From the NCBI RefSeq assembly GCF_036250065.1, contig NZ_CP109199.1, positions 1,922,001 through 1,986,000 on the forward strand: a stretch of 64,000 bases of DNA, in the 5' to 3' direction. Position 1 is the stretch's first letter, and every line of letters begins with the position of its first letter. Positions 1 to 64,000 of this stretch are shown here, in pieces. The position numbers were made by a program, and so were the translations under genes. Below the pieces are notes generated by a model. The model was not told the DNA's origin. It saw nothing but the letters and a program-made list of their open reading frames with translations, and ran no database searches. The stretch is from Micromonospora sp. NBC_01699 (GTDB taxonomy: Bacteria; Actinomycetota; Actinomycetes; Mycobacteriales; Micromonosporaceae).

Positions 1-803
1 CTGCCGATCGCGGCACCGGCGAGCAAGAGGCCGTAGCTGCGCGTGCTCAGGTGCAGCGTCTGCGTTGCGAGCAGGACGAGGGTCACGTTGCCCAAATGAA
101 AACAGAAGGTGTTGACGCCGAGCAGCAGTGCGAGGGTGCGCAGCAGGCGATGCCCGGTAAGCCAACGCAGGCCGTCCGCGATGGCCGTGCGCAACGGCGG
201 GTGCTCGGTTCGTGTCCGCCGACGGCGCGGCAGGGTCGCCAACAGCGCGGCGGACAGGGCGAACGAGGCTGCGTCCAGGCCGAACGGCAGTGCGACGGCG
301 ACGGCGAACGAGATGCTGCCCAGGGGCGGGCCGACGAACGTCTGACCGACGGTGGTGACGGTGTACAGATTGCCGTTCGCCTTGTGCAGCAGGGATTTCG
401 GGACGATCTCCGGCAGGATCGCCTGCGACGCGATACCGAACACCACGTCACAGCAACCGAGCCCGAACGCCATCACGGCCAGGACGGGAATGCTCAATTC
501 ACCGACTGCAGCCAGTACCGCCACGATGCCGACGAGGGCCGCCTGGATCGCCTGGGAACGCCACATCAGACCGACCCGGTCGTAGCGGTCGACGACCGCC
601 CCGGCCGGAATTGATAGAAGTAGCCACGGCAGGTACGTCGCGGCAGCAAGGATCGAGACCAGCCGCGGGTCGTGGGTGATGGTCAGAGCCAGCAACGGGA
701 TGGCCGCGGCGAACACACCATCGCCGATATTGTCGATGGCCGCCGCCCACCATAGGCGCCAGTAGGAAGCGGACAGTCGAGGCTCGGAAATCGTCGCGGT
801 CAC
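1..803 (-). CDS. MFS transporter, N-terminal part (runs off window)
   Basis: Reading leftward from a GTG, 267 codons stay open to the window edge, so the C-terminal half is missing. The protein opens with a WRLWWAAAIDNIGDG-type first helix, then several hydrophobic helices and the loop PAGAVVDRYDRVGLM, which matches the cytoplasmic loop 2-3 signature of major facilitator exporters of the EntS/MFS_3 class. A later basic loop (RRRRTRTEHP) precedes the central part. The gene diverges from an ArsR-type regulator with about 66 bp between start codons, a layout typical of a drug or metabolite exporter under local control. The substrate cannot be told from sequence. Confidence 0.8.
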   Translation of the reverse strand, partial: MTATISEPRLSASYWRLWWAAAIDNIGDGVFAAAIPLLALTITHDPRLVSILAAATYLPWLLLSIPAGAVVDRYDRVGLMWRSQAIQAALVGIVAVLAAVGELSIPVLAVMAFGLGCCDVVFGIASQAILPEIVPKSLLHKANGNLYTVTTVGQTFVGPPLGSISFAVAVALPFGLDAASFALSAALLATLPRRRRTRTEHPPLRTAIADGLRWLTGHRLLRTLALLLGVNTFCFHLGNVTLVLLATQTLHLSTRSYGLLLAGAAIG

Positions 804-844
804 GACAGAGATCGTCTGATGCCGGTGGTCGCCTGGACACCATT

Positions 845-863
845 TAGCCGCCGGCTACATAAT
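845..863 (+). promoter_or_regulatory. Probable operator and -10 box of the ArsR-type gene
   Basis: A perfect inverted repeat, TAGCC-GCC-GGCTA (845-857), runs directly into a -10-like CATAAT (858-863). The GTG start of the regulator is 7 nt after this box, so the transcript is probably leaderless. The palindrome also lies just upstream of the divergent MFS gene, so one bound repressor could control both. Binding by the neighbouring regulator is inferred. Confidence 0.45.
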
Positions 864-869
864 CGCAGA

Positions 870-1856
870 GTGCCGCTGACTCTGGACCTCAGCGTCGCCG
901 ACCTGGCCAGTACCCGGTTTGCGATCTCGCCCCTGTCCGAGACCATCTCAGGTCTGCAGCAACTCGGGGACCCCAGGCTGCAGGAGACCAACCTGCGCTG
1001 GATGCGATGGGCATCGGACGAACTCGCCGCCCGACCACTCGGGCTGTCCCGCACCTGGCCGCTGATCGTCAACGATCGGCCGCACTGGCCACAGTTTCTT
1101 CTCCCCGCCCCGATCGGCGCGGGGAGGACGATCGACGACGACCTCGCGGCGATGCGACGGACCACGGCGCGCCAGGTTCGCGACAGCCTGCAGCGGGTGT
1201 TCGGCGACGATCTCCCGGACGGTGCGGTCGAACTCGCCGCGCATCCCGCCGCCGAACTTCGGGCGATCGCCACCGAGCTGCGCGAGGCGCACGACCGGCT
1301 GATCGCGCCGTACTGGTCACGTATTCGGGCCGTCCTCGATGCCGACATCGCGTACCGCGCAAAGCAACTCGCCGCCGGCGGCGCGGCAAGGTTGTTCGCG
1401 GATCTGCATCCAGATCTGCGCTGGCACGATGGGCGGTTGACGCTCCAACGCTGGCGCAGCGATCGCATCATGAACCCGGCCCCCGGCGGTCTGGTACTGC
1501 TGCCCGTCGTGCTGGGTACCGCATACGTCCTGATCAAGGGGAACACGACGACGCACACGACGGTGCGCTACCCGGCGCGGGGCGTCGGCGCGCTCTGGAC
1601 GGCAGGAACCCGCCCGGCGAGCGGGAGCGCGGTTCGCCTGCTCGGGCGGCCCCGAGCTGAACTGCTTGAGGCGTTGCGGTCACCCGCGACGACCACCGAC
1701 CTCGCACGCGCGCTGAAAGTGTCGCCCAGCGCGGTGTCACAACACCTCAGTGTCCTGCGCGACAGTGGCCTGGTCGTAGGCGAGCGGACCGGGCGTAGCG
1801 TGCTGTATTTGACCACTGAACGCGGCCTGGCTTTGCTGGATCCGAAGCCCCGATAG
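870..1856 (+). CDS. ArsR-type helix-turn-helix regulator with DUF5937-like N-terminal domain
   Basis: This 328-residue protein has an N-terminal region (LTLDLSVADLASTRFAISPL, about residues 3-22) typical of actinobacterial DUF5937 regulators. A C-terminal winged helix at about 250-320 contains DLARALKVSPSAVSQHLSVL, the ArsR recognition-helix pattern, followed by a VVGERTGRSVLY wing. The GTG at 870 was preferred over an upstream ATG because homologous proteins begin at this conserved segment and a -10 box sits immediately before it. No metal-binding CXC motif is visible, so the effector is probably not a metal. The neighbour is a divergent MFS exporter gene, its likely target. Confidence 0.8.
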   Translation: MPLTLDLSVADLASTRFAISPLSETISGLQQLGDPRLQETNLRWMRWASDELAARPLGLSRTWPLIVNDRPHWPQFLLPAPIGAGRTIDDDLAAMRRTTARQVRDSLQRVFGDDLPDGAVELAAHPAAELRAIATELREAHDRLIAPYWSRIRAVLDADIAYRAKQLAAGGAARLFADLHPDLRWHDGRLTLQRWRSDRIMNPAPGGLVLLPVVLGTAYVLIKGNTTTHTTVRYPARGVGALWTAGTRPASGSAVRLLGRPRAELLEALRSPATTTDLARALKVSPSAVSQHLSVLRDSGLVVGERTGRSVLYLTTERGLALLDPKPR

Positions 1857-2007
1857 TTCGACTCGAACCATCCCGTCATCGGGGATGCGGCGCCACGTAC
1901 TGATGAGGCCGACGGTGCTGGAGATGGTCTGCGTACGTCCTCACATCCCCTGGCCCCGCAGCCCTCAACCGAAGCGGCTGGCGCCTGCAGGCCGCCGCGG
2001 AGGGTCG

Positions 2008-2692
2008 TCAAGATCGGCCTGCCTGCGCATGCTGCCCGACCCCGGACAGCCTGACCCTTGCGGCTCCATCATCAACAACACGGACACGACCGTCCTCGGT
2101 TGGAAGCCACAGGACCAGCTCGGCATGCGGACGGTGGGACGCCACCAGGGTCAGCCGGCGACTGCCCAGCCGGCCCCGACCCTGCCCCAGACCAAGCCAC
2201 TCCTGACGCCGCACCGACACCCGCACATCGCTGCCTTCCCAGGCCGGCCCCAGCGTGAACAGCGTGCAGCGGTGCTGGCGCGCCTTCGCCGCCAGCCGGC
2301 GCGCCAACTCACCCGGCACCTGCGTCGACGTGGCGACCAGCACCGCGTCCATGCCAGTCACCAGGGCCCCGACCGCATCCGCCCACGCCGCGCCGGTCTG
2401 GGGAACCAACGCCAGCGCCTCCAGCCGGATATCCAACTCCTGGGCGGCAACGCAGCCGAACGAAGGGACATTAACCACGCCGCACCAGCCACCCCCGCCG
2501 CTGACACCCCAGCCAGCATCATCATCGCCAACAACGACCGGCCGACCTCTCCCTCGATCGCGACCACCGCGCCACGCCTCAACCGACCCCGAACAGCGGC
2601 TACATCGGCGCCAGCAGCGGCAGGCGATCATCGACCGCCCCACGACGATCCGTCTCCCGCAGCACTGCCCGGAACCGCGCGATGTCAGCCAT
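2008..2692 (-). pseudogene. Decayed imuA'-like SOS mutagenesis gene
   Basis: Three pieces in different frames together resemble the RecA-like ImuA' protein found beside imuB/dnaE2 in actinomycetes. The N-terminus (MADIARFRAVLRETD) is followed by an in-frame TAG. A second piece carries RRGAVVAIEGEVGRSLLAM, matching the usual P-loop-like segment. A third carries GWCGVVNVPSFG, LEALALVPQTGAAWADAV, ARRLAAKARQHRCTLFTLG and the C-terminal WLPTEDGRVRVV. At least two frameshifts plus the stop make it non-functional. The usual downstream imuB polymerase gene is absent, so the cassette has been lost or disrupted here. The family assignment rests on remembered sequence pattern. Confidence 0.6.
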
Positions 2693-2825
2693 CCCGACCT
2701 CGCACCGGCACCACGCCAGCACGGCGACCCGAACGGCCGCCCGGTATCCCACGAACCCGCGCCGAACACCGCACCGGAGCACTAACGTGATGCGGGTCTA
2801 TGATGCTGTAATGGGAGGTCAGGCG

Positions 2826-2978
2826 GTGCAATATAACGTGAAGCCCATTTATGTAGGGGATTCCCTGATGCCCACCCACTTGCGTATCAGTGCCTACGGA
2901 AGTGGTGGGCTGAAGGTTGACCCATTTGACATTCCCAATCCGGCGGCGATGTTTGGGGTCGGAGATGAAGACTGGTGA
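2826..2978 (+). CDS. Small 50-residue protein coupled to the SUKH gene
   Basis: A GTG start is preceded by a strong Shine-Dalgarno GGGAGGT at 2813-2819 with 6-nt spacing, which decides the start over an upstream ATG. The stop codon overlaps the GTG start of the SUKH gene (GTGA), so the two are translationally coupled. The short protein contains SAYGSGGLKVDPFDIPNP and ends in GVGDEDW. No family was recognised. It could be the surviving tail of a polymorphic toxin or a small partner of the immunity protein. Local GC is lower than in flanking genes, suggesting transfer. Confidence 0.5.
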   Translation: MQYNVKPIYVGDSLMPTHLRISAYGSGGLKVDPFDIPNPAAMFGVGDEDW

Positions 2979-3496
2979 CAAGTTTGTTTGAGTCTCTCGT
3001 TGCCGTCGTGACTCCGCCTGAAACTCCGACCGCATCATTCCGTGAGTGGGATGAACTCGGTCGCCGTCTGGGTGTAGCGGTCCCGGTCGACTATCGCCTG
3101 CTGGTGGAGGCGTATGGCCCGGGTGTGTTCGACGACTTTCTGCATCTGCTGCAGCCGAAATCCCGGTTCGAGGCAATTCGGCTAGTCTCGTTCGCGGGGG
3201 CTTATAGGGAGCGGCTCCGGAGCCAGTGGGTCAGCGGTCGATCTCTTCCCTATGATCCGGATGAGTTGCTGCCGGTGACCAAAACGGAAGATGGCGATAT
3301 TATTTGCTGGGTGATGCAGCCCTGTGACGTGCCCTCGGTATGGACTCTCGTCGTTAATCATCCAGGCCGCACTGAATGGCTGTCTTTTGATGGCGGTCTT
3401 TTGGCTTTCCTTGTCGAAGTATACTCACGGCAGCTGAGGTTGCCCTTCTTTCCTGACGACTTTCCGTCGGCGAGGCCAAGTTTTCAACCCTACTAA
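2975..3496 (+). CDS. SUKH (SMI1/KNR4) family protein, probable toxin-immunity protein
   Basis: This 173-residue protein matches the SUKH-1 pattern: EWDELGRRLGVAVPVDYRLL at the N-terminus, the GPGVFDDFLHLL segment, LLPVTKTEDGDIICWVM in the middle, and a C-terminal LLAFLVEVYS helix. SUKH proteins mostly act in the cytoplasm as immunity proteins against polymorphic toxins delivered by contact-dependent or type VII-like systems. The start overlaps the preceding small gene by 4 nt. No full-length toxin gene is visible nearby, so this may be an orphan immunity gene. Codon use and base composition are less GC-rich than in the surrounding genome, which fits horizontal acquisition. Confidence 0.75.
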   Translation: MTSLFESLVAVVTPPETPTASFREWDELGRRLGVAVPVDYRLLVEAYGPGVFDDFLHLLQPKSRFEAIRLVSFAGAYRERLRSQWVSGRSLPYDPDELLPVTKTEDGDIICWVMQPCDVPSVWTLVVNHPGRTEWLSFDGGLLAFLVEVYSRQLRLPFFPDDFPSARPSFQPY

Positions 3497-3755
3497 CCTC
3501 GGCCTTCGGTATGGGCTGTTCAAGGAGTGGATCGGAAACGAAGAAGGGCCTTCTGATCAGGGAAAATAGGGCTTGTCGAGAGTCCTGTTTACCCGCCACG
3601 GAAGGCACTTGCTGAGTGAAGGCTACGGCAACACTTCCGAAGATCATGGCGACCGGAGACGGGCGGGGCGTCGCAGGTGCCGGTCCTGCGTCGCCGGCAC
3701 GCGGCGGAGGCAGACGCCGCTCGGAAGGCGGCGCCCGACGTCGGCTGGTTGGTAG
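3497..3755. other. Lower-GC gap between the SUKH gene and the IS630 remnant
   Basis: No start/RBS pair leads to a protein-like frame here. The composition resembles the SUKH gene, so it is probably part of the same acquired segment. No repeat or hairpin stood out. Confidence 0.4.
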
Positions 3756-3850
3756 TTGACCTGTACCGGCCAGAGGTCCCGCGCGGCGACCGGGAGGTCC
3801 ACGTGGTGCTGGACAACCTGTCCACCCACACCACCCCCGAGGTCATGACC
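3756..3850 (+). pseudogene. IS630-type transposase fragment, left of the IS4 insertion
   Basis: The frame reads EVHVVLDNLSTHTTPEVMT, the segment around the second catalytic Asp (VLDN) of IS630/Tc1-like DDE transposases. It stops abruptly at the terminal repeat of the inserted IS4-group element and resumes, in the same frame, just right of that element. Everything upstream of this segment is degraded. Confidence 0.8.
3841..3850 (+). repeat. Target-site duplication of the IS4-group element, left copy
   Basis: GGTCATGACC occurs immediately outside both ends of the inserted element (second copy at 5391-5400). The 10-bp size fits the 10-13 bp duplications of the IS4 family. The target is itself a perfect palindrome. 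Confidence 0.9.
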
Positions 3851-5390
3851 CAATGCCGTTCAGTTAAGGATGTTTGGGCAGGCCAGTTGCGGTGTTGGCG
3901 GGTTGGGGTGGCGGGTGGTTCGGTCGGTGGGGCGTTTGACGCGGTAGGAGTTGTGTCGGGCGCGTTTGATGACGCGGGGGCAGGTCCGGTCGCGGCGGGG
4001 TGGGTTGGGCTGGTGGCGAATCTCGTCGAGCGCGTCGGTCAGGGCGGTGTAAAGGTGTTCAGGGGGTGATGGCCGCCTGGTCGGTGACCTGGCGGCGCGT
4101 GACCCGGAGGCCTTTGATGAAGGACATGCGGTCGGGGTCGTAGCCCGCCGGGTCAGCGGCGTCCAGCAGGAGGGCGCGGATGGCGTAGTGGGCCAGTAGC
4201 AGTCCCCACATCTGTTGTTCGACCAGGTCCGGGGTCTTCGAGCGCAGGACTTCACCGCGTCCGCGTAGGTCCGTCTTGATCTCGTCCAGCGCGGATTCCT
4301 CTTCCCAGCGTTGGTGATACGCCTCGGCCAGGGTGAGGGCGCCGATCTCGTGCGGGTCGGTGATCGTGGTGATCACCACGATCAGGTCACCATCGAGGTT
4401 GCGGTCCGGGACGGTGTACTCGACCACCCGTACCCGGCGAGCCAACTCGGCGGGAACATCGTGGCCGGCTTTTGCCTGTTCGGCCAGCCGGGCCCGGCTG
4501 GCGGCGCTCAGCCCGGCTGTGTAGATCAGCGCGTGGTAGGAGCCGTCCGGAAGCCAGCTCAGGTGCCCGACCGACACCGACGCGCCGATCCGCCAGGCCA
4601 GGTCCGCGCCGGTGCCCGCGAACCGGTTGAACAGGTCGTAGGAGTACAGGCCGGCGTCGGCCATCACCAGCATGCCCGGCCCGACCGTGCTGGTCAGATC
4701 GGCGGCCAGGGTGCGCTCCCCGGTGCGGCAGCTACCCAGCACGGCACCGACAATCGCGTGGCTGCCGCACTCGGCGATGGCGGCGAGGTGCAGTTTCGGA
4801 TACGCCGACGCTTTCGGCCCGGAGCCCATCCGGCCGAACCGTTCGGCATTGTCCGAGGTGTCGGCCACGTCGAAGCTGGTCGCGTCGATCGCCATCAACC
4901 GGCGCCGGGCCAGCCACGCGCCCTTGGTGCCCGAGGTCGCCAGAGGCACCGCGGCCCGCTCGAACAGCGCCTTCATCGGCTCTGGCCCGAGCCGTTGTCG
5001 GGCCTGGGTGATCGCCGACTTGGTCGGGACCTGCCAGTCGTCGTCCCACGAACCGAGTGCGCGCAGGTTACCCACCAACCGGCGCATCACCTCGTCGTAG
5101 GACTCGGCGAAGAACAAACCCATCGCGATGACGTAGCGGATCATCACATGCGCGGGCAGCCGCCTCGACCGCTTCTCCCGCCGCTCGGTGCGGTTGAGGA
5201 CCTCCTCCAGCAGGTCACGCCCGAAACGGGCCGACACCACACCCAGCCCGATATGGTCGGTCAACCGGCCCCACGGCCGTTGCGCTGTCTCTACCACCGC
5301 TGACGTCACGGCCAGCCACCGTACCGCCCTCCACAACCGACGTCAGCTCACCACACTGACCTCAGCAGACGCCCTAACTGAACGGCATTG
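3851..5390 (-). mobile_element. IS4-family (IS4 group) insertion sequence, 1540 bp
   Basis: The left end starts CAATGCCGTTCAGTTAAGG and the reverse complement of the right end reads CAATGCCGTTCAGTTAGGG, giving 18 of 19 matching positions. These closely resemble the ends of the classic IS4 element. A perfect 10-bp direct repeat flanks the element. Removing the element and one copy of the repeat restores an uninterrupted IS630 transposase frame, which proves the boundaries. The insertion is fairly recent, since the duplication is unmutated. It carries one transposase gene with a late frame break. Confidence 0.93.
3860..5336 (-). CDS. IS4-group DDE transposase with a late frame break
   Basis: The main frame (425 codons, ending at 4059) holds the DDE core: LMAIDATSFDVADTSDNAER (first Asp), VMADAGLYSYDLFNRF (second Asp), and YHQRWEEESALDEIKTDLRG (YREK-like region with the catalytic Glu). 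It stops at ACC-CCC-TGA. The next frame continues at once with TALTDALDEI, CPRVIKRARHNSYRVKR and a natural stop at 3860. That is the usual C-terminus of actinobacterial members, which are normally one continuous protein. The break is either a one-base mutation in a run of five C or a +1 ribosomal frameshift at CCC-TGA. The exact start is uncertain; GTG codons shortly after the first ATG are equally plausible. Confidence 0.85.
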
Positions 5391-5400
5391 GGTCATGACC
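5391..5400 (+). repeat. Target-site duplication of the IS4-group element, right copy
   Basis: This is an exact copy of GGTCATGACC found at 3841-3850. See the left copy for interpretation. Confidence 0.9.
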
Positions 5401-5523
5401 TGGCTGGAGGCCAACCCGAACGTGAGGTTCCACTTCACCCCGGTCGGCTCCAGTTGGATCAACCAGATCGAGACCTGGTTCGGCATCATCACCCGCCAGT
5501 CCATCCGCCGCGGCACGTTCTCC
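5401..5523 (+). pseudogene. IS630-type transposase fragment, right of the IS4 insertion
   Basis: The frame continues from the left fragment with WLEANPNVRFHFTPVGSSWI, then NQIETWFGIITRQSIRRGTF. This includes the catalytic Glu region (QIETWF) of IS630-type transposases. After RRGTF the homology is lost and a stop follows, so the C-terminus had been lost or scrambled independently of the IS4 insertion. Confidence 0.8.
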
Positions 5524-6081
5524 TCGGGTCGACAACAACGGCAAATAACCAAACCAGGATCACGCGACACTAGGCTGGCGGCGGGCGCGAGAGCCTTTCA
5601 AGCATCTCGGGCGTCTCGTGGAATCAAGGGCACTCCGATTCGGTGGCAGGGATTCAAGGGCGCGGTCAGATGGAGTTTTAAGGCGAAATGCAGGTGGTAG
5701 TGGTGGGTCGAGCGGGTGCAAGGCTACTGCCCCTGGTGACCACGTTGCGTGGCTGGTTTATGCTAATTTGCGTAGGGTCATCGACCTGGTTGGTTCGAGA
5801 ATTTGCTCCTGGGGAATGGCTGATTTGGATTATCCGACTCATTCTTACTCTCGGTAGCGGCTTCGCCGTACTGTTCGTCGTCCCTCCCTACTTCGATGAG
5901 GAAAGCGAGACTAACGTCCCCGAGTAGCGGTGGTAGGGCTGCTGATGTGGGGCGGGGTTGGCGCTGAAAGTGCTGGTTGTTGTACCCGTGCAAGGTCGGG
6001 GTCTATGGCTGGACGGTCATAGGCCCCTGTACCGTCCCTAAACTCGTTCGACGGCGGTGACCTGGTGTTTTGGAGATCCGC
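5524..6081. other. IS-flanking spacer of lower GC
   Basis: This stretch lies between the IS630 remnant and the rve-type transposase gene. It contains one possible small membrane-protein gene (5688-5927). The remaining bases show no convincing gene, terminal repeat or terminator. Confidence 0.4.
5688..5927 (+). CDS. Possible small membrane protein
   Basis: The 79-residue reading has two hydrophobic stretches, WFMLICVGSSTWLV (about 23-36) and WLIWIIRLILTLGSGFAVLF (about 44-63), and ends in an acidic tail (FDEESETNVPE). A weak AAGG precedes the ATG by 6-7 nt. Local GC is lower than in neighbouring transposases. No family was recognised, and it could be a fortuitous frame in acquired DNA. Confidence 0.35.
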   Translation: MQVVVVGRAGARLLPLVTTLRGWFMLICVGSSTWLVREFAPGEWLIWIIRLILTLGSGFAVLFVVPPYFDEESETNVPE

Positions 6082-7161
6082 TCAGGATGCCCGGTGGTAC
6101 TCGTTGATCATCCCGCCGAGTCGTCGTCGGCGTCGTACGGGCTTGTCCATGGGGATGGTGGCGACGGCCGGGTCGTGGTTGGGTGGGCGCTGCTGTCGTC
6201 CTTGGTGTGGTCGGTGGTTGTTGAAGTGGTCGATGTACTGGCTGACCACGGTCAGTGCGTGTCGCTCGTTGTAGATCAACATGTGGTCGGTGCATTCGCC
6301 GTGGAGGTTGCGGCGCCAGCGTTCGATGAAGCAGTTCGCTCTTGGCGTGCGGGGCGGGGTCTTGATCACGGTGATGCTCTCGGCGGCGAGCACTGCGTCG
6401 AAGGCGGCGGTGTGCTTGGCGTCGCGGTCGCGGATGAGGAACCGGAACGGGTTGGCTCGCTTGCCTAGGTCCATGGTGAGGGTGCGGGTTTGCTGGGTCC
6501 CCCATGGCCCGGTGGGGTGGGCGGTGATGCCGAGGAGGTGGACCCGTCGGGTGGCCATTTCCATGACGACCAGCAGGTACAGGCGCCGCAGCAGGACCAT
6601 GTCCAGGTGGAAGAAGTCGATGGCCAGCAGGCCAGCGGCTTGGTTGTGCAGGAAGGTACGCCAGCTGGTGTCGTGCTGGCGGGGCGGCGGGCTAACACGG
6701 CGGCGGGTCAGGGTCCGTCGGATCGTGCCGTTCCCGATCCGATAGCCGAGCCGCTGTAGTTCGCCTTGGATTCGGCGGTGTCCCCAGCGAGGGTTCTCGC
6801 GGGCCAGCCGTAGTACCAGGTCCCGGATCTCGTTGCTGACCGGTGGCCGGCCGGGTCGGTTTGGGTAGGTCCAGTGGCGTTTTACCAGCCGGCGGTGCCA
6901 GTTCAGCAACGTGGCCGGGGTAACGATCCGATGTTCCCGTATCCGGAGGGGCAGCAGGCGGGCGAGGGCGGACAGGATCGCCCGGTCCGGCCAGGACAGC
7001 TGCGGCCGACCGGGGACCTGCCGTCGCAGCACCGCTACCTCGTGCCGCAGCACGAGAACCTCGACCACCAACGCTCTGTCGCCGCGGATCAACAACCCCA
7101 GTCCACTGAACAGGCAGATCATTCCCAGGTATAGCAATCGCATGGTCATACGAGAGATCAT
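6082..7161 (-). CDS. Integrase-core (rve) transposase
   Basis: This intact 359-residue protein begins with a hydrophobic stretch followed by [14 protein letters not shown], characteristic of a common actinobacterial transposase group distantly related to IS3/IS481. An HTH region ([20 protein letters not shown]) precedes the rve core. The DDE residues appear in [25 protein letters not shown] and [16 protein letters not shown]. It ends in the usual [10 protein letters not shown]. Start choice is uncertain; a second Met lies four codons in. No clear terminal inverted repeats or target duplication were found, so element boundaries are not given. It lies between two other transposon remnants. Confidence 0.85.
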
Positions 7162-7325
7162 TAGCCCGAGCCGAGAACTCCCAGCTCACAGCACGTGCGA
7201 CGAGTTATGGCACGGAACAGCCGTCGCGTAGGTGCGCCGTCGAGGTGTGCGGCTTGTCGAGCCAGGTCGGGTTCGTGTGCTCGGTGGCAGAACTTATGCC
7301 GGACCTCTCACGGTCGAGCGGACAA

Positions 7326-8188
7326 GGGCGTGTCCTGTGTGAGGGTTTTGACCTGTGGTCAGTGATCATGTTCGGGTGGTAGGGCAAGGTGAGTTGACCG
7401 ACAGGGCTTGGGCGCGGATCGAGCCGTTGCTTCCGCCGGTCGCGGGTCGGGGCCGTAGCCCGAGCGTTACGGGCCCTGGAAGACCGCGCATGAGCGGCTG
7501 CGCCTCTGAACAGCCGATGGTACCTGGGAACACATCCTCGACGAGGTGTTCGTCAAGGACGACTCCGTCGGGAACGTGGAGTGGTCCTTCAGTGTCGACT
7601 CGACCTCGGTCCGGGCCCACCAGCACAGTGCGGGGGCCCGGGAAAGGGGGCTGTACCACCGGGTGGGTCGAGGACCTCGCCGTCGACGGCGACGCCCTCG
7701 GGCGGTCCCGCGGCGGGCTGACCAGCATGATTCATCTCGCGGTCGACGGGCGTGGGTTGCCGATGTCGGTGATCCTGACTCCGGGCCAGGCCGGGGACAA
7801 CCCGCAACTGCTCCCGTTGCTCGACCAGATCGCGGTGGGCCGCGACGGGCCTGGCCGGCCGAGGAAACGGCCCGAGCGGGTGCTGGCCGACAAGGGCTAC
7901 TCCCATCCCTCGACCCGGGCGGCGCTGCGCGAGCGCGGGATCGCGTTCACCTGTCCGGAGAAGAGTGACCGGATCGCCCGCCGCCCGCCGCAAGGCTCAG
8001 GCGGGGGCCGCCCACCACGATTCGATCCGAAGGTGTACGCCGACCGTAACGTCGTCGAGCGCTGCTTCAACCGACTCAAACAGTTGCGCGCCCTGGGCAC
8101 ACGCTACGCGAAGCGCGTGGCCTACTGCCGGTCGGAGATCATCGTCGCCATCGTGTTGTGGCTGCGTACCGACTTACAGGACACGCCC
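7326..8188 (+). mobile_element. Decayed IS5-family-like element with 13-bp terminal repeats
   Basis: GGGCGTGTCCTGT at 7326-7338 reappears inverted (ACAGGACACGCCC) at 8176-8188. Between them lies a degraded DDE transposase. The right repeat falls within the last codons of the transposase frame, as is usual for compact elements of this family. The flanking bases give no convincing target duplication longer than 2 bp. Its broken transposase implies it cannot move by itself. Confidence 0.75.
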
Positions 8189-8209
8189 AAGGCGGTGGCC
8201 CGGTGGTGA
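7391..8209 (+). pseudogene. IS5-family-like transposase, frameshifted and internally deleted
   Basis: The first segment reads LTDRAWARIEPLLPP, the standard N-terminus. The following helix-turn-helix region is mostly deleted. Two frame changes later the core resumes: NVEWSFSVDSTSVRAHQHSA (first Asp, different frame), MIHLAVDGRGLPMSVILTPG, RVLADKGYSH (second Asp), and NVVERCFNRLKQLRALGTRY (Glu). At least two frameshifts and one deletion separate it from an active enzyme. Confidence 0.8.
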
Positions 8210-8305
8210 CCAGGTGCGCTGTCGATCCGATACCGCCGCCACCAGACACTCTGCCCGACGAGACCACCGACAGGAAGAGTCTGCGCAGTGAGCGGATGCT
8301 CGGTT

Positions 8306-8770
8306 CTACGGCATGTCCTGCGTCCGCGCTGGCTTCACGATGTCGATCGGAACCGCCGCGATCACGTAGTCCTCGGTCAAGTCCGGTTGTACATCGACCG
8401 TCGCGTCGTCACCGACGTAGCGGACGAAGAACACGGTCTCTCGTAGCCGATCGGCATCGTAGCCCGCCAGGCTGGCGGGCAACTCGCCCGCGAGTCGCAC
8501 TTCGTCTCCCGGCAGTATTGCGGCACCCGCCGCAGCCTCACCACGTTGGATATTCGAGATCATCTGTATGAGGATCTCCAACGGCTCGGTGTCCGTGTCG
8601 TAGTGCACGAGGTGGCCGGCATGACTGAAGATCAGACTAGCTTCGGCCCTGCTCAATTCGGTCAGCGCCTCGACCGCGCCAGGCGCCAGCGCGGAATGCC
8701 CCGAGGCGCCAAGCTGGGCCGCCAATGCCTCGATCAAGCGATCCACAACGCTGTCCGCAGCCTCAGACAT
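8306..8770 (-). CDS. Hypothetical protein
   Basis: This 154-residue acidic protein starts MSEAADSVVDRLIEALAAQL and contains LIFSHAGHLVHYDTDTEPLE and ETVFFVRYVGDDATVDVQPD. No signal peptide or membrane segment is visible, so it is probably cytoplasmic. I do not recognise the family. The ATG chosen is the first giving a protein-like N-terminus; an upstream in-frame ATG would add 15 residues of low-quality sequence. It is divergent from the cupin gene. Confidence 0.55.
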   Translation of the reverse strand: MSEAADSVVDRLIEALAAQLGASGHSALAPGAVEALTELSRAEASLIFSHAGHLVHYDTDTEPLEILIQMISNIQRGEAAAGAAILPGDEVRLAGELPASLAGYDADRLRETVFFVRYVGDDATVDVQPDLTEDYVIAAVPIDIVKPARTQDMP

Positions 8771-8948
8771 CACGCGGCAAGTGTATGACCGATGATCGGC
8801 ATCTCCGGACGGCAACCTGACTGCTTACATGACGCTGCGTAACGCGCGGATCGCGGCAGATCCGGAAATTCGTCTCCGCGTTTCGACCGTCGATCCCGAT
8901 ACAGGCAGAAGCAAACGAATCTTCCCGGGTCGAGCTCGCCATGTCAGG

Positions 8949-9326
8949 ATGGCGGGCGTGGAACATGAAGCTGTTGACATCGCTGACAAGTTATCCCGCT
9001 TCTCGCAGTACTGGTCGCCAAAGGTGGTAGCGCGGCTGAACGACTACGAGATCAAGGTTGTCAAGGTGCGCGGGGAGTTCGTCTGGCACACGCATGAGGA
9101 CACCGACGAGCTGTTTCTTGTGGTGAGCGGGGAGCTGACCATCCAGCTGCGGGACGGCGATGTGGTCCTGCATCCGGGTCAGCTGTTCGTCGTGCCCCGA
9201 GGCGTCGAGCATTGCCCTGTCGCCGAGGGAGAGGTGCATGCGCTTCTCATCGAGCCGGCTGGCGTGGTGAACACCGGCAGTGCAGGCGGCGCGCTAACTG
9301 CCGTTCACGATGCCTCGTTGCTCTGA
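8949..9326 (+). CDS. Cupin-domain protein
   Basis: This is a 125-residue single-domain cupin. Motif 1 is visible as FVWHTHEDTDELFLVVSGEL, giving the His-X-His-X(n)-Glu metal ligands. Motif 2 is PGQLFVVPRGVEHCPVAEGE, with the second His. Such proteins are small cytoplasmic metal-binding beta-barrels; the substrate is unknown. The ATG was chosen because family members begin near the EAVDIADKLSRFSQYW segment. A GTG three codons later is equally possible, and neither has a strong RBS. Confidence 0.8.
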   Translation: MAGVEHEAVDIADKLSRFSQYWSPKVVARLNDYEIKVVKVRGEFVWHTHEDTDELFLVVSGELTIQLRDGDVVLHPGQLFVVPRGVEHCPVAEGEVHALLIEPAGVVNTGSAGGALTAVHDASLL

Positions 9327-9592
9327 TCAGGGAAAACCACGTCAATGCCAAGGCTCGGCCAGACGCACGCTCATCGACACGTCAGAACTTCCTGTGGAAC
9401 GTAGGCGGCCAGGATCCGGAACGCGCGCTCACGGCCATGAAAGTGAGTTGCGAGGCGCCGATTCGGGGCGCGGACCGGGGTTGCCTGAGAACGTGGCCCC
9501 GAGCACTTGGCGAGGACCGTATGGCGCCTGCCGATTGGGTCGTCCCCGGCTCCGTCCTGCTCACCTCCCGCCTCGGCGGGGAAGGTCTTGGG

Positions 9593-10483
9593 CTATGGGA
9601 CAAGGAGCCAGCGACCGCGCTGGCCGCCGCTGGCGACCTTGGCGTACGCCACCGCCGCGTCTGTCAGCGAGACGGTGCCGGCTATGCGGAGTTGGAGCAG
9701 TCCGTCGGCAGCGAGCTGGAGCAGCTTGCCCAGTGCGGCACCGTCGGGCTGGGTGACGACTGACTTGATCTGGATCCGCCGTACGGCCTGGGTCGACTGT
9801 CCGGGATAACCGACGTACACGCCACCGTCGCGCACCGCTGGGATCGCCTCGTTCTCCATCGCGGCGGCGTCGAGCACGACGTCGTATGCCGGCCCTGGGA
9901 GTTCGTTGACGACCTGCTCGGCGCCGGCGTTGCTGACGAAGTCCACGTCACCTGTTCGGGCGAGCCCGGTGACCCGCCAGCCGGCCCGGGCAGCCAGGGC
10001 GACGGCATATCCGCCCACGGCACCGGCCGCGCCGGTCACCAGCAGGGTCCGCCCCTCGGGCGGGCCGAGGAGGTCGAGCCCCTGGCGTGCGGCGAGCGCG
10101 TTGAGCGGTATCGATGCCGCGGTCAGCGGGTCGAGATCGACGGGCACGCGGGCCGCATCGGCGGCCGCGACGACAATGCTTTCCGCGTGCGCCCGGCTCG
10201 GGGCGGCGGGGTCGCGATCGAGGGCAGCTACCCGATCGCCGACGGCGAAGCCGTCGACCTTGGCGCCTGCTTCGATGACGGTCCCGGTGAGGTCCGAGCC
10301 CAGGCCGGTCCCGCCACGTAGGCCGAACACGGCCCGGCCCCGCTCGGTTGCCAGGAAGACGTCGATCGGGTTGACGGCGGCCGCACTGATGCGGATCCGC
10401 AGGTCAGCAGGGCCGAGCGGTGCGGGCTCGACGTCGGTGAGTACCGGCGTGTCAGCCCCGGCACGAGTGATGAGTGCGCGCAT
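9593..10483 (-). CDS. NADP-dependent quinone-type oxidoreductase (MDR superfamily)
   Basis: The 296-residue protein begins MRALITRAGADTPVL and is preceded by AGGAGG with good spacing, which decides the start. A GroES-like N-terminal half (AAAVNPIDVFLATERG, GLGSDLTGTV, FAVGDRVAAL) lacks zinc-ligand cysteines. It is followed by a Rossmann segment, TLLVTGAAGAVGGYAVALAA, at about 146-165. This is the layout of zeta-crystallin-like NADPH:quinone reductases. It diverges from an HxlR regulator gene, a very common pair in which the regulator senses quinones or aldehydes and controls the reductase. Confidence 0.88.
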   Translation of the reverse strand: MRALITRAGADTPVLTDVEPAPLGPADLRIRISAAAVNPIDVFLATERGRAVFGLRGGTGLGSDLTGTVIEAGAKVDGFAVGDRVAALDRDPAAPSRAHAESIVVAAADAARVPVDLDPLTAASIPLNALAARQGLDLLGPPEGRTLLVTGAAGAVGGYAVALAARAGWRVTGLARTGDVDFVSNAGAEQVVNELPGPAYDVVLDAAAMENEAIPAVRDGGVYVGYPGQSTQAVRRIQIKSVVTQPDGAALGKLLQLAADGLLQLRIAGTVSLTDAAVAYAKVASGGQRGRWLLVP

Positions 10484-10524
10484 TCGGTTCCTCCTGCGTT
10501 TGTTTGCCACACCACCTTCGGTGA

Positions 10525-10547
10525 CCTACATTCTTTTGGGAAGTAGG
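10525..10547. promoter_or_regulatory. Probable HxlR operator between the oxidoreductase and hxlR-type genes
   Basis: CCTAC and GTAGG arms flank a 13-nt AT-richer centre in the divergent intergenic region. HxlR-type regulators bind such TAC/GTA inverted repeats. Its central position would let one dimer control both genes. Binding is inferred. Confidence 0.4.
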
Positions 10548-10582
10548 CACTTTGGAGTGTGGTGCGCACCTGGAGGTACGTC

Positions 10583-10972
10583 GTGGCGGCATCCGCCCAG
10601 CAGCCGAAGCCGCAGTTCAACGCCTTCGCAGCGAGCTGCCCCAGTAGGCGCCTGCTCGATACGATCGGCGACAAGTGGGTGAGCCTGCTGATAGTCGCGC
10701 TCGGCCTGCGCGGTCCGCTGCGTTACTCCGAGCTGTCCTCGCAGATCGCCGGGGTGAGCCAGAAGATGCTCACCCAGTCCCTGCGCCGGATGGAGCGCGA
10801 CGGCCTGGTGACGCGCACGCTGACGCCCTCGGTGCCCGTCCGAGTCGACTACGAACTGACCTCGCTCGGCGAATCGCTTCTTGGAGTGATGAGTCACCTC
10901 AAGGAGTGGGCCGAGGTACACATGCCCCAGGTGGAGGCGGCCCGGGCAACGTACGACGCGGCCATCGGTTGA
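10583..10972 (+). CDS. HxlR-family winged-helix regulator
   Basis: This 129-residue protein has the complete HxlR core: CPSRRLLDTIGDKWVSLLIV, LRYSELSSQIAGVSQKMLTQ (recognition helix), RRMERDGLVTRTL (wing) and YELTSLGESLL. A GGAGGT 5 nt before the GTG fixes the start, rather than an upstream codon. The single conserved Cys near the N-terminus (AASCPSRR) is the residue often used by redox- or quinone-sensing members. The divergent oxidoreductase gene is the likely target. Confidence 0.88.
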   Translation: MAASAQQPKPQFNAFAASCPSRRLLDTIGDKWVSLLIVALGLRGPLRYSELSSQIAGVSQKMLTQSLRRMERDGLVTRTLTPSVPVRVDYELTSLGESLLGVMSHLKEWAEVHMPQVEAARATYDAAIG

Positions 10973-11598
10973 TTCGAGCGCTCTCGACGTAGCCGCCCGG
11001 TGTATCGAGGCCGCCCCAGGCGAATACCAATGGCGCCGGCGATGCGCGGGTGCATCCGCTGGCCGCTATGCCCTGCCCATCCTCACCGATATCGGCCGGG
11101 ACACTGTCGTCGACGGGCGCGCCTGGCCACGTCGCGGATGCCTGCGGCCTTGCCATCGACCGCTCACGAAGGCACAGGTAGCGTAGCTCGCGGCCATCGG
11201 CGATTGGATCAGGCACGTCGTCGACCCCAACGACGAATGCCCCAAAATCCCTAACTGCGTAATCTCTGCTGCTACGGGACAGACCTGGCCCACGACGCGG
11301 ACGGGGCATACGGCTCACTCCGACCGCTAGGTCTTCACCGCCGGTCCGGATTTGATGGCGGAACATCCGCTCATCGGCAAGTCCGGAAGCCCTACTCTTG
11401 CGGCCATCGTCGGACGGCACCATGTCCAGACTGGCGACCCGCTATGCCGCCGTGGTAGCACCCGCTGATCCCTGGTCAGTCGCCCTGCGCGGCTCGATGC
11501 AAGCTGCGCTTGCTGGCTCCGGACTGGGCCGCGTCGTGCTCGGGTTGTCAGGACCGCGCGCTAGCATCGCCGCGATCGCCAACGGGGTGGAGGACGCC
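10973..11598. other. 626-bp stretch without a supportable gene
   Basis: Both strands contain open frames, but none combines an RBS with a recognisable or well-balanced protein. One frame near 11190-11300 reads weakly protein-like. The stretch may hold an eroded gene. The last 30 bp carry the DinB gene's RBS. Confidence 0.3.
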
Positions 11599-12351
11599 AT
11601 GGCCCAGGACGACGTCGCAACGTTTGTCGACAGGGATCTGCGAGGTGCGCGGTTCGACAGGTCGACGCTGGCCGGCGCGGTGATGCGCGGCGTTGACGTG
11701 TGCGGGCTCGATATTGATGCACCGTGGCTGGCCGAGGGTGCACTCCTGGTCAACGGTGTCGACGTTGCGCCGCTCGTCGAGGCGGAACTCAACCGGCGGT
11801 TCCCCGGGCGCGAGCTGAGGCAGGCCACGGACCCGAACGGCCTCCGCACGGCGTGGGTGGCTATCGAGCGGGCCTGGGCGGCCGCGGTCGACCGGGTCGT
11901 GTCCATGCCCGAGGGTGCCTCGGACGTCTCGATCGACGGCGAGTGGTCGTTCACGCAGACGCTGCGCCACCTCGCGTTCGCCACCGACGCATGGCTGGGC
12001 AAGGCGATCCTGCGCCTGCCGCAGCCCTTCCACCCGCTCGGCCAGCCACACGCCGAGTACGAGGCTGATGGCTTTGACATTTCGATATTTGTTACGGAGC
12101 AGCCGACTCTCACAGAGGCACTTCATGCGCGTGCCGAGCGGCAGGCCATGGTGCGGCATTTTCTCGCGACCGTCACGCCGGAGTTGCTCGCCGAGCCTCG
12201 GCCCGCCGCATGGTCGCCCGAACACGAGGAGTCGGTCCTGCACTGCCTTCACGTGATCTTCGACGAGGAGTGGGAGCACCTCCGCTTCGCGCTGCGTGAC
12301 CTCGACTCGCAGGACCAAGGCCCAGTGTTCAGAACGGGCGTCCTCGCATGA
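11599..12351 (+). CDS. DinB-family protein with a short pentapeptide-like N-terminus
   Basis: GGAGG ends 6 nt before the ATG and decides this start over longer readings. Residues 12-40 read as five-residue repeats (RGARF, DRSTL, AGAVM, RGVDV). The remaining protein is a DinB/YfiT-like four-helix bundle with WSFTQTLRHLAFATDAWLGK and a C-terminal HVIFDEEWEHLRFALRDLD, which supplies the His residues of the usual metal site. Related actinobacterial proteins are thiol-dependent transferases using mycothiol or bacillithiol, or remain uncharacterised. The substrate is unknown. Confidence 0.8.
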   Translation: MAQDDVATFVDRDLRGARFDRSTLAGAVMRGVDVCGLDIDAPWLAEGALLVNGVDVAPLVEAELNRRFPGRELRQATDPNGLRTAWVAIERAWAAAVDRVVSMPEGASDVSIDGEWSFTQTLRHLAFATDAWLGKAILRLPQPFHPLGQPHAEYEADGFDISIFVTEQPTLTEALHARAERQAMVRHFLATVTPELLAEPRPAAWSPEHEESVLHCLHVIFDEEWEHLRFALRDLDSQDQGPVFRTGVLA

Positions 12352-12691
12352 CACGACAGTCGCCTCACGCAACTCCCGGCAGATCAGGATGCCGCCGATT
12401 TAGCGGCCCGTTACGGAGCTTGGCCGCGCTTCACCGATGAGCACGCCCGGACAGCAGCAGAAGCGGATGCCGGCAAGTACATCGTGTGGCAACACACCTG
12501 GGAACCCCGATCTGCTCGTCGCCACACGGCATGATTGGCGTTCATGGGCGCCACCTGACCCTTCTGGATCTCCAGCGGAGGTCATGAGTCGTCGGTGAGT
12601 CATGCCTCCGGTGGATGGCGGCGGGGCCGCTGGTGTTGCCAGGTGATCTGTCCCGCCTTTTCGCGGGCGACGCATTCGACGAGCGATGGTT
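12352..12691. other. 340-bp stretch with a gene remnant
   Basis: Directly after the DinB stop codon the same frame remains open for about 60 codons, including AADLAARYGAWPRFTDEHAR and GKYIVWQHTWEP, then stops. It has no start codon or RBS and looks like the tail of a lost protein. The remainder up to the convergent SIMPL gene shows nothing. Confidence 0.35.
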
Positions 12692-13333
12692 TCAGTCGCG
12701 GGCTACCGCGTATCCGAGGATCACGGCGGCAGACACGACAATGTGGCCGGGGGCGAGGTCCTGGGCTGTGGTGGCGGCAGCCTCGGCATGACTGCGGTAG
12801 CGGGCAGTGCCGGGCTGTTCTGGGTCAACGTCCTCGACGTGGACGACCGCGCCGACGCGGACGCCGGCAGCTTCGGCGTAGAGGTCGGCCTTCGCGCGGG
12901 CTGCGGCGACCGCCTTGCGCCGGGCCTCGGCCCGCAGTTCGCGCTTGGCGAGGACATCGAAGTCGACGCCCTCGATCTCGTTGGCGCCGGCCGCGACGAC
13001 ATCGACGAGTAGCGGCTCAACGTCGTCCAGCGCGCGTGACTCGACCGCGAAGGCAGCTTGGCACTGGTAGCCGACGAACTTACGTGCGCCGTCCACGTAC
13101 TCGGTAGCGGTCTTTAGGTCCAACCGCGAACCCTCGACTGCCGCGTCGCTGATCGCGTGCGCCCGGAGCGCGCCACGCACGGCCCGTACGGCGGCGCGGG
13201 CCGCTTCGAACGCGGCGTTCGGGGTTTGCTCCACACGTACGACCTTGAACCGCACCCGTACGAGATCCGGGACGGCCTTCACACTCGCCGCACCGAACGT
13301 GGTGATTCCCCATGGTCGTTCCACCATCTGCAT
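12692..13333 (-). CDS. SIMPL-domain (DUF541) protein
   Basis: The 213-residue protein matches the SIMPL fold: an N-terminal GAASVKAVPDLVRVRFKVVR strand, paired helices (AFEAARAAVRAVRGALRAHA), GYQCQAAFAVESRALDDVEP, then EARRKAVAAARAKADLYAEA, which precedes a VRVGAVVHVEDVD strand. The family is widespread and poorly understood; members are linked to oxidative stress or outer-surface interaction. No signal peptide is present, unlike many Gram-negative members. Two Met codons two residues apart compete as start, and neither has a clear RBS. Confidence 0.82.
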   Translation of the reverse strand: MQMVERPWGITTFGAASVKAVPDLVRVRFKVVRVEQTPNAAFEAARAAVRAVRGALRAHAISDAAVEGSRLDLKTATEYVDGARKFVGYQCQAAFAVESRALDDVEPLLVDVVAAGANEIEGVDFDVLAKRELRAEARRKAVAAARAKADLYAEAAGVRVGAVVHVEDVDPEQPGTARYRSHAEAAATTAQDLAPGHIVVSAAVILGYAVARD

Positions 13334-13746
13334 GACCGTCGATCCAACCAGATCGTCCGCGCCGCGTCGCACCGGCGGTGCACCTCCTGGTGAACACTGG
13401 CCCGACCGAACAGGACCTACAGCCCGTCACGGTCGAGGTTGTCGAAGCCGAGCGCCACAGCCGAGAAGTACCGCAAATACCCCGCACATGGCGGTGGCCG
13501 CGACCGGCTCGGTGCCACCCCGGACGAGATTGACGGTTGGCGCTCGGTGGCGCTCGGTCACCCGGAGGAGCTCAGAACCGTTCGCTTGCCGCGACGAATC
13601 TCGCGGTCGAGGGCCTCCGGAGAGGGTGCCGGCTGTACTGCCCGGCTGGTTGGGCGGTGGCGAGCCGGACATCCACGGCTGATGTCGACGTCAGAAGGCT
13701 CGGCAAGCAGTTGCACTTTATGCAACGATGCATTTAGTGTAATGGC
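13334..13746. other. 413-bp intergenic region, only the last 36 bp explained
   Basis: A short frame beginning GTGCACCTCCTG (VHLLVNTGPTEQDLQPVTVE) runs for roughly 50 codons but has no RBS and matches nothing recognised. The region ends with the palindromic operator and promoter of the TetR gene. Confidence 0.3.
13711..13742 (+). promoter_or_regulatory. 32-bp palindromic operator overlapping the tetR promoter
   Basis: The arms begin TTGCACTTTATGCA and end TGCATTTAGTGTAA around a central ACGA. About 24 of 32 positions are symmetric, and the inner TGCA pairs are perfect. The left arm doubles as a -35 (TTGCAC, 13711-13716) and the right arm contains a -10 (TAGTGT, 13735-13740) at 18-bp spacing. 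The start codon follows 6-9 nt later, so the mRNA is probably leaderless and autorepressed. Confidence 0.6.
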
Positions 13747-14382
13747 GTGATGACGGCTACCGTGTCGCCCGACCGGCGGGCAGCGCTGAAGGCCCGGCAC
13801 CGGCGGGCGATCCTCGACGCGGCCAAGGCCCTGATCGTCGAGGGCGGGACGGCCCGGTTCAGCGTTGACCAACTCGCCGAGCGGGCCGACGTCTCCCGGC
13901 GTACGGTCTTCAACCACTTCGTCTCCATCGACGACGTCGTGACGACCGTGTGCACCGAGGTCCTCGCCGTCGTGATCGACAACTTCCGTGCCCAGGTCAC
14001 CGCGACACCTGCCGGAACGGGCAGCCGTACGGCGATGTTCGATACCGTCTCGGCGGCGCTGCGCGCCACCGACGTGGCTGGCACCATCACATTCCTCTGG
14101 CGGGCCCTCGGCGGGTTCGGCACGGGCGACCCCCGCCCGCACCAGATCGTCCAGGCGACGTTCTCGCGTACCACGGTCGATCTGGCGCGCGAGCTCGCGG
14201 ATCGCAACGCTGATCTCGACCCGCTCGAAGCGGAGCTGCTGGTCAGCTCGCTCATGCATGGTACCGAGGTGATCGCGCAGCACTGGCTCGCGGCGACCGG
14301 CGCCGCCACTGACGAGGCGGCCAGGACTCTGTGGAACGAGCTCCTAGAGCGGCTGATCGAGAACATCCGCACGGGCTACTGA
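13747..14382 (+). CDS. TetR/AcrR-family repressor of the MMPL exporter operon
   Basis: The 211-residue protein carries an N-terminal TetR helix-turn-helix: HRRAILDAAKALIVEGGTAR, then FSVDQLAERADVSRRTVFNH (residues about 38-57), FVSIDDVV. The C-terminal ligand domain is divergent. GTG 13747 and ATG 13750 are adjacent possible starts. The gene is followed after 42 bp by an MMPL transporter in the same direction, so the two form an operon. Given the overlapping palindrome, autorepression with ligand-relieved export is the likely mode. Confidence 0.88.
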   Translation: MMTATVSPDRRAALKARHRRAILDAAKALIVEGGTARFSVDQLAERADVSRRTVFNHFVSIDDVVTTVCTEVLAVVIDNFRAQVTATPAGTGSRTAMFDTVSAALRATDVAGTITFLWRALGGFGTGDPRPHQIVQATFSRTTVDLARELADRNADLDPLEAELLVSSLMHGTEVIAQHWLAATGAATDEAARTLWNELLERLIENIRTGY

Positions 14383-14424
14383 CTTTCACCACCCCTCCGT
14401 TTCGAGCCGAAAGAGCATGCCACC

Positions 14425-16830
14425 ATGGCCGAGTTGCTGTTCCGCGTCGGGCGTTTCTGCGCCCGACGCGCCTGGACGGTCCTGATCACCTGGATGGTGG
14501 TCCTGGGGCTGTCCACCACCGCCTACTTCGTCTTCGGCGGCGCGCTGTCGTCGCAGGTGACCATTCCGGGAACGGCGACCTCGCAGGTCATTGACCAGCT
14601 CGCGGAAAAGTTCCCGAGCGCCAGCGGGGGCAACGGGACGGTCCTGTTCCACACCGCCGACGGGTCGGCGTTCACCGCCGATCAGCGTACGGCGATCGGC
14701 GCGCTGCTGAAGAGCGTCGGCGACCTCGACGGCGTGGCCTCCGCCACCGACCCGTTCATCACCCAGCAGCAGCTGACCGAGCAGACCCAGCAGGTGCAGG
14801 GCGGCCAGCAGCAGATCGCCGCAGGGCGCGAGGAGCTGGAGCGGGCCCAGAATGCGGCGGACGCGCTTCCGGAGGCGCAGCGCAAGCAGCTCGACGCCCA
14901 GCGGGCGCAGCTCGACGCGCAGGCCGCCAAGCTGGAGCTGTCGCAGCAGTTGCTTGCCATGTCCTCGAAGATCCGCATGGTCTCGGTGGACGACACCACC
15001 GCGCTCGCCTCGGTCGTCTTTGACGAGGCGCAGATGAACGTCACGCCGGAGACCAAGGACGGCGTGGTCGACCATGTCAGTGCCGGCGTCCCGGCCGGGG
15101 TCGAGGCCGAGTTCTCCAACGAGATCACCCAGAGCGTGCCGCAGATCCTCGGCGTGGGCGAGGTCGCCGGTCTCGTCGTCGCCGCGATCACCCTGTTGGT
15201 CATGCTCGGCGCGCTCATCGCCGCCGCGCTGCCGCTGCTGACCGCCCTTGTCGGGGTCGGGGTCGGCGTCACCGCCTCGCTGGCACTGTCCGGCGCCGTC
15301 GAGATGCTGTCGATCACCCCGGTGCTGGGTGTGATGCTCGGCTTGGCGGTCGGCATCGACTATTGCCTGTTCATCCTCAACCGGCACCGCCGCCAGCTGC
15401 TCGACGGCGTCGAGCTGCGCGAGTCCATCGCCCTGGCGAACGGTACGTCCGGCAACGCAGTGGTGTTCGCCGGGGCGACCGTGCTGGTCGCGCTGCTGGC
15501 ACTCAACGTCACCGGCATCGGGTTCCTCGGCATGATGGGCACCGTCGGCGCGATCTGCGTCGCCGTGGCCGTTGTCATCGCGGTCACCCTGACCCCGGCC
15601 CTGCTGTCGTTGCTCGGCTTGAGGATCCTCACCCGCAAGGCCCGCGCGAGCATCGGGCAGTCACCCGCCGGCCGGGTGCCGGCGACGCCGATGACCACCG
15701 GACGGGCGCTGCTCACCGCGGTTGCCGGTCTGGCCGTCCTGATCGTGCTCGCACTGCCGGCGCTGTCCATGCGGCTGGGTCTGCCGGACGGCTCGTCCGA
15801 GGCCGAGGACTCCACGCAGTACCAGGCCTACCAGCTGATCGAGGAGAAGTTCGGGGCCGGCGTCAACGGCCCGCTGTTGGTCGTGGCGGGGCTGCCGGCC
15901 GCGGTCACCGACGACGACACGCTCGCCGAGCAGGCCCGCATCGGCACCGCGATCCTCGGTCAGGACAACGTCACCGCCGTTGCCCCGATCGGCCAGTCCA
16001 GCGACAACACCCTGATCGCCTTCCAGGTCGTCCCCGCCGAGGGGCCGAACAGCGAGACGACCGAGCAGCTCGTACGCGATCTGCGGGAGCTGTCACCGCT
16101 CGACGGGGACGTCACGCTGGGTGTGGCCGGCAGCGCCAGCGGCAACATCGACATCTCCGAGCAGCTGTCCGACGCGCTGCCCGTCTACCTCGGTGTGGTA
16201 CTCGGTCTGTCCTTGATCATTCTGATCTTCGTTTTCCGCTCGATCCTGGTTCCGCTCACCGCGACCCTCGGGTTCGTGCTGTCGCTGTTCGCCACGTTCG
16301 GCGGCATTACGGCGATCTTCCAGTGGGGCTGGCTCGGCTCGGTGTTCGGCGTACACGATCCGGGGCCGGTGCTGAGCTTCCTGCCGACCATCCTGATCGG
16401 CATTCTGTTCGGCCTGGCCATGGACTACCAGCTGTTCCTGGTCTCGGGCATGCGAGAGGCGTACGCCCACGGCGCGTCCGCCCGGGTCGCCGTCCGCCGG
16501 GGTCTGCACGCCGGCCGTACGGTGGTCACCGCCGCCGCGATCATCATGATCGCCGTCTTCGGCGGGTTCATCTTCTCGCACACCACCATGATCCGATCGC
16601 TCGGCTTCGGCCTGGCCTTCGGCGTGCTCGCCGACGCGTTCCTGGTCCGGATGCTGCTCATCCCGGCGGTCATGCACCTGCTCGGCCGCTCTGCGTGGTG
16701 GATTCCGCGCTGGTTGGACCGGATCCTGCCCAATGTTGATGTGGAGGGCGCCGCCCTGGAACGCAGCCATCCCATCACGCACGACTCCGTGGGCGACACG
16801 CAGCAGGAGCCCATCCTCACCCTGCGATAG
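14425..16830 (+). CDS. MMPL/RND-family exporter
   Basis: This is an 801-residue inner-membrane transporter. A first helix (WTVLITWMVVLGLSTTAYFV, about 13-32) precedes a large extracytoplasmic domain containing a Gln-rich coiled coil (about 120-180). A bundle of five helices follows with the GIDYCLFILNRHRR signature (about 311-324). A second loop and a second bundle repeat this with FGLAMDYQLFLVSGMREAYA (about 663-682). The duplicated GxxxDY motifs carry the proton-relay Asp residues. Such actinobacterial proteins export lipids, siderophores or drugs. The preceding TetR gene suggests induction by a toxic small molecule. Confidence 0.92.
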   Translation: MAELLFRVGRFCARRAWTVLITWMVVLGLSTTAYFVFGGALSSQVTIPGTATSQVIDQLAEKFPSASGGNGTVLFHTADGSAFTADQRTAIGALLKSVGDLDGVASATDPFITQQQLTEQTQQVQGGQQQIAAGREELERAQNAADALPEAQRKQLDAQRAQLDAQAAKLELSQQLLAMSSKIRMVSVDDTTALASVVFDEAQMNVTPETKDGVVDHVSAGVPAGVEAEFSNEITQSVPQILGVGEVAGLVVAAITLLVMLGALIAAALPLLTALVGVGVGVTASLALSGAVEMLSITPVLGVMLGLAVGIDYCLFILNRHRRQLLDGVELRESIALANGTSGNAVVFAGATVLVALLALNVTGIGFLGMMGTVGAICVAVAVVIAVTLTPALLSLLGLRILTRKARASIGQSPAGRVPATPMTTGRALLTAVAGLAVLIVLALPALSMRLGLPDGSSEAEDSTQYQAYQLIEEKFGAGVNGPLLVVAGLPAAVTDDDTLAEQARIGTAILGQDNVTAVAPIGQSSDNTLIAFQVVPAEGPNSETTEQLVRDLRELSPLDGDVTLGVAGSASGNIDISEQLSDALPVYLGVVLGLSLIILIFVFRSILVPLTATLGFVLSLFATFGGITAIFQWGWLGSVFGVHDPGPVLSFLPTILIGILFGLAMDYQLFLVSGMREAYAHGASARVAVRRGLHAGRTVVTAAAIIMIAVFGGFIFSHTTMIRSLGFGLAFGVLADAFLVRMLLIPAVMHLLGRSAWWIPRWLDRILPNVDVEGAALERSHPITHDSVGDTQQEPILTLR

Positions 16831-16937
16831 ACAGACCACCCGTAGCTTCTGGCTGGTGTAACCAACGAGTCCAACCGAAATCCGGATTCGCTACCGGATC
16901 GAACATTCTCACTCGGCTTGTTCAGCGATCGGTGAAA

Positions 16938-16973
16938 GGGGGAACGCTCGCCCTGGCGGACGAGCGTTCCCCC
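16938..16973. terminator. Strong hairpin downstream of the MMPL gene
   Basis: A 13-bp perfect stem, GGGGGAACGCTCG with CGAGCGTTCCCCC, closes a 10-nt loop. It lies 107 bp after the MMPL stop. No U-tract follows, as is common in actinomycetes. Confidence 0.75.
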
Positions 16974-17107
16974 TGTGACGGGGTGTGTTTGGCGATTGAT
17001 CGGCGGGTCCGTGGGTGCCGCGGGTGCCGCAGAACGTTTGGTCGTGGCTGTCGAGGAGCTCGTGGTAATGCCTGGCTGCGGCTGGTGAGCCGCTGTACGG
17101 TCGCACC

Positions 17108-17722
17108 GTGACCAGCACGGCGTTGACCGGCCGGACCGAGCCGTGGTTCGCGGCGGCGTTCCCCCGCCGGCTCCGCGAAGACGTTCAGGCGGTCGTGGAG
17201 CTGTTACCACCTCCACGGACGGGGCCGTCGTCCTCGACCTTCTCCGTCGAGCTCGACGGTGGGCCGGTGACCATCCCGTACCGCATCGACAGCGAGGAGC
17301 CGCCGGCCGAGCTCGGAGACAGGCTGTCAGTCACCCAACTGGCGATCCTCGACTGCCTGTACACCCGTCATCAGGATGGGCGGGTGCGGCAGCGGCGGTT
17401 GGCCCAGGTGATCGGGTTGGACGAGCCCTGGGTGGTTCCGTTCGTGGTCCGGTTGGTCGGTGAGTACGTCGTGGAGATCCTCCTGGACATCCGTCGAGAA
17501 CTCGGCGAGATCGAGGACCCGGGTACGCCCCAGCACGCCACCTACGGGCGGGTCCTCGCGGCGAACCCGTCCTTCCTCGCCCTGACCGGCCAACGCATGG
17601 CTTCCTACTGGAACTGCTACCACCGATTTCCTTACGCGGACCGCCGCGGCTACCCCGGTTACTCCCTCATGGCGTCCCTGCGGGCCGCAGCTCGCTGCTA
17701 CGGGGAGAATGGCAGGGGATAA
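17108..17722 (+). CDS. Conserved hypothetical protein
   Basis: The 204-residue protein begins with a GTG (VTSTALTGRTEPWFAAAFPRR) and contains SVTQLAILDCLYTRHQDGRV, RRLAQVIGLDEPWVVPFVVR and TGQRMASYWNCYHRFPYADR. The middle looks like a helix-turn-helix-containing helical domain (QRRLAQVIGLDEPWVVPFV). No signal peptide or membrane segment is visible. Similar proteins occur in other actinomycetes as far as I recall, but no function is known to me. It converges on the downstream surface-protein gene with only 31 bp between them. Confidence 0.7.
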   Translation: MTSTALTGRTEPWFAAAFPRRLREDVQAVVELLPPPRTGPSSSTFSVELDGGPVTIPYRIDSEEPPAELGDRLSVTQLAILDCLYTRHQDGRVRQRRLAQVIGLDEPWVVPFVVRLVGEYVVEILLDIRRELGEIEDPGTPQHATYGRVLAANPSFLALTGQRMASYWNCYHRFPYADRRGYPGYSLMASLRAAARCYGENGRG

Positions 17723-17753
17723 CTACGGAGAAAGAGTACGAGCGGGTCGGCTC

Positions 17754-18953
17754 TCAGTGGGTCAGCTTCTCGCCGTCGGGGCCGACGGTGACGAGGCGAC
17801 GCCGCCGGGAGACGTGGAAGAGGCCGACGCCCAGGATGATGACGCCCGCGCCCACGCCGCCGATCAACGCCGCCGACGCCCCGGTCACCGGGAGCCCGCC
17901 GCCGTCCCCGTCGGCCGCCGCGGTGAACACCGTGAACCGGTCGCTGTCGTCGCTCGGGTCGACCTCCTGGTTGGCCCGAGCCCCGGTGACACCCTCCGGT
18001 AGGCCGGACACGTTTCGCGCCGCCGGGGCGGTGACGAGTTTGACCTCAACCGAGCCGCCCTGAAGGTGGGCCGGGGCGGGCGCGTCCGGCGCGACGCGGA
18101 CGGCGAAGCGGAAGCGCAGTGCGGAGAACTCCCGGTCGTCCGGGCTGGTGTCGTCATCGGCCGGAACGATCGAAAGCCCACGGTACGCACAGGTGGCGAC
18201 CCGCCGGTCGGCGTCGTACCGGCAACCGGGCTGGTCGCCGTGGAACGTCACGTGGTCGGGCAGCCGTACGGTGACGTCGACCGCGTCCGCCGTCGAGCTG
18301 CCCTGGTTGCCGATCTCGAACCGCAGATCGGCCCGGTGACCGGGTACGACGGCGCCGGCCCGCCCGGACGTGTCCGTCGGTACGTCCCAGGCACGCGCGT
18401 ACAGGTCCGGACCGGCGACGCCGGCTCCCGCCAGTTCACCCTTGAAGGTGTTGTTGGCGACGACCGGATCGGTGCTCGCGTGTCGGACGGTGGCGGTGTA
18501 TTCGCCGAACCGCCCGGCTGCGGGTGCCCATTTCACGATCTTGGCGTCGAGCTTCAACGAGCGGCCCGCGGGCAGGTCCGGCAGCTCGCACTCCTCGCCG
18601 ATCGGGTTGAGTCGATCGCCGGGCGGGATCGTCGGCACGGGCGGGGATGGCAGCGGCGGCCGGCCGGGCCCGGGGCAGAAGGAGACGGTGCCGAGGTCGA
18701 CGACCTCGCCGTCCAGCCAACCGGTGAGCCGGAGCCGAATATCGGTCGCGGTGCCCGGACCGAGGTTGGTCACGGTCAGCGTGGCGACCTTCCAGTCCAC
18801 CGAGTTGTCGAACGTCGTACCGACGACGGTGACCGAGAGATCCGCCGCCTCGGCCGGCGCCGCCGCGAGGGCGGTCGCCGGACCGGCCACGATCCCGGCG
18901 GTGCAGAGGAGCGCGGCGCAACCACGAGTGACGGCTCGACGAAGAGTTTGCAT
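17754..18953 (-). CDS. LPXTG-type cell-wall surface protein
   Basis: The 399-residue protein has a Sec signal peptide (basic RRAVTRGC, hydrophobic ALLCTAGIVAGPATALA, cleavage near AEA). The mature part has two beta-sandwich DUF11/CARDB-like domains, seen as VATLTVTNLGPGTATDIRLR (about 56-75) and RADLRFEIGNQGSSTADAVD (about 207-226). It ends with a sorting signal: LPVTG, a hydrophobic helix (SAALIGGVGAGVIILGVGLF) and an RRRR tail. It is therefore expected to be sortase-anchored to peptidoglycan. No sortase gene lies nearby. Role unknown; adhesion or scaffold function is a guess. Confidence 0.82.
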   Translation of the reverse strand: MQTLRRAVTRGCAALLCTAGIVAGPATALAAAPAEAADLSVTVVGTTFDNSVDWKVATLTVTNLGPGTATDIRLRLTGWLDGEVVDLGTVSFCPGPGRPPLPSPPVPTIPPGDRLNPIGEECELPDLPAGRSLKLDAKIVKWAPAAGRFGEYTATVRHASTDPVVANNTFKGELAGAGVAGPDLYARAWDVPTDTSGRAGAVVPGHRADLRFEIGNQGSSTADAVDVTVRLPDHVTFHGDQPGCRYDADRRVATCAYRGLSIVPADDDTSPDDREFSALRFRFAVRVAPDAPAPAHLQGGSVEVKLVTAPAARNVSGLPEGVTGARANQEVDPSDDSDRFTVFTAAADGDGGGLPVTGASAALIGGVGAGVIILGVGLFHVSRRRRLVTVGPDGEKLTH

Positions 18954-18990
18954 GGGCCGTGATTCTAAAGTGGACAGTGGTTTTGTGTTG

Positions 18991-19027
18991 CCCCGTACCC
19001 CGTACCCCGTACCCCGTACCCCGTACC
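18991..19027 (+). repeat. CCCCGTA heptanucleotide tandem repeat
   Basis: Five uninterrupted copies of CCCCGTA plus two bases lie in the leader between the two secreted-protein genes. The tract is perfect, which suggests recent expansion and possible copy-number variation. Its location upstream of the LPXTG gene could affect that gene's promoter spacing. Confidence 0.85.
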
Positions 19028-19097
19028 GAATCGGCAGGAATGGGAGACTGCCCGCCAGAAGCCGGAGCGGTCCGGTCTGGACCGCCCCGGCCGGGAA

Positions 19098-19631
19098 TCA
19101 CTCGGGGATGACGAACTGGGCGGTGCTGGTGGTGTCGTAGTTGACGCCGTTCTTCTCGGCATGGTGGATGCAGGTGACCGTGACCGTGCGGGACTGGGCG
19201 GGGACACCGGTGACCGGGACGGTCGGAGACCAGAAGTGCACGTCGACGAGGGCGCCGTTGTTCTCGGAGTCGTACTCCTGGGTGGAGTAGCTGAGTACGG
19301 TGGCGGAGCACCGGACGTTGATGTAGTTGGCGTCCACCCGGTCGTTGCCCCAGGTGGCGAGTCGGGAGTATCCCCGGACCTTGATGCCGCCGAGGCGTAG
19401 AGGCCAGGCTCCCTCGTGACCGGTGTCCTCCAGTTGGATGACGCCCTGCAAGTTGTAGGCCGGGCCGGGCGGGGTGCCGCCGCCACCACCGCCCTCACCG
19501 CCGCCGCCACCGCCGCACTCCGAGTCGATGGGGCATTCGGGGAGCCATGCCTGCGCCGGCATGGCGGCCACGCCGGTGAGCGCGAGACTGGCCAGCAGGG
19601 CGATCCCCAGTGTGGTAGCGCGTCTGAGCAC
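19098..19631 (-). CDS. Secreted protein with a polyglycine linker
   Basis: AGGAGA before a GTG fixes the start. The 177-residue product has a signal peptide (LRRATTLGIALLASLALTGV, cleavage near AQA). A short Cys-containing segment (CPIDSEC) precedes a glycine-rich linker (about residues 38-50), then a beta-rich domain of about 120 residues ending in HHAEKNGVNYDTTSTAQFVI. Two further Cys (VRCSA, VTCIHH) could form disulphides outside the cell. No family was recognised. It lies upstream of the LPXTG gene in the same direction, 144 bp away, and may be co-expressed. Confidence 0.75.
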   Translation of the reverse strand: MLRRATTLGIALLASLALTGVAAMPAQAWLPECPIDSECGGGGGGEGGGGGGTPPGPAYNLQGVIQLEDTGHEGAWPLRLGGIKVRGYSRLATWGNDRVDANYINVRCSATVLSYSTQEYDSENNGALVDVHFWSPTVPVTGVPAQSRTVTVTCIHHAEKNGVNYDTTSTAQFVIPE

Positions 19632-19965
19632 GTCATCTCCTGTCAGCAAACGCCCGGGAAGATCACCCATGGCGTGCGATTGAATGCGTAGAGTATGCCC
19701 GCAATTTTGGGAGCGCAATAGGCATCGTGCGCTACCACGCGACAAAACTGTCCCATTATTCGCTCAACGGGGATCGTCGGACTTGTCCTTGCTGGTCATG
19801 GGATGTCGGCACACCCCCGACAGTTGCCAAACCGGCGTAACTTCACCCCTTTGTGGGAGGGGCATTGGTCGAATAGTGTTTTGTTGAATTGGCCTGTCGT
19901 GGAGTGGTCAGAATTGTCTGGGCTGGTTGGACAATGCAGCTTCCCGGGCACGCTGCGATCATTGA
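19632..19965. other. 334-bp divergent promoter region
   Basis: This AT-richer stretch separates the secreted-protein gene (minus) and the DUF1152 gene (plus). It contains an inverted repeat, ATTGTC-N11-GACAAT (19913-19935), about 30 bp before the DUF1152 start, which may be an operator. No coding frame is supported. Confidence 0.4.
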
Positions 19966-20964
19966 GTGATGACGAACCCCGCCGCGCTGCCGATCGACCC
20001 CGGTACGTTCTCGTTGACCGTTCCGCCGCTGTTTGCCGCGCTGGCTCCGGCGCGGAACATCCTCATCGCCGGAGCGGGCGGAGGGTTCGACGTGTACGCC
20101 GGCCTGCCCCTGGCGTTCGCCCTTTGGCACGGCGGCGCCCAGGTTCACCTGGCCAGCCTGTCCTTCTCCCAGCCCGAGTTGATCGAGCGCGACGCGTGGG
20201 TGGCGGAGCACGTCGCGGCGGTGCGGCCGGACACCACCAGCCCGGACTGGTACTTCCCCGAACGGACGCTCGCCCGGTGGCTGGCGGCTCGGGACCTGCC
20301 GTCGACCGTGTACGCCTTTCCGCCACTCGGCGTCCAGCCGCTACGGGAGGCGTACCGGTATCTGGTTGACCGACTCGACATCGATGCGGTGGTGCTGGTC
20401 GACGGCGGCACCGATGTCCTGCTGCGCGGCGACGAGAGCGAGCTCGGCACCCCGGTGGAGGACATAACCAGCCTGGCCGCCGTGGCCGCGCTGGACGTGC
20501 CGGTCAAGCTGGTGACCAGTCTCGGCTTCGGCATCGACGCCTACGACGGCGTCAACCACGTGCAGGTGCTGGAGAACCTCGCCGCGCTCGACCGCGACGG
20601 CGGCTACCTCGGTGCCCTGTCCATCCCCGGTTCCAGCCGCGAGGCGGCGCTGTACCGCGATGCTGTCGCCGACGCCCAGGCCACCACCCCGGACCGGCCG
20701 AGCATCGTCCAGGGACAGATCGCCGCCGCCACCAGCGGCGCGTTCGGAGACGTCCGGTTCACCCGGCGCACCGGCGGCGGCGACCTGTTCGTCAACCCGC
20801 TGATGGCGATCTACTTCACCGTCGACCTCGACAAACTCGCCGCCCGATGCCTGTACCTCGACCGCATCGAGAACACCGTCGGCAGGCGACAGGTCATCAC
20901 GCGCATCCAGGCGTTCCGCGACGAACTCCTCGGCGCACGCGTCCCCCGCGCGTTTCCCCACTGA
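19966..20964 (+). CDS. DUF1152 domain protein
   Basis: This 332-residue protein covers the whole DUF1152 fold. Visible landmarks are ILIAGAGGGFDVYAGLPLAF near residue 30, a glycine-rich nucleotide-like loop, VVLVDGGTDVLLRGDESELG near residue 142, and TSLGFGIDAYDGVNH. The family is of unknown function; the GAGGGFD loop suggests a Rossmann-like nucleotide-binding site. GTG 19966 and ATG 19969 are adjacent starts. It is cytoplasmic, with no signal peptide. Confidence 0.85.
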   Translation: MMTNPAALPIDPGTFSLTVPPLFAALAPARNILIAGAGGGFDVYAGLPLAFALWHGGAQVHLASLSFSQPELIERDAWVAEHVAAVRPDTTSPDWYFPERTLARWLAARDLPSTVYAFPPLGVQPLREAYRYLVDRLDIDAVVLVDGGTDVLLRGDESELGTPVEDITSLAAVAALDVPVKLVTSLGFGIDAYDGVNHVQVLENLAALDRDGGYLGALSIPGSSREAALYRDAVADAQATTPDRPSIVQGQIAAATSGAFGDVRFTRRTGGGDLFVNPLMAIYFTVDLDKLAARCLYLDRIENTVGRRQVITRIQAFRDELLGARVPRAFPH

Positions 20965-21258
20965 ACCCGCCACGTCAAGGCGCTCGGGGTAGCTTCGGCC
21001 GGTGCCGGAGGCGTACGGACCGAACGCGCTCGCAAGACGTACTCGTCGAGGCCGAGCCGGGCGAAGGTGCCTCGTCGACATGGCCTCAGACCGGACCTGT
21101 TGGATTCGACAGTGGACCTGTTCGGTGGATCCTTCGGCCTGATATCGATAGACGCAGTGATCCGCATCCTGTTGCCGTCGGCCCTGTGGGCGGCGGCGGC
21201 AGTGGCGGCGACCGCCGGACGAACAGTTCGCGGACCTGCTGATCTCTCGGGGCTGGTC

Positions 21259-22030
21259 ATGACGCTGACGACAGGAACCACCCGTACGCGGGTGGGTGGG
21301 CTCGGCCGCTTCGTGGGGCGAGAGCCGGAACTGCGGCTGCTCGATGATGCTGCCGCGATGCTGGGCAGCGGGGAACAGTTGGTGGTGGAGGTCGTGGGCG
21401 AGCCCGGGATCGGCAAGACCCGGCTCGTCCACGAGGCGATGGCCGACTGCGCCGACCGGGGGCTTCGGCTGGCCCACGGAAGCGGTACGGAGGTCGAGCG
21501 GCTGATCCCGTTCCACGTCTTCCGGCACGCGTTCGGCGGACGACGGCTCGGTGACGTCTTCGGACCCGCCCGTCCGGAGCAGCCCGACCCGCCCGTCGAC
21601 CCGGATCCCGGTCCACTGCGGGTGGACACCGCCCGACAGCGGGTGGACGTACGGCGCTTCCGCACATACCAGGTGGCGCGGCGACTGCTGGAACGCGCCG
21701 CGTACGACGGGCTCGTGCTCGTCCTCGACGACCTGCACTGGGCCGACCACGCCTCGACCGGGCTCATCCGCCACTTGCTGCGCCACCCGGTACACGCACC
21801 GTTGCTGGTCGTCCTGGTGTACCGGCCCCGGCAGATGTCCACCCGGGCACCGTTCGGACTGCCCGGCCCGGACCCCCGCAGTGGCCCGCTGCCGGCGGCG
21901 CCCGCGCGGCGGATCGAGGTGGGTCCGCTGTCCGTGGCCGAGGCGGCGCGACTGCTCGGCGAGTCCGCCGGATCGGAGGATCTGCGTCGCCGTCACGCCG
22001 CCAGCGGCGGAAACCCGTTCTACCTGGGCG
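21259..22030 (+). pseudogene. AAA-ATPase domain of a LuxR-type (LAL) regulator, C-terminus lost
   Basis: The frame starts MTLTTGTTRTRVGGLGRFVG and continues through FVGREPELRLLDDAAAM, the Walker A GEPGIGKTRL, the Walker B LVLVLDDLHWAD and the usual GGNPFYL. It then changes abruptly to unrelated sequence at about 22030. A complete regulator of this class is 900 residues or more with a C-terminal LuxR helix-turn-helix. Here only about 257 residues remain, so it cannot bind DNA in the usual way. The break coincides with the cut end of a minus-strand gene, marking a deletion junction. Confidence 0.75.
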
Positions 22031-22361
22031 GCGGCGACGCCGATTGTCTCCAGCCGGCGCAGCTCCCGCCGGGCCCGTTCGCGCAGCCGCGACTCGTACC
22101 CGGCCAGCTTGGCGCAGGAGATGGTTACCCCCACCCCGGCGACCCCATGATCCAGCGGTTTGCGGTGGGCTCGCCGGTGGCGAGGAAGGCGGCCGCGTAC
22201 ACCATGAACGGGCCGATCAGCAGCAGCGGGAGGCCCAGGAGCCAGAGCACCAGCCGCAGGAATCCACCGGAGGGCAGATCCGCCTGACGCGGCCCGGGAT
22301 CGGTGCCCGTCCCGGTGAGCGCGCTCCGTCCGGGCGCGTACCCCCTCCGCACGATCGGCAT
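22031..22361 (-). pseudogene. Truncated and frameshifted small membrane protein
   Basis: The first frame (MPIVRRGYAPGRSALTGTGT) leads to a membrane helix (LVLWLLGLPLLLIGPFMVYA) and then WIM followed by a stop. Shifting one base in a GGGG run continues as GVAGVGVTISCAKLAGYESR and a charged helix, ERARRELRRLE. The reading then enters the truncated regulator. Both the frameshift and the missing end argue for a dead gene. Family not recognised. Confidence 0.5.
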
Positions 22362-22450
22362 GGCGCCACCCTAACCAGGGGCGCCGTGAACCGCGAGGTC
22401 CGCGGGAGAGCACCCGGTGGGTGCCCCCCAGCACCGGTACGCCGACCGGG

Positions 22451-22757
22451 TCACGGGATGGGACCGGGCCGGTCGGCCCGGTGGAACTCGTACTGGCGCT
22501 GGAGGGCGCCGTACTGCTCGAACTTCGTGGCGAGGCAGGCCCCGGTACGCTCCAACAACCTCCCGGGGCGTTCGTTGGCCTCCTGGGTCACCGCGATCAG
22601 CACGTCCTCGGCGGTGTGGGCGAAGAACCAGTCGACCAGGGCGGAGATCGACTCCGAGGCCAGTCCCACGCCCCATGACGCGGGTCGGAACTGGTAGGAG
22701 ATCTCCCACGGGCCGCGTCTGCGGCTGATGAGGCGGCGAGCGATCTCCACGATGGAG
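22451..22757 (-). pseudogene. GNAT acetyltransferase, C-terminal fragment
   Basis: The frame reads SIVEIARRLISRRRGPWEIS, then YQFRPASWGVGLASESISAL, AVTQEANERPGRLLERTGA and YGALQRQYEFHR. These are the second half of a RimJ/RimL-type GNAT enzyme, including the Trp-Gly-x-Gly-x-Ala acetyl-CoA loop. The N-terminal strands and a proper start are missing; the sequence becomes unrelated just upstream. It is a remnant at the left edge of the segment carrying the small secreted-protein gene. Confidence 0.7.
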
Positions 22758-22827
22758 CAGCATCGCCGAGGGGTAGATCACTTGTGGAATAGTGATGGTC
22801 AATGTGCCCCCGATGGAAGGATTTTTC

Positions 22828-23301
22828 ATGGTCTTCGCGATGCCGTGGTCCAAGACCCGTCCCCTGATCGGAGCAATCCTCGCCGCGATCCTGGTGGCGG
22901 CGACGCTCGCCGTGACCGGCTCGCCCGCGTCCGCGCACACCAAGCTGAGCCCCGGTGCATCCTGTTCCGGCACCGAGCTGTCGCCACACCGCGACGCGTA
23001 CGGCGGCGCGATTTCCGTCTTCATCTCCTACTCCAGCGCCAACGGGGGAACGAACTGCGTCTGGGCGCAGAAGAATCTCAACCGCGACAAGTCGGAGCAC
23101 ATGGAGGTCTTCATCGGCAAGTGCCCCACCGGCAACTCGGGCAACGCCTGTGAACCGCTCGTCTTCGACCGCGATTCCGGGAACTTCCAGTACTACGCCG
23201 GCCCCGCCCAGGTCACCGGGACCGCCGACCGGTGCATCCTGGTCTACGTGGTGTACCGCAACCTCGCCGAGGAGCGGTGGGGACCGATCCACTGTAGCTA
23301 A
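22828..23301 (+). CDS. Small secreted protein
   Basis: GGAAGGA 6 nt before the ATG fixes the start. The 157-residue product has a typical signal peptide (KTRPLIGAILAAILVAATLA, cleavage near ASA-HT). The mature protein of about 120 residues has six Cys (CSG, NCVW, GKCP, NACEP, DRCIL, HCS), pairable as three disulphides, and is rich in Tyr and Asn. No family was recognised. The gene sits alone between a truncated GNAT gene and a truncated PadR gene, both on the other strand, so it appears to have arrived with a rearrangement. Confidence 0.7.
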   Translation: MVFAMPWSKTRPLIGAILAAILVAATLAVTGSPASAHTKLSPGASCSGTELSPHRDAYGGAISVFISYSSANGGTNCVWAQKNLNRDKSEHMEVFIGKCPTGNSGNACEPLVFDRDSGNFQYYAGPAQVTGTADRCILVYVVYRNLAEERWGPIHCS

Positions 23302-23311
23302 TTCGTTGGCG

Positions 23312-23412
23312 GTCCCGCGACGCTCGATGACCTGCTCCAGGTCGTAGCCGTGCCGGGGGCGCTCGATGATCAATCCGAGGACGATCAGTTCGCGAGGACG
23401 GGGCGGCGTCAC
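23312..23412 (-). pseudogene. PadR-family regulator, N-terminal fragment
   Basis: Starting at a GTG that overlaps the ABC-transporter stop (GTGA), the frame reads RPRELIVLGLIIERPRHGYD, then LEQVIERRG, the first two helices of a PadR winged helix. The recognition helix and C-terminal domain are missing, and homology ends near 23315. The 4-nt overlap shows it was once co-translated with the exporter gene. Confidence 0.75.
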
Positions 23413-25202
23413 GCGGCCAGGGTGGCGTACCGGCCGTTGCTGTCGATCAGGATGTCGTGGGTGCCGCGCTCCACGATCCGCCCGTGGTCGAGCACCGCGA
23501 TCTGGTCGGCGCCGCGCACGGTGGAGAGCCGGTGCGCGATGGTGATCGTCGTGCGTCCCTCGGCAAGGACATCGAAAGCACGCTGTACGGCCCGTTCGGT
23601 CTCGGTGTCCAGAGCGCTGGTCGCCTCGTCGAGGATCAGGACGCGCGGGTCGCGCAGCAGGGTACGGGCGATGGCCAGACGCTGCTTCTCGCCGCCGGAG
23701 AACCGATGCCCCCGCGAGCCGACCATCGTGTCGTACCCGTCTGGCAGGCCGGCGATGAGGTCGTGGATCTGCGCGGCGCGGGCGGCGGCCTCGATCTCGG
23801 CGTCGGTGGCCTCCGGGCGGGCGTAGCGCAGGTTCTCCCGCACGGTGGTGTGCAGCAGGTACGTCTCCTGGCTGACCACACCGACGATCGCGGCCAGGTC
23901 GGCGAGGCGCAGGTCGCGTAGGTCGACGCCGTCGACGGTGACCCGGCCGCTGCTCGGGTCGTGTAGCCGGCTGACCAGCGCGGCGAGGGTGCTCTTGCCG
24001 GAGCCGGTCTCGCCGACCAGGGCGAGGCTGGTGCCGGAGGGCACGTCCAGGGTGATCCCGGCGACCGCGGCGGTGTCGCTGCCCTGGTAGCTGAAGCTGA
24101 CCTCGTCCAGGCGCAGGTGACCGCGGACCCGGCGGGGGTCGATGCCGACCGGCTCGGCCGGGTCGGCCACCTCGACCGGGAGGTCCAGGTACTCGAAGAT
24201 CCGGGCGAAGAGCGCCAGCGACGCGGTCAGCGAGACACCCACGTTCAGCAGGCCCATCAGCGGGCGGAACAGCGCGCCCTGCAACGCGGTGAAGGCGACC
24301 AGGGTGCCGATGCTCAGCGTGCCGGCGGTGCCGGGCAGGCCGGCGCTGAGGTAGATGATCGCCGGGATGGCGGCGAAGATGATGCTCATCGAGGCCATCC
24401 GCCATCGTCCGGCGAGTTCGCTGCGCAGCTCCAGGTCGACCAGGCGAGCGGAGGAGGTGTTGAACCGCTCGATCAGGGCCGGTCCGGTTCCGAGGGTCTT
24501 GGCGAGCTGCACGCCGCTGATGGACAGCCCCTCCTCGACGGTGACGTTGAGGTCGGCCAGTTCACGCTGGCGTCGCGCGGTGATCTCCCGGCGCAGTTGG
24601 GCGACTCGGCGGGTCAGCCAGATCGCGGGGGGAAGCACGAGCAGCGAGACCAGGGAGAGCCGCCAGGAGAGCGCGGCCATGGCGGCCGCGGTGGCGACGA
24701 CCGTGGTCAGGTTGGACGCGATTCCGGTGGCCGTGGAGGTGACCACCGACTGCATGCCGCCGATGTCGTTGGTGATCCGGGACTGCACCTCGCCGGTACG
24801 GGTCCGGGTGAAGAAGCCCAGTGACTGCCGCTGGAGGTGGCGGAAGACGTCGGTGCGCAGCCGGTGCAGGACCTCCTGGCCGACCCGGGTGGAGATCCAG
24901 GTCTGCACGACGCCGAGGACCGAGGTGACGGCGGCCACCCCGACCATGCCGAGGACCAGCCAGACGAGCAGCGTCAGGTCGCGCTCCGGTAGGGCTTGGT
25001 CGATCACGTGACGGAGCAGGAAGGGCGAGGCCATCGCGATGACCGAGGAGGCCACGATGATCGCGGTGACCATGGCGAGCGCGGCCCGGTGCTGGGTGAA
25101 CAGCCCGGCGATGCGGCGCAGGGACACCTGGCGGGCCTGGGTCTTCTCGGCGCTGCTGACGGTGCGGGGGCCGCGATCGCGGCCGGAGGGGGTGGATTCC
25201 AA
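23409..25202 (-). CDS. ABC exporter half-transporter (permease fused to ATPase)
   Basis: The 597-residue protein has an N-terminal six-helix ABC membrane domain (about 30-320) and a C-terminal ATPase. Motifs visible are Walker A GETGSGKST, Q-loop VSQETYLLHTTVRENLRYAR, signature FSGGEKQRLAIARTLL, Walker B RVLILDEATSALD and switch His TIAHRLSTV. This is the MsbA/LmrA homodimeric multidrug type. It diverges from a MarR regulator, with operator-like repeats between them. The downstream PadR gene, coupled by a 4-nt overlap, is truncated. The likely job is drug or lipid efflux controlled by the MarR protein. Confidence 0.92.
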   Translation of the reverse strand: MESTPSGRDRGPRTVSSAEKTQARQVSLRRIAGLFTQHRAALAMVTAIIVASSVIAMASPFLLRHVIDQALPERDLTLLVWLVLGMVGVAAVTSVLGVVQTWISTRVGQEVLHRLRTDVFRHLQRQSLGFFTRTRTGEVQSRITNDIGGMQSVVTSTATGIASNLTTVVATAAAMAALSWRLSLVSLLVLPPAIWLTRRVAQLRREITARRQRELADLNVTVEEGLSISGVQLAKTLGTGPALIERFNTSSARLVDLELRSELAGRWRMASMSIIFAAIPAIIYLSAGLPGTAGTLSIGTLVAFTALQGALFRPLMGLLNVGVSLTASLALFARIFEYLDLPVEVADPAEPVGIDPRRVRGHLRLDEVSFSYQGSDTAAVAGITLDVPSGTSLALVGETGSGKSTLAALVSRLHDPSSGRVTVDGVDLRDLRLADLAAIVGVVSQETYLLHTTVRENLRYARPEATDAEIEAAARAAQIHDLIAGLPDGYDTMVGSRGHRFSGGEKQRLAIARTLLRDPRVLILDEATSALDTETERAVQRAFDVLAEGRTTITIAHRLSTVRGADQIAVLDHGRIVERGTHDILIDSNGRYATLAA

Positions 25203-25234
25203 GGGGTACCTGCCGTTCGTCGGGAAAGTTGCTG

Positions 25235-25254
25235 AGGTTACCTCATTATGAGGT
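25235..25254. promoter_or_regulatory. Probable MarR operator in the divergent region
   Basis: Two overlapping perfect palindromes share a half-site: GAGGT-T-ACCTC (25235-25245) and ACCTCA-TTA-TGAGGT (25240-25254). They lie between the exporter start and a -10-like TACCGT (25273-25278) placed 7 nt before the MarR GTG, so the marR mRNA is probably leaderless. Repression of both directions is inferred. Confidence 0.5.
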
Positions 25255-25285
25255 AGTAACCGTACTCCCTGCTACCGTATTCCCC

Positions 25286-25327
25286 GTGACCGAGGCGGAC
25301 GGCATTCCCGTGACCGAGGCGGACGGC
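25286..25327 (+). repeat. Tandem duplication of the MarR start region
   Basis: GTGACCGAGGCGGACGGC occurs twice, 24 bp apart, so the protein begins with two copies of VTEADG and has two in-frame GTG starts at 25286 and 25310. Confidence 0.85.
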
Positions 25328-25732
25328 GAGGACGAGACCCTTGCGGAGGCGTTCTGGGGGGTGGCCCGCCGGCTGCGGCGACGCAGCCGGGAGGCGCTGG
25401 AGCCGTGGGACATCACCCCGAGCCAGGCCCGCGCGCTCGGCGTTCTCGCCCGGCACGGCATGCTCCGGCTCAGCGCCCTCGCCGAACACCTGCGCATCGC
25501 GCCGCGCTCGGCCACCGAGGTGGTCGACGACCTCCAGGCTCGGGGCCTGGTGGAACGCCGCCCCGATCCGGGCGACCGACGCGCCACGCTGGTCGCGCTG
25601 ACGGGGGAGGGCAGCCGCATCGGCGCTGCCATCCGGGCCGCCCGGCAGACCGAGGCGGAACGACTCTTCGCCGCCCTCGACGACGCCGACCGGGACCAAC
25701 TCGCCCGCATCCTGCGTACCCTCGGCGGCTGA
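25286..25732 (+). CDS. MarR-family regulator
   Basis: The 148-residue protein has a standard MarR winged helix: WDITPSQARALGVLARHGML, LSALAEHLRIAPRSATEVVD (recognition helix) and GLVERRPDPGDRRATLVALT (wing with the conserved DxRR motif). The GTG at 25286 is preferred because it follows the -10 box directly; the duplicated GTG at 25310 would shorten the product by eight residues. It is divergent from the ABC exporter, its probable target. Confidence 0.88.
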   Translation: MTEADGIPVTEADGEDETLAEAFWGVARRLRRRSREALEPWDITPSQARALGVLARHGMLRLSALAEHLRIAPRSATEVVDDLQARGLVERRPDPGDRRATLVALTGEGSRIGAAIRAARQTEAERLFAALDDADRDQLARILRTLGG

Positions 25733-25837
25733 TCCGCCACCGGCGGGTCCGGCCCGGCAGGCGGGAGCGGCCGGGGCGGTGGCAGACCCGAAACGGTGGC
25801 CGCCATACCGCTGGCGACCACCGTTTCCGAGACAGCG

Positions 25838-26704
25838 TCAGGGCTTCGCGGTCAACACCTTCGAGCCGTACCCGTACTCGGAGACGACCTCGCCGTCGGG
25901 AGCGCGCAGGGCCGCGCGGTCGCCCTGGTCGTTCCAGATCGGACGTCCGCTGCCGTAGTTGAATCCGCCCCATTCGGGGTGGTGCTGGTTGGTGTAGATC
26001 CTGATGCGCTGCCCGGGTTGCAGCACGGTACCGGGCGGGAACGTGAAGTCCTGCCCGGCGTCGTCGGCGCCGAGCGTCCAGCCGCTGATGTTCGCGGCCA
26101 CGGTGCCCCGGTTGACGACCTCGACGTACTCGTCCGCCTGGGTGCGCTTCACCTCGCCCCGGTTGCGTACGGTGGTGATGACCACGTCCGGCTGACCGGC
26201 ACGGGCGAAGATCGCGACGATGTCGGCGCTGTTCGCGGCGTTCTCGGGGCTGGTGAACGTCCGTACGACCTGACCGCCCCGCTTGAATCCGCTGATCGCC
26301 ACGCCGTACTCGACCCCGTCGATCGTCACGGTCTCCGGCGAGACGAACATCGGCAGGTCCACCACGTCGTCCGGGGTCGGACCGTTGTTCGGTGTCTCGT
26401 TGTGGTGGAAGCGGAAGCTGAAGTTCGCCTCCGTGCCGTCCTCGAAGGCCACCCGTACGACGAGGTCCACGTCGAACTGCGGGTCCGGCATGGCCACGAT
26501 GGGAAAGTTTTCGTGCGTGTACGTGCCGAGCGTGAACTCGGTGCCGTCGGTCTGCACCTCGACGGAGCCGCCCCGGAAGACGTATCCGCTCTGGCTGGAG
26601 CCGGCCGGGATGCCCCAGCGAACCTGATCGGTGCCGAGACCGTTGAGATTCGGTGGGGTGACGCTCAGGGACGACCAACTGCCGGTCGTAACGGCGGTGC
26701 TCAT
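25838..26704 (-). CDS. Lamin-tail-domain protein with a choice-of-anchor-K-like N-terminus
   Basis: GGAGG before the ATG fixes the start, giving 288 residues. The N-terminal half contains GLGTDQVRWGIPAGSSQSGY, LGTYTHENFPI and FSFRFHHNETPN, like choice-of-anchor K domains of surface proteins. The C-terminal half is a lamin-tail domain: QADEYVEVVNRGTVAANISG, WTLGADDAGQDFTFPPGTVL, LQPGQRIRIYTNQHHPEWGG, WNDQGDRAALRAPDGEVVSE. Unusually, the N-terminus (MSTAVTTGSWSSLSVTPPNL) shows no signal peptide, although both domains are normally extracellular. Role unknown. Confidence 0.8.
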   Translation of the reverse strand: MSTAVTTGSWSSLSVTPPNLNGLGTDQVRWGIPAGSSQSGYVFRGGSVEVQTDGTEFTLGTYTHENFPIVAMPDPQFDVDLVVRVAFEDGTEANFSFRFHHNETPNNGPTPDDVVDLPMFVSPETVTIDGVEYGVAISGFKRGGQVVRTFTSPENAANSADIVAIFARAGQPDVVITTVRNRGEVKRTQADEYVEVVNRGTVAANISGWTLGADDAGQDFTFPPGTVLQPGQRIRIYTNQHHPEWGGFNYGSGRPIWNDQGDRAALRAPDGEVVSEYGYGSKVLTAKP

Positions 26705-27007
26705 AGAACCTCCATTGACGCCATGAAGTGGGACTTTCCTACATACAATGATATTGACGAATATTAACAACATGCGAAGGGTGTCCAAATCGCGACAGAT
26801 GTCTTGCGCTGGATCATGCCGCCGGGCGATGGGAGTCGGGCGGGTCGTGCCGCTGAATCAGCCCGGTTCAGTGCACTTAATCCGACAGAGAGATGATCCG
26901 TGTGGACATCAACGGACTCCGCTCGGCGATGTCCGTCCCCGTACGGGCAGTCGGTCGAGCCGATTTATTGATCACGCTTGGTCGGGTCCTGATTAGGATC
27001 GCCGAAC
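26705..27007. other. 303-bp divergent region with an AT-rich promoter patch
   Basis: Bases 26735-26775 are conspicuously AT-rich (ACATACAATGATATTGACGA on the plus strand) and lie upstream of the lamin-tail gene. On the right, a TAGGAT box (26994-26999) lies 8 nt before the GTG of the next gene. No coding frame is supported. Confidence 0.4.
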
Positions 27008-27559
27008 GTGACCGAATCCCACACCGTCGTACTGGATGCCGTACCCGAACCCCCTCCGGTGTTCGTCGATGCGACCGGACGGCGGCGCCGATTCGTGCGC
27101 TACCTCGCGTACGGCATCGGCCTGCTGGGCCTCACCTACACCGCCCTGGTCGGGATCAGCCTGGCCGGCGGACCGGTGAACCCCAACTCCGTACTGCCCT
27201 TCGCCGATCTGGTGGGGCGGCCACAGGCGCCGCTGCCGAGCCCGGTCCCCGTCGCACCGGTCGACGCGGTGTCGACGGCGCAGCCGAGCGACGACGGCAG
27301 CCCGGTCGCGACCGACCGGGCCGGTCGGCCGAGCGCGACCCCGTCCGGCACGGCCAATCCCGCCCGGACCGTCACCTCGACCGGCGGCCCGCTGGCCACG
27401 CAGCCGGCGAACACCGTGCCGGACCCGCAGCCACCGGTGGTGCCGGACGAGCCCCCACCGGCCGTACCCGACGACCCGCCCGTCCAGCCGACCCCGCCGA
27501 TCGCCACCGAGCCACCCGTGGATCCGCTCGCCGACCCGGTCAACGGGTCGGCGCGGTGA
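27008..27559 (+). CDS. Proline-rich membrane protein in operon with the deacetylase-glycosyltransferase
   Basis: The 183-residue protein has a short cytoplasmic N-terminus ending in GRRRRFVRYL, one membrane helix (YGIGLLGLTYTALVGISLAG, about 35-54) and a 130-residue extracytoplasmic tail very rich in Pro, Thr, Asp and Val. It is therefore a single-pass type II membrane protein with a disordered, wall-spanning tail. Its TGA overlaps the next gene's ATG, so the two are co-translated. It probably helps position or assist the polysaccharide machinery. The family is not named to me. Confidence 0.72.
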   Translation: MTESHTVVLDAVPEPPPVFVDATGRRRRFVRYLAYGIGLLGLTYTALVGISLAGGPVNPNSVLPFADLVGRPQAPLPSPVPVAPVDAVSTAQPSDDGSPVATDRAGRPSATPSGTANPARTVTSTGGPLATQPANTVPDPQPPVVPDEPPPAVPDDPPVQPTPPIATEPPVDPLADPVNGSAR

Positions 27560-29760
27560 TGCCCACGAATACGACCACGTCTGCGCGGAGCCATCGCGCC
27601 GCCCCGCCCGCCCCGGCGGGCGCCTCGGGGCGGCGCCTGGTTCCCCGCCCGAGCCGCGTCATCCCCGCCATGTTGCTCGTCGTGATGGTCAGCCTGCTCG
27701 CCGTCGAGGCGTACGTGAACGCGAAGTTCACCCCGGACGGCACGCACGACCGTCAGGGCCAGGGTTCGGTGCCGGAGTCGGTCCGCACCGGTGGCCCGAT
27801 CATCAACACGGGCCACGGCGCGGTCCAGTCGTACCGGTTGCCGCCCAAGACCATCGCGCTCACCTTCGACGACGGCCCCGATCCGTTCTGGACCCGCAAG
27901 GTCCTCCAGGTGCTCCAGGAACACCAGGTCCCGGCCACCTTCTTCGTCGTCGGCTCCCAGGTGGGGCGCTACCCGGAACTGACCGCGCGGATCGCCGACG
28001 GCGGTCACGAGCTGGGCGTACACACCTTCACGCATCCGAACCTGACGGAACTGCCGAGCTGGCGTCGGCGGATGGAGTACAACCAGACCCAGCTGGCGAT
28101 CGCCAAGGCGGCCGGGGTGCAGACCTCCCTGATCCGTTTTCCGTACTCGTCGCGGGCCGACGCGATCGACGATCGCAACTGGCCGCTCGTGCGCGAGGCC
28201 GGGGAACTGGGCTATCTGACGGTGGTGAACGACACCGACAGCGTGGACTGGGCCCGGCCCGGCGTCGACGCCATCGTCCGCAACGCCACCCCGACCGGCG
28301 ACACCGGCGCCATCATCCTGTTCCACGACGCCGGAGGCGACCGGGAGCAGACCATCGCCGCGCTGCACCGCTTCATCCCGGAGCTGAAGGCCAGGGGCTA
28401 CCAGTTCACCACCGTCAGCCAGGGGCTGAACCTGAGCCTCGCGCAGGCGGCCACCCCGCAACAGGTGGCAGGGCACACCGCCGCACCGAGCGCCGACCGG
28501 TGGCGGGGCGCGGCACTGGTCTGGGCGATCCAGATAGCCGACGGCACCATCGACGTACTCGGTGTGCTCTTTGTCATCGTGGGCGTGCTGGCCATCGGCC
28601 GTACGGTGCTGCTCTTCCTGCTCGCCGGCCGGCACGCCCGGCGGCGCCGGTCCCCCGACTGGTCCTGGGGTCCACCCGTGACCGATCCCGTCTCGGTGAT
28701 CGTCCCGGCCTACAACGAGAAGGAGGGCATCGCCGCCGCCGTCCGGTCGCTCGCCGCCGGTGACCATCCCGGCATCGAGGTCATCGTGGTGGACGACGGT
28801 TCGACCGACAACACCGCGGACATCGCCGCCGCGCTCCGGCTACCCAACGTCCGGGTGGTCCGCAAGCCCAACGGCGGCAAGCCGAGCGCGTTGAACACGG
28901 GGGTGGCCCTGGCCCGGCACGACCTGATCGTGATGGTGGACGGCGACACCGTTTTCGAGCCCGACTCGATTCGGCATCTGGTCCAGCCGTTCGGCGACCC
29001 TCAGGTGGGCGCGGTGGCCGGCAACGTCAAGGTGGGCAATCGGCGCAGCCTGGTCGCAAAATGGCAACACATCGAGTACGTCATCGGCTTCAACCTCGAC
29101 CGCCGGCTCTACGAGACGCTGCGCTGCATGCCGACCGTACCCGGGGCGATCGGTGCGTTCCGCCGCTCCGCGTTGCTGGGCGCCGGCGGCATGACCGACG
29201 AGACGCTGGCCGAGGACACCGACATCACCATGGCCCTGTGCCGGGCCGGCTGGAAGGTCGTGTACGAGGAGAAGGCGCGGGCCTGGACCGAGGCGCCGTC
29301 GACCCTCGGCCAGCTGTGGAAGCAGCGCTACCGGTGGAGCTACGGCACCATGCAGGCGATGTGGAAGCACCGGCACGCGGTCACCGAACACGGCGCGTCG
29401 GGCCGGTTCGGGCGCCGTGGACTGCCCTTCCTGGCCCTGTTCGGGGTGGCGCTGCCCCTGCTCGCCCCGGTGATCGACCTGCTCGCGATCTACGGGCTGT
29501 TCTTCTTCAACAGCGTCGAGACGCTGCTGGCCTGGTCGGCGATGCTCGTACTCCAGTTCGTCACCGCGGTGGTGGCGTTCCGGCTCGACAAGGAGAAGCT
29601 GGGCCCGCTCTGGGCCCTGCCGCTACAGCAGTTCGTCTACCGCCAGATGATGTATCTGGTGCTGATCCAGTCGCTGGCCACCGCGCTGACCGGGGCCCGG
29701 CTGCGCTGGCACAAGCTGCACCGTACGGGCCAGGCACTCGGCGCCGGCCCGACCGGGTGA
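27559..29760 (+). CDS. Bifunctional polysaccharide deacetylase / family-2 glycosyltransferase
   Basis: This 733-residue protein has a basic N-terminus and signal-anchor helix (AMLLVVMVSLLAVEAYV). A NodB deacetylase domain follows (about 95-290) with TFDDGPDP (catalytic and metal Asp) and HTFTHPNLTE (metal His pair). Next is a membrane helix (LGVLFVIVGVLAIGRTVLLF) and a processive GT2 domain: SVIVPAYNEKEG, VVDDGSTDNTAD, MVDGDT, LAEDTD and QRYRW. C-terminal helices follow. The DxD, TED-like and QxxRW motifs indicate a cellulose/chitin/PNAG-type synthase. Fusion to a deacetylase suggests it makes and trims an N-acetylated surface polymer. ATG overlaps the previous stop. Confidence 0.9.
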   Translation: MPTNTTTSARSHRAAPPAPAGASGRRLVPRPSRVIPAMLLVVMVSLLAVEAYVNAKFTPDGTHDRQGQGSVPESVRTGGPIINTGHGAVQSYRLPPKTIALTFDDGPDPFWTRKVLQVLQEHQVPATFFVVGSQVGRYPELTARIADGGHELGVHTFTHPNLTELPSWRRRMEYNQTQLAIAKAAGVQTSLIRFPYSSRADAIDDRNWPLVREAGELGYLTVVNDTDSVDWARPGVDAIVRNATPTGDTGAIILFHDAGGDREQTIAALHRFIPELKARGYQFTTVSQGLNLSLAQAATPQQVAGHTAAPSADRWRGAALVWAIQIADGTIDVLGVLFVIVGVLAIGRTVLLFLLAGRHARRRRSPDWSWGPPVTDPVSVIVPAYNEKEGIAAAVRSLAAGDHPGIEVIVVDDGSTDNTADIAAALRLPNVRVVRKPNGGKPSALNTGVALARHDLIVMVDGDTVFEPDSIRHLVQPFGDPQVGAVAGNVKVGNRRSLVAKWQHIEYVIGFNLDRRLYETLRCMPTVPGAIGAFRRSALLGAGGMTDETLAEDTDITMALCRAGWKVVYEEKARAWTEAPSTLGQLWKQRYRWSYGTMQAMWKHRHAVTEHGASGRFGRRGLPFLALFGVALPLLAPVIDLLAIYGLFFFNSVETLLAWSAMLVLQFVTAVVAFRLDKEKLGPLWALPLQQFVYRQMMYLVLIQSLATALTGARLRWHKLHRTGQALGAGPTG

Positions 29761-29770
29761 GCCGGCGGCC

Positions 29771-29815
29771 CGTTGGCCGCGAAGCTCCGGGGTGACCGGG
29801 AGTTCGCGGCCAACG
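29771..29815. terminator. Bidirectional terminator between convergent genes
   Basis: A long stem pairs CGTTGGCCGCGAA with TTCGCGGCCAACG around a GC-rich loop. It sits in the 62-bp gap between the glycosyltransferase gene and the convergent epoxide hydrolase gene and can serve both. Confidence 0.8.
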
Positions 29816-29822
29816 GTGTCGC

Positions 29823-30929
29823 CTAGCGGGTGGTGACCCGGTGGTCGTACCCGAGGTCGGTGAGGAAGAAGTCCCGGACGTCCGTGGCGAGCAGCTCCGG
29901 CACCTCCATCGCGGCGAAGTGGCCGCCCCGGTCGAACTCCGACCAGTGCCTGATGTCGTACAGCCGCTCGGCCAGCGGTCGTACCGACTGCGTTATGTCG
30001 TGCGCGAACACCGCCACGCCGACCGGCACCGGGCACGGCTCGGTCCGTCGCGGTGTCTCGCGGTGCAGCCGCGCCGAGGAGGCCGCGGTGGCGGTCAGCC
30101 AGTACAGCGAGATGTCGGTGAGCATCCGCTCGTCACTGATCTGCGAGCGCGGGTCCGTCCACTGTGCGAAGCGCTCGGCGATCCAGGCCAGCTGCCCGAC
30201 CGGCGAGTCGGTCAGCGCGTAGCCGATGGTCTGCGGGGTGGCCGCCTGAAGCGCCTGGTACGGCGGACGATTCGCCATCAGGTGCCGGACCCTGTCCAGT
30301 CGAGCCTCGTCCGTCTCGGACAGCTCGATGCCGGCGTCCGGCACCGGCCGGGTCGGCAGATAGTTGACGTGTACGCCGACGACCCGCTCGGGTGCCACCG
30401 CGCCGAGCGCCGTCGAGATGCCCGAGCCGAAGTCGCCACCCTGCGCGCCGTAGCGCTCGTACCCGAGGCGGTGCATCAGCTCGGCCCAGGCCCGCGCGAC
30501 CCGGACGATGTCCCAGCCGCGCTCGTGGGTCGGCCCGGAGAAGCCGTAGCCCGGGATGGACGGAATCACCAGGTGGAAGTCGCGCGACAGCGGCTCGATC
30601 ACGTCGAGGAACTCCAGGAACGAACCGGGCCAGCCGTGGGTGAGGATCAGCGCGAGCGCGTCCGGCTTCGGGGACCGGACGTGGACGAAGTGGATGTTCT
30701 GGCCCTCGATCTCGGTGGTGAAGTGCGCAAGCTCGTTGAGCTTGGTCTCGTGCGCGCGCCAGTCGTAGCCGGTACGCCAGTATTCGGCCAGTTCCCTGAG
30801 CCGCGCCAGCGGGAAGCCGTAGTCCCACCCGGCGTCGTCGACCTCGTTGGGCCAACGGGTGCGGGTGAGCCGGTCGGTCAGGTCGTCGAGGTCGGCCTGG
30901 GGGATGTCGATGCGGAACGGCTTGATCAT
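29823..30929 (-). CDS. Epoxide hydrolase
   Basis: The 368-residue protein starts with the EHN cap segment (KPFRIDIPQADLDDLTDRLT, RTRWPNEVDDAGWDYG) and continues into an alpha/beta hydrolase core. The oxyanion motif is HGWPGS, the nucleophile is in GGDFGSG (Asp), and the catalytic His is in RGGHFAAME near the C-terminus. These are the hallmarks of juvenile-hormone-type epoxide hydrolases, which open epoxides to diols in the cytoplasm, usually for detoxification. Its upstream region has several CGTT/AACG inverted repeats, suggesting dedicated regulation. Confidence 0.9.
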   Translation of the reverse strand: MIKPFRIDIPQADLDDLTDRLTRTRWPNEVDDAGWDYGFPLARLRELAEYWRTGYDWRAHETKLNELAHFTTEIEGQNIHFVHVRSPKPDALALILTHGWPGSFLEFLDVIEPLSRDFHLVIPSIPGYGFSGPTHERGWDIVRVARAWAELMHRLGYERYGAQGGDFGSGISTALGAVAPERVVGVHVNYLPTRPVPDAGIELSETDEARLDRVRHLMANRPPYQALQAATPQTIGYALTDSPVGQLAWIAERFAQWTDPRSQISDERMLTDISLYWLTATAASSARLHRETPRRTEPCPVPVGVAVFAHDITQSVRPLAERLYDIRHWSEFDRGGHFAAMEVPELLATDVRDFFLTDLGYDHRVTTR

Positions 30930-31008
30930 GATCTCAACTCCAGGGGATTCGTCCGGCGCGCCAGAACGTTCGGCTGACTAACGTTTGGCGCCTGGACGAT
31001 ATCGCACT

Positions 31009-31032
31009 CGTTGGCGCGGCCAACGATTCGTT
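31009..31032. promoter_or_regulatory. Inverted-repeat cluster upstream of the epoxide hydrolase
   Basis: CGTTGG-N5-CCAACG (31009-31025) overlaps AACGA-T-TCGTT (31022-31032). Related AACGTT and TAACG words recur at 30964-30985, closer to the hydrolase start. The repeated AACG/CGTT half-sites look like a multi-site repressor operator. The protein that binds is unknown. Confidence 0.4.
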
Positions 31033-31039
31033 AGCCTTG

Positions 31040-31615
31040 TCACACGGTGCCGGCCCTCGTGTGCAGGTACAGGTCGCGCAGCAGGCAGACCTCGGACAGG
31101 TGGTGGATCAGTTCGCGGTGGATGTGCAGCACCAGATCGGCCATGGTCAACTCGGGGAAAGGCTCCTTCGCCCCGACCGGGACCAGGAGCCCGGCCTCGC
31201 CGAGCCCACGCACCCCGGCCAGCCAGACGTCGAGCTGGGTGCCGAGCTGGTCGAGCGCGGTGGCCGCGCTGCCGGCGTACGCCCAGGTCTTGTGTGATGC
31301 CGGTGGCGCGCCGAAGTGCGACGCGTTGCGCGCGGCGAGCACGCCGACGATGACGTGACCGAGTCGCCAGGCGATCGTGGTGAAGGGTGCGGGGCTCGGC
31401 GGGGGCGAGGCGTAGTCCATCGTGAAGTCGCCGTCGCCGAACTGCACGGGCGCCGTCGAGCTGCCGCGCGGCCGCACGCTCCAGGCGTCCGACACCGGCG
31501 ACCAGAGGTACTCCTCGTCGGTGAGGCCGTCGAGCCGGGCTCGTAGCTGATGCTTCCAGTGAAACTCCAACTGCTCACGCAGTGTCCGGTTCCAGCCGAG
31601 TTCTTCTGTGCTCAT
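31040..31615 (-). CDS. DinB-superfamily protein
   Basis: The 191-residue helical protein starts MSTEELGWNRTLREQLEFHW, with FHWKHQL supplying the first His. It then has AWRLGHVIVGVLAARNASHF (second His) and LHIHRELIHHLSEVCLLRDL (C-terminal His cluster). This spacing is typical of DinB/mycothiol-transferase-like four-helix bundles that bind a divalent metal. Substrate unknown. It diverges from the WYL regulator gene, which probably controls it. Confidence 0.82.
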   Translation of the reverse strand: MSTEELGWNRTLREQLEFHWKHQLRARLDGLTDEEYLWSPVSDAWSVRPRGSSTAPVQFGDGDFTMDYASPPPSPAPFTTIAWRLGHVIVGVLAARNASHFGAPPASHKTWAYAGSAATALDQLGTQLDVWLAGVRGLGEAGLLVPVGAKEPFPELTMADLVLHIHRELIHHLSEVCLLRDLYLHTRAGTV

Positions 31616-31677
31616 GCGGCCACCCTGGCATCCCTGGCGGACAGGATCGGTCCGCTATCTGTGGCAGGGTGGGCGAC

Positions 31678-32673
31678 ATGGACGTGGCCGGCGGTGACGA
31701 GCGGGGCACCACGGAGCGCGTGCTCACCCTGCTCGGGCTGCTCCAGCAGCGCCAGGTCTGGACCGGCCCCGAGCTCGCCGAACGGCTCGGGGTCACCCCG
31801 CGCACGGTACGGCGCGACGTCGAGCGGCTGCGCACGCTCGGCTACTCGGTGCAGGCCAGCCAGGGCGTCGGCGGCGGCTACCAGCTCGGCCCGGGAAAGG
31901 ACCTGCCGCCGCTGCTGCTCGACGACGAGGAGGCGATCGCCACCGCGGTCTCGCTGCTCGCCGGCGCCGGTGGTGGGGTCGTTGGCGCCGGCGACGCCTC
32001 GCTCCGGGCGTTGACCAAGCTCGACCGGGTGCTGCCCGTCCGGCTGCGGCACGAGGTGCGCGCGCTCGCCGGCTCGGTGGAGTCCTTCGGTGGAGGCCGC
32101 ACGCCGGTCGACCCCGAGGCGCTCATGACGCTGGCCAGAGCCTGCCGCGACGAGGTCGAGGCCGGGTTCGACTACCCGTCCGGGAGTGAGGTGCGACGGC
32201 GGCGGGTCGAGCCCTACCGGCTGGTCGCCTCCGACCGGCGTTGGTACCTGCTCGCCTACGACCTCGATCGCGACGACTGGCGCAGCTTCCGCCTCGACCG
32301 GATGACCGAGGTGTCCGTACGGACCTGGCGCTTCCGCCCGCGCCCGGCGCCCGACGCGGCCGCGTACGTGCAGGAGGGGGTGGCGAATCGGGTCTACCCG
32401 TACCGGGCCCACTTCCTCGTGCACGCGTCGGCCGACACGGTACGCGCGCAGATTCCGGCGTCGGCAGCCGTCGTACGACAGCGGGGGAGTGAACTCTGCG
32501 AGGTGCTCAGTGGCGCCGCCAGCCTCGACTTCGTACTCATGCACGTGCTCCTGCTGGGGCACGAATTCGAGGTACTCGACCCTCCGGAGCTCAGGGCGCG
32601 CTGCCGGGTCCTGGCGGAGCGGCTGCTGTCGGCCGGCGCGACGATCCCACCGCTGCCCGACTCGGAGCAGTGA
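31678..32673 (+). CDS. DeoR-type HTH / WYL-domain regulator
   Basis: The 331-residue protein has an N-terminal winged helix (ERVLTLLGLLQQRQVWTGPE, LAERLGVTPRTVRRDVERLR) and a central WYL domain with RRRVEPYRLVASDRRWYLLA (about 177-196) and DDWRSFRLDRMTEV. A C-terminal WCX extension follows. WYL proteins bind nucleic acid or other ligands and act as repressors or activators, often in stress responses. The neighbour on the other strand is a DinB gene, a common pairing. Confidence 0.88.
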   Translation: MDVAGGDERGTTERVLTLLGLLQQRQVWTGPELAERLGVTPRTVRRDVERLRTLGYSVQASQGVGGGYQLGPGKDLPPLLLDDEEAIATAVSLLAGAGGGVVGAGDASLRALTKLDRVLPVRLRHEVRALAGSVESFGGGRTPVDPEALMTLARACRDEVEAGFDYPSGSEVRRRRVEPYRLVASDRRWYLLAYDLDRDDWRSFRLDRMTEVSVRTWRFRPRPAPDAAAYVQEGVANRVYPYRAHFLVHASADTVRAQIPASAAVVRQRGSELCEVLSGAASLDFVLMHVLLLGHEFEVLDPPELRARCRVLAERLLSAGATIPPLPDSEQ

Positions 32674-32707
32674 GAGGGTATTGACTCTAGCCAGGGAGGT
32701 GGTCCCG

Positions 32708-33361
32708 ATGACCATGCCACAACAGGACACGGATACGGTTCGAGCTCTCCGGGCGCTGGGGAGCGACAGTTCGTCAGTGCGGCTGAGGTCGGCGCTGGCC
32801 GTCGGCACGACCCCGGACCCGCGGTTCGTCGACAGGCTCATCGAACGTTGCGCTGTCGAACCCGAGTTCTACGTGCGCGAGATGCTCACCTGGGCACTCA
32901 CCCGCCACTCGGCATCGATCACGGTCCCGAAACTCGTTGACGAACTCCGCTCGGAGCGTACGCAGGCACGAAGCCAGGCGTTGCACACGCTGTCCAAGAT
33001 CGGGGATCGGCAGGCGTGGCCGGCGATCACTCGTGAGCTGCTGACCGACGCCGACGACGAGGTGGCGCGGGCCGCCTGGCGAGCGGCGGTCGGACTCGTA
33101 CCCGAGGGTGCGGAACCCGCGTTGGCCGCGGTGTTGGGGACACAGCTCGGGCGCGGCGGGCGGGAGACGCAGTTGAGCCTCAGCCGGGCGCTGACCGGGC
33201 TCGGTGAGGCGATCGTGCCCACTCTGGACGCCGCGATCGCGGGTACCGACCCTCGCGTGCGTCAGCACGCGATCGCCACGGAACGGCTGTTGCGCAACCC
33301 GGACGAGGGATTCGACTTCGCGGTCGAGGAGGCGAAGCGCGTCGTGGCCCTCGGCCCCTGA
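32708..33361 (+). CDS. HEAT-repeat protein
   Basis: GGGAGGTGG upstream of ATG 32708 fixes the start. The 217-residue product is built of repeated helix pairs: LRSALAVGTTPDPRFVDRLI, EPEFYVREMLTWALTRHSAS, TQARSQALHTLSKIGDRQAW, DADDEVARAAWRAAVGLVPE, DPRVRQHAIATERLL. These are HEAT/PBS-lyase-like repeats that usually act as protein-binding scaffolds. In actinomycetes such genes often lie beside MerR-type regulators, but here the neighbour upstream is the WYL regulator, 34 bp away, so the two may be co-transcribed. Confidence 0.82.
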   Translation: MTMPQQDTDTVRALRALGSDSSSVRLRSALAVGTTPDPRFVDRLIERCAVEPEFYVREMLTWALTRHSASITVPKLVDELRSERTQARSQALHTLSKIGDRQAWPAITRELLTDADDEVARAAWRAAVGLVPEGAEPALAAVLGTQLGRGGRETQLSLSRALTGLGEAIVPTLDAAIAGTDPRVRQHAIATERLLRNPDEGFDFAVEEAKRVVALGP

Positions 33362-33418
33362 TCTTGACCGCTCGCGGGGTGGGTCGGGGCGGGGTGGCGG
33401 CGATGGCATCATTCCCGC

Positions 33419-34264
33419 ATGACCGATCCGACCTTCGTTTTCGTTCACGGTGCCGCCAGTAACTCGTTCACCTGGGCGCCCATGCAGCGGGAGTTGGCCC
33501 TGCGGGGGCATCGCTCGCTCGCCGTCGACCTGCCCGGACACGGTTTCGGCGCGACGTTTCCGGCGGCGTACCAGGCGCCGCAGGATCTCGTCGGTCTGGC
33601 GACCGCGCCGAGCGCGATGGCCGGCATCGGGCACGCGGACAACGTGGCCCACGTACTGGACGTGGTGAAGCGGGTACGCGAGCACGGCCCGGTGGTCCTG
33701 GTGGGTCACAGCCGGGGTGGGCTCACCCTGACCGGGGTCGGCAACGCCGCGCCGGAACTGGTCGACCGGTTGGTCTACATCTCGGCGTGGTGCTGCGTCA
33801 ACGACACCCCGGCCGGATATCAGACCTCGGCGGAGAACGCGTCGAGTGCGTTGTTCGGCCTCGGTGGGCTGATCGCCGCGAATCCGGCGGAACTCGGAGC
33901 GTTGCGCTTCAACTGGCGTACGGCCGATCCCGAACTGCTCGTGACGCTTCGGGAGGCGACGCTGGCCGACGGCACCGACGACGAGTTCCACGGATATCTG
34001 AACACCCTGGAGCCGGACGAGACGCTGGACGTCGGCGAGGAGCGGGTCGACGCCGAGACCTGGGGTCGGATTCCGCGCACCTATGTGCGGCTCACCGCCG
34101 ACCGGTCGATCCCGATCGCGCTCCAGGACCGGTTCATCGCCGACGCTGACGCGCTGACCCCCGGCAACCGGTTCGACGTCCGGTCGCTCGATGTCAGCCA
34201 CGCCAAGGTAATGGTCCGCCCGGGGGAGGCGGCGGCCCTGCTCGCATCACTGGTCCGGGGCTGA
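33419..34264 (+). CDS. Alpha/beta hydrolase
   Basis: The 281-residue protein has the order of a small alpha/beta hydrolase: oxyanion segment VFVHGAASNSFTW, LAVDLPGHGFG, nucleophile elbow VGHSRGGLTLTG (Ser at about 101), acid region TYVRLTADRSIPI, and the catalytic His in DVSHAKVMVRPGE near the C-terminus. Similar proteins hydrolyse small esters or act as salicylate-ester-type esterases. There is no signal peptide. The ATG has no RBS and may be leaderless. A terminator hairpin follows. Confidence 0.87.
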   Translation: MTDPTFVFVHGAASNSFTWAPMQRELALRGHRSLAVDLPGHGFGATFPAAYQAPQDLVGLATAPSAMAGIGHADNVAHVLDVVKRVREHGPVVLVGHSRGGLTLTGVGNAAPELVDRLVYISAWCCVNDTPAGYQTSAENASSALFGLGGLIAANPAELGALRFNWRTADPELLVTLREATLADGTDDEFHGYLNTLEPDETLDVGEERVDAETWGRIPRTYVRLTADRSIPIALQDRFIADADALTPGNRFDVRSLDVSHAKVMVRPGEAAALLASLVRG

Positions 34265-34273
34265 CCGTCCACC

Positions 34274-34323
34274 AGGTTCCTCTCGCGGCTCGTTTGTCAG
34301 ACCATTCGTGGCGAGAGGGACCT
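34274..34323. terminator. Terminator hairpin after the alpha/beta hydrolase gene
   Basis: AGGTTCCTCTCGC pairs with GCGAGAGGGACCT with 12 of 13 positions matched, around a 24-nt loop. It begins 10 bp after the stop codon. Confidence 0.65.
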
Positions 34324-34341
34324 CCTTGATACAGACCTGGA

Positions 34342-34373
34342 CCGGGGGCCCGCATTCCTGTGCGGACCCCCGG
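34342..34373. terminator. Terminator hairpin after the SH3-like secreted-protein gene
   Basis: CCGGGGGCCCGCA pairs with TGCGGACCCCCGG (12 of 13) around a 6-nt loop. It lies 14 bp beyond the stop of the minus-strand gene. Confidence 0.75.
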
Positions 34374-34386
34374 GACGATGACCGGA

Positions 34387-34731
34387 TCAGCAGGGATCGA
34401 GCCAGCCACTCTGAATCCAGCCATAGCGCTGGAACTTGTAGGCGTACACGTAGGACCAGCCGGTGATGGAGTATTGGTAGTCGACCGAGTCGCCGAAGAC
34501 CAGTTGCCCAATATAGACGTTGCCTCCGGGCTGTGTGCGCAGCCAGATGTCAGTCGCGCAGACGTAGTGCGGGGTCTGGATGGTTACGCCGTCACCGCTG
34601 ACTGCGGAAATGGCTGGCGCGGCGACGGCGGTAGGGGCGGAATTCGCCGCTGCGGGGCTGGCTGTGGCGCCGATGAGCGTGGCCGCCAACGCGGACAGTA
34701 CGAATGTCAGGGCGATCCTCTTGTCGAGCAT
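34387..34731 (-). CDS. Small secreted SH3-like protein
   Basis: The 114-residue product has a signal peptide (LDKRIALTFVLSALAATLIG, cleavage near AAA-NS). A single bacterial SH3-like domain follows: VCATDIWLRTQPGGNVYIGQ, GDSVDYQYSITGWSYVYAYK, RYGWIQSGWLDPC. Two Cys (VCAT and the C-terminal Cys) probably bridge the domain. Such proteins often bind peptidoglycan or act as small extracellular modulators. The inner ATG was chosen because it begins the signal peptide. An upstream ATG would add 20 unsuitable residues. Confidence 0.75.
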   Translation of the reverse strand: MLDKRIALTFVLSALAATLIGATASPAAANSAPTAVAAPAISAVSGDGVTIQTPHYVCATDIWLRTQPGGNVYIGQLVFGDSVDYQYSITGWSYVYAYKFQRYGWIQSGWLDPC

Positions 34732-34796
34732 GAATGCTGGGCTCCCTTCGTGGTAGGTGCGATCCCGTGACAAAGATACTTTCACGCTCATCTATA

Positions 34797-35018
34797 TCAT
34801 GTTGAGTGCTGGCGCTCAAGACCGGCGTTTGTGGTACTTGCGGTCATCGACCCTGGAATGACACGTCGAAGACGCCAGGCGTTCCGGGGACCGCCGGGAC
34901 AGTCGACCGGCGTAACCTGCGAGAGAATGACGTAACCGTCGGGAACGGGGGATTCCTTACAGACGGTGTTGACCGCGTTGGCGATGGGCAGACAGTACTG
35001 GTGAACGTGGCATTGCAG
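34797..35018 (-). CDS. Possible small Cys-containing protein, start unclear
   Basis: One frame reads ANAVNTVCKESPVPDGYVIL, then SQVTPVDCPGGPRNAWRLRR, resembling short actinobacterial proteins with an SPxPxGYV...NAW core. A perfect Shine-Dalgarno GGGAGGT (35019-35025) is followed 5 nt later by an ATG in a different frame. In-frame initiation would need a CTG next to the RBS, or a frameshift has occurred. It may be a recent pseudogene. The end of the frame contains an 18-bp imperfect palindrome (34802-34819). Confidence 0.35.
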   Translation of the reverse strand: MQCHVHQYCLPIANAVNTVCKESPVPDGYVILSQVTPVDCPGGPRNAWRLRRVIPGSMTASTTNAGLERQHST

Positions 35019-35136
35019 ACCTCCCGATGCTCGCTGGCCGTTCAACGGCAGTCTGTTCGCCGACGGGTCGGCAAACGGCGTCTCCTGATCTGGTCGACGG
35101 ATCGAATCCGCTGCCTCCCGGGCACCCGAACCACCC

Positions 35137-36162
35137 TTATCGACCTTTTTTCGCGACGGCGTCACCGCGAACTATCTCCAGCACCGCGGCGACCAGCCGG
35201 TCCAGCTCTGTGGGGTCGCACAGCACACGGTGGAGGCGGTCGTCGTAGGCCCGGCCGGCGTAGCCGTGCGGGTCCTCCGGCGCCCCGATGTCCGCACCGA
35301 ACACCGTGGCCAGGACCTCGGCGACGACGGTCCGGGCCGGTTCTCCGCGCGCCAGCCTGGCCTGGATGAGCTGGACGGCCGCACCGGCCAGCGAGGTCAG
35401 CAGGCGGTCGTGCCCGCTGGGCGCGTCGGCCGGGGCGAGAGCGGACGCCTCGCCCCGGTGGTCGAGCTGCGGCAGCGCGACGACCGGCGCCTGCTTGTGG
35501 CCGAGCGGCACCTCGACGTACCGCTGGTACCACTGTGGCCGCCGGCCCATCGCCCGCAGCACCGTACGGATGTCGGCGCGGACATCGGCCTCCCCGTACA
35601 CCGACCAGTCGCCGTGGCGCTCGCAGCGCCGTACCATCCAGCTCTCGGTCGGCCACAGGTCGTAGCCCGCGGTGCTCGTGGTGCCCACCCAGACCAGCAT
35701 CTGCGTGGCCAGGTCGACCAGCCAGGGGTCGCCGTCCAGCTCCCTGGCCAGCCAACCCGGCACGCGGGGGCGCTGTAGCGCCCCGTTCTCGCCGCGCCGC
35801 CGACGGTGCCCGTCGACGGTCGCCGGGACCAGCCGGCTGGTGATCCAACCCTCCAGGTTCTCTATTCGTACGCTGGCCTTTCTGGTCACGTCGTCGACAA
35901 CGGCTTCGACGTCGTTCTCGAACCGGTCCAGACAATCCGCCGCCAGGTGACTCACCGAGGCCGCGCAAACAACATGGCCCCGTCGTAATTCGATCTTCTG
36001 GGTGAGTCGTCGGTACACGACCGGCCAGACGATGGAATAGGTCGCGCCCGTCAGCCACAACCGGTGCGATCCGGGGGCACCCGCGATCGTCGCGGCGAGC
36101 AGACCGCGCCGTGCCAGGTCACGAACCTCGTCGGCACCGTCGGTGTGGGTCGATCCGATCAC
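35137..36162 (-). CDS. Conserved hypothetical protein
   Basis: This 341-residue protein starts MIGSTHTDGADEVRDLARRG and contains GSHRLWLTGATYSIVWPVVY, AASVSHLAADCLDRFENDVE, SVRIENLEGWITSRLVPATV, CERHGDWSVYGEADVRADIR and a C-terminal LDRLVAAVLEIVRGD. It is soluble and has no signal peptide. The arrangement (charged helical N-terminus, Arg-rich centre RRRRGENGALQRPRVPGWLA) vaguely recalls sigma-factor-like or HTH-containing replication proteins, but no motif is decisive. I do not recognise the family. Confidence 0.65.
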   Translation of the reverse strand: MIGSTHTDGADEVRDLARRGLLAATIAGAPGSHRLWLTGATYSIVWPVVYRRLTQKIELRRGHVVCAASVSHLAADCLDRFENDVEAVVDDVTRKASVRIENLEGWITSRLVPATVDGHRRRRGENGALQRPRVPGWLARELDGDPWLVDLATQMLVWVGTTSTAGYDLWPTESWMVRRCERHGDWSVYGEADVRADIRTVLRAMGRRPQWYQRYVEVPLGHKQAPVVALPQLDHRGEASALAPADAPSGHDRLLTSLAGAAVQLIQARLARGEPARTVVAEVLATVFGADIGAPEDPHGYAGRAYDDRLHRVLCDPTELDRLVAAVLEIVRGDAVAKKGR

Positions 36163-36475
36163 CGCGCGCTCCCTCGTGTCGGACTAGCGAAGCTGCCCCA
36201 GCCTGGCCCACCGGAATGCGCGCGGTGAACGGCGGGACGAATGGTTTCCGCCGCCGGTCAGGCGCGGGGACAAGCGCCTCCGACGACGGATGTCGGCGAC
36301 ACGGTCCATAACGGGGGTCGATAGGTCGGCCGGACCGGATAAACGTTGTGGACCGGGGAGAGACACCGTTCACGGGGCATGCTGGCGGGGGACTCACCTG
36401 CTGGCCGCGATCGGAGCGAGGCATCCGATCCGGCCGACGACGGCCGAGGCGGGACTCGGCCCCGGTAGGGCGGCG
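36163..36475. other. 313-bp gap without a gene
   Basis: It contains the promoter side of the preceding minus-strand gene and, at its right end, the terminator of the sigma-factor gene. No coding frame is supported. Confidence 0.4.
36442..36461 (-). terminator. Terminator-like hairpin of the sigma-factor gene
   Basis: GGCCGAG and CTCGGCC form a perfect 7-bp stem with a 6-nt loop, 15 bp beyond the stop codon of the minus-strand sigma gene. Confidence 0.5.
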
Positions 36476-37528
36476 TCAGGGCAGGGAGGCGGGCAGCCCG
36501 AAGGACTCGAAGTGAGCGGCGGCGACGAAGGAGGTGACCTCGGTGATCTGCTCGTCGCGAAGGGTCAGGACGTCGATCGACCAGGCGAGGTGCGCCCCGG
36601 CGTCGTCGTTCCAGAGATAGGAGCCCACGGCGGGTTGGCCGTTCGCGCTGGTCGGTAGGTGCCGCCACGTTCCGCACCCGGTCAGCGGCACCCGTACGGC
36701 GAAGTCGGTGACCGCCTCGATGCCGTGGTACCAGTGCTCCAGCGGCGGCATCGACCAGGTGACGTCCTCGGTCAACAGTGCGACCAGGGCCTCGGTGTCA
36801 CCCCGCTCCAGGGCCGCCGAATATCCGGCGACGATCTCTCGTACGCGGGCGTCGCCGATCTTCCGCAGGGTCTGCTGCTGGGCCGGGGACCGGACCTTCT
36901 CGGCCACGATCTTGCGAGCTCGGGCCAGGGCGGAGTTCACCGACGTGGTCGAGGTGTCCATCATGGTGGCGATCTCGGCCGCCGAGAAGCCGAGGACCTC
37001 GAACAGCAGCAGCGCCGCCCGCTGGTTGCCCGGCAGGTGCTGGAGGGCGGCGACGAAGGCGAGCTCGACCGCCTCGCGCTGCTCGTAGCGCGCGCCCGGC
37101 CCGGCCGGCCCGTCGGCGAGGCCCGCATCGGGATAGGGGCCCAGCCAGGCGTTGGGCAGCGCGGTGTCGCCCACCACGGCGTGGTCGCTGGACGGGCCGA
37201 GGTCGACCGGCAGGGCCCGCCGGCCGCGCGCCCCGGCGATGTCCAGGCAGGTACGGGTGGCGACGGTGTAGAGCCACGAGCGCAGCGAGCCGCGGCCCTC
37301 GAAGCGGTCGAGCCCTCGCCACGCCCGCAGCAGGGCGTCCTGTAGCGCGTCGTCGGCATCGTGCGCCGAGCCGAGCATCCGGTAGCAGTGGGCGTGCAGC
37401 TCCCGGCGCAACGGGTGGACGAGGCGGGTGAACGCGGCGCCGTCCCCGTCGCGTGCCCGGACCAGGTCGAGATCTTCGGCTTCCTCGGCCGCGGTGTCCC
37501 GGTGCCGCGAAGAAGAAAGATTGCTCAC
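36476..37528 (-). CDS. ECF-type sigma factor with C-terminal SnoaL-like domain
   Basis: The 350-residue protein has sigma region 2 at about 20-95 (LVRARDGDGAAFTRLVHPLR, SAHDADDALQDALLRAWRGL, FEGRGSLRSWLYTVATRTCL) and region 4 at about 150-205 (LQHLPGNQRAALLLFEVLGF, SAAEIATMMDTSTTSVNSAL). A SnoaL_2-like domain follows (about 215-345: YSAALERGDTEALVALLTED and a cone-shaped-fold pattern). This architecture is that of extended ECF sigma factors regulated by their own C-terminal domain rather than by a classical anti-sigma. The start is a GTG chosen for its distance to region 2. It diverges from a hydrolase gene, a probable target. Confidence 0.88.
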   Translation of the reverse strand: MSNLSSSRHRDTAAEEAEDLDLVRARDGDGAAFTRLVHPLRRELHAHCYRMLGSAHDADDALQDALLRAWRGLDRFEGRGSLRSWLYTVATRTCLDIAGARGRRALPVDLGPSSDHAVVGDTALPNAWLGPYPDAGLADGPAGPGARYEQREAVELAFVAALQHLPGNQRAALLLFEVLGFSAAEIATMMDTSTTSVNSALARARKIVAEKVRSPAQQQTLRKIGDARVREIVAGYSAALERGDTEALVALLTEDVTWSMPPLEHWYHGIEAVTDFAVRVPLTGCGTWRHLPTSANGQPAVGSYLWNDDAGAHLAWSIDVLTLRDEQITEVTSFVAAAHFESFGLPASLP

Positions 37529-37600
37529 GAGCGACGATTCTGCCCTACGGCGGGAGTCATCAATTGCGACCGAGTGGTGAGCACCAGCTAGGAGACCTCG

Positions 37601-38434
37601 ATGTACGACGCCTCGACCGTTCCCGCCGCGTCCCGGACCCTTGAGGTTTTCGGCGCGCGCCTGCACTACGAGATCCGGGGCCGGGGTCCGCTGGTGGCGC
37701 TCGTCGGCTCCCCGATGGACGCCGACGCGTTCGCGGCGCTGGCCGACCTGCTCGCCGCCGACCACACCGTACTCACCACCGACCCGCGCGGGATCAACCG
37801 CAGCCCGGTCGACGACCCCGAGCTGCCGTCGACCCCGCAGCTGCGTGGCGACGACCTCGCCCGGCTCCTGGCCCACCTCGATGCCGGCCCGGCCACGGTC
37901 CTGGGCTCCAGCGGCGGCGCCGTCAGCGCGTTGGCGCTCGCCCAGGCCCACCCCGAGCGGGTGCACACCGTGATCGCCCACGAGCCTCCGCTGGTCGAGC
38001 TGATCGCGGACCGCGAGCGGGTCCACGCCGAGACCGAGGAGATCATCGCCGCCCATCTCGCCGGCGACACGCCGGGGGCGTGGGCGAGGTTCCTGGCCCA
38101 GGCCGACATCACCGTGCCCGACGAGGTGTTCGAGATGATGTTCGGCGGGGAACGCGAGCCGCAGCAGGCCGCCGACGAGCACCGCTGGTTCGCGTACGAG
38201 CTGCGTTGGACCACCCGCTGGCGGCCCGATCTCGCCGCCCTGCGCTCGGCGGGAACCCGGATCGTCGTCGGCATCGGTGAGCAGTCGGACGGTCAACTCT
38301 GCGACCGTACGTCGAGGGCGCTCGCCACGGCGCTCGGCGTCGAGCCCACGGTCTTCCCCGGCGATCACACCGGTTTCGCCGACGACCCCGACCGGTTCGC
38401 CGGTCGACTGCGTGACGTTCTGGGGGAGAGCTGA
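37601..38434 (+). CDS. Alpha/beta hydrolase
   Basis: AGGAGA 7 nt before the ATG fixes the start of this 277-residue protein. It has VALVGSPMDADAF in the oxyanion position, TDPRGINRSPVDDP, the nucleophile elbow LGSSGGAVSALAL (Ser at about 105), the acid region IVVGIGEQSDGQ and the catalytic His in FPGDHTGFADDPDRF. The HG dipeptide typical of many hydrolases is replaced by GS. It is divergent from the SnoaL-tailed sigma gene, a frequent arrangement in actinomycetes, and is probably part of that regulon. Confidence 0.87.
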   Translation: MYDASTVPAASRTLEVFGARLHYEIRGRGPLVALVGSPMDADAFAALADLLAADHTVLTTDPRGINRSPVDDPELPSTPQLRGDDLARLLAHLDAGPATVLGSSGGAVSALALAQAHPERVHTVIAHEPPLVELIADRERVHAETEEIIAAHLAGDTPGAWARFLAQADITVPDEVFEMMFGGEREPQQAADEHRWFAYELRWTTRWRPDLAALRSAGTRIVVGIGEQSDGQLCDRTSRALATALGVEPTVFPGDHTGFADDPDRFAGRLRDVLGES

Positions 38435-38467
38435 ACGACCGGAGGTGGAGCTGCCGGCCCGGTGTGG

Positions 38468-38887
38468 TCAGAGGCCCTGTCCGACCTCGACCAGGTACCC
38501 GTCGGGGTCGCGCAGGTAGCAGCGGATCTCCGTACCGTGGTCCTTCGGCTCGGTGATGAAGTCCGCGCCGCGCTCCTTCCACTGCGCGTACAGCTTCCGG
38601 ATGTCGGTGACCCGGACGTTCATCGCGCAGCTCAGGGTGTTGGCGTCGGCCGGGGCCTTGGCCTGCACCGTCGGCTTGTCGTCGGTGGGGCCGCCCTCGA
38701 CGTTGATGATGATGTAGCTGTTGAAGAATCTCATGATCAACGGGCTGCTCTCGTGGACGCAGGTGGCGCCGAACACCCGCTCGTAGAACTCCCGCGACCG
38801 GTCCAGGTCCCGGACGATGAGCAGGGTCGCGAGGAACATCCCGTCCTCGGGCTTGAAGTAGTCGGGTGCCGGGTTGGCCAAGGTCAT
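38468..38887 (-). CDS. VOC (glyoxalase-like) family protein
   Basis: The 139-residue protein has the paired beta-alpha-beta-beta-beta modules of the vicinal oxygen chelate fold: LLIVRDLDRSREFYERVFGA near residue 22, NSYIIINVEGGP, SCAMNVRVTDIRKLYAQWKE and EIRCYLRDPDGYLVEVGQG. The final DPDGYLVE is the classic C-terminal metal-ligand motif. Members include glyoxalases, dioxygenases and antibiotic-binding proteins; the function here is unknown. GGGGGAAA precedes the chosen ATG. Confidence 0.86.
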   Translation of the reverse strand: MTLANPAPDYFKPEDGMFLATLLIVRDLDRSREFYERVFGATCVHESSPLIMRFFNSYIIINVEGGPTDDKPTVQAKAPADANTLSCAMNVRVTDIRKLYAQWKERGADFITEPKDHGTEIRCYLRDPDGYLVEVGQGL

Positions 38888-38945
38888 GATTTTCCCCCTG
38901 TGCTGCCGAAGGTGGCGCGGCATTCCCGGACGGACCAGGCCGAAA

Positions 38946-39977
38946 CTACGGGTTCAGGACGATCTTCCCGGCGACGGTGCCGGATTCGGCCAGCCGCAGC
39001 GCGTCGGCGGTGCGGGCGAGCGGCAGTTGGGCGGCGATCCGGGCGGTGACCTCACCGCGTTGCAGGGCGGCGAACACCTGGGTGAGGTCGGCGCCCAACC
39101 GGGCGCGGAACCGGTTCCTGGACAGGAAGCGCCCGGCCCAGATGTTGAAGAAGTAGGCGTGGCGGCCGTTGGGCAGCGCGTTCCACAGCCATACCCGGCC
39201 GAGCAGTTTGAGCACCGGCCACTGCTTGGACCCGGTGTCGTCGCGGGTGGAGGCGCTGCCGTACGAGACGAGCGTGCCGCCGGGTGCGAGCAGGCGCCAG
39301 GAGTCGAGGATGCCGCGACCGCCGACGTGGTCGAAGACCGCGTCGACGCCACCGGGGGCGAGTTCGCGGACCCGTACGGCGAGGTCCTCGGCGCGGGAGT
39401 CGACGGGCCTGACCCCCTGCTCGCGCAGGGCGTCGTGGTGTCGCGCGGACGCCGTACCGATCACGGTCACGCCCGCCGCCTGGGCGAGCTGGACCAGGAC
39501 CGAGCCGACGCCGCCGTTGGCGCCGTGTACGAGGATGGTCTGCCCGGCGCGGATCCGTGCCCTGCGGTGCAGCATCTGCCAGGCGGTGATGCCGTTGAGC
39601 ACCACGGTCTCGGCCTCCGCCGGGTCGATCCCGTCGGGCACCGGCACCACGTCGGCCGCCTCGACGAGCACGTGGCTGGCCCAGCCGCCGACCTTCACCA
39701 GTGCGGCCACCCGGGTGCCGGCCAGCCCCGGCTCGACGCCCTCGCCGGTCGCGAGGATCGTGCCGACCAGGTCGTAGCCCGGCACGAACGGGAACGCCGG
39801 TTGGTCGTAGTAGCGGCCGCGACGCATCTGCTGCTCGGCGAAGGAGACCCCGGTCGCCTCCATCCTGATCACGACCTGGCCGGCACCGGCCGTCGGGACG
39901 GTTCCGCGCCGGATCTGTAGCCCCTCCGGCTCGACCTTGCCCGGCAGCACGACCTCGACGAGTCCTTCGACGTTCAT
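38946..39977 (-). CDS. Medium-chain NADP-dependent oxidoreductase (quinone-reductase type)
   Basis: AGGAGGT before the ATG fixes the start. The 343-residue protein has a GroES-like half (GQVVIRMEATGVSFAEQQMR, FPFVPGYDLVGTILATGEGV) and a Rossmann half with TILVHGANGGVGSVLVQLAQ at about 143-162, followed by VFDHVGGRGILDSWRLLAPG. No zinc-ligand Cys are present. The class reduces quinones or alkenals using NADPH. It is divergent from a TetR gene and shares an inverted-repeat operator region with it, so it is probably TetR-controlled and inducible. Confidence 0.9.
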   Translation of the reverse strand: MNVEGLVEVVLPGKVEPEGLQIRRGTVPTAGAGQVVIRMEATGVSFAEQQMRRGRYYDQPAFPFVPGYDLVGTILATGEGVEPGLAGTRVAALVKVGGWASHVLVEAADVVPVPDGIDPAEAETVVLNGITAWQMLHRRARIRAGQTILVHGANGGVGSVLVQLAQAAGVTVIGTASARHHDALREQGVRPVDSRAEDLAVRVRELAPGGVDAVFDHVGGRGILDSWRLLAPGGTLVSYGSASTRDDTGSKQWPVLKLLGRVWLWNALPNGRHAYFFNIWAGRFLSRNRFRARLGADLTQVFAALQRGEVTARIAAQLPLARTADALRLAESGTVAGKIVLNP

Positions 39978-40002
39978 GACGACCTCCTGTTACTCGCTGT
40001 TG

Positions 40003-40023
40003 TGTTAGTTATAAGTTCTAACA
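40003..40023. promoter_or_regulatory. Probable TetR operator between the oxidoreductase and tetR genes
   Basis: TGTTAG and CTAACA are perfect 6-bp arms around TTATAAGTT. A related TCTAAC-TAAAT word lies at about 40060-40071. The AT-rich repeat sits about 26 bp upstream of the oxidoreductase start, suitable for repression. The binding protein is inferred from the divergent TetR gene. Confidence 0.5.
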
Positions 40024-40113
40024 GTGTCGCGAGGGTGGCGTCAAGGGTTTCCGTGATAGCGTCTAACTAAATCTTGAGTGTGTAGCCAGGCGGTGTGGGG
40101 AAGGCGGCAGGCC

Positions 40114-40761
40114 ATGGCGGAAGCGGGTACGAAGACCCCGCGCGAGCGCTACCGCGCCCAGGTGCGTACGGAGATCAAGGAACGTGCGTGGCGGCAGATC
40201 GGCGAGGCCGGGGCGTCCGCGCTCTCGCTCAACGCCATCGCCAAGCAGATGGGCCTGAGCGGGCCCGCGCTCTACCGGTACTACGCCAACCGCGACGAGC
40301 TGATCACCGAACTCGTCACGGACGCGTACCGGAGCCTCGCCGACACCTTCCGTGCGACCGCCGAGACCGGCGCCGACCTGACCGCGCTGGCCAACGCCAT
40401 CCGCGCCTGGGCCCTGGAAGATCCTCAACGGTACTTTCTCGTCTACGGCACGCCCGTCCCCGGTTACCACGCGCCCGACGACGTAACCCGGATCGCGTCC
40501 GAGATCATGGCGGCTCTGCTCGACGCCTGTGTCGTACTGCCCTCGGATCGCCCGCCGACACCGTTCGACGCGCACCTCGAAGGCCACCGGCAATGGGCGG
40601 GCGACCATTCCGCCCCGCCTGCGGCGCTGCATCGTGCCCTGACCTTCTGGACCCGGCTGCACGGCATCCTGTCCCTGGAACTGGCCGGTCATTTCACCGG
40701 AATGGGGTTCGACCCGGCCCGGCTGTTCGCGGCCGAACTGGACGGCCTGTTGAGGCGCTGA
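40114..40761 (+). CDS. TetR/AcrR-family regulator
   Basis: The 215-residue protein has an N-terminal helix-turn-helix (RYRAQVRTEIKERAWRQIGE, ASALSLNAIAKQMGLSGPAL, YRYYANRDELI) and a C-terminal WHG-like ligand domain with YFLVYGTPVPGYHAP and ALTFWTRLHGILSLELAGHF. The latter matches the TetR_C_13/WHG subfamily common in actinomycetes. The ATG follows a GGAAGGCGG segment; an upstream ATG would add twelve unlikely residues. It is the probable repressor of the divergent oxidoreductase. Confidence 0.87.
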   Translation: MAEAGTKTPRERYRAQVRTEIKERAWRQIGEAGASALSLNAIAKQMGLSGPALYRYYANRDELITELVTDAYRSLADTFRATAETGADLTALANAIRAWALEDPQRYFLVYGTPVPGYHAPDDVTRIASEIMAALLDACVVLPSDRPPTPFDAHLEGHRQWAGDHSAPPAALHRALTFWTRLHGILSLELAGHFTGMGFDPARLFAAELDGLLRR

Positions 40762-41359
40762 CCGCGCCGCGCCACCTCGTCACCGCCGGGCGGCAAGGAA
40801 TCCGGAGTTCCGCGACAACCGCCCGGAAATGCCACCTCCGGCCGACGAGATCAAATTCGATCGGTACGGCGCGGCCGGCGGCCGAGTCGTTGCCCCGTAC
40901 GTCGCCGGAAGTCGGCCCCCACGCACTCGTGATCACCTTCGGCGGCCGGATCGTCCGCGCACCATAATCGAGACTCGTCGGACCGGTTGCATCGGACACC
41001 GGATGCGTCCGTGCTCCCGCTTGACGCGATTTGACGCCTTTGTGGTGGCGGTGGAGTGGGGTGGGCCCGGTCGGCGCCATCGAGGCAGTGGTCTGCGGGG
41101 GGAATTGCGATCCGTCGGTGCGTTTACCGTGCCCCGATCGTCGAGCGAATGGGCCGCATCCTCTCTCGTTCATGCGTAGCCCGCCAAGCGTTCACACTCA
41201 TCTCCACTGACGGTTATCGCCTACTTGCAGTATGCATCTTCGGGGCCGAACCATCCGGTGTTTCCGGTATGTGGCCTATCTGAGTAAAGTCCCATGACTC
41301 GCAGCTATGCAAAGCCATGCCCCTTCGGGTGTCGGGATGGCGGGACGGAGCAATCTCGC
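40762..41359. other. 598-bp gap without a supportable gene
   Basis: No RBS-led frame resembles a protein on either strand. A GCATC-N8-GATGC inverted repeat occurs near 40990-41008. Base composition drops near 41180-41290, where the promoter of the downstream gene must lie. Confidence 0.35.
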
Positions 41360-41740
41360 ATGACTGCTGACCGCGGACCGGTCGCGCAGTTCCGTATATA
41401 TCGGACCTTACAAGGGATGATCATTTGGCGTCTGGTGGCGTCCAACAATCGGGTGCTCGGCATGTCGGCGGCCACATTCTCCGCGATGGACGGTGCGGTC
41501 GCCGCAGTACGCCAGATCCGCAGAGAGGCGCGCCTTGCCTTGATCGAACTGGTGCACGTGCCCGCCCCCGGCCAGGATTGGACGTGGCGGATGTTCGACG
41601 AGGGCGGGGAACTGACGGCGCTCTCTCCCCGCAGCTACAAGAGGCGTATCGACTGCCACCACGCACTCGAACGGTTCCGGATGGCCGCGCCGGAGGCCGT
41701 GGTGGACTCGGCCGTGGGCCGGCGGGGTCGCTTCTGGTGA
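41360..41740 (+). CDS. Hypothetical protein resembling DUF1508 repeats
   Basis: The 126-residue protein begins MTADRGPVAQFRIYRTLQGM and shows two similar beta-beta-alpha units: QFRIYRTLQGMIIWRLVASN with SAMDGAVAAVRQIRREARLA, then DWTWRMFDEGGELTALSPRS with RIDCHHALERFRMAAPEA. This pattern resembles the YegP/DUF1508 fold, whose function is unknown. GGAG lies 9 nt before the ATG. The downstream neighbour is the LPXTG gene of the Pst locus, over 200 bp away, so co-transcription is uncertain. Confidence 0.6.
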   Translation: MTADRGPVAQFRIYRTLQGMIIWRLVASNNRVLGMSAATFSAMDGAVAAVRQIRREARLALIELVHVPAPGQDWTWRMFDEGGELTALSPRSYKRRIDCHHALERFRMAAPEAVVDSAVGRRGRFW

Positions 41741-41836
41741 GCAGTGTCAAGCGCCCGTACCCGGTCGGTCGCCGATATCCGGGAACGAATCCTCCCGCGA
41801 TTTCGCCATTTCCCGGAGGCGTGTCCTTTGTGGTCC

Positions 41837-41843
41837 GTTCACC
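41837..41843 (+). promoter_or_regulatory. Candidate PHO-box unit upstream of the Pst locus
   Basis: GTTCACC matches the core of actinobacterial PhoP direct-repeat units. It lies 107 bp before the LPXTG gene that opens the phosphate locus. Only one good unit is visible, so this is weak evidence for PhoR-PhoP control. Confidence 0.3.
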
Positions 41844-41949
41844 ATGGCGCGATGCCACAGTAACCGCGCATCGATTGTCTGGGCCGCGAGTTCGCGTGGG
41901 CATCCCCGCGCCCGTCGACACCCCCCCCGTCTACAGGAGGAGAAGGACC

Positions 41950-42786
41950 GTGCCCCGCAGGCTGCCGAAGCCATCCCGGATACGACTCGCCCGATCGTTC
42001 GGAGCCGCGACCATCGCCGCCGGGTTGAGCATCGGCGTCGCAGCCGTGCCGGTGCTGGTCGCTCCCGCGGGTGCGGCCCCGGTGGGCACGATCACCCTCG
42101 AACCGGTCAGTGGCGCCCTCACCGACGCGCCGTTCGCCGCCTTCACCGCCAGCGGCCCCTGTCCGGCCGGGTTCGGCACCGCGGCCGACATGTTCCTCTA
42201 CAACGACGCGGTGCAGCCGTTCAGCCTGATCTCCCTCGCCGGCCCCGACCTGGACCAGGCACCGGTGAGCGGCACGATCAGCGGATCCCTCGCCGATCTG
42301 GCCCAGGCCGGCGGCGTGCTCGACCTGCCCGAGGGCGCCTACGTGCTTGAGCTGACCTGCTACAACGACGAGTTCAGCGTGGCTCCGGACACCCTCACGG
42401 GGCGGATCGCGATCGCCGACGGACAGTGGCAGGTGGTGACGGGCGGCGGCCCGACCGGTACGCCGACCGCTACCCCCACCGGTACGCCCACCGCGACCCC
42501 GACCGGTACGCCGACCGACTCGCCCAGCCCGACTCCCACCTCGACGCCGACCGCGACCCCGTCGGCGACGCCGACCGAGTCACCGGACCCGACCCCCACG
42601 GAGAGCGACTCCCCGACGCCGACCCCGACCGAGACCGACGACCCGCCCGGGTCGCTGCCACAGACCGGTAGCAGTGGTCTGGACACCTACCTCTACCTGG
42701 CCCTGGTGCTGATCGCGTCCGGCGCGACGCTGATGCTCTGGGACCGCCGGCAGCGGCTGCTCGCCGCCGCCCCGACCGGCCACTGA
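41950..42786 (+). CDS. LPXTG surface protein at the head of the Pst operon
   Basis: A long purine-rich RBS (AGGAGGAGAAGG) precedes the GTG. The 278-residue product has a Sec signal peptide (ARSFGAATIAAGLSIGVAAV, cleavage near AGA). A beta-rich domain of about 110 residues follows with two Cys (SGPCPAG and LTCYND). Then comes a Thr-Pro-rich wall-spanning stalk of about 60 residues (TPTATPTGTPTATP units). The sorting signal is LPQTG, a hydrophobic helix and WDRRQRL. It should be covalently anchored to peptidoglycan by a housekeeping sortase. It lies 8 bp before pstC, suggesting it presents or channels phosphate at the wall. Confidence 0.85.
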   Translation: MPRRLPKPSRIRLARSFGAATIAAGLSIGVAAVPVLVAPAGAAPVGTITLEPVSGALTDAPFAAFTASGPCPAGFGTAADMFLYNDAVQPFSLISLAGPDLDQAPVSGTISGSLADLAQAGGVLDLPEGAYVLELTCYNDEFSVAPDTLTGRIAIADGQWQVVTGGGPTGTPTATPTGTPTATPTGTPTDSPSPTPTSTPTATPSATPTESPDPTPTESDSPTPTPTETDDPPGSLPQTGSSGLDTYLYLALVLIASGATLMLWDRRQRLLAAAPTGH

Positions 42787-42794
42787 GGTCCGGC

Positions 42795-43898
42795 ATGAGC
42801 AGTGCCGAGCACAGGACCGAGGACCAGACCGGGTACGAGGACCGAGCCGGGTACGAGGACCGGGCCGCCGGGGAAGATGGGCAGGTCGGGGACGACGGGC
42901 AGGTCGGGGACGAGCCGCGTCGCCGTACCGGCGGTGGGGCCGTACTGGTCGATCGGTTGTTCCGGGCCGGCGCGCGTACGGCGGGCGCCCTGATGTTGCT
43001 GGTCATGGGGGGCATCGGGGCGTTCCTGGCGGTGCAGGCGGTGCCGACACTGCGCAACTACGGGTGGCGGTTCTTCACCGAGAGCGACTGGAACCCGGAG
43101 CGCAACGTCCTCGGCATCGCCGCGGTGGTCGTCGGCACCGTACTCGTCGCCGCCGTGGCGATCGTGGTCGCCTTTCCGCTGGCCCTGCTCACCGCGCTCT
43201 ACATCACCGAGTACGCCCCCCGCGGGCTCCGCCGGGTGCTGGTCTCCGCGGTGGACCTGATGGCGGCGGTTCCCAGCGTGGTCTACGGGCTGGTCGGGTT
43301 GGCGTTCTTCCAGCCGCAGCTGATCGGGATCGCGCGATGGCTGCACTCGTACGGCCGCTGGTTGCCGGTCTTCGAGGTCGGCACCGCCGAGGACCCGGTC
43401 GACCCGAACGCGGCCATCTGGGCCGAGAGCCGCTACACCTCGTCGGCGTTCATCGCCGGGGTGGTCGTCTCGCTGATGGTGCTGCCCATCGCCTGCGCGG
43501 TCATGCGTGAGGTCTTCTCCCAGGCCCCGCAGGGCGAACGGGAGGCGGCGTGGGCGCTGGGTGCCACCAGGTGGGGTGTGATCAGGACGGTCGTGCTGCC
43601 GTTCGGGCGCGGCGGCATCATCGGCGGGGCGATGCTCGGGCTCGGCCGGGCCCTCGGCGAGACCATCGCCGTCGTCTTCATCATCTCGACCGCCTTCGAG
43701 GTGAAGCTCCGGATCCTGGAGAACGGCACGATCACCACCTCGTCGCTGATCGCGGTCCGGTTCGGCGACGCGGACGCCGGACAGCTCTCCGCCCTGCTGG
43801 CCGCCGGGCTGGTGCTCTTTCTCATCACACTCGCCGTCAACACGCTCGCCGCCGTCCTGGTCTCGCGCAGCCGCAGCGGCGCCACGACCGAGATCTGA
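42795..43898 (+). CDS. pstC: Phosphate ABC transporter permease PstC
   Basis: The 367-residue protein is the PstC-type inner-membrane subunit: ALMLLVMGGIGAFLAVQAVP (helix 1), FFTESDWNP (typical PstC loop), AIVVAFPLALLTALYITEYA, VDLMAAVPSVVYGLVGLAFF and the EAA coupling loop EREAAWALGATRWGVIRTVV, followed by GGIIGGAMLGLGRALGETIA. It has an unusual acidic N-terminal extension of about 45 residues containing two pairs of short direct repeats (GYEDRA twice, GQVGDD/GQVGDE). It imports phosphate with PstA and PstB. It starts 8 bp after the LPXTG gene. Confidence 0.93.
   Translation: MSSAEHRTEDQTGYEDRAGYEDRAAGEDGQVGDDGQVGDEPRRRTGGGAVLVDRLFRAGARTAGALMLLVMGGIGAFLAVQAVPTLRNYGWRFFTESDWNPERNVLGIAAVVVGTVLVAAVAIVVAFPLALLTALYITEYAPRGLRRVLVSAVDLMAAVPSVVYGLVGLAFFQPQLIGIARWLHSYGRWLPVFEVGTAEDPVDPNAAIWAESRYTSSAFIAGVVVSLMVLPIACAVMREVFSQAPQGEREAAWALGATRWGVIRTVVLPFGRGGIIGGAMLGLGRALGETIAVVFIISTAFEVKLRILENGTITTSSLIAVRFGDADAGQLSALLAAGLVLFLITLAVNTLAAVLVSRSRSGATTEI
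42831..42914 (+). repeat. Two pairs of 18-bp tandem repeats in the pstC N-terminus
   Basis: GGGTACGAGGACCGAGCC is followed directly by GGGTACGAGGACCGGGCC (42831-42866). GGGCAGGTCGGGGACGAC is followed by GGGCAGGTCGGGGACGAG (42879-42914). Both pairs are in frame and differ by a single base each, implying recent duplication within the acidic extension. Confidence 0.85.
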
Positions 43899-43921
43899 CC
43901 GGGACGGGACGGGGAAACAGG

Positions 43922-45097
43922 GTGCAGACCGAAATGATTCCGCCACCGGTGGAGCACGACCTCCGGCCGATCGACCACACGGCCGAAAACCCGGCGCTGG
44001 TCGGCCCGCCGGTCGACGACACGAACGACGAGGGTGGCGACGACCGGAACATCGACGAACCGCGCCGACGGCTGACGCCCCGCACCCTGGACGACAGACT
44101 GTCCGTGTTCGGCTCGGGGCTGGCCGCGTTGGCGCTGGCCTGGGTGCTGTTCCAACGCCTGCTGCCCACCGACGGGGCGGTCGGGTTCGCCCTGCTCTGG
44201 CTCGGCACCTTCCTGCTGCTGTACGCGGCGGTGACGGCCATCCGGCATCCGGGCACGGTCATCGCCGACCGGCTCGCCGCCGCGGTGGTGCACGCCGGTG
44301 CCGTGACCGTCGGCGCGACGCTCTGCCTGGTGATCGTCTACACCGTGTGGCGGGGGCTGCCGGCGCTGCGGTACCTGAACTTCTACACCGAGGACCTCTC
44401 GGCGGCGGGGCCGTTGGCGCCGCTGGACATGGGCGGTGCGCTGCACGCCATCGTCGGCACGCTGGTCGAGATCGGCATCGCGATCGCCATCACGCTGCCG
44501 CTCGGCGTGGCGACCGCCGTGTTCATGACCGAGGTGGGCGGCCGGTTCAGCCGGCTGGTCCGGACCGTGGTCGAGGCGATGACCGCGCTGCCGTCGATCG
44601 TCGCCGGCCTGTTCATCTACACCGTGCTCCAGGTGACCCTGGGCTTTCCCCGGTCCGGGCTGGCCGCCTCGCTGGCGATCTCGGTGATGATGCTGCCGAT
44701 CATCGCCCGCGCCGCGGACGTGGTGCTGCGGGTGGTGCCCGGCGGGCTGCGCGAGGCGAGCCTGGCCCTCGGTGCCTCACAGTGGCAGACGGTGTGGCGG
44801 GTGGTCCTGCCGACGGCCCGCCCCGGGCTGGCCACCGCCCTGATCCTCGGTACCGCGCGCGGCATCGGGGAGACGTCGCCGGTGCTGCTCACCTCGGGCG
44901 CCTCGAACTACCTCAACGTCAACCCGGTGGACAGTTCGATGAACTCGCTGCCGCTGTACGTCTACTCACTCGTACGCAGCGGCGAGCCGGCGTACATCAG
45001 TCGGGCCTTCGGCGGCGCCGCGCTGCTGCTCGTGCTCGTGCTCGCCCTGTTCGTGGTGGCCCGGCTGGTGGCGGCCCGGCGGTCGGGCACGCGGTGA
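43922..45097 (+). CDS. pstA: Phosphate ABC transporter permease PstA
   Basis: The 391-residue protein is the second Pst membrane subunit. An acidic cytoplasmic N-terminus of about 60 residues is followed by two helices (LAALALAWVLFQRLLPTDGA region) and the conserved permease core: GALHAIVGTLVEIGIAIAIT, LPLGVATAVFMTEVGGRFSR, TALPSIVAGLFIYTVLQVTL, the EAA loop LREASLALGASQWQTVWRVV, and ATALILGTARGIGETSPVLL. GTG 43922 was chosen; an ATG four codons later is an alternative. It lies 23 bp after pstC and is co-transcribed. Confidence 0.93.
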   Translation: MQTEMIPPPVEHDLRPIDHTAENPALVGPPVDDTNDEGGDDRNIDEPRRRLTPRTLDDRLSVFGSGLAALALAWVLFQRLLPTDGAVGFALLWLGTFLLLYAAVTAIRHPGTVIADRLAAAVVHAGAVTVGATLCLVIVYTVWRGLPALRYLNFYTEDLSAAGPLAPLDMGGALHAIVGTLVEIGIAIAITLPLGVATAVFMTEVGGRFSRLVRTVVEAMTALPSIVAGLFIYTVLQVTLGFPRSGLAASLAISVMMLPIIARAADVVLRVVPGGLREASLALGASQWQTVWRVVLPTARPGLATALILGTARGIGETSPVLLTSGASNYLNVNPVDSSMNSLPLYVYSLVRSGEPAYISRAFGGAALLLVLVLALFVVARLVAARRSGTR

Positions 45098-45126
45098 GGC
45101 GACCCAACCCATCTCAAGGAGGAACG

Positions 45127-46791
45127 ATGACAACCCCGACCCGATCCGACGCCGCCGGAGGGCGACCGCCCCGACGGCGCGCCGCGCGGGTGCTGGCCGC
45201 GGGAGCGGCGCTGCTGATGGCGGTGGTCGCACCGGCCGCGCCCGCCCTGGCGGTGCCGTACGAGCAGGTGGAGGGGACCGGCTCGACCTGGAGCGCGAAC
45301 GCGTTGCAGCAGTGGGTGACGAGCGTGCAGGCGACCGGGAACCGGGTCGTCTACACCGCCAACGGCTCGTCCGCCGGACGCCGTGACTTCAGCAACTCGC
45401 AGAGCGACTTCGGGGTCTCCGAGATCCCGTACCAGACCCAGCCGGACCCGATCACCGGTGTGGTCGAGGACGCCCGCCGGCCGTTCGCGTACATGCCGAT
45501 CGTGGCCGGTGGCACCTCGTTCATGTACCACCTCGAAGTCGGCGGCAAGCTCTACCGGGACCTGCGGCTGTCCGGTGAGTCGATCGTCGGGATCTTCACC
45601 AACAAGATCACGAAGTGGAACGACCCGCAGATCACCCGGGACAACAACGGCAAGGCACTGCCCGCTATCGACATCGTGCCGGTGGTCCGGTCCGACGGCT
45701 CCGGCACCACCGCCCAGTTCGCGCTCTGGATGGACAAGCGGTACGGCTCCCAGTGGCGCGCGTACTGCGGCTGCCAGGGGCTGACGTCGTACTACCCGCG
45801 CAAGGGTCGGCAGGTCGCGCAGAGCGGTTCGGACAACGTGGCCAACTACGTCGCGGCCCGGTCCGGCAACGGGACCATCGGCTACGTCGAGTTCTCCTAC
45901 GCGCGGAACAAGAACTACCCGGTGGCGAAGATGCTCAACCAGGCCGGTTACTACGTCTCGCCGACCGACTACAACGTGGCCGTGGCGTTGCAGCAGGCCC
46001 GGATCAACACCGACCGGAGCAACCCGCGCGAGTACCTGACCCAGGTGCTCGACGGGGTCTACACCAACGCCGACAAGCGCGCCTACCCGCTGTCGTCGTA
46101 CTCGTACATGATCCTGCCGGTCGGGGCCGACGACCGCCGGATCACGCCGGGACGGGCCAGGGCCCTCGCCGACTTCGCGTACTACTCGATCTGCGAGGGG
46201 CAGCGCAACGCCGGACAGCTCGGTTACTCGCCCCTGCCCCGCAACCTGGTGCAGGCCGCGTTCGACCAGATCGCCCGGATCGCGAAGCTCGCCCCGGAGG
46301 ACCGGCCGGACAACAACTTCGCCAACTGTCCGAACCCGACCTTCGACCCGCGCAACCCGGCCGTCAACAAGCTCGCCCAGGACGCTCCCGCCCCACCGGA
46401 GTGCGACAGGCAGGGCCAGGGACCGTGCTCGGGCAACGGCAACAACAACGGCGGTAACAACAACGCGAACAACAACGGCGGCAACAACAACGCCAACAAC
46501 AACGGCAACAACAACGGTGCCGGGCCGAACGCCACCACGCCACCGACGGCCGCCCCGGTCGACACCGACGGCGACGGGATCGCCGACGTCGACCCGGAGT
46601 CGGGTCAGCCGATCCTCGCCGGTGGTACCAACAACGAGCTCACCGGCGCCGCCACCGAACTCGCCGCCTTCCGACCCGACGGGATGTCCCGGGCACTGGC
46701 CGTGCTCGCCGCCGGGCTGCTGCTCCTGGTCGTCCTGCTGCCCGGACTGGTGTCCCGCGCGGTGGCCCGGCGACGGGAGGCGGGGCGATGA
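45127..46791 (+). CDS. pstS: PstS-type phosphate-binding protein with C-terminal membrane anchor
   Basis: AAGGAGG fixes the start. The 554-residue product has a signal peptide (RVLAAGAALLMAVVAPAAPA) without a lipobox Cys. A PstS domain follows (about 45-400): EGTGSTWSANALQQWVTSVQ, GSSAGRRDFSNSQSDFGVSE, FTNKITKWNDPQITRDNNGK, VVRSDGSGTTAQFALWM and NGTIGYVEFSYA. These include the phosphate-ligating Ser-Gly-Thr segments. After an Asn-Gly-rich linker (about 437-464) and an Asp-rich segment (DTDGDGIADVD) it ends in a membrane helix and RRREAGR. Thus it is tethered by a C-terminal helix rather than a lipid, unlike standard PstS. Confidence 0.9.
   Translation: MTTPTRSDAAGGRPPRRRAARVLAAGAALLMAVVAPAAPALAVPYEQVEGTGSTWSANALQQWVTSVQATGNRVVYTANGSSAGRRDFSNSQSDFGVSEIPYQTQPDPITGVVEDARRPFAYMPIVAGGTSFMYHLEVGGKLYRDLRLSGESIVGIFTNKITKWNDPQITRDNNGKALPAIDIVPVVRSDGSGTTAQFALWMDKRYGSQWRAYCGCQGLTSYYPRKGRQVAQSGSDNVANYVAARSGNGTIGYVEFSYARNKNYPVAKMLNQAGYYVSPTDYNVAVALQQARINTDRSNPREYLTQVLDGVYTNADKRAYPLSSYSYMILPVGADDRRITPGRARALADFAYYSICEGQRNAGQLGYSPLPRNLVQAAFDQIARIAKLAPEDRPDNNFANCPNPTFDPRNPAVNKLAQDAPAPPECDRQGQGPCSGNGNNNGGNNNANNNGGNNNANNNGNNNGAGPNATTPPTAAPVDTDGDGIADVDPESGQPILAGGTNNELTGAATELAAFRPDGMSRALAVLAAGLLLLVVLLPGLVSRAVARRREAGR
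46430..46525 (+). repeat. Asn-rich repeat tract inside pstS
   Basis: AACAAC-type codons alternate with GGC/GCC to encode repeated NNGGNNNANN units forming a flexible linker before the membrane anchor. The tract is repetitive and may vary in length. Confidence 0.8.
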
Positions 46792-49319
46792 CCCGCCGCC
46801 GCACGACCACTGTCGCGTACCCCCGCCGAGCCAGCGCCGCGCTGGTGCTGGCCATCCTCGCAGCGCTGGTGGTCGCACCGGGCATCGCGGACCGGCCGGC
46901 AACGGCCGAGCTCGCCACCGCCGCCCGGGAGCAGACCCGGCAGATCCAGCGCGGCGACAAGGGGCCGCAAACGGCGACCGTACGCGTCTCGACCACCGAG
47001 GGCCTGATCAACCGGCAGGTGCTCCGGCTGAGCTGGTCCGGGCTGGTGCCGAGCCACCGCCTCCCGATCGTCACGGTGCCGCAGAACGAGGCGGTGCCGT
47101 ACACGATGGAGTACCCGGTCGTGATCTTGCAGTGCTCGAAGCCGGAACCGGCCCGGGAGGACTGCTACTTCAACCGGACCATGGCCAACGACAGCTCGAA
47201 CGCCTCCTACTGGGACGCCCTCCAGCCGGAGCAGCAGCGCGGGTTGGGCTGGCGGCCGTCGTTCCGGGCGGCCAACCGGGAAACCCCGTACGCACCGACG
47301 GAGCAGCCGTCCGACTTCGGCACCTCGAACTTCGCCGGCAACACGATGGTGGAGCCGACCGGTCCGGACGGCACCCGCAGCGACGTCCGGTTCGAGGTAC
47401 GTGACCAGGTCACCACGCCGAGCCTCGGCTGCTCCGCGAGCCGGAAGTGCTCGCTGGTGGTGATCCCGGTGATGGAACTCGTCTGCGCACCGGACGCCGC
47501 TGCGCCATGCTCGGCCGGTCCGACCGGCCCGGTGGGCGGCCCGAACAACAGTCCCGAGTACAACGAGACGCTCGCCCCGGGCGGTTGGGCGTTGGAGTCG
47601 AACTGGCGCAACCGGTTCGTCGTACCCATCGAATTCGCCCCGGCGGACTCGACCTGCGCGACCACCGACCCCCGTCCGCAGCGGGCGTTGGTCGGGGCGG
47701 AGACCGCCGACCTCGCGCTGCGCCGCTGGACGCAGGCCATGTGCGTGGACCGGGAGGCACCCCGGCTGGCCCACGTACGGCAGAGCGAGGAGGTGGCGCG
47801 CAACCTGCTGCTCAACCGCAGCGGGGAGGAGTACGGCGCCGACGCGGCACTGGTCACCCGACCGGTGACCGGCTCACCCCGACCACTCGCGCACGCCCCG
47901 GTGCTCGCCACCGGGGTCGCGGTGGCGTTCGCGGTCGACGTACGGGTCGGCGACGACGCACCGTACGAGCTGCGGGACCTGCGACTGAGTCCACGCCTGC
48001 TGGCGAAGCTGATGACCCAGTCGTACCAGGGGACGTTCTTCTTCAACCAGGCCCATCCCGCGGTCAGTGCCAACCCGGTGACCCTCTTCCACGACAAGGA
48101 GTTCCTGGCGCTCAACCCGGACTACCCGCAGGACGCCGCCGGCGGGCCGACCAACGGCAACAACGCCAGCGGATCACAGGGCCTCACGGTCATCACCAAC
48201 GACTCGGACGCCTACTACGAGCTGACCCGGTACGTCACCGCCGACCCGGAGGCCGTCCGCTGGCTCGGCGGCGAGGCGGACGAGTACGGCACCACGGTCA
48301 ACCCGGTCTACCGGGGCACCCCGTTCCCGTCGGCCCGGTTCGAACTGCGCGACGAGTGGGTGCCCGAGGGTGTGCCGTGCGGCCCGCTGCCCGGCCTGAC
48401 CCGGGTCCAGCACGTCGCGCCGAGCCTGGAGGGCGGGATCTACTCGATCGCCGACTCGCAGGGACTGAACCAGGAGTGCGTCAACACCAGCCCACTCGGC
48501 GAGACGCCGAACTGGGTGTGGTCCAAACCGAACCGGCAGTACTTCCCGAGCCGGGTCTACCTCACCGTCACCTCGGTCGCCTACGCCGAGGCGTACGGGC
48601 TGCCGATGGCCCGGTTGCAGTCCGGACGCGGCGCCGACGGCCAGCGTACGTTCGTCGGGCCGACGCCGGCGGCGATGGCCGAGGCGCTGCGGCACATGGT
48701 GGTCGACGACAGCTCCGGAACCCGGCGGGTCGACCACGCGGCGCTGCCGGCGACCGCCTACCCGGGCACGCTGCCGATCTACCTGGCGGTGCCGACCGCC
48801 GGCCTGCCCGACGACGCCGCCGCCGACTACGCGGAGTTCGTGCGCCGCGCGGTCAGCGCCCGGCACCAGACCCTCGGCGGCGCGATCGGCCAGTTGCCAC
48901 CCGGTTACCTGCCGCTTCCGGACGACCTGCGCCGGCAGGCGCTCACCCTGGCCGACGCGGTGGCCCGGCAGGCGGCCGACCCCGATCCGACCACCCCACC
49001 GCCGACCACACCCGCCGCGAACGGCGGCAACGGCACCCAACCGCCGGCCTCGGTACCGACCCCGGGCAGCACACCGAGCCCGTCGCCCACGCCCAAGGCC
49101 AGCGTCACGCCCTCGGCCGGCACCCCGCAGCCGCAGGTCCGGGCGCTGACCCGGACCGACACGTCGGCGCTCGGCGCCTGGGCGCTGCCGGCGGTCCTCG
49201 GCACCGGGCTGCTCGTGCTGCTGGTCATCCCGTTCGTCCTGCTCGCCGCCCAGCCGGACCATCCGGTACGGCGCCTCGTCCGGTCCGCCGGCCGGGTGCT
49301 GCGGCGAACGGGTTCGTGA
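46788..49319 (+). CDS. Large secreted, membrane-anchored binding-protein-like protein of the Pst locus
   Basis: The 843-residue protein overlaps pstS by 4 nt (ATGA). It has a signal peptide (ASAALVLAILAALVVAPGIA). A beta-rich domain follows (about 45-400; QTATVRVSTTEGLINRQVLR, four or more Cys). A second region (about 370-710) resembles a binding-protein fold: LSPRLLAKLMTQSYQGTFFF, DKEFLALNPDYPQ, TVITNDSDAYYELTRYVTAD, TLPIYLAVPTAGLPDDAAAD. After a Pro-Thr stalk it ends in a membrane helix (LPAVLGTGLLVLLVIPFVLL) and a basic tail. I infer a surface phosphate-capturing or accessory role from context. The domain assignment is tentative. Confidence 0.72.
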   Translation: MTRRRTTTVAYPRRASAALVLAILAALVVAPGIADRPATAELATAAREQTRQIQRGDKGPQTATVRVSTTEGLINRQVLRLSWSGLVPSHRLPIVTVPQNEAVPYTMEYPVVILQCSKPEPAREDCYFNRTMANDSSNASYWDALQPEQQRGLGWRPSFRAANRETPYAPTEQPSDFGTSNFAGNTMVEPTGPDGTRSDVRFEVRDQVTTPSLGCSASRKCSLVVIPVMELVCAPDAAAPCSAGPTGPVGGPNNSPEYNETLAPGGWALESNWRNRFVVPIEFAPADSTCATTDPRPQRALVGAETADLALRRWTQAMCVDREAPRLAHVRQSEEVARNLLLNRSGEEYGADAALVTRPVTGSPRPLAHAPVLATGVAVAFAVDVRVGDDAPYELRDLRLSPRLLAKLMTQSYQGTFFFNQAHPAVSANPVTLFHDKEFLALNPDYPQDAAGGPTNGNNASGSQGLTVITNDSDAYYELTRYVTADPEAVRWLGGEADEYGTTVNPVYRGTPFPSARFELRDEWVPEGVPCGPLPGLTRVQHVAPSLEGGIYSIADSQGLNQECVNTSPLGETPNWVWSKPNRQYFPSRVYLTVTSVAYAEAYGLPMARLQSGRGADGQRTFVGPTPAAMAEALRHMVVDDSSGTRRVDHAALPATAYPGTLPIYLAVPTAGLPDDAAADYAEFVRRAVSARHQTLGGAIGQLPPGYLPLPDDLRRQALTLADAVARQAADPDPTTPPPTTPAANGGNGTQPPASVPTPGSTPSPSPTPKASVTPSAGTPQPQVRALTRTDTSALGAWALPAVLGTGLLVLLVIPFVLLAAQPDHPVRRLVRSAGRVLRRTGS

Positions 49320-49350
49320 CGGCTGATCGCCACCCGCCCGCTTCACGGCG

Positions 49351-49400
49351 CGTCGCCGCCGATCGGCTCGCCCGGAGTCGCCGCCGATCGGCTCGTCCAG
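49351..49400 (+). repeat. 25-bp tandem duplication before the sortase-like gene
   Basis: GTCGCCGCCGATCGGCTCG occurs at 49352-49370 and again at 49377-49395. The second copy ends 5 nt before the AAGGAG ribosome-binding site at 49401. Confidence 0.85.
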
Positions 49401-49411
49401 AAGGAGCTTCC

Positions 49412-50308
49412 ATGGCCGGTACCACCGCGCCCGTACAGGATCGAGCCGGGGCCGACCAGCGGCCCCGGCCGGTGAACGCGCCCGGCGGGGTGGCCATCTC
49501 CGCCATCCACGCGTTACTGCTGGTGGCGCTGCTGACCTTCGGGTTCGTCGGCTACCTGGTCGGGCTGAGCCCGTTGCAGCAGCTCCGGGCCCAGGACAAC
49601 CTCCACGACCGGATCCGGGGCGAACTGGCCCAGGCCACCACCCCGTTCGGCGGTGCTATCGAGCCGGGCACCCCGGTCGCGGTCATCACCATCGACGCGG
49701 TCGACCTGCGCGCCGTGGTGGTCGAGGGCACCTCCTCGGCGGACCTGCTCGCCGGCCCCGGACACCGCCGGGACACGCCGCTGCCGGGCCAGGCCGGCGT
49801 TTCCCTGCTGTACGGCCGCGCCGGCACCTTCGGTGCGCCGTTCCGGCGGGTGCCGGACCTGCCGGCGGGCACCCCGATCGAGGTGGTGACCGGACAGGGC
49901 GCCTTCACCTTCCGGGTGACCGGCTCCCGGCGGGACGGTGACCCGGTCCCTGCGCCGCTGGCCGCCGGTGCCGGGCGGCTGACCCTGGTCACCGCCGAGT
50001 CCACCCGCCCCCTCACCGCGGTCAGTACGGTCTTCGTCGACGCCACCCTGGACGGTCCGGCCCAGCCCGCGCCAGCCGGTCGGCCGGCGCTGATCCCGTC
50101 CTACGAGCGCGCCCTGCGCTCGGATTCCACCGCCGGCTTCCCGCTGGTGCTCTGGCTCCAGGCGCTCGCCCTGGCCGCCGCCGGGCTCACCTGGAGCCGG
50201 CACTACTGGGGGCGCTGGGAGACCTGGATCGTCGGCAGTCCGATCGTGCTCGCCTGCGTGTGGCAGACCTACGAGGCGGCCGTACGGCTGCTGCCCAACC
50301 TGCTCTGA
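49412..50308 (+). CDS. Sortase-fold membrane protein lacking catalytic residues
   Basis: AAGGAG 6-7 nt before the ATG fixes the start of this 298-residue protein. An N-terminal helix (ISAIHALLLVALLTFGFVGY) precedes a sortase-like barrel. LRAVVVEGTSSADLLAGPGH (about 99-118) and RRDTPLPGQAG match class D/E/F sortases. Where a sortase has the catalytic His (AGHRTTYGAPF), this protein has YGRAGTFGAPF (Arg 136). Where it has the catalytic Cys (TLVTC), it has TLVTA (Ala 195). The Arg strand is also altered. Two further C-terminal helices follow (about 233-290). It is therefore a probable pseudo-sortase, perhaps a scaffold for the LPXTG and PstS-like proteins encoded upstream. Confidence 0.8.
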   Translation: MAGTTAPVQDRAGADQRPRPVNAPGGVAISAIHALLLVALLTFGFVGYLVGLSPLQQLRAQDNLHDRIRGELAQATTPFGGAIEPGTPVAVITIDAVDLRAVVVEGTSSADLLAGPGHRRDTPLPGQAGVSLLYGRAGTFGAPFRRVPDLPAGTPIEVVTGQGAFTFRVTGSRRDGDPVPAPLAAGAGRLTLVTAESTRPLTAVSTVFVDATLDGPAQPAPAGRPALIPSYERALRSDSTAGFPLVLWLQALALAAAGLTWSRHYWGRWETWIVGSPIVLACVWQTYEAAVRLLPNLL

Positions 50309-50331
50309 CCGGCCGACGTACGCCACGACGA

Positions 50332-50361
50332 GGGGCCGGGCGGCGGATGCCGCCCGGCCCC
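50332..50361. terminator. Strong bidirectional terminator of the Pst operon
   Basis: GGGGCCGGGCGGC and GCCGCCCGGCCCC form a perfect 13-bp stem with a GGAT loop. It lies 23 bp after the sortase-like gene and about 37 bp before the end of the convergent PstS-like gene. Confidence 0.85.
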
Positions 50362-50398
50362 CCTGGTCAGGCTGTGTTTCCCGTCGTCAAGGGGTGGT

Positions 50399-51442
50399 TC
50401 AGGGGATGATGACGGGCACGCCGCAGCTGCCGGCCGCCGCGGTCTTGGGCAGGACCGTGAAGCCGTTCGAGGTGATGGTGGAGTCGGCGGTGGCGCTGGT
50501 GCACAGGAAGCTGGTCGAGTTGAACGCGGCGCCCACGGTCGCGGCCCGCGAGGTCTTGATCACGTTGTAGAGCAGCCGGCTGACGTTGAAGTTGCCGGTG
50601 GTCGTACGCAGGGCGATGACCTTCTGGCCGCCGACCACCGGCACGTTGACGTTGTAGCGGCCGACCGAGAACGGCGCGATGGCGTTCGCGTCCGCGTTGA
50701 TCGGGGCCGGGTCGTGCTCCTGCGGGTCGTCGTTGACGCAGTAGCTGCTCGGGCTCTCGCTCTTGGTGATGACCTGGGCCTCGGTCAGACCGATCTGCTC
50801 CAGGAAGAACTTGCGGGTGCCGGAACCCGGCTGCGGCAGCAGCGGGTTGATGGTCGCGGTGCTGGCCCCGGCGACGAAGTCGCTCCACTGGTTGGCGGTC
50901 GCCTGGCACTGGTAGATGGAGACCAGGCGGGCCACGGTGAAGACGAGGCTGGCCGGGGCGTTGGTGGCCGGGCTGCCGTCGCCGTTGGCGCGGGCGACGG
51001 CGATCGCGAGCCCGTCACGGGCGATCGGGTACCAGCTCGTCCCGGACGTCCCCGGCGTGCCGGAGTGACGCGCGTAGTCGACGTAGTCGTTCTCCACCCC
51101 GCCGCCGGGGCTGTTGGCGGCGGCGACCAGCGCGGTCAGGCCGGCACCGGAGCCGTTCGGCCGGGCGATGCCCGGGGCCGGCTGGCCCGCCTGGACGATG
51201 ATCGGCGAGGTGCCGGTGGCGTCCCAGGAGGCCAGCCGCCGGGTGGGCGCCGGGGACTGGGCGTTGTAGGCGGTGGCCAGCCCGTTCAGGAGGAACTGGC
51301 TGGTGTCCGAGCCAACGCCGGCGAAGTCGTCGTTGTCCGGGGTGAAGGACGGGTCGGCCTGGGCGCCGGTGGCGGCGAACGCCAGCGACATGGCAACGGC
51401 GGCGAACGCCGCCCCGGCTGCCTTGAGGACGGTCTTGCGCAT
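50399..51442 (-). CDS. Second, secreted PstS-like substrate-binding protein
   Basis: GGAGG before the ATG fixes the start. The 347-residue product has a signal peptide (KTVLKAAGAAFAAVAMSLAF, cleavage near AQA-DP) without a lipobox. The mature protein matches PstS-like binding proteins: FAGVGSDTSQFLLNGLATAY, RPNGSGAGLTALVAA (Ser-Gly-Ser phosphate loop), YVDYARHSG, LAIAVARANG, QPGSGTRKFFLEQIG. It lacks any membrane anchor, unlike the other two binding proteins of the locus, so it may act as a diffusible scavenger. It is transcribed toward the main operon and divergently from pstB. Confidence 0.85.
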   Translation of the reverse strand: MRKTVLKAAGAAFAAVAMSLAFAATGAQADPSFTPDNDDFAGVGSDTSQFLLNGLATAYNAQSPAPTRRLASWDATGTSPIIVQAGQPAPGIARPNGSGAGLTALVAAANSPGGGVENDYVDYARHSGTPGTSGTSWYPIARDGLAIAVARANGDGSPATNAPASLVFTVARLVSIYQCQATANQWSDFVAGASTATINPLLPQPGSGTRKFFLEQIGLTEAQVITKSESPSSYCVNDDPQEHDPAPINADANAIAPFSVGRYNVNVPVVGGQKVIALRTTTGNFNVSRLLYNVIKTSRAATVGAAFNSTSFLCTSATADSTITSNGFTVLPKTAAAGSCGVPVIIP

Positions 51443-51640
51443 GTGCGGGATACCTCCGCGGTTCTTCGATCAGCCTCGATCTGGGGCCGCGTTCAGCCCA
51501 CCAGTCCGTCACCGGGCGTGCCACCAACGTCACATAGCCACTACCTGCGCGCGGCACGGCCGCTGCGTTAACAGGCACCCAATCCACCAAATCGGTCAAC
51601 TGATCCGGCCGGTGACGCCGCCATTTCTCGGAGTGAATGC

Positions 51641-51673
51641 GTTCACCCGACCGTTGCCGTCGATGCCTAGGGT
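51641..51673 (+). promoter_or_regulatory. Candidate PHO box and -10 region before pstB
   Basis: GTTCACC (51641-51647) and GTTGCCG (51653-51659), 12 nt apart, resemble PhoP direct-repeat units. A TAGGGT -10-like box follows at 51668-51673. The spacing would place the repeats over the -35 region, as in activated pho promoters. The match is only partial. Confidence 0.35.
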
Positions 51674-51733
51674 CGGATGGCCCATGTCCGGCGAGTACGC
51701 CACCCGGTGGGTCGGCGTTCGGAGGAGTCGCAG

Positions 51734-52633
51734 GTGTCAGCGAGTACAGGTTCGGATGTCACGGTGCAGCTCGACCGGAGGCTTACCGGCTCCTCGGTCG
51801 CGGTGAACGAACCGGGGACCGACGACACCGCCGTCGACCCGGCCGCCGCCGGCCGCCCCGGCGCCACGCTGCGTACCGAGCGGCTCTCGGCCTGGTTCGG
51901 TACGCACAAGGTGCTCGACCGGGTGAGCCTGACCATGCCCGCCGGAGTGGTGACCGCCCTGATCGGCCCGTCCGGCTGCGGCAAGTCCACCTTCCTGCGG
52001 ATCCTGAACCGGATGCACGAGCTGGTGCCGTCGGCGTCCCTCGCCGGTGAGGTTCAGCTCGACGACCTGGACATCTACGGGGCCAGCCAGCCCCTGACCG
52101 AAACCCGGCGGCGGATCGGCATGGTGTTCCAGAAGCCGAACCCGTTCCCGACCATGTCGATCGCGGACAACGTCACCGCCGGACTCAAACTCACCGGCCG
52201 ACGCGCGGGGCGCGGCGAGAAGGCGGCGCTGGTCGAGGAGTGCCTGACCCGGGCGGGACTCTGGCGTGAGGTCAAGGACCGGCTCCGGCAACCCGGCGGC
52301 ACCCTGTCCGGGGGACAGCAGCAGCGTCTCTGCATCGCCCGCTCGCTCGCCGTACGGCCCGACGTGCTGCTGATGGACGAGCCCTGCTCGGCACTCGATC
52401 CGACCTCGACCCGGCGGGTGGAGGAGACGATCGCCGACATCCGCTCGACGGTCACCGTGGTCATCGTGACGCACAACATGCAGCAGGCCGCCCGGGTGTC
52501 CCAGCAGTGTGCGTTCTTCCTCGCCGAGGAGGGCAAGCCCGGTCACGTCGTCGAATCCGGCGACACCCGGCAGATGTTCGGCGCCCCCCGGGACCCGCGT
52601 ACGGCCGACTATGTCAACGGACGCTTCGGCTGA
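51734..52633 (+). CDS. pstB: Phosphate ABC transporter ATPase PstB
   Basis: GGAGGAG 6 nt before the GTG fixes the start. The 299-residue protein carries a 40-residue N-terminal extension, then a PstB ATPase: LRTERLSAWFGTHKVLDRVS, Walker A GPSGCGKSTFLRILNRMHEL, Q-loop GMVFQKPNPFPTMSIADNV, signature TLSGGQQQRLCIARSLAV, Walker B VLLMDEPCSALDP and switch His IVTHNMQQAARVS. The NRMHEL and QKPNPFP segments are diagnostic for PstB. It is separated from pstCA by the minus-strand PstS-like gene and has its own promoter region. No phoU follows. Confidence 0.93.
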   Translation: MSASTGSDVTVQLDRRLTGSSVAVNEPGTDDTAVDPAAAGRPGATLRTERLSAWFGTHKVLDRVSLTMPAGVVTALIGPSGCGKSTFLRILNRMHELVPSASLAGEVQLDDLDIYGASQPLTETRRRIGMVFQKPNPFPTMSIADNVTAGLKLTGRRAGRGEKAALVEECLTRAGLWREVKDRLRQPGGTLSGGQQQRLCIARSLAVRPDVLLMDEPCSALDPTSTRRVEETIADIRSTVTVVIVTHNMQQAARVSQQCAFFLAEEGKPGHVVESGDTRQMFGAPRDPRTADYVNGRFG

Positions 52634-52677
52634 TTCGCCGACCGGAGCCCGCGACGCACCGACCGGATCGGCGATCC

Positions 52678-52706
52678 TTGATATGTGGGTGAACCGGATC
52701 TAGATT
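52678..52706 (+). promoter_or_regulatory. Housekeeping-type promoter for the thuA-type gene
   Basis: TTGATA (52678-52683) and TAGATT (52701-52706) are separated by 17 bp, an excellent vegetative-sigma match in this GC-rich context. The start codon lies 67 bp downstream. Confidence 0.65.
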
Positions 52707-52773
52707 GCGTTGATCCCGCCGGTCGGGCGGCAGCGGTCGGCCCGGGGGCGGCGGACCGGGGGAGGAAACGCCT

Positions 52774-53481
52774 GTGACGCAGCCGAAGGCACTGGTGGTT
52801 CGGGGCGGGTGGGAGGGGCACCGGCCGGTCGAGGCGACGGAGTTGTTCATCCCGTTCCTCGAACGCAACGGCTATGCCGTACGGGTCGAGGAGTCGACCG
52901 AGATCTACGCCGACGCCGCCGAGCTGGCCGGCACCGACCTCGTCGTGCAGTGCGTGACCATGTCCCAGATCACCGCCGAACAGGTGGCGGGCCTCGGTGC
53001 GGCGGTCGCCGCCGGGACGGGATTCACCGGCTGGCACGGCGGCGTGGTCGACTCGTTCCGCGCCTCGTCGGACTACCTGCTAATGGTGGGCGGCCAGTTC
53101 GCGACCCATCCGGGGAAGGAGCCGGGCGAGCGTCACGGTGGCCCGGAGGACAACTTCCTGCCGCACCCGGTGAACTTCACCGACCTCGGCCGGGAGCATC
53201 CGGTCACCTCCGGGATCGAGGACTTCGACCTGGTCACCGAGCAGTACTGGGTGCTGCACGACGCCCTGATCGACGTGTTGGCCACCACCACCCACCCGGT
53301 CCGGGCGTGGCAGCCGTGGCACCGGCCGGTCACCTCACCGGCCATCTGGACCCGTCGATGGGGCGCCGGGCGGATCGTCGTCACCACCCCGGGCCACAGC
53401 CTCGACGTGCTGGAGCACCCGAGCGTCCGTACGGTCATCGAGAGGGGAATGGTGTGGGCGACCCGCACCGCGTCGGCGTAG
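52774..53481 (+). CDS. ThuA-domain protein
   Basis: The 235-residue protein has a glutamine-amidotransferase-like ThuA fold: PKALVVRGGWEGHRPVEATE, GFTGWHGGVVDSFRASSDYL, GGQFATHPGKEP, NFTDLGREHPVTSGIEDFDL and GRIVVTTPGHSLDVLEHPSV. ThuA-type proteins act in sugar metabolism (first linked to trehalose utilisation) and almost always pair with Gfo/Idh/MocA oxidoreductases, as here. GGAGGAAA precedes the GTG by about 6 nt. It overlaps the next gene by 28 nt, so the two are translated together. Confidence 0.9.
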   Translation: MTQPKALVVRGGWEGHRPVEATELFIPFLERNGYAVRVEESTEIYADAAELAGTDLVVQCVTMSQITAEQVAGLGAAVAAGTGFTGWHGGVVDSFRASSDYLLMVGGQFATHPGKEPGERHGGPEDNFLPHPVNFTDLGREHPVTSGIEDFDLVTEQYWVLHDALIDVLATTTHPVRAWQPWHRPVTSPAIWTRRWGAGRIVVTTPGHSLDVLEHPSVRTVIERGMVWATRTASA

Positions 53482-54572
53482 TGGGGCTCGGGGTCATCTC
53501 CCGGGCGTACCTGAACACGCTCGCCGACCACCCGGCGGTGCGGATAGTCGCGGTGGCCGACCTCGACGCCGCCCGGTCGGCTGCGGCCGCCGCCCTGATC
53601 CCCGGCGCCGAGGCGTGCGGCGTCGAGCGGCTGCTCGACCGCCCGGACGTGCAGACCGTGCTCAACCTGACGATCCCCGCCGCGCACGCCGAGATCTCGC
53701 TCGGCGCGATCGACGCCGGCAAGAACCTCTACGTCGAGAAGCCGCTCGCCGTCACCTTCCCGGACGGCCGCGCGACGATCGACCGGGCCGCGTCGGCCGG
53801 CGTACGGGTCGGTTGCGCGCCGGACACCGTCCTGGGCACGGGTACGCAGACCGCCCGCGCGGCGATCGACGGCGGACTCATCGGGCGCCCGCTGTCGGCG
53901 TCGGCCGTCATGGTCACCGCGGGGCACGAGCGCTGGCATCCCCACCCCGACTTCTACTACACCCCGGGCGGCGGCCCGCTGCTGGACATGGGTCCGTACT
54001 ACGTCTCGGCGCTGGTCAACCTGCTCGGGCCGGTTCGTGCGGTGATCGGAGCCGCCGGCCGCCTGCGGGCCGAGCGGGTGATCGGCTCCGGCCCGCGCGT
54101 CGGCGAGCGGATCCCGGTGACGGTGGACACCCACGTCAGCGGCGTGCTCGAACACGCCGACGGCGTCCTGTCCACCATCACGACGAGCTTCGACGGCGTC
54201 GCGACGACGGCCGCGCCGATCGAGGTGCACGGGGAGACCGGCACGCTCGCCGTACCCGATCCGAACCGGTTCGACGGCGAGGTCCGCCTGTTCGCGCTCG
54301 GTGGCACCGGGTGGCGGGTGCTCGAACCGTGTGCGGGCTACGTCGACGCCTCCCGGGGTGTGGGCCTGCTCGACCTGGTCGGGGCGGACGACCGGCGTAC
54401 GCCACGGGCCGGCGGCGAGCTGGCGCTGCACGTACTCGAAACGATGACCGCCCTGCTCCGGTCGGCGGCCGAGGGTCGGCGGATCGAGCTGACGACGACG
54501 GTGGAGCGGCCCGCATCGGTCCCGCTCACCCCGGCGGGGGACTGGAAGGCGCGGGGCGTACCCGGAAGTTGA
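53454..54572 (+). CDS. Gfo/Idh/MocA-family oxidoreductase
   Basis: The 372-residue protein begins inside the end of the ThuA gene. It has an N-terminal NAD(P) Rossmann motif (RVGVVGLGVISRAYLNTLAD), then VRIVAVADLDAARSAA, the EKPLAVTF signature (catalytic Lys in YVEKPLA near residue 95) and a C-terminal beta-sheet domain with DFYYTPGGGPLLDMGPYYVS. The substrate is likely a sugar or inositol-like polyol, oxidised to the keto form. The GTG start is preceded by GAGGGG and is the only start keeping the whole Rossmann strand. Confidence 0.9.
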   Translation: MGDPHRVGVVGLGVISRAYLNTLADHPAVRIVAVADLDAARSAAAAALIPGAEACGVERLLDRPDVQTVLNLTIPAAHAEISLGAIDAGKNLYVEKPLAVTFPDGRATIDRAASAGVRVGCAPDTVLGTGTQTARAAIDGGLIGRPLSASAVMVTAGHERWHPHPDFYYTPGGGPLLDMGPYYVSALVNLLGPVRAVIGAAGRLRAERVIGSGPRVGERIPVTVDTHVSGVLEHADGVLSTITTSFDGVATTAAPIEVHGETGTLAVPDPNRFDGEVRLFALGGTGWRVLEPCAGYVDASRGVGLLDLVGADDRRTPRAGGELALHVLETMTALLRSAAEGRRIELTTTVERPASVPLTPAGDWKARGVPGS

Positions 54573-54636
54573 TCTCCATCCCACGGAGTGCCGACGTTCG
54601 GCTTTGCGACGTTCTATCCGGTACGCTCGATCCTCA

Positions 54637-54729
54637 GGTCGAGAGGCGCTGCAACGGGCGAAGACGCCCGCCACGCTCGACCGGGGATTCAATCCTGGCT
54701 GCAAGGGCGCCTCCGTTGAACAGCGGAGG
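54637..54729 (+). ncRNA. S-adenosylhomocysteine (SAH) riboswitch controlling metH
   Basis: The aptamer matches the SAH riboswitch. P1 pairs GGTCGAG (54637-54643) with CTCGACC (54676-54682). The conserved AGGCGCTGCAAC (54644-54655) leads into a P2 hairpin (CGGGCG/CGCCCG, 54655-54670). GCGCCT (54707-54712) forms the pseudoknot with AGGCGC. Immediately after, CCTCCG (54710-54715) can instead pair with CGGAGG (54724-54729), which is the ribosome-binding site of metH. SAH binding should hold GCGCCT in the pseudoknot and free the RBS, giving an ON switch at translation. This class is known upstream of metH and ahcY. Confidence 0.9.
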
Positions 54730-54734
54730 TGCCA

Positions 54735-58394
<3,660 letters not shown>

Positions 58395-58556
58395 ACTGAA
58401 CGTGCTGTTCAACCGCCTGATGGGAGAGCACTTCAAGGACACCCCGTACGCCGGGTTCTTCACCGGCGGGGCCGAAAGCGGCGGTCGCTGATCGGCGTCC
58501 GTGGTCCGTGGGTATGTCGGTGGCGGTCCGGACCGACCGTTGCGACACTCTGACGT

Positions 58557-59213
58557 GTGCGAGACCAGGACCGTTTTCGATCCGCCGTCGCCGTCTGGGC
58601 GGCCGGCGGCCCGGACGCCCCGGCCGCCGCGCGGGTGGCCCGCGAACTGGCCGGCGACGGCCTGGCCACGGTTGTGCTCGTCGAGGGGGTCAGCGACCGG
58701 AGTGCGGTGGAGGCGCTGGCCGCCCGGCGCGGTCGTGACCTGGTCGGGGAGGGCGTGTGTGTCCTGTCGATCGGTGGCGCGATGAGCGTCGCCCGGTTCC
58801 TGCGGCTCTTCGGCCCGCAGGGGCTTGCGATCAAGGTGCGGGGGCTGTGCGACGAGGCCGAGGAGGGCTACTTCCGGCGTGGCCTGGAGCAGGCCGGACT
58901 CGGCACCGGTCTGACCCGGTCGGCGATGGAGGCGCTCGGCTTCTACGTGTGCGTCGCGGACCTGGAGGACGAGCTGATCCGCGCGCTCGGCACCGTGGGC
59001 GTCGAGAGCGTGTTCGCGGCCGAGCGGGATCTGGACCGGTTCCGGCTCTTCCAGAACCAGCCCGCGCAGCGTGGGCGAGCGATCGAGCGGCAACTGCGCC
59101 GGTTCATGGGCACGACCAGCGGTCGCAAGTCCCGGTACGCCCGCGCGCTGGTCCACGCCCTAGACCCGAACCGCATCCCCCGACCGCTGGACCAACTGCT
59201 ACCCGGCCGGTAG
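58557..59213 (+). CDS. Stand-alone TOPRIM-domain protein (OLD-like)
   Basis: The 218-residue protein contains LATVVLVEGVSDRSAVEALA (about 35-54), the TOPRIM strand with its catalytic Glu, then GVCVLSIGGAMSVARFLRLF and KVRGLCDEAEEGYFRRGL with the acidic DxE-like pair. This matches the C-terminal nuclease half of OLD-family proteins, but the ATPase half is absent. The C-terminus has RFMGTTSGRKSRYARALVHA, like the region after TOPRIM in related proteins. Stand-alone forms are widespread in actinomycetes and uncharacterised. The start is a GTG without a clear RBS. A perfect terminator follows. Confidence 0.75.
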   Translation: MRDQDRFRSAVAVWAAGGPDAPAAARVARELAGDGLATVVLVEGVSDRSAVEALAARRGRDLVGEGVCVLSIGGAMSVARFLRLFGPQGLAIKVRGLCDEAEEGYFRRGLEQAGLGTGLTRSAMEALGFYVCVADLEDELIRALGTVGVESVFAAERDLDRFRLFQNQPAQRGRAIERQLRRFMGTTSGRKSRYARALVHALDPNRIPRPLDQLLPGR

Positions 59214-59221
59214 TGCCCGGT

Positions 59222-59253
59222 CCGCCGGGGACCGCGTTGGCGGTCCCCGGCGG
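59222..59253. terminator. Perfect bidirectional terminator
   Basis: CCGCCGGGGACCGC and GCGGTCCCCGGCGG form a perfect 14-bp stem with a GTTG loop between the convergent TOPRIM and NLP-type genes. Confidence 0.85.
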
Positions 59254-59262
59254 CGGCTCGGT

Positions 59263-60105
59263 TCAGCCCTGCGGGTTGAACGGGATCCCGGCGGGCTTGG
59301 ACGCGTTGAGCAGGTACTCGAACGAGCCATCCTTGATCTTGATGGTGGCGGAGCCGAAGTTGGCGTTCATCAGCGTGGTGCGCAGACCCGCGCTGGGCCA
59401 CCCGTTCCAGTCCACGATGGGCGGGTAGCGCCAGTTGTGGTAGTGGTTCTCCGGCGGGTCGTCGTTGGCGTTGGCGAGCCGGAAGAAGTGCGTCGACGCG
59501 CCGTCCTTGTGGTAGACGACCTTGGGGTGCGTTCCGTCGAAGCGCACCTGTGCGCGCGGGTAGGTGCGCTGGCTGCTGTGCTGCGTGGTGGTCACGTACT
59601 CGACCTGGTTGGACGCCTGGTTGATCCAGGAGATGACGTGTTCCCAGTCGTGCCGGTGGCCGCCGAGACCGCTGCCGTGCACGGCCTGGTCCTTCTCGAA
59701 GTAGCTGGCGTAGACGACCGCGCACCAGCCGTTGTTGCACTTCGACCGGGCATAGGTCTGCGAGTTGTCCAGGTCGGACTGGTCCCGGCAGCTTCCGTTG
59801 ATGGCCCCGGTGGTGTTCAGGCCGGGGTTGACCGTGCCGTTCGGGCTGATCGCCGAGACGGCGTAGCAGCCGTCACCGTCGTAGTCGTAGGCGGGGGAGA
59901 ACGACGCCTCGTACCCGCCGGCGTTCTGCGGCAGGTTCTGTAGCGGGTCGGCGAAGGCGGCCGTCGCCGGGAACACGACCCCGAGCGCGGCCAGCACGGC
60001 CACGAGCCGGATCAGGGGACGACGGTGACGACTGACGAAGGAGCCGGCGGCTCGGACCGCGGCGGGCCCCGGCGCGGCTGCTGACGGCGATGACACGTGT
60101 TCCAT
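59263..60105 (-). CDS. Secreted NPP1/NLP-type protein
   Basis: The 280-residue product has a long basic N-terminus and a signal segment (LIRLVAVLAALGVVFPATAA, cleavage near AFA-DP). The mature part is a complete NPP1 domain: the central GHRHDWE heptapeptide (residues 149-155), CNNGWCAVVYASYFEKDQAV, RHDWEHVISWINQAS, YHNWRYPPIVDWNGWPSAGL. NLPs bind a divalent metal through GHRHDWE; fungal, oomycete and bacterial members include plant-cell cytolysins. Cys residues in the CYAV, GSCR, SKC and GWC segments suggest disulphides. The actinomycete protein's target is unknown. Confidence 0.9.
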   Translation of the reverse strand: MEHVSSPSAAAPGPAAVRAAGSFVSRHRRPLIRLVAVLAALGVVFPATAAFADPLQNLPQNAGGYEASFSPAYDYDGDGCYAVSAISPNGTVNPGLNTTGAINGSCRDQSDLDNSQTYARSKCNNGWCAVVYASYFEKDQAVHGSGLGGHRHDWEHVISWINQASNQVEYVTTTQHSSQRTYPRAQVRFDGTHPKVVYHKDGASTHFFRLANANDDPPENHYHNWRYPPIVDWNGWPSAGLRTTLMNANFGSATIKIKDGSFEYLLNASKPAGIPFNPQG

Positions 60106-60506
60106 TCCTCGCCTTTCCTGGTATCGGCGCGCCCCGGCGGGATCTTCCGCCGACGCGTGACCACCTGTATTTCACGTTGTAGACATGGGGGTCAATGTCC
60201 ACATAAGAGAAAATTGAATGAACTGCCGACACGAGTCGCCGGCATGGTCTTCCGGGGTGCTGACCGCCTGTGACGCCAACCACCGGGACGGCGTCGTTGC
60301 GCCAGCCGGGGTTCATCCCGCGTTAAGCTGTACGACCGGTGCCGTGGTCTGCCACGCCACCGAAGAACCGATGCGCCGAGTTCCTGACACGCCCTGGGCG
60401 TTGCCATCGTGCGGATCGCCACGCTGACCGCGAACCGGGTAGCCGATGGGCCGGGAACGCCCTCCCCCCAACCGCGGTGCAGCTCATGTTCGTCGAAGGG
60501 TGGAAC
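60106..60506. other. 401-bp divergent promoter region
   Basis: It separates the NLP-type gene (minus) from the Pls-like gene (plus). An inverted repeat GACAT-N8-ATGTC at 60182-60199 lies about 80 bp upstream of the NLP start, near an AT-rich patch (AAGAGAAAATTGAATGAA). A small in-frame extension of the Pls-like gene begins at ATG 60486. No separate gene is supported. Confidence 0.4.
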
Positions 60507-63500
60507 ATGCGCGCGTACCTGGCCGGCACTGATCAGATCGAGGCGCCCGAAGAGCTGACGTCGTTCGTGGTGAGCGACCCGCGTCACACCGACGGTGACT
60601 TCGGCCCGGTCGAGACAGTGCCGTCGCGGTCCGCCGAACCGCCCGTTCCGGACGACGGCCCCAGGGCGGTGTATCCGGCGCAGGCCGCCCCGCCCACCCG
60701 TACCCTGCTGGACATTCTCGCCCAGACCGCGCGCCGGCACCCCAACGCGCCGGCCCTCGACGACGGGCTCACCCTGCTCAGCTACCAGGACCTCGAATCC
60801 CAGGTCGACGAGCTGCGCCAACGGCTCGTCGCCGCCGGGGTCGGGGTCGGGGACCGGATCGGTGTACGCGTCCCGTCCGGCACCGTCGACCTGTACGTCT
60901 CGATCCTCGCCGTACTGGCCGCCGGTGCCGCGTACGTGCCGGTGGACGCCGACGACCCGGACGAGCGGGCCGAGATGGTGTTCGGCGAGGCGGACGTCTG
61001 CGCCGTTCTCGGCCCGGCCCGCACGCTGACCCCGCGCCGCGCCCCGAGTGGCCCGGCCGGTCGGCCCGGCCCCGACGACGACGCGTGGATCATCTTCACC
61101 TCCGGCTCGACCGGTCGGCCGAAGGGCGTCGCGGTCACCCACCGGGCCGCCGCCGCGTTCGTCGACGCCGAGGCGAGGCTCTTCCTGGCCGACGAGCCGA
61201 TCGGGCCCGGCGACCGGGTGCTCGCCGGACTGTCGGTGGCCTTCGACGCGTCCTGCGAGGAGATGTGGCTCGCCTGGCGGTACGGCGGGTGCCTGGTGGC
61301 CGCGCCGCGCTCGCTGGTGCGTACCGGGATGGATCTCGGACCCTGGCTGGTCGACCAGCGGATCACCGTCGTCTCCACGGTCCCGACGCTCGCCGCCCTC
61401 TGGCCGGCCGGCACCCTCGACGAGGTGCGGCTGCTCATCTTCGGCGGCGAGGCATGCCCGCCCGAGCTCGCCGAGCGGCTGGCCGTCGACGGCCGCGAGC
61501 TGTGGAACACGTACGGGCCGACCGAGGCCACGGTGGTCGCCTGCGCCGCGCGGCTGACCGGCGAGGGTCCCGTACGCATCGGGTTGCCGCTGGACGGCTG
61601 GGAGCTGGCGGTCGTGGACGGCCACGGTCGGGTGGTCCCGATGGGCGAGGTCGGCGAACTGGTCATCGGCGGCGTCGGGCTGGCGCGCTACCTGGACGCG
61701 GCCCGGGACGAGGAGAAGTACGCGCCGCTGCCCGCGCTGGGCTGGTCGCGCGCGTACCGCAGCGGTGACCTGGTCCGGGCCGAGCCGGAGGGGCTGCTGT
61801 TCGTCGGCCGGGCCGACGAGCAGATCAAGCTCGGCGGGCGGCGGATCGAGCTGGGCGAGGTCGACGCCGCGTTGCAGGCGCTGCCGGAGGTCGCCGCTGC
61901 GGCGGCCGCCGTACGCACCGCCGGGCACGGCAACCAGCTCCTCGTCGGGTACGTCGTACCGACTTCCGGTGGCGGGTTCGACAAGACGGCGGCGGTGCAG
62001 CGGCTGCGTACGGCACTGCCGGCGGCGCTGGTCCCGCTGATCGCCGTGGTCGACGGCCTGCCCACCAAGACGTCCGGCAAGGTGGACCGGGCGGCGTTGC
62101 CGTGGCCGCTGCCCGGGGTGGAGACGACCGGGGCCGTCCACCGGCTGGAGGGCACCGAGGGCTGGCTGGCCGAGTGCTGGGGCGAGATCGTCGGCGTCAC
62201 GCCGAGCCGCCCGGACGACAACTTCTTCGCCAGCGGCGGTTCCAGCCTCGGCGCGGCGCAGCTGCTCACGCTGCTGCGCGACCGCTACCCGGGCGCGTCG
62301 GTCAGCGACGTGTACCAGCACCCGACCCTGCGCGAACTCGCCCGCCGGCTCGACGAGTTCGAGGTGGTGCAGGCGAACAGCCGTACCGTACGGCCGACGC
62401 CGCGACGTACCGGGCTCGCGCAGACCGCGCTGATGCTGCCGCTGTTCGGCATCGTCGGGCTGCGCTGGGTGGTCACCCTGGCCGCGATCAACAACGTGCT
62501 CGCACTGTTCGGCTCGTACCCGTGGGCGCCCACCGTGTCCTGGTGGTGGGTGCTGCTCGGCTGGCTGCTGGTGATCAGTCCGCCGGGCCGGATCGCGCTC
62601 GCCGCCGGTGGCGCCCGGCTGCTGCTGCACGGCCTGGCACCCGGTAGCTACCCGCGCGGCGGCGCCGTGCACCTGCGACTGTGGGCCGCCGAACGGCTGG
62701 CGGCGTCGAGCGGCGCGACGAACCTGGCCGGCGTGTGGATCACGTACTACGCCCGTGCGCTCGGCGCCCGGATCGCCAACGACGTCGACCTGCACTCCCT
62801 GCCGCCGGTGACCGGCATGCTCCAGCTCGGGCCGGGTGCGGCGATCGAGCCCGAGGTCGACCTGTCCGGCCACTGGGTCGACGGTGACGTGGTACAGGTC
62901 GGTCGGATCCGGATCGACGCCGGCGCGACCGTCGGCGCCCGCAGCACGCTGATGCCCGGCGTACGGATCGGCAAGCGGGCCGAGGTCGCACCCGGATCGT
63001 GCGTGACGGGTCCGGTGCCCGCCGCCCAGCGCTGGGCCGGCGTCCCGGCGAGCCGGTCCGGCAAGGCGGCCCGCCGCTGGCCGCAGGAACGTCCCGGTCG
63101 CGCGCCCCGCTGGACCGTCGCGTACGGGCTGAGCTCGCTCGCGCTCGGCTTCCTGCCCGCCGTCGCGGCGGTACCCGGACTGCTCGTGCTCGGCCGGTTC
63201 CTGCGCGACACCACCACCCTGTCGAGCGCGCTCGGCCGGGCACTGCTCGGTGTGCCGCTCGCCACCGTGGCGGCGATCACCACGTACGCGCTGCTCGTGC
63301 TGTTGCTCGTCCGCCTGCTCAGCCTCGGTCTGCGCGCCGGCCACCACCCCGTACACGGGCGGGTCGCCTGGCAGGCGTGGGCCACCGAGCGCCTGATGGA
63401 TCTGGCCCGGGTCGGCCTGTTCCCGCTGTACGCGAGCCTGTTCACGCCGGTCTGGCTGCGCGCCCTCGGGATGCGGGTCGGGCGTCGGGTCGAGGCGTCG

Positions 63501-64000
63501 ACCGTGCTCGCGCTGCCCGCGATGACCACCGTCGGCGATGGTGCGTTCCTCGCCGACGACACCCTGATCGCCTCGTACGAGCTGGGCGGTGGTTGGTTGC
63601 GGATCGGTGCCGCGCGGGTCGGCAAGCGGGCGTTCCTCGGCAACTCGGGCATGACCGCGCTCGGCCGGGCGGTGCCCAAGCGTGGGCTGGTCGGTGTGCT
63701 GTCCGCGACGCCGAAGCGGGCCAAGGCGGGCAGCTCGTACCTTGGCATGCCGCCGATGAAACTGCCGCGAGCGGCGGAGCAGGGCGACCAGAGTCGTACC
63801 TTCGATCCGCCGACCCGGTTGGTGGTCGCACGTGCCGCCGTCGAGCTGTGCCGCGTCGTACCGGTCATGTGCACGGTCGCGCTGGCCGTCGTCGCGCTCG
63901 CCGCGTTCGAGGCGATCGCCACCGGGTACGGGTGGACCGTCGCCCTGGCCGCCGGTGGCCCGGTGCTGCTCGCCGCCGGTGCTGTCGCCGCCGGGGTCGC
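60507..64000 (+). CDS. Pls/PosA-type non-ribosomal peptide synthetase (runs off window)
   Basis: 1164 codons are open to the window edge. The adenylation domain (about 75-540) shows IIFTSGSTGRPKGVAVTHRA, NTYGPTEATVVACAARL, AYRSGDLVR and GRADEQIKLGGRRIELGEVD. A carrier domain follows with DNFFASGGSSLGAAQLLTLL (phosphopantetheine Ser near 576). The rest has membrane helices (LFGIVGLRWVVTLAAINNVL onward) alternating with left-handed beta-helix acyltransferase-like repeats (VQVGRIRIDAGATVGARSTL). There is no condensation or thioesterase domain. This is the layout of epsilon-poly-lysine synthetase and relatives. AAGG 7 nt before ATG 60507 favours this start. The amino acid polymerised is unknown. 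Confidence 0.9.
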   Translation, partial: MRAYLAGTDQIEAPEELTSFVVSDPRHTDGDFGPVETVPSRSAEPPVPDDGPRAVYPAQAAPPTRTLLDILAQTARRHPNAPALDDGLTLLSYQDLESQVDELRQRLVAAGVGVGDRIGVRVPSGTVDLYVSILAVLAAGAAYVPVDADDPDERAEMVFGEADVCAVLGPARTLTPRRAPSGPAGRPGPDDDAWIIFTSGSTGRPKGVAVTHRAAAAFVDAEARLFLADEPIGPGDRVLAGLSVAFDASCEEMWLAWRYGGCLVAAPRSLVRTGMDLGPWLVDQRITVVSTVPTLAALWPAGTLDEVRLLIFGGEACPPELAERLAVDGRELWNTYGPTEATVVACAARLTGEGPVRIGLPLDGWELAVVDGHGRVVPMGEVGELVIGGVGLARYLDAARDEEKYAPLPALGWSRAYRSGDLVRAEPEGLLFVGRADEQIKLGGRRIELGEVDAALQALPEVAAAAAAVRTAGHGNQLLVGYVVPTSGGGFDKTAAVQRLRTALPAALVPLIAVVDGLPTKTSGKVDRAALPWPLPGVETTGAVHRLEGTEGWLAECWGEIVGVTPSRPDDNFFASGGSSLGAAQLLTLLRDRYPGASVSDVYQHPTLRELARRLDEFEVVQANSRTVRPTPRRTGLAQTALMLPLFGIVGLRWVVTLAAINNVLALFGSYPWAPTVSWWWVLLGWLLVISPPGRIALAAGGARLLLHGLAPGSYPRGGAVHLRLWAAERLAASSGATNLAGVWITYYARALGARIANDVDLHSLPPVTGMLQLGPGAAIEPEVDLSGHWVDGDVVQVGRIRIDAGATVGARSTLMPGVRIGKRAEVAPGSCVTGPVPAAQRWAGVPASRSGKAARRWPQERPGRAPRWTVAYGLSSLALGFLPAVAAVPGLLVLGRFLRDTTTLSSALGRALLGVPLATVAAITTYALLVLLLVRLLSLGLRAGHHPVHGRVAWQAWATERLMDLARVGLFPLYASLFTPVWLRALGMRVGRRVEASTVLALPAMTTVGDGAFLADDTLIASYELGGGWLRIGAARVGKRAFLGNSGMTALGRAVPKRGLVGVLSATPKRAKAGSSYLGMPPMKLPRAAEQGDQSRTFDPPTRLVVARAAVELCRVVPVMCTVALAVVALAAFEAIATGYGWTVALAAGGPVLLAAGAVAAGV

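Follow-up and report, generated by a model that had tools for sequence, protein, structure and literature searches.

A putative surface-mounted Pst importer with a pseudo-sortase in actinobacteria

Introduction

The best-studied phosphate importer is PstSCAB, known from Escherichia coli (PDB 9k3s/9k3x) and Mycobacterium tuberculosis (PstS1, PstS3). A locus of Micromonospora sp. NBC_01699 encodes homologues of PstC, PstA, PstB and PstS and resembles this importer in the PstS fold, in aligned charged residues of the permease and, among its relatives, in upstream PHO boxes. It differs from PstSCAB in that its PstS is tethered by a linker and a transmembrane helix instead of a lipid, that most tethered PstS proteins carry Glu at the position of Asp56, that two further PstS-fold proteins, one of them without the ligands, and a pseudo-sortase are added, and that ordinary pst genes coexist with the new system.

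Other described systems share single features with this locus or its relatives. The pseudo-sortase is related in sequence to class E sortases (PDB 5go5/5go6; 5cuw, SrtE1) and matches these PDB chains. For Cutibacterium, phosphate scavenging by LPxTG phosphatases together with an ordinary PstSCAB-PhoU system has been described (PMC9723661). Both cases share the notion that LPxTG proteins at the surface supply PstSCAB, but the accessible part of the Cutibacterium account mentions neither a pseudo-sortase nor extra PstS-fold proteins. As far as the accessible parts of the publications on the Csc/WxL clusters of Bacilli go (PMC1534035, Siezen 2006; PMC9772566), loci related to ours, not the Micromonospora stretch itself, share with these clusters a DUF916/WxLIP membrane protein, a large Ig-repeat protein carrying a WxL-type C-domain and a DxR motif, and sometimes an LPxTG protein. 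Unlike the clusters of Bacilli, they are actinobacterial and joined to a Pst transporter and a pseudo-sortase, and by reading of the consensus the second WxL motif looks lost.

Searches of the accessible open-access literature on Pst together with sortases or WxL proteins, on WxL and DUF916 in Actinobacteria, on pseudo-sortases, on PstS anchored to the wall and on PHO boxes of Nocardioides yielded no description of the system. As far as these sources go, it looks like an undescribed variant of the phosphate pump, mounted at the cell surface, in many actinobacteria. If so, it would represent a second architecture for this importer and make testable how bacteria with thick walls transfer scarce external phosphate to the membrane. 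It would also place a family of dead sortases in a defined genetic setting and connect WxL-type surface proteins of actinobacteria with a nutrient transporter.

Results

The locus was analyzed in a window of 64,000 nucleotides (NZ_CP109199.1, positions 1,922,001 to 1,986,000; coordinates below are those of the window). An earlier note on this DNA had described six consecutive genes with small gaps, and the gene positions confirm this. On the plus strand, the gene of an LPQTG surface protein (41950-42786) is followed by pstC (42795-43898) after 8 nt, pstA (43922-45097) after 23 nt, the tethered pstS (45127-46791) after 29 nt, the gene of an 843-residue protein named Big (46788-49319) with a 4-nt ATGA overlap, and the pseudo-sortase gene (49412-50308) after 92 nt. 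The note had further stated that a soluble PstS-like gene and pstB follow. Both are present, but the former, encoding the secreted soluble PstS-fold binding protein SbpM (50399-51442), lies on the minus strand, so that pstB (51734-52633, plus strand) would in the window fall outside the same simple transcription unit.

PstC and PstA matched their NCBIfam models at equivalog level (TIGR02138, 251.7 bits, cut-off 196.45; TIGR00974, 210 bits, cut-off 193.45). The Arg and Glu residues aligned with positions 237 and 241 of E. coli PstC are retained, as are the Arg and Glu of PstA aligned with the E. coli chain. The best match of PstB was TIGR00972 with 326.5 bits, below the equivalog cut-off of 343.2, and by reading its Walker A, signature and Walker B motifs are intact in the window, which argues for a divergent PstB. 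Judged by sequence, the three proteins are ordinary-looking importer parts.

The tethered PstS was recognized by PF12849 (142 bits, cut-off 27) and matched PDB PstS chains, and its best NCBIfam match, TIGR00975, reached 187.3 bits, under the equivalog cut-off of 205. It carries a 179-residue tail consisting of an Asn/Gly-rich linker and, by hydrophobicity, a C-terminal transmembrane anchor. Reading and hydrophobicity were likewise the basis for the other transmembrane helices and signal peptides given here. As phosphate ligands of E. coli PstS we took T10, S38, D56, R135, S139, G140 and T141, with the numbering counted on the printed PDB chains and 10 to 13 of the 101 alignment rows gapped per column. 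Thr or Ser was found at T10 in 87 of 88 sequences, Ser at S38 in 82 of 88, and Gly at G140 in all 91. The S139 column contained 82 Ser and 9 Ala, and that of T141 60 Thr, 17 Ser and 14 other residues. At D56, 59 Glu, 27 Asp and 3 Ser were present (n = 89), and at R135 70 Arg, 18 His and 3 Gln (n = 91). The phosphate site thus appears to be largely kept, but the exchange of Asp56 for Glu in 59/89 and of Arg135 for His in 18/91 sequences suggests that the ligand of the tethered PstS may differ. SbpM combines a PstS fold with the anion motifs GSGAG and GSGT, carries Ser at the position of Asp56 and contains invariant extra Arg residues. In four of four Nocardioides proteins scanned, SbpM was fused to Ig-like Big_3_5 repeats.

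Big consists of a Cys-rich beta N-domain, a PstS-fold domain (residues 294 to 730) and a C-terminal transmembrane helix, and structure prediction placed a whole PstS fold in it. For the N-domain (about residues 45 to 294), both fold searches were filled by matches to the PstS domain. With hhalign, none of the GSS, Asp56 and SGT residues of the PstS phosphate site were aligned in the window protein; in the alignment, some relatives retain an Asp near the Asp56 place. Since these ligand motifs are missing, Big is unlikely to be a phosphate carrier and we do not favor that role; in this respect the earlier proposal that phosphate passes via the tethered receptors is not supported.

The pseudo-sortase belongs to the sortase sequence family (PF04203, 42.6 bits, cut-off 26.6; PDB sortases, E 3.2e-19), and its best NCBIfam model was class_E_sortase with 55.4 bits at a cut-off of 160. 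In contrast to class E sortases, none of 90 sequences scored had the catalytic Cys, the catalytic His was found in 3 of 91 and lost in 88, and the catalytic Arg, whose column was set by alignment to PDB sortases, was absent from 90 of 90, with 7 and 8 Arg in nearby columns. The same profile also matched eight ordinary sortases, and all eight retained the Cys. Further differences from class E sortases are a second hydrophobic helix, so that the sortase domain is flanked by two, a conserved LPN-type C-terminus (LLPNLL in the window) and the linkage to pst instead of LPXTG substrates. As far as these residues indicate, the sortase-like protein is catalytically dead.

The LPQTG protein is composed of a signal peptide (by reading), one domain, a Thr/Pro-rich stalk and a sorting signal, which scored above the NCBIfam cut-off (TIGR01167, 21.2 versus 15.9 bits) and below that of Pfam (12.7 versus 20). 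A homologue (E 9e-15) lies upstream of pstC in a second copy (L018), where it has a C-terminal transmembrane helix and no LPXTG.

For comparison across actinobacteria we used Big to gather 95 loci. Besides the window, they comprise 15 loci of relatives and the 79 best among 380 matches, so that Nocardioides is over-represented. Weak matches of the Big query in genomes G003, G019, G026 and G034 were dropped as ordinary pstS genes, the one in G034 standing alone on a short contig. Because the crude gene caller used for relatives missed the LPQTG, PstS and sortase-like genes of the window itself, the core genes (pstC, pstA, tethered pstS, Big, sortase-like, SbpM and pstB) were counted as HMM matches to open frames with scores of at least 150 (SbpM, at least 40) within 11 kb of Big. 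All seven were present in 75 of the 95 loci, and most gaps were contig ends; L020, L071 and L116 lacked one or more core genes despite the sequence being there. The pseudo-sortase was found in 90 loci, and pstC, pstA and pstB in 85, 87 and 82, with absences mostly at contig ends. In the reverse direction, pst genes adjoined the sortase-like protein in 19 of 20 loci chosen by that protein. Start-stop overlaps of the ATGA or GTGA type joined PstS and Big in 69/79 and Big and the pseudo-sortase in 60/65 cases, at a background of 106/481 gene ends. By these linkage counts the genes group far beyond chance in actinomycete genomes, where the earlier note had suggested looking for the same gene order. 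It had named inconsistent co-occurrence of the surface genes with pstCAB as an argument against its idea, and as the co-occurrence is consistent, this objection does not arise.

The pseudo-sortase pairs with PstS and Big rather than with LPXTG substrates. Only about 10 of the 95 loci had open frames of the LPxTG type, looked for on the same strand up to 3 kb from the core (14 were flagged, of which 4 were false signals inside Big), and a general LPXTG-to-pseudo-sortase pairing was rejected on these counts. The LPXTG protein can therefore not be the obligatory first station that had been proposed for it. WxL and WxLIP (DUF916) proteins were absent from the whole window at E 1e-5, and the window does not represent a WxL cluster. 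With our own HMMs, derived from proteins of these very loci, both were found in 22 of 95 loci; Pfam models matched 8/16 and 9/18 chosen members at E up to 0.01.

Of 98 genomes sampled from the class, 18 gave strong pseudo-sortase matches. Among 25 genomes that carry the system, 24 had at least two pstC genes above the cut-off and one had a broken second pstC. Judged by gene content, the system comes in addition to ordinary pst.

Upstream regions were searched for PHO boxes, taken as two 11-nt repeats. Paired repeats were present in 27 of 81 loci and in 0 of 110 controls, and the top enriched 7-mer, CGTTCAC, in 31/81 and 2/110, respectively. As 22 of the 27 loci, judged by their record titles, belong to Nocardioidaceae, they are not independent. 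In L018 the score was background-like, and at the operon start of the window the two-unit score was no better than that of shuffles (p = 0.54). Reading of the sequence shows a single PHO-box-like unit, GTTCACC (41837-41843, plus strand), at a distance of 107 bp before the LPQTG gene. A pair of one good and one weak unit precedes pstB (51641-51662, plus strand; p = 0.07 versus shuffles). The phosphate role assigned to the locus earlier thus fits the repeats of its relatives, but the window has only the half-site at the operon start. A sigma-70 promoter scan gave no match there and a single one after pstB.

Discussion

We consider it probable, at roughly 0.6, that the locus encodes a second Pst importer of the phosphate-starvation type that is specialized for work at the cell surface. 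The best reading is a Pho-type importer with a tethered module of three PstS-fold proteins and a putative pseudo-sortase scaffold. SbpM would capture phosphate or a closely related phosphate-containing anion in the wall zone, and the tethered PstS would deliver the captured anion to PstCAB. The ligand-free Big and the pseudo-sortase would form a membrane scaffold that keeps the receptors close to the permease and, where wall proteins occur, docks them. More tentatively, the pseudo-sortase may be the structural hub of a surface machine of phosphate-starved cells. Having given up the attachment of proteins to the wall, it would instead hold the three PstS-fold proteins, in many lineages along with WxL-type wall proteins, around a dedicated PstCAB. 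Phosphate might in this way be collected across the thick wall and delivered to a permease distinct from that of the housekeeping Pst.

A less likely explanation is a Pho-response importer for another substrate, such as a phosphate ester, a phosphodiester or another oxyanion, collected by the PstS-fold proteins. A substrate other than free phosphate would explain why ordinary PstSCAB is kept alongside, as the pstC counts indicate, and it agrees with the exchanges at Asp56 in most and at Arg135 in some tethered PstS proteins and with the Ser and the invariant Arg residues of SbpM. A gene of the inositol-monophosphatase family (PF00459; the single member scanned scored 102.8 bits) points in the same direction. 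Seven of the 8 members of its cluster, one of them a doubtful frame, lie less than 1.5 kb upstream of pstC, but no more than 8 of the 95 loci contain the gene, and the 30 largest neighbor clusters, of whose representatives few were scanned, showed no other phosphatase. Moreover, Thr10, Ser38, Ser139 and Gly140 are mostly retained in the tethered PstS, as are the aligned charged residues of PstC and PstA.

A role chiefly as a surface sensor or wall-remodeling complex of phosphate-starved cells, for example for replacing phosphate-rich wall polymers, with transport being secondary, is improbable. Such a role would fit the many surface proteins among the parts, the lack of a ligand site in Big, the presence of pseudo-sortase, WxL and WxLIP modules in related loci and a transglycosylase-like gene that lies within 600 bp after pstB in 13 of the 18 loci holding it; it is opposed by the regular presence of pstC, pstA and pstB and by the intact ATPase motifs of the window PstB. 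That unrelated surface genes came by chance to lie beside a pst operon, as the variable extra surface genes and the changes of gene order between lineages might suggest, is very improbable and contradicted by the counts, given the two-way linkage, the conserved start-stop overlaps and the conserved dead sortase.

A gene for a small DUF1508 (YegP-like) protein, likely a cytosolic accessory, adjoins the operon upstream in the window (41294-41740, plus strand; PF07411, 26.0 bits, cut-off 22). Relatives of it were absent from the 5 ordinary pst loci fetched and were found on the same strand within 1.5 kb of the operon in 32 of the 95 loci.

Conservation and linkage of the extended Pst locus

An earlier note had named eight genes of a phosphate-uptake locus in the window, at 1,922,001-1,986,000 of a single 8.28-Mb contig, and all eight were confirmed at the positions claimed. 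The first six are spaced by 8, 23, 29, −4, and 92 nt, and the gene for the soluble PstS-like protein SbpM lies on the minus strand. Pfam and NCBIfam backed PstC, PstA, the PstS-family protein, PstB, the sortase domain, and the LPXTG anchor, with the NCBIfam scores of the window PstS and PstB falling below their cut-offs. Judged from reading alone, a long open frame at 54729-58394, outside the system, looks like a B12-dependent methionine synthase.

Big, the 843-residue tethered protein with a PstS fold, had matches in 17 of 61 genomes (Micromonospora sp. NBC_01699 and relatives), four of the 17 being weak matches to ordinary pstS. A one-genome-per-species scan with one conserved peptide pattern yielded 380 relatives, and the best 79 of these 380 loci were retained; by title, all were actinobacterial except for one "uncultured bacterium." Adding the window itself and 15 loci of relatives gave a set of 95 loci, which was analyzed with core-gene HMMs trained on the first loci. 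The complete core of seven genes (pstC, pstA, tethered pstS, Big, pseudo-sortase, SbpM, and pstB) was present in 75 of these 95 Big-selected loci. Individually, PstC was found in 85, PstA in 87, PstS in 90, the pseudo-sortase in 90, SbpM in 88, and PstB in 82, the PstB call being ambiguous in L085, L092, and L113. Absent core genes mostly lay past a contig or fragment end; the exceptions were L020 without PstB, L071 without SbpM, and L116 without a pseudo-sortase within 3 kb.

As the 95 loci had been picked via Big, a reciprocal test was started from the pseudo-sortase. Strong matches (above 130 bits) occurred in 18 of 98 sampled genomes of the class, the Micromonospora genome included. Outside this genome there were 21 such places, of which 20 were taken with their flanks and one, on a 3.5-kb contig, was left out. 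At 19 of the 20 places pst genes adjoined the pseudo-sortase, and the remaining place abuts a contig end. The system is real, ordered, and widely conserved. It is a variant Pst importer with a putative function, and no description of it was found in the open-access literature searched.

Start-stop coupling and loss of sortase catalysis

At the PstS/Big junction, an in-frame ATGA or GTGA overlaps the stop in 69 of 79 loci, against a background of 106/481 at the stops of other called genes (ATGA in 25, GTGA in 81). The Big/pseudo-sortase junction has such a sequence in 60 of 65 loci, a count that may overstate the true starts, since downstream of its in-frame GTGA the window pseudo-sortase has an ATG whose ribosome site is better. 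ATGA alone accounts for 43/79 and 34/65 junctions, respectively; in the window, the PstS/Big junction is ATGA.

The pseudo-sortase is catalytically dead. The sequences of 90 loci were aligned in 92 rows. The catalytic Cys is replaced by A (56), S (15), G (14), V (3), T (2), or a gap (2), the His position holds R (80), K (8), H (3), or a gap (1), and none of 90 sequences has an Arg where the catalytic Arg aligns. Among the eight ordinary sortases that matched the same profile, to which this comparison applies (four further sortases of the Micromonospora genome were unmatched), Cys was kept in 8/8, and 6/8 showed the His pattern. A C-terminal [LM]xPN[LVI]x motif is present in 80 of the 92 sequences; the LPN-type tail of the window protein, at 50288-50305, follows the second hydrophobic helix. 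The Micromonospora genome encodes six sortase-domain genes beyond the two pseudo-sortases, and the LPQTG protein therefore has candidate enzymes.

The ligand is probably phosphate or a near relative, which the tethered PstS would deliver, while Big and the pseudo-sortase may act as a scaffold. The proposal of a wall-spanning chain starting at the wall-anchored LPQTG protein fails as a general model because few relatives have this protein (about 10 of the 95 loci).

Second copy and ordinary pst genes

The Micromonospora genome carries a further full copy, L018, at ~0.2 Mb (about 196-212 kb) with WxL and WxL-interacting protein (WxLIP) genes downstream. An ordinary pstSCAB lies at 7.52 Mb. PstC was searched in 30 genomes, 25 with and 5 without the extended system. 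At least two pstC genes above the cut-off were present in 24 of the 25, a given pstC and the extended locus not being linked on one contig in some drafts; in the 25th (G032) the second pstC is split across frames. The five genomes without the system have one pstC each.

Big and the pseudo-sortase of the window are nearest to Actinophytocola and Actinokineospora loci (L038-L040, L081), which share the window gene order with SbpM inverted, and the nearest relatives of its PstC, PstA, PstS, SbpM, and PstB are mixed. All seven L018 genes are nearest to loci of their own family. The two copies thus appear to have separate histories.

PHO boxes upstream of related loci

The region preceding the first core gene reached a paired PHO-box score of at least 15 in 28/80 loci, compared to 3/107 for control upstream regions; of these 28, 26 had the pair on the sense strand, 47-184 bp ahead of the HMM start. 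Ordinary pst loci scored significantly in three of four cases. Without a prior motif, the most enriched 7-mers were CGTTCAC (31/81 versus 2/110) and GTTCACC (30 versus 4), and the paired pattern with 11-nt spacing occurred in 27 of 81 loci versus 0 of 110 controls. Nocardioidaceae account for 22 of these 27 loci; the other five come from Actinophytocola (2), Nanopelagicales, Cellulomonas, and an actinobacterial MAG that is unplaced. Published accounts describe the PhoP site as two 11-nt units (PMC7866108, PMC2605767) and give the S. coelicolor pstS repeats as gttcacccggc and gttcatttacg (PMC3004843). In the window, the LPQTG gene is preceded by a half-site and pstB by a weak pair; upstream of L018 no PHO-box score exceeded background.

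Neighboring genes

Recurring neighbors encode Ig-repeat proteins with a WxL-type C-domain, WxLIP (DUF916) membrane proteins, and small anchored proteins. Among chosen members, Pfam recognized WxLIP in 8/16 and WxL in 9/18 (E up to 0.01). With our own HMMs, both were found in 22 of the 95 Big loci, and of the 20 pseudo-sortase loci, 8 had WxLIP and 13 matched the WxL profile, which takes in Ig repeats; neither was found in the window. According to published accounts, over 91% of WxL domains belong to Firmicutes (PMC9772566), and Csc clusters of Bacilli comprise CscA (DUF916), CscC (WxL), and CscD (LPxTG) (PMC1534035). Three extra WxLIP matches lie in the Micromonospora genome at 3307498, 6940606, and 7672485 (L118, L119, and L120), one of them above the Pfam cut-off and two with a WxL-type neighbor.

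A DUF1508/YegP-like gene (41294-41740) lies just upstream of the window operon, and 32 of the 95 loci have a relative of it beside the operon, occasionally a tandem pair (Streptomyces, Kitasatospora, Catenulispora). Eight Nocardioides loci have an inositol-monophosphatase-family gene close to the operon start (e.g., L065:4932-5747). A transglycosylase-like gene, with SLT_2 in the single member scanned, occurs in 18 loci (e.g., L106:15928-16749), in 13 of them at most 600 bp after pstB. SbpM is fused to Big_3_5 Ig-like repeats in L041, L047, L075, and L086 (4/4 scanned) and has long tails in further Nocardioides loci. In five Streptomyces and Kitasatospora loci (L097, L102, L107, L109, and L111), a long open frame matching an ABC ATPase (190-197 bits against the PstB model) lies a few kilobases upstream of the operon.
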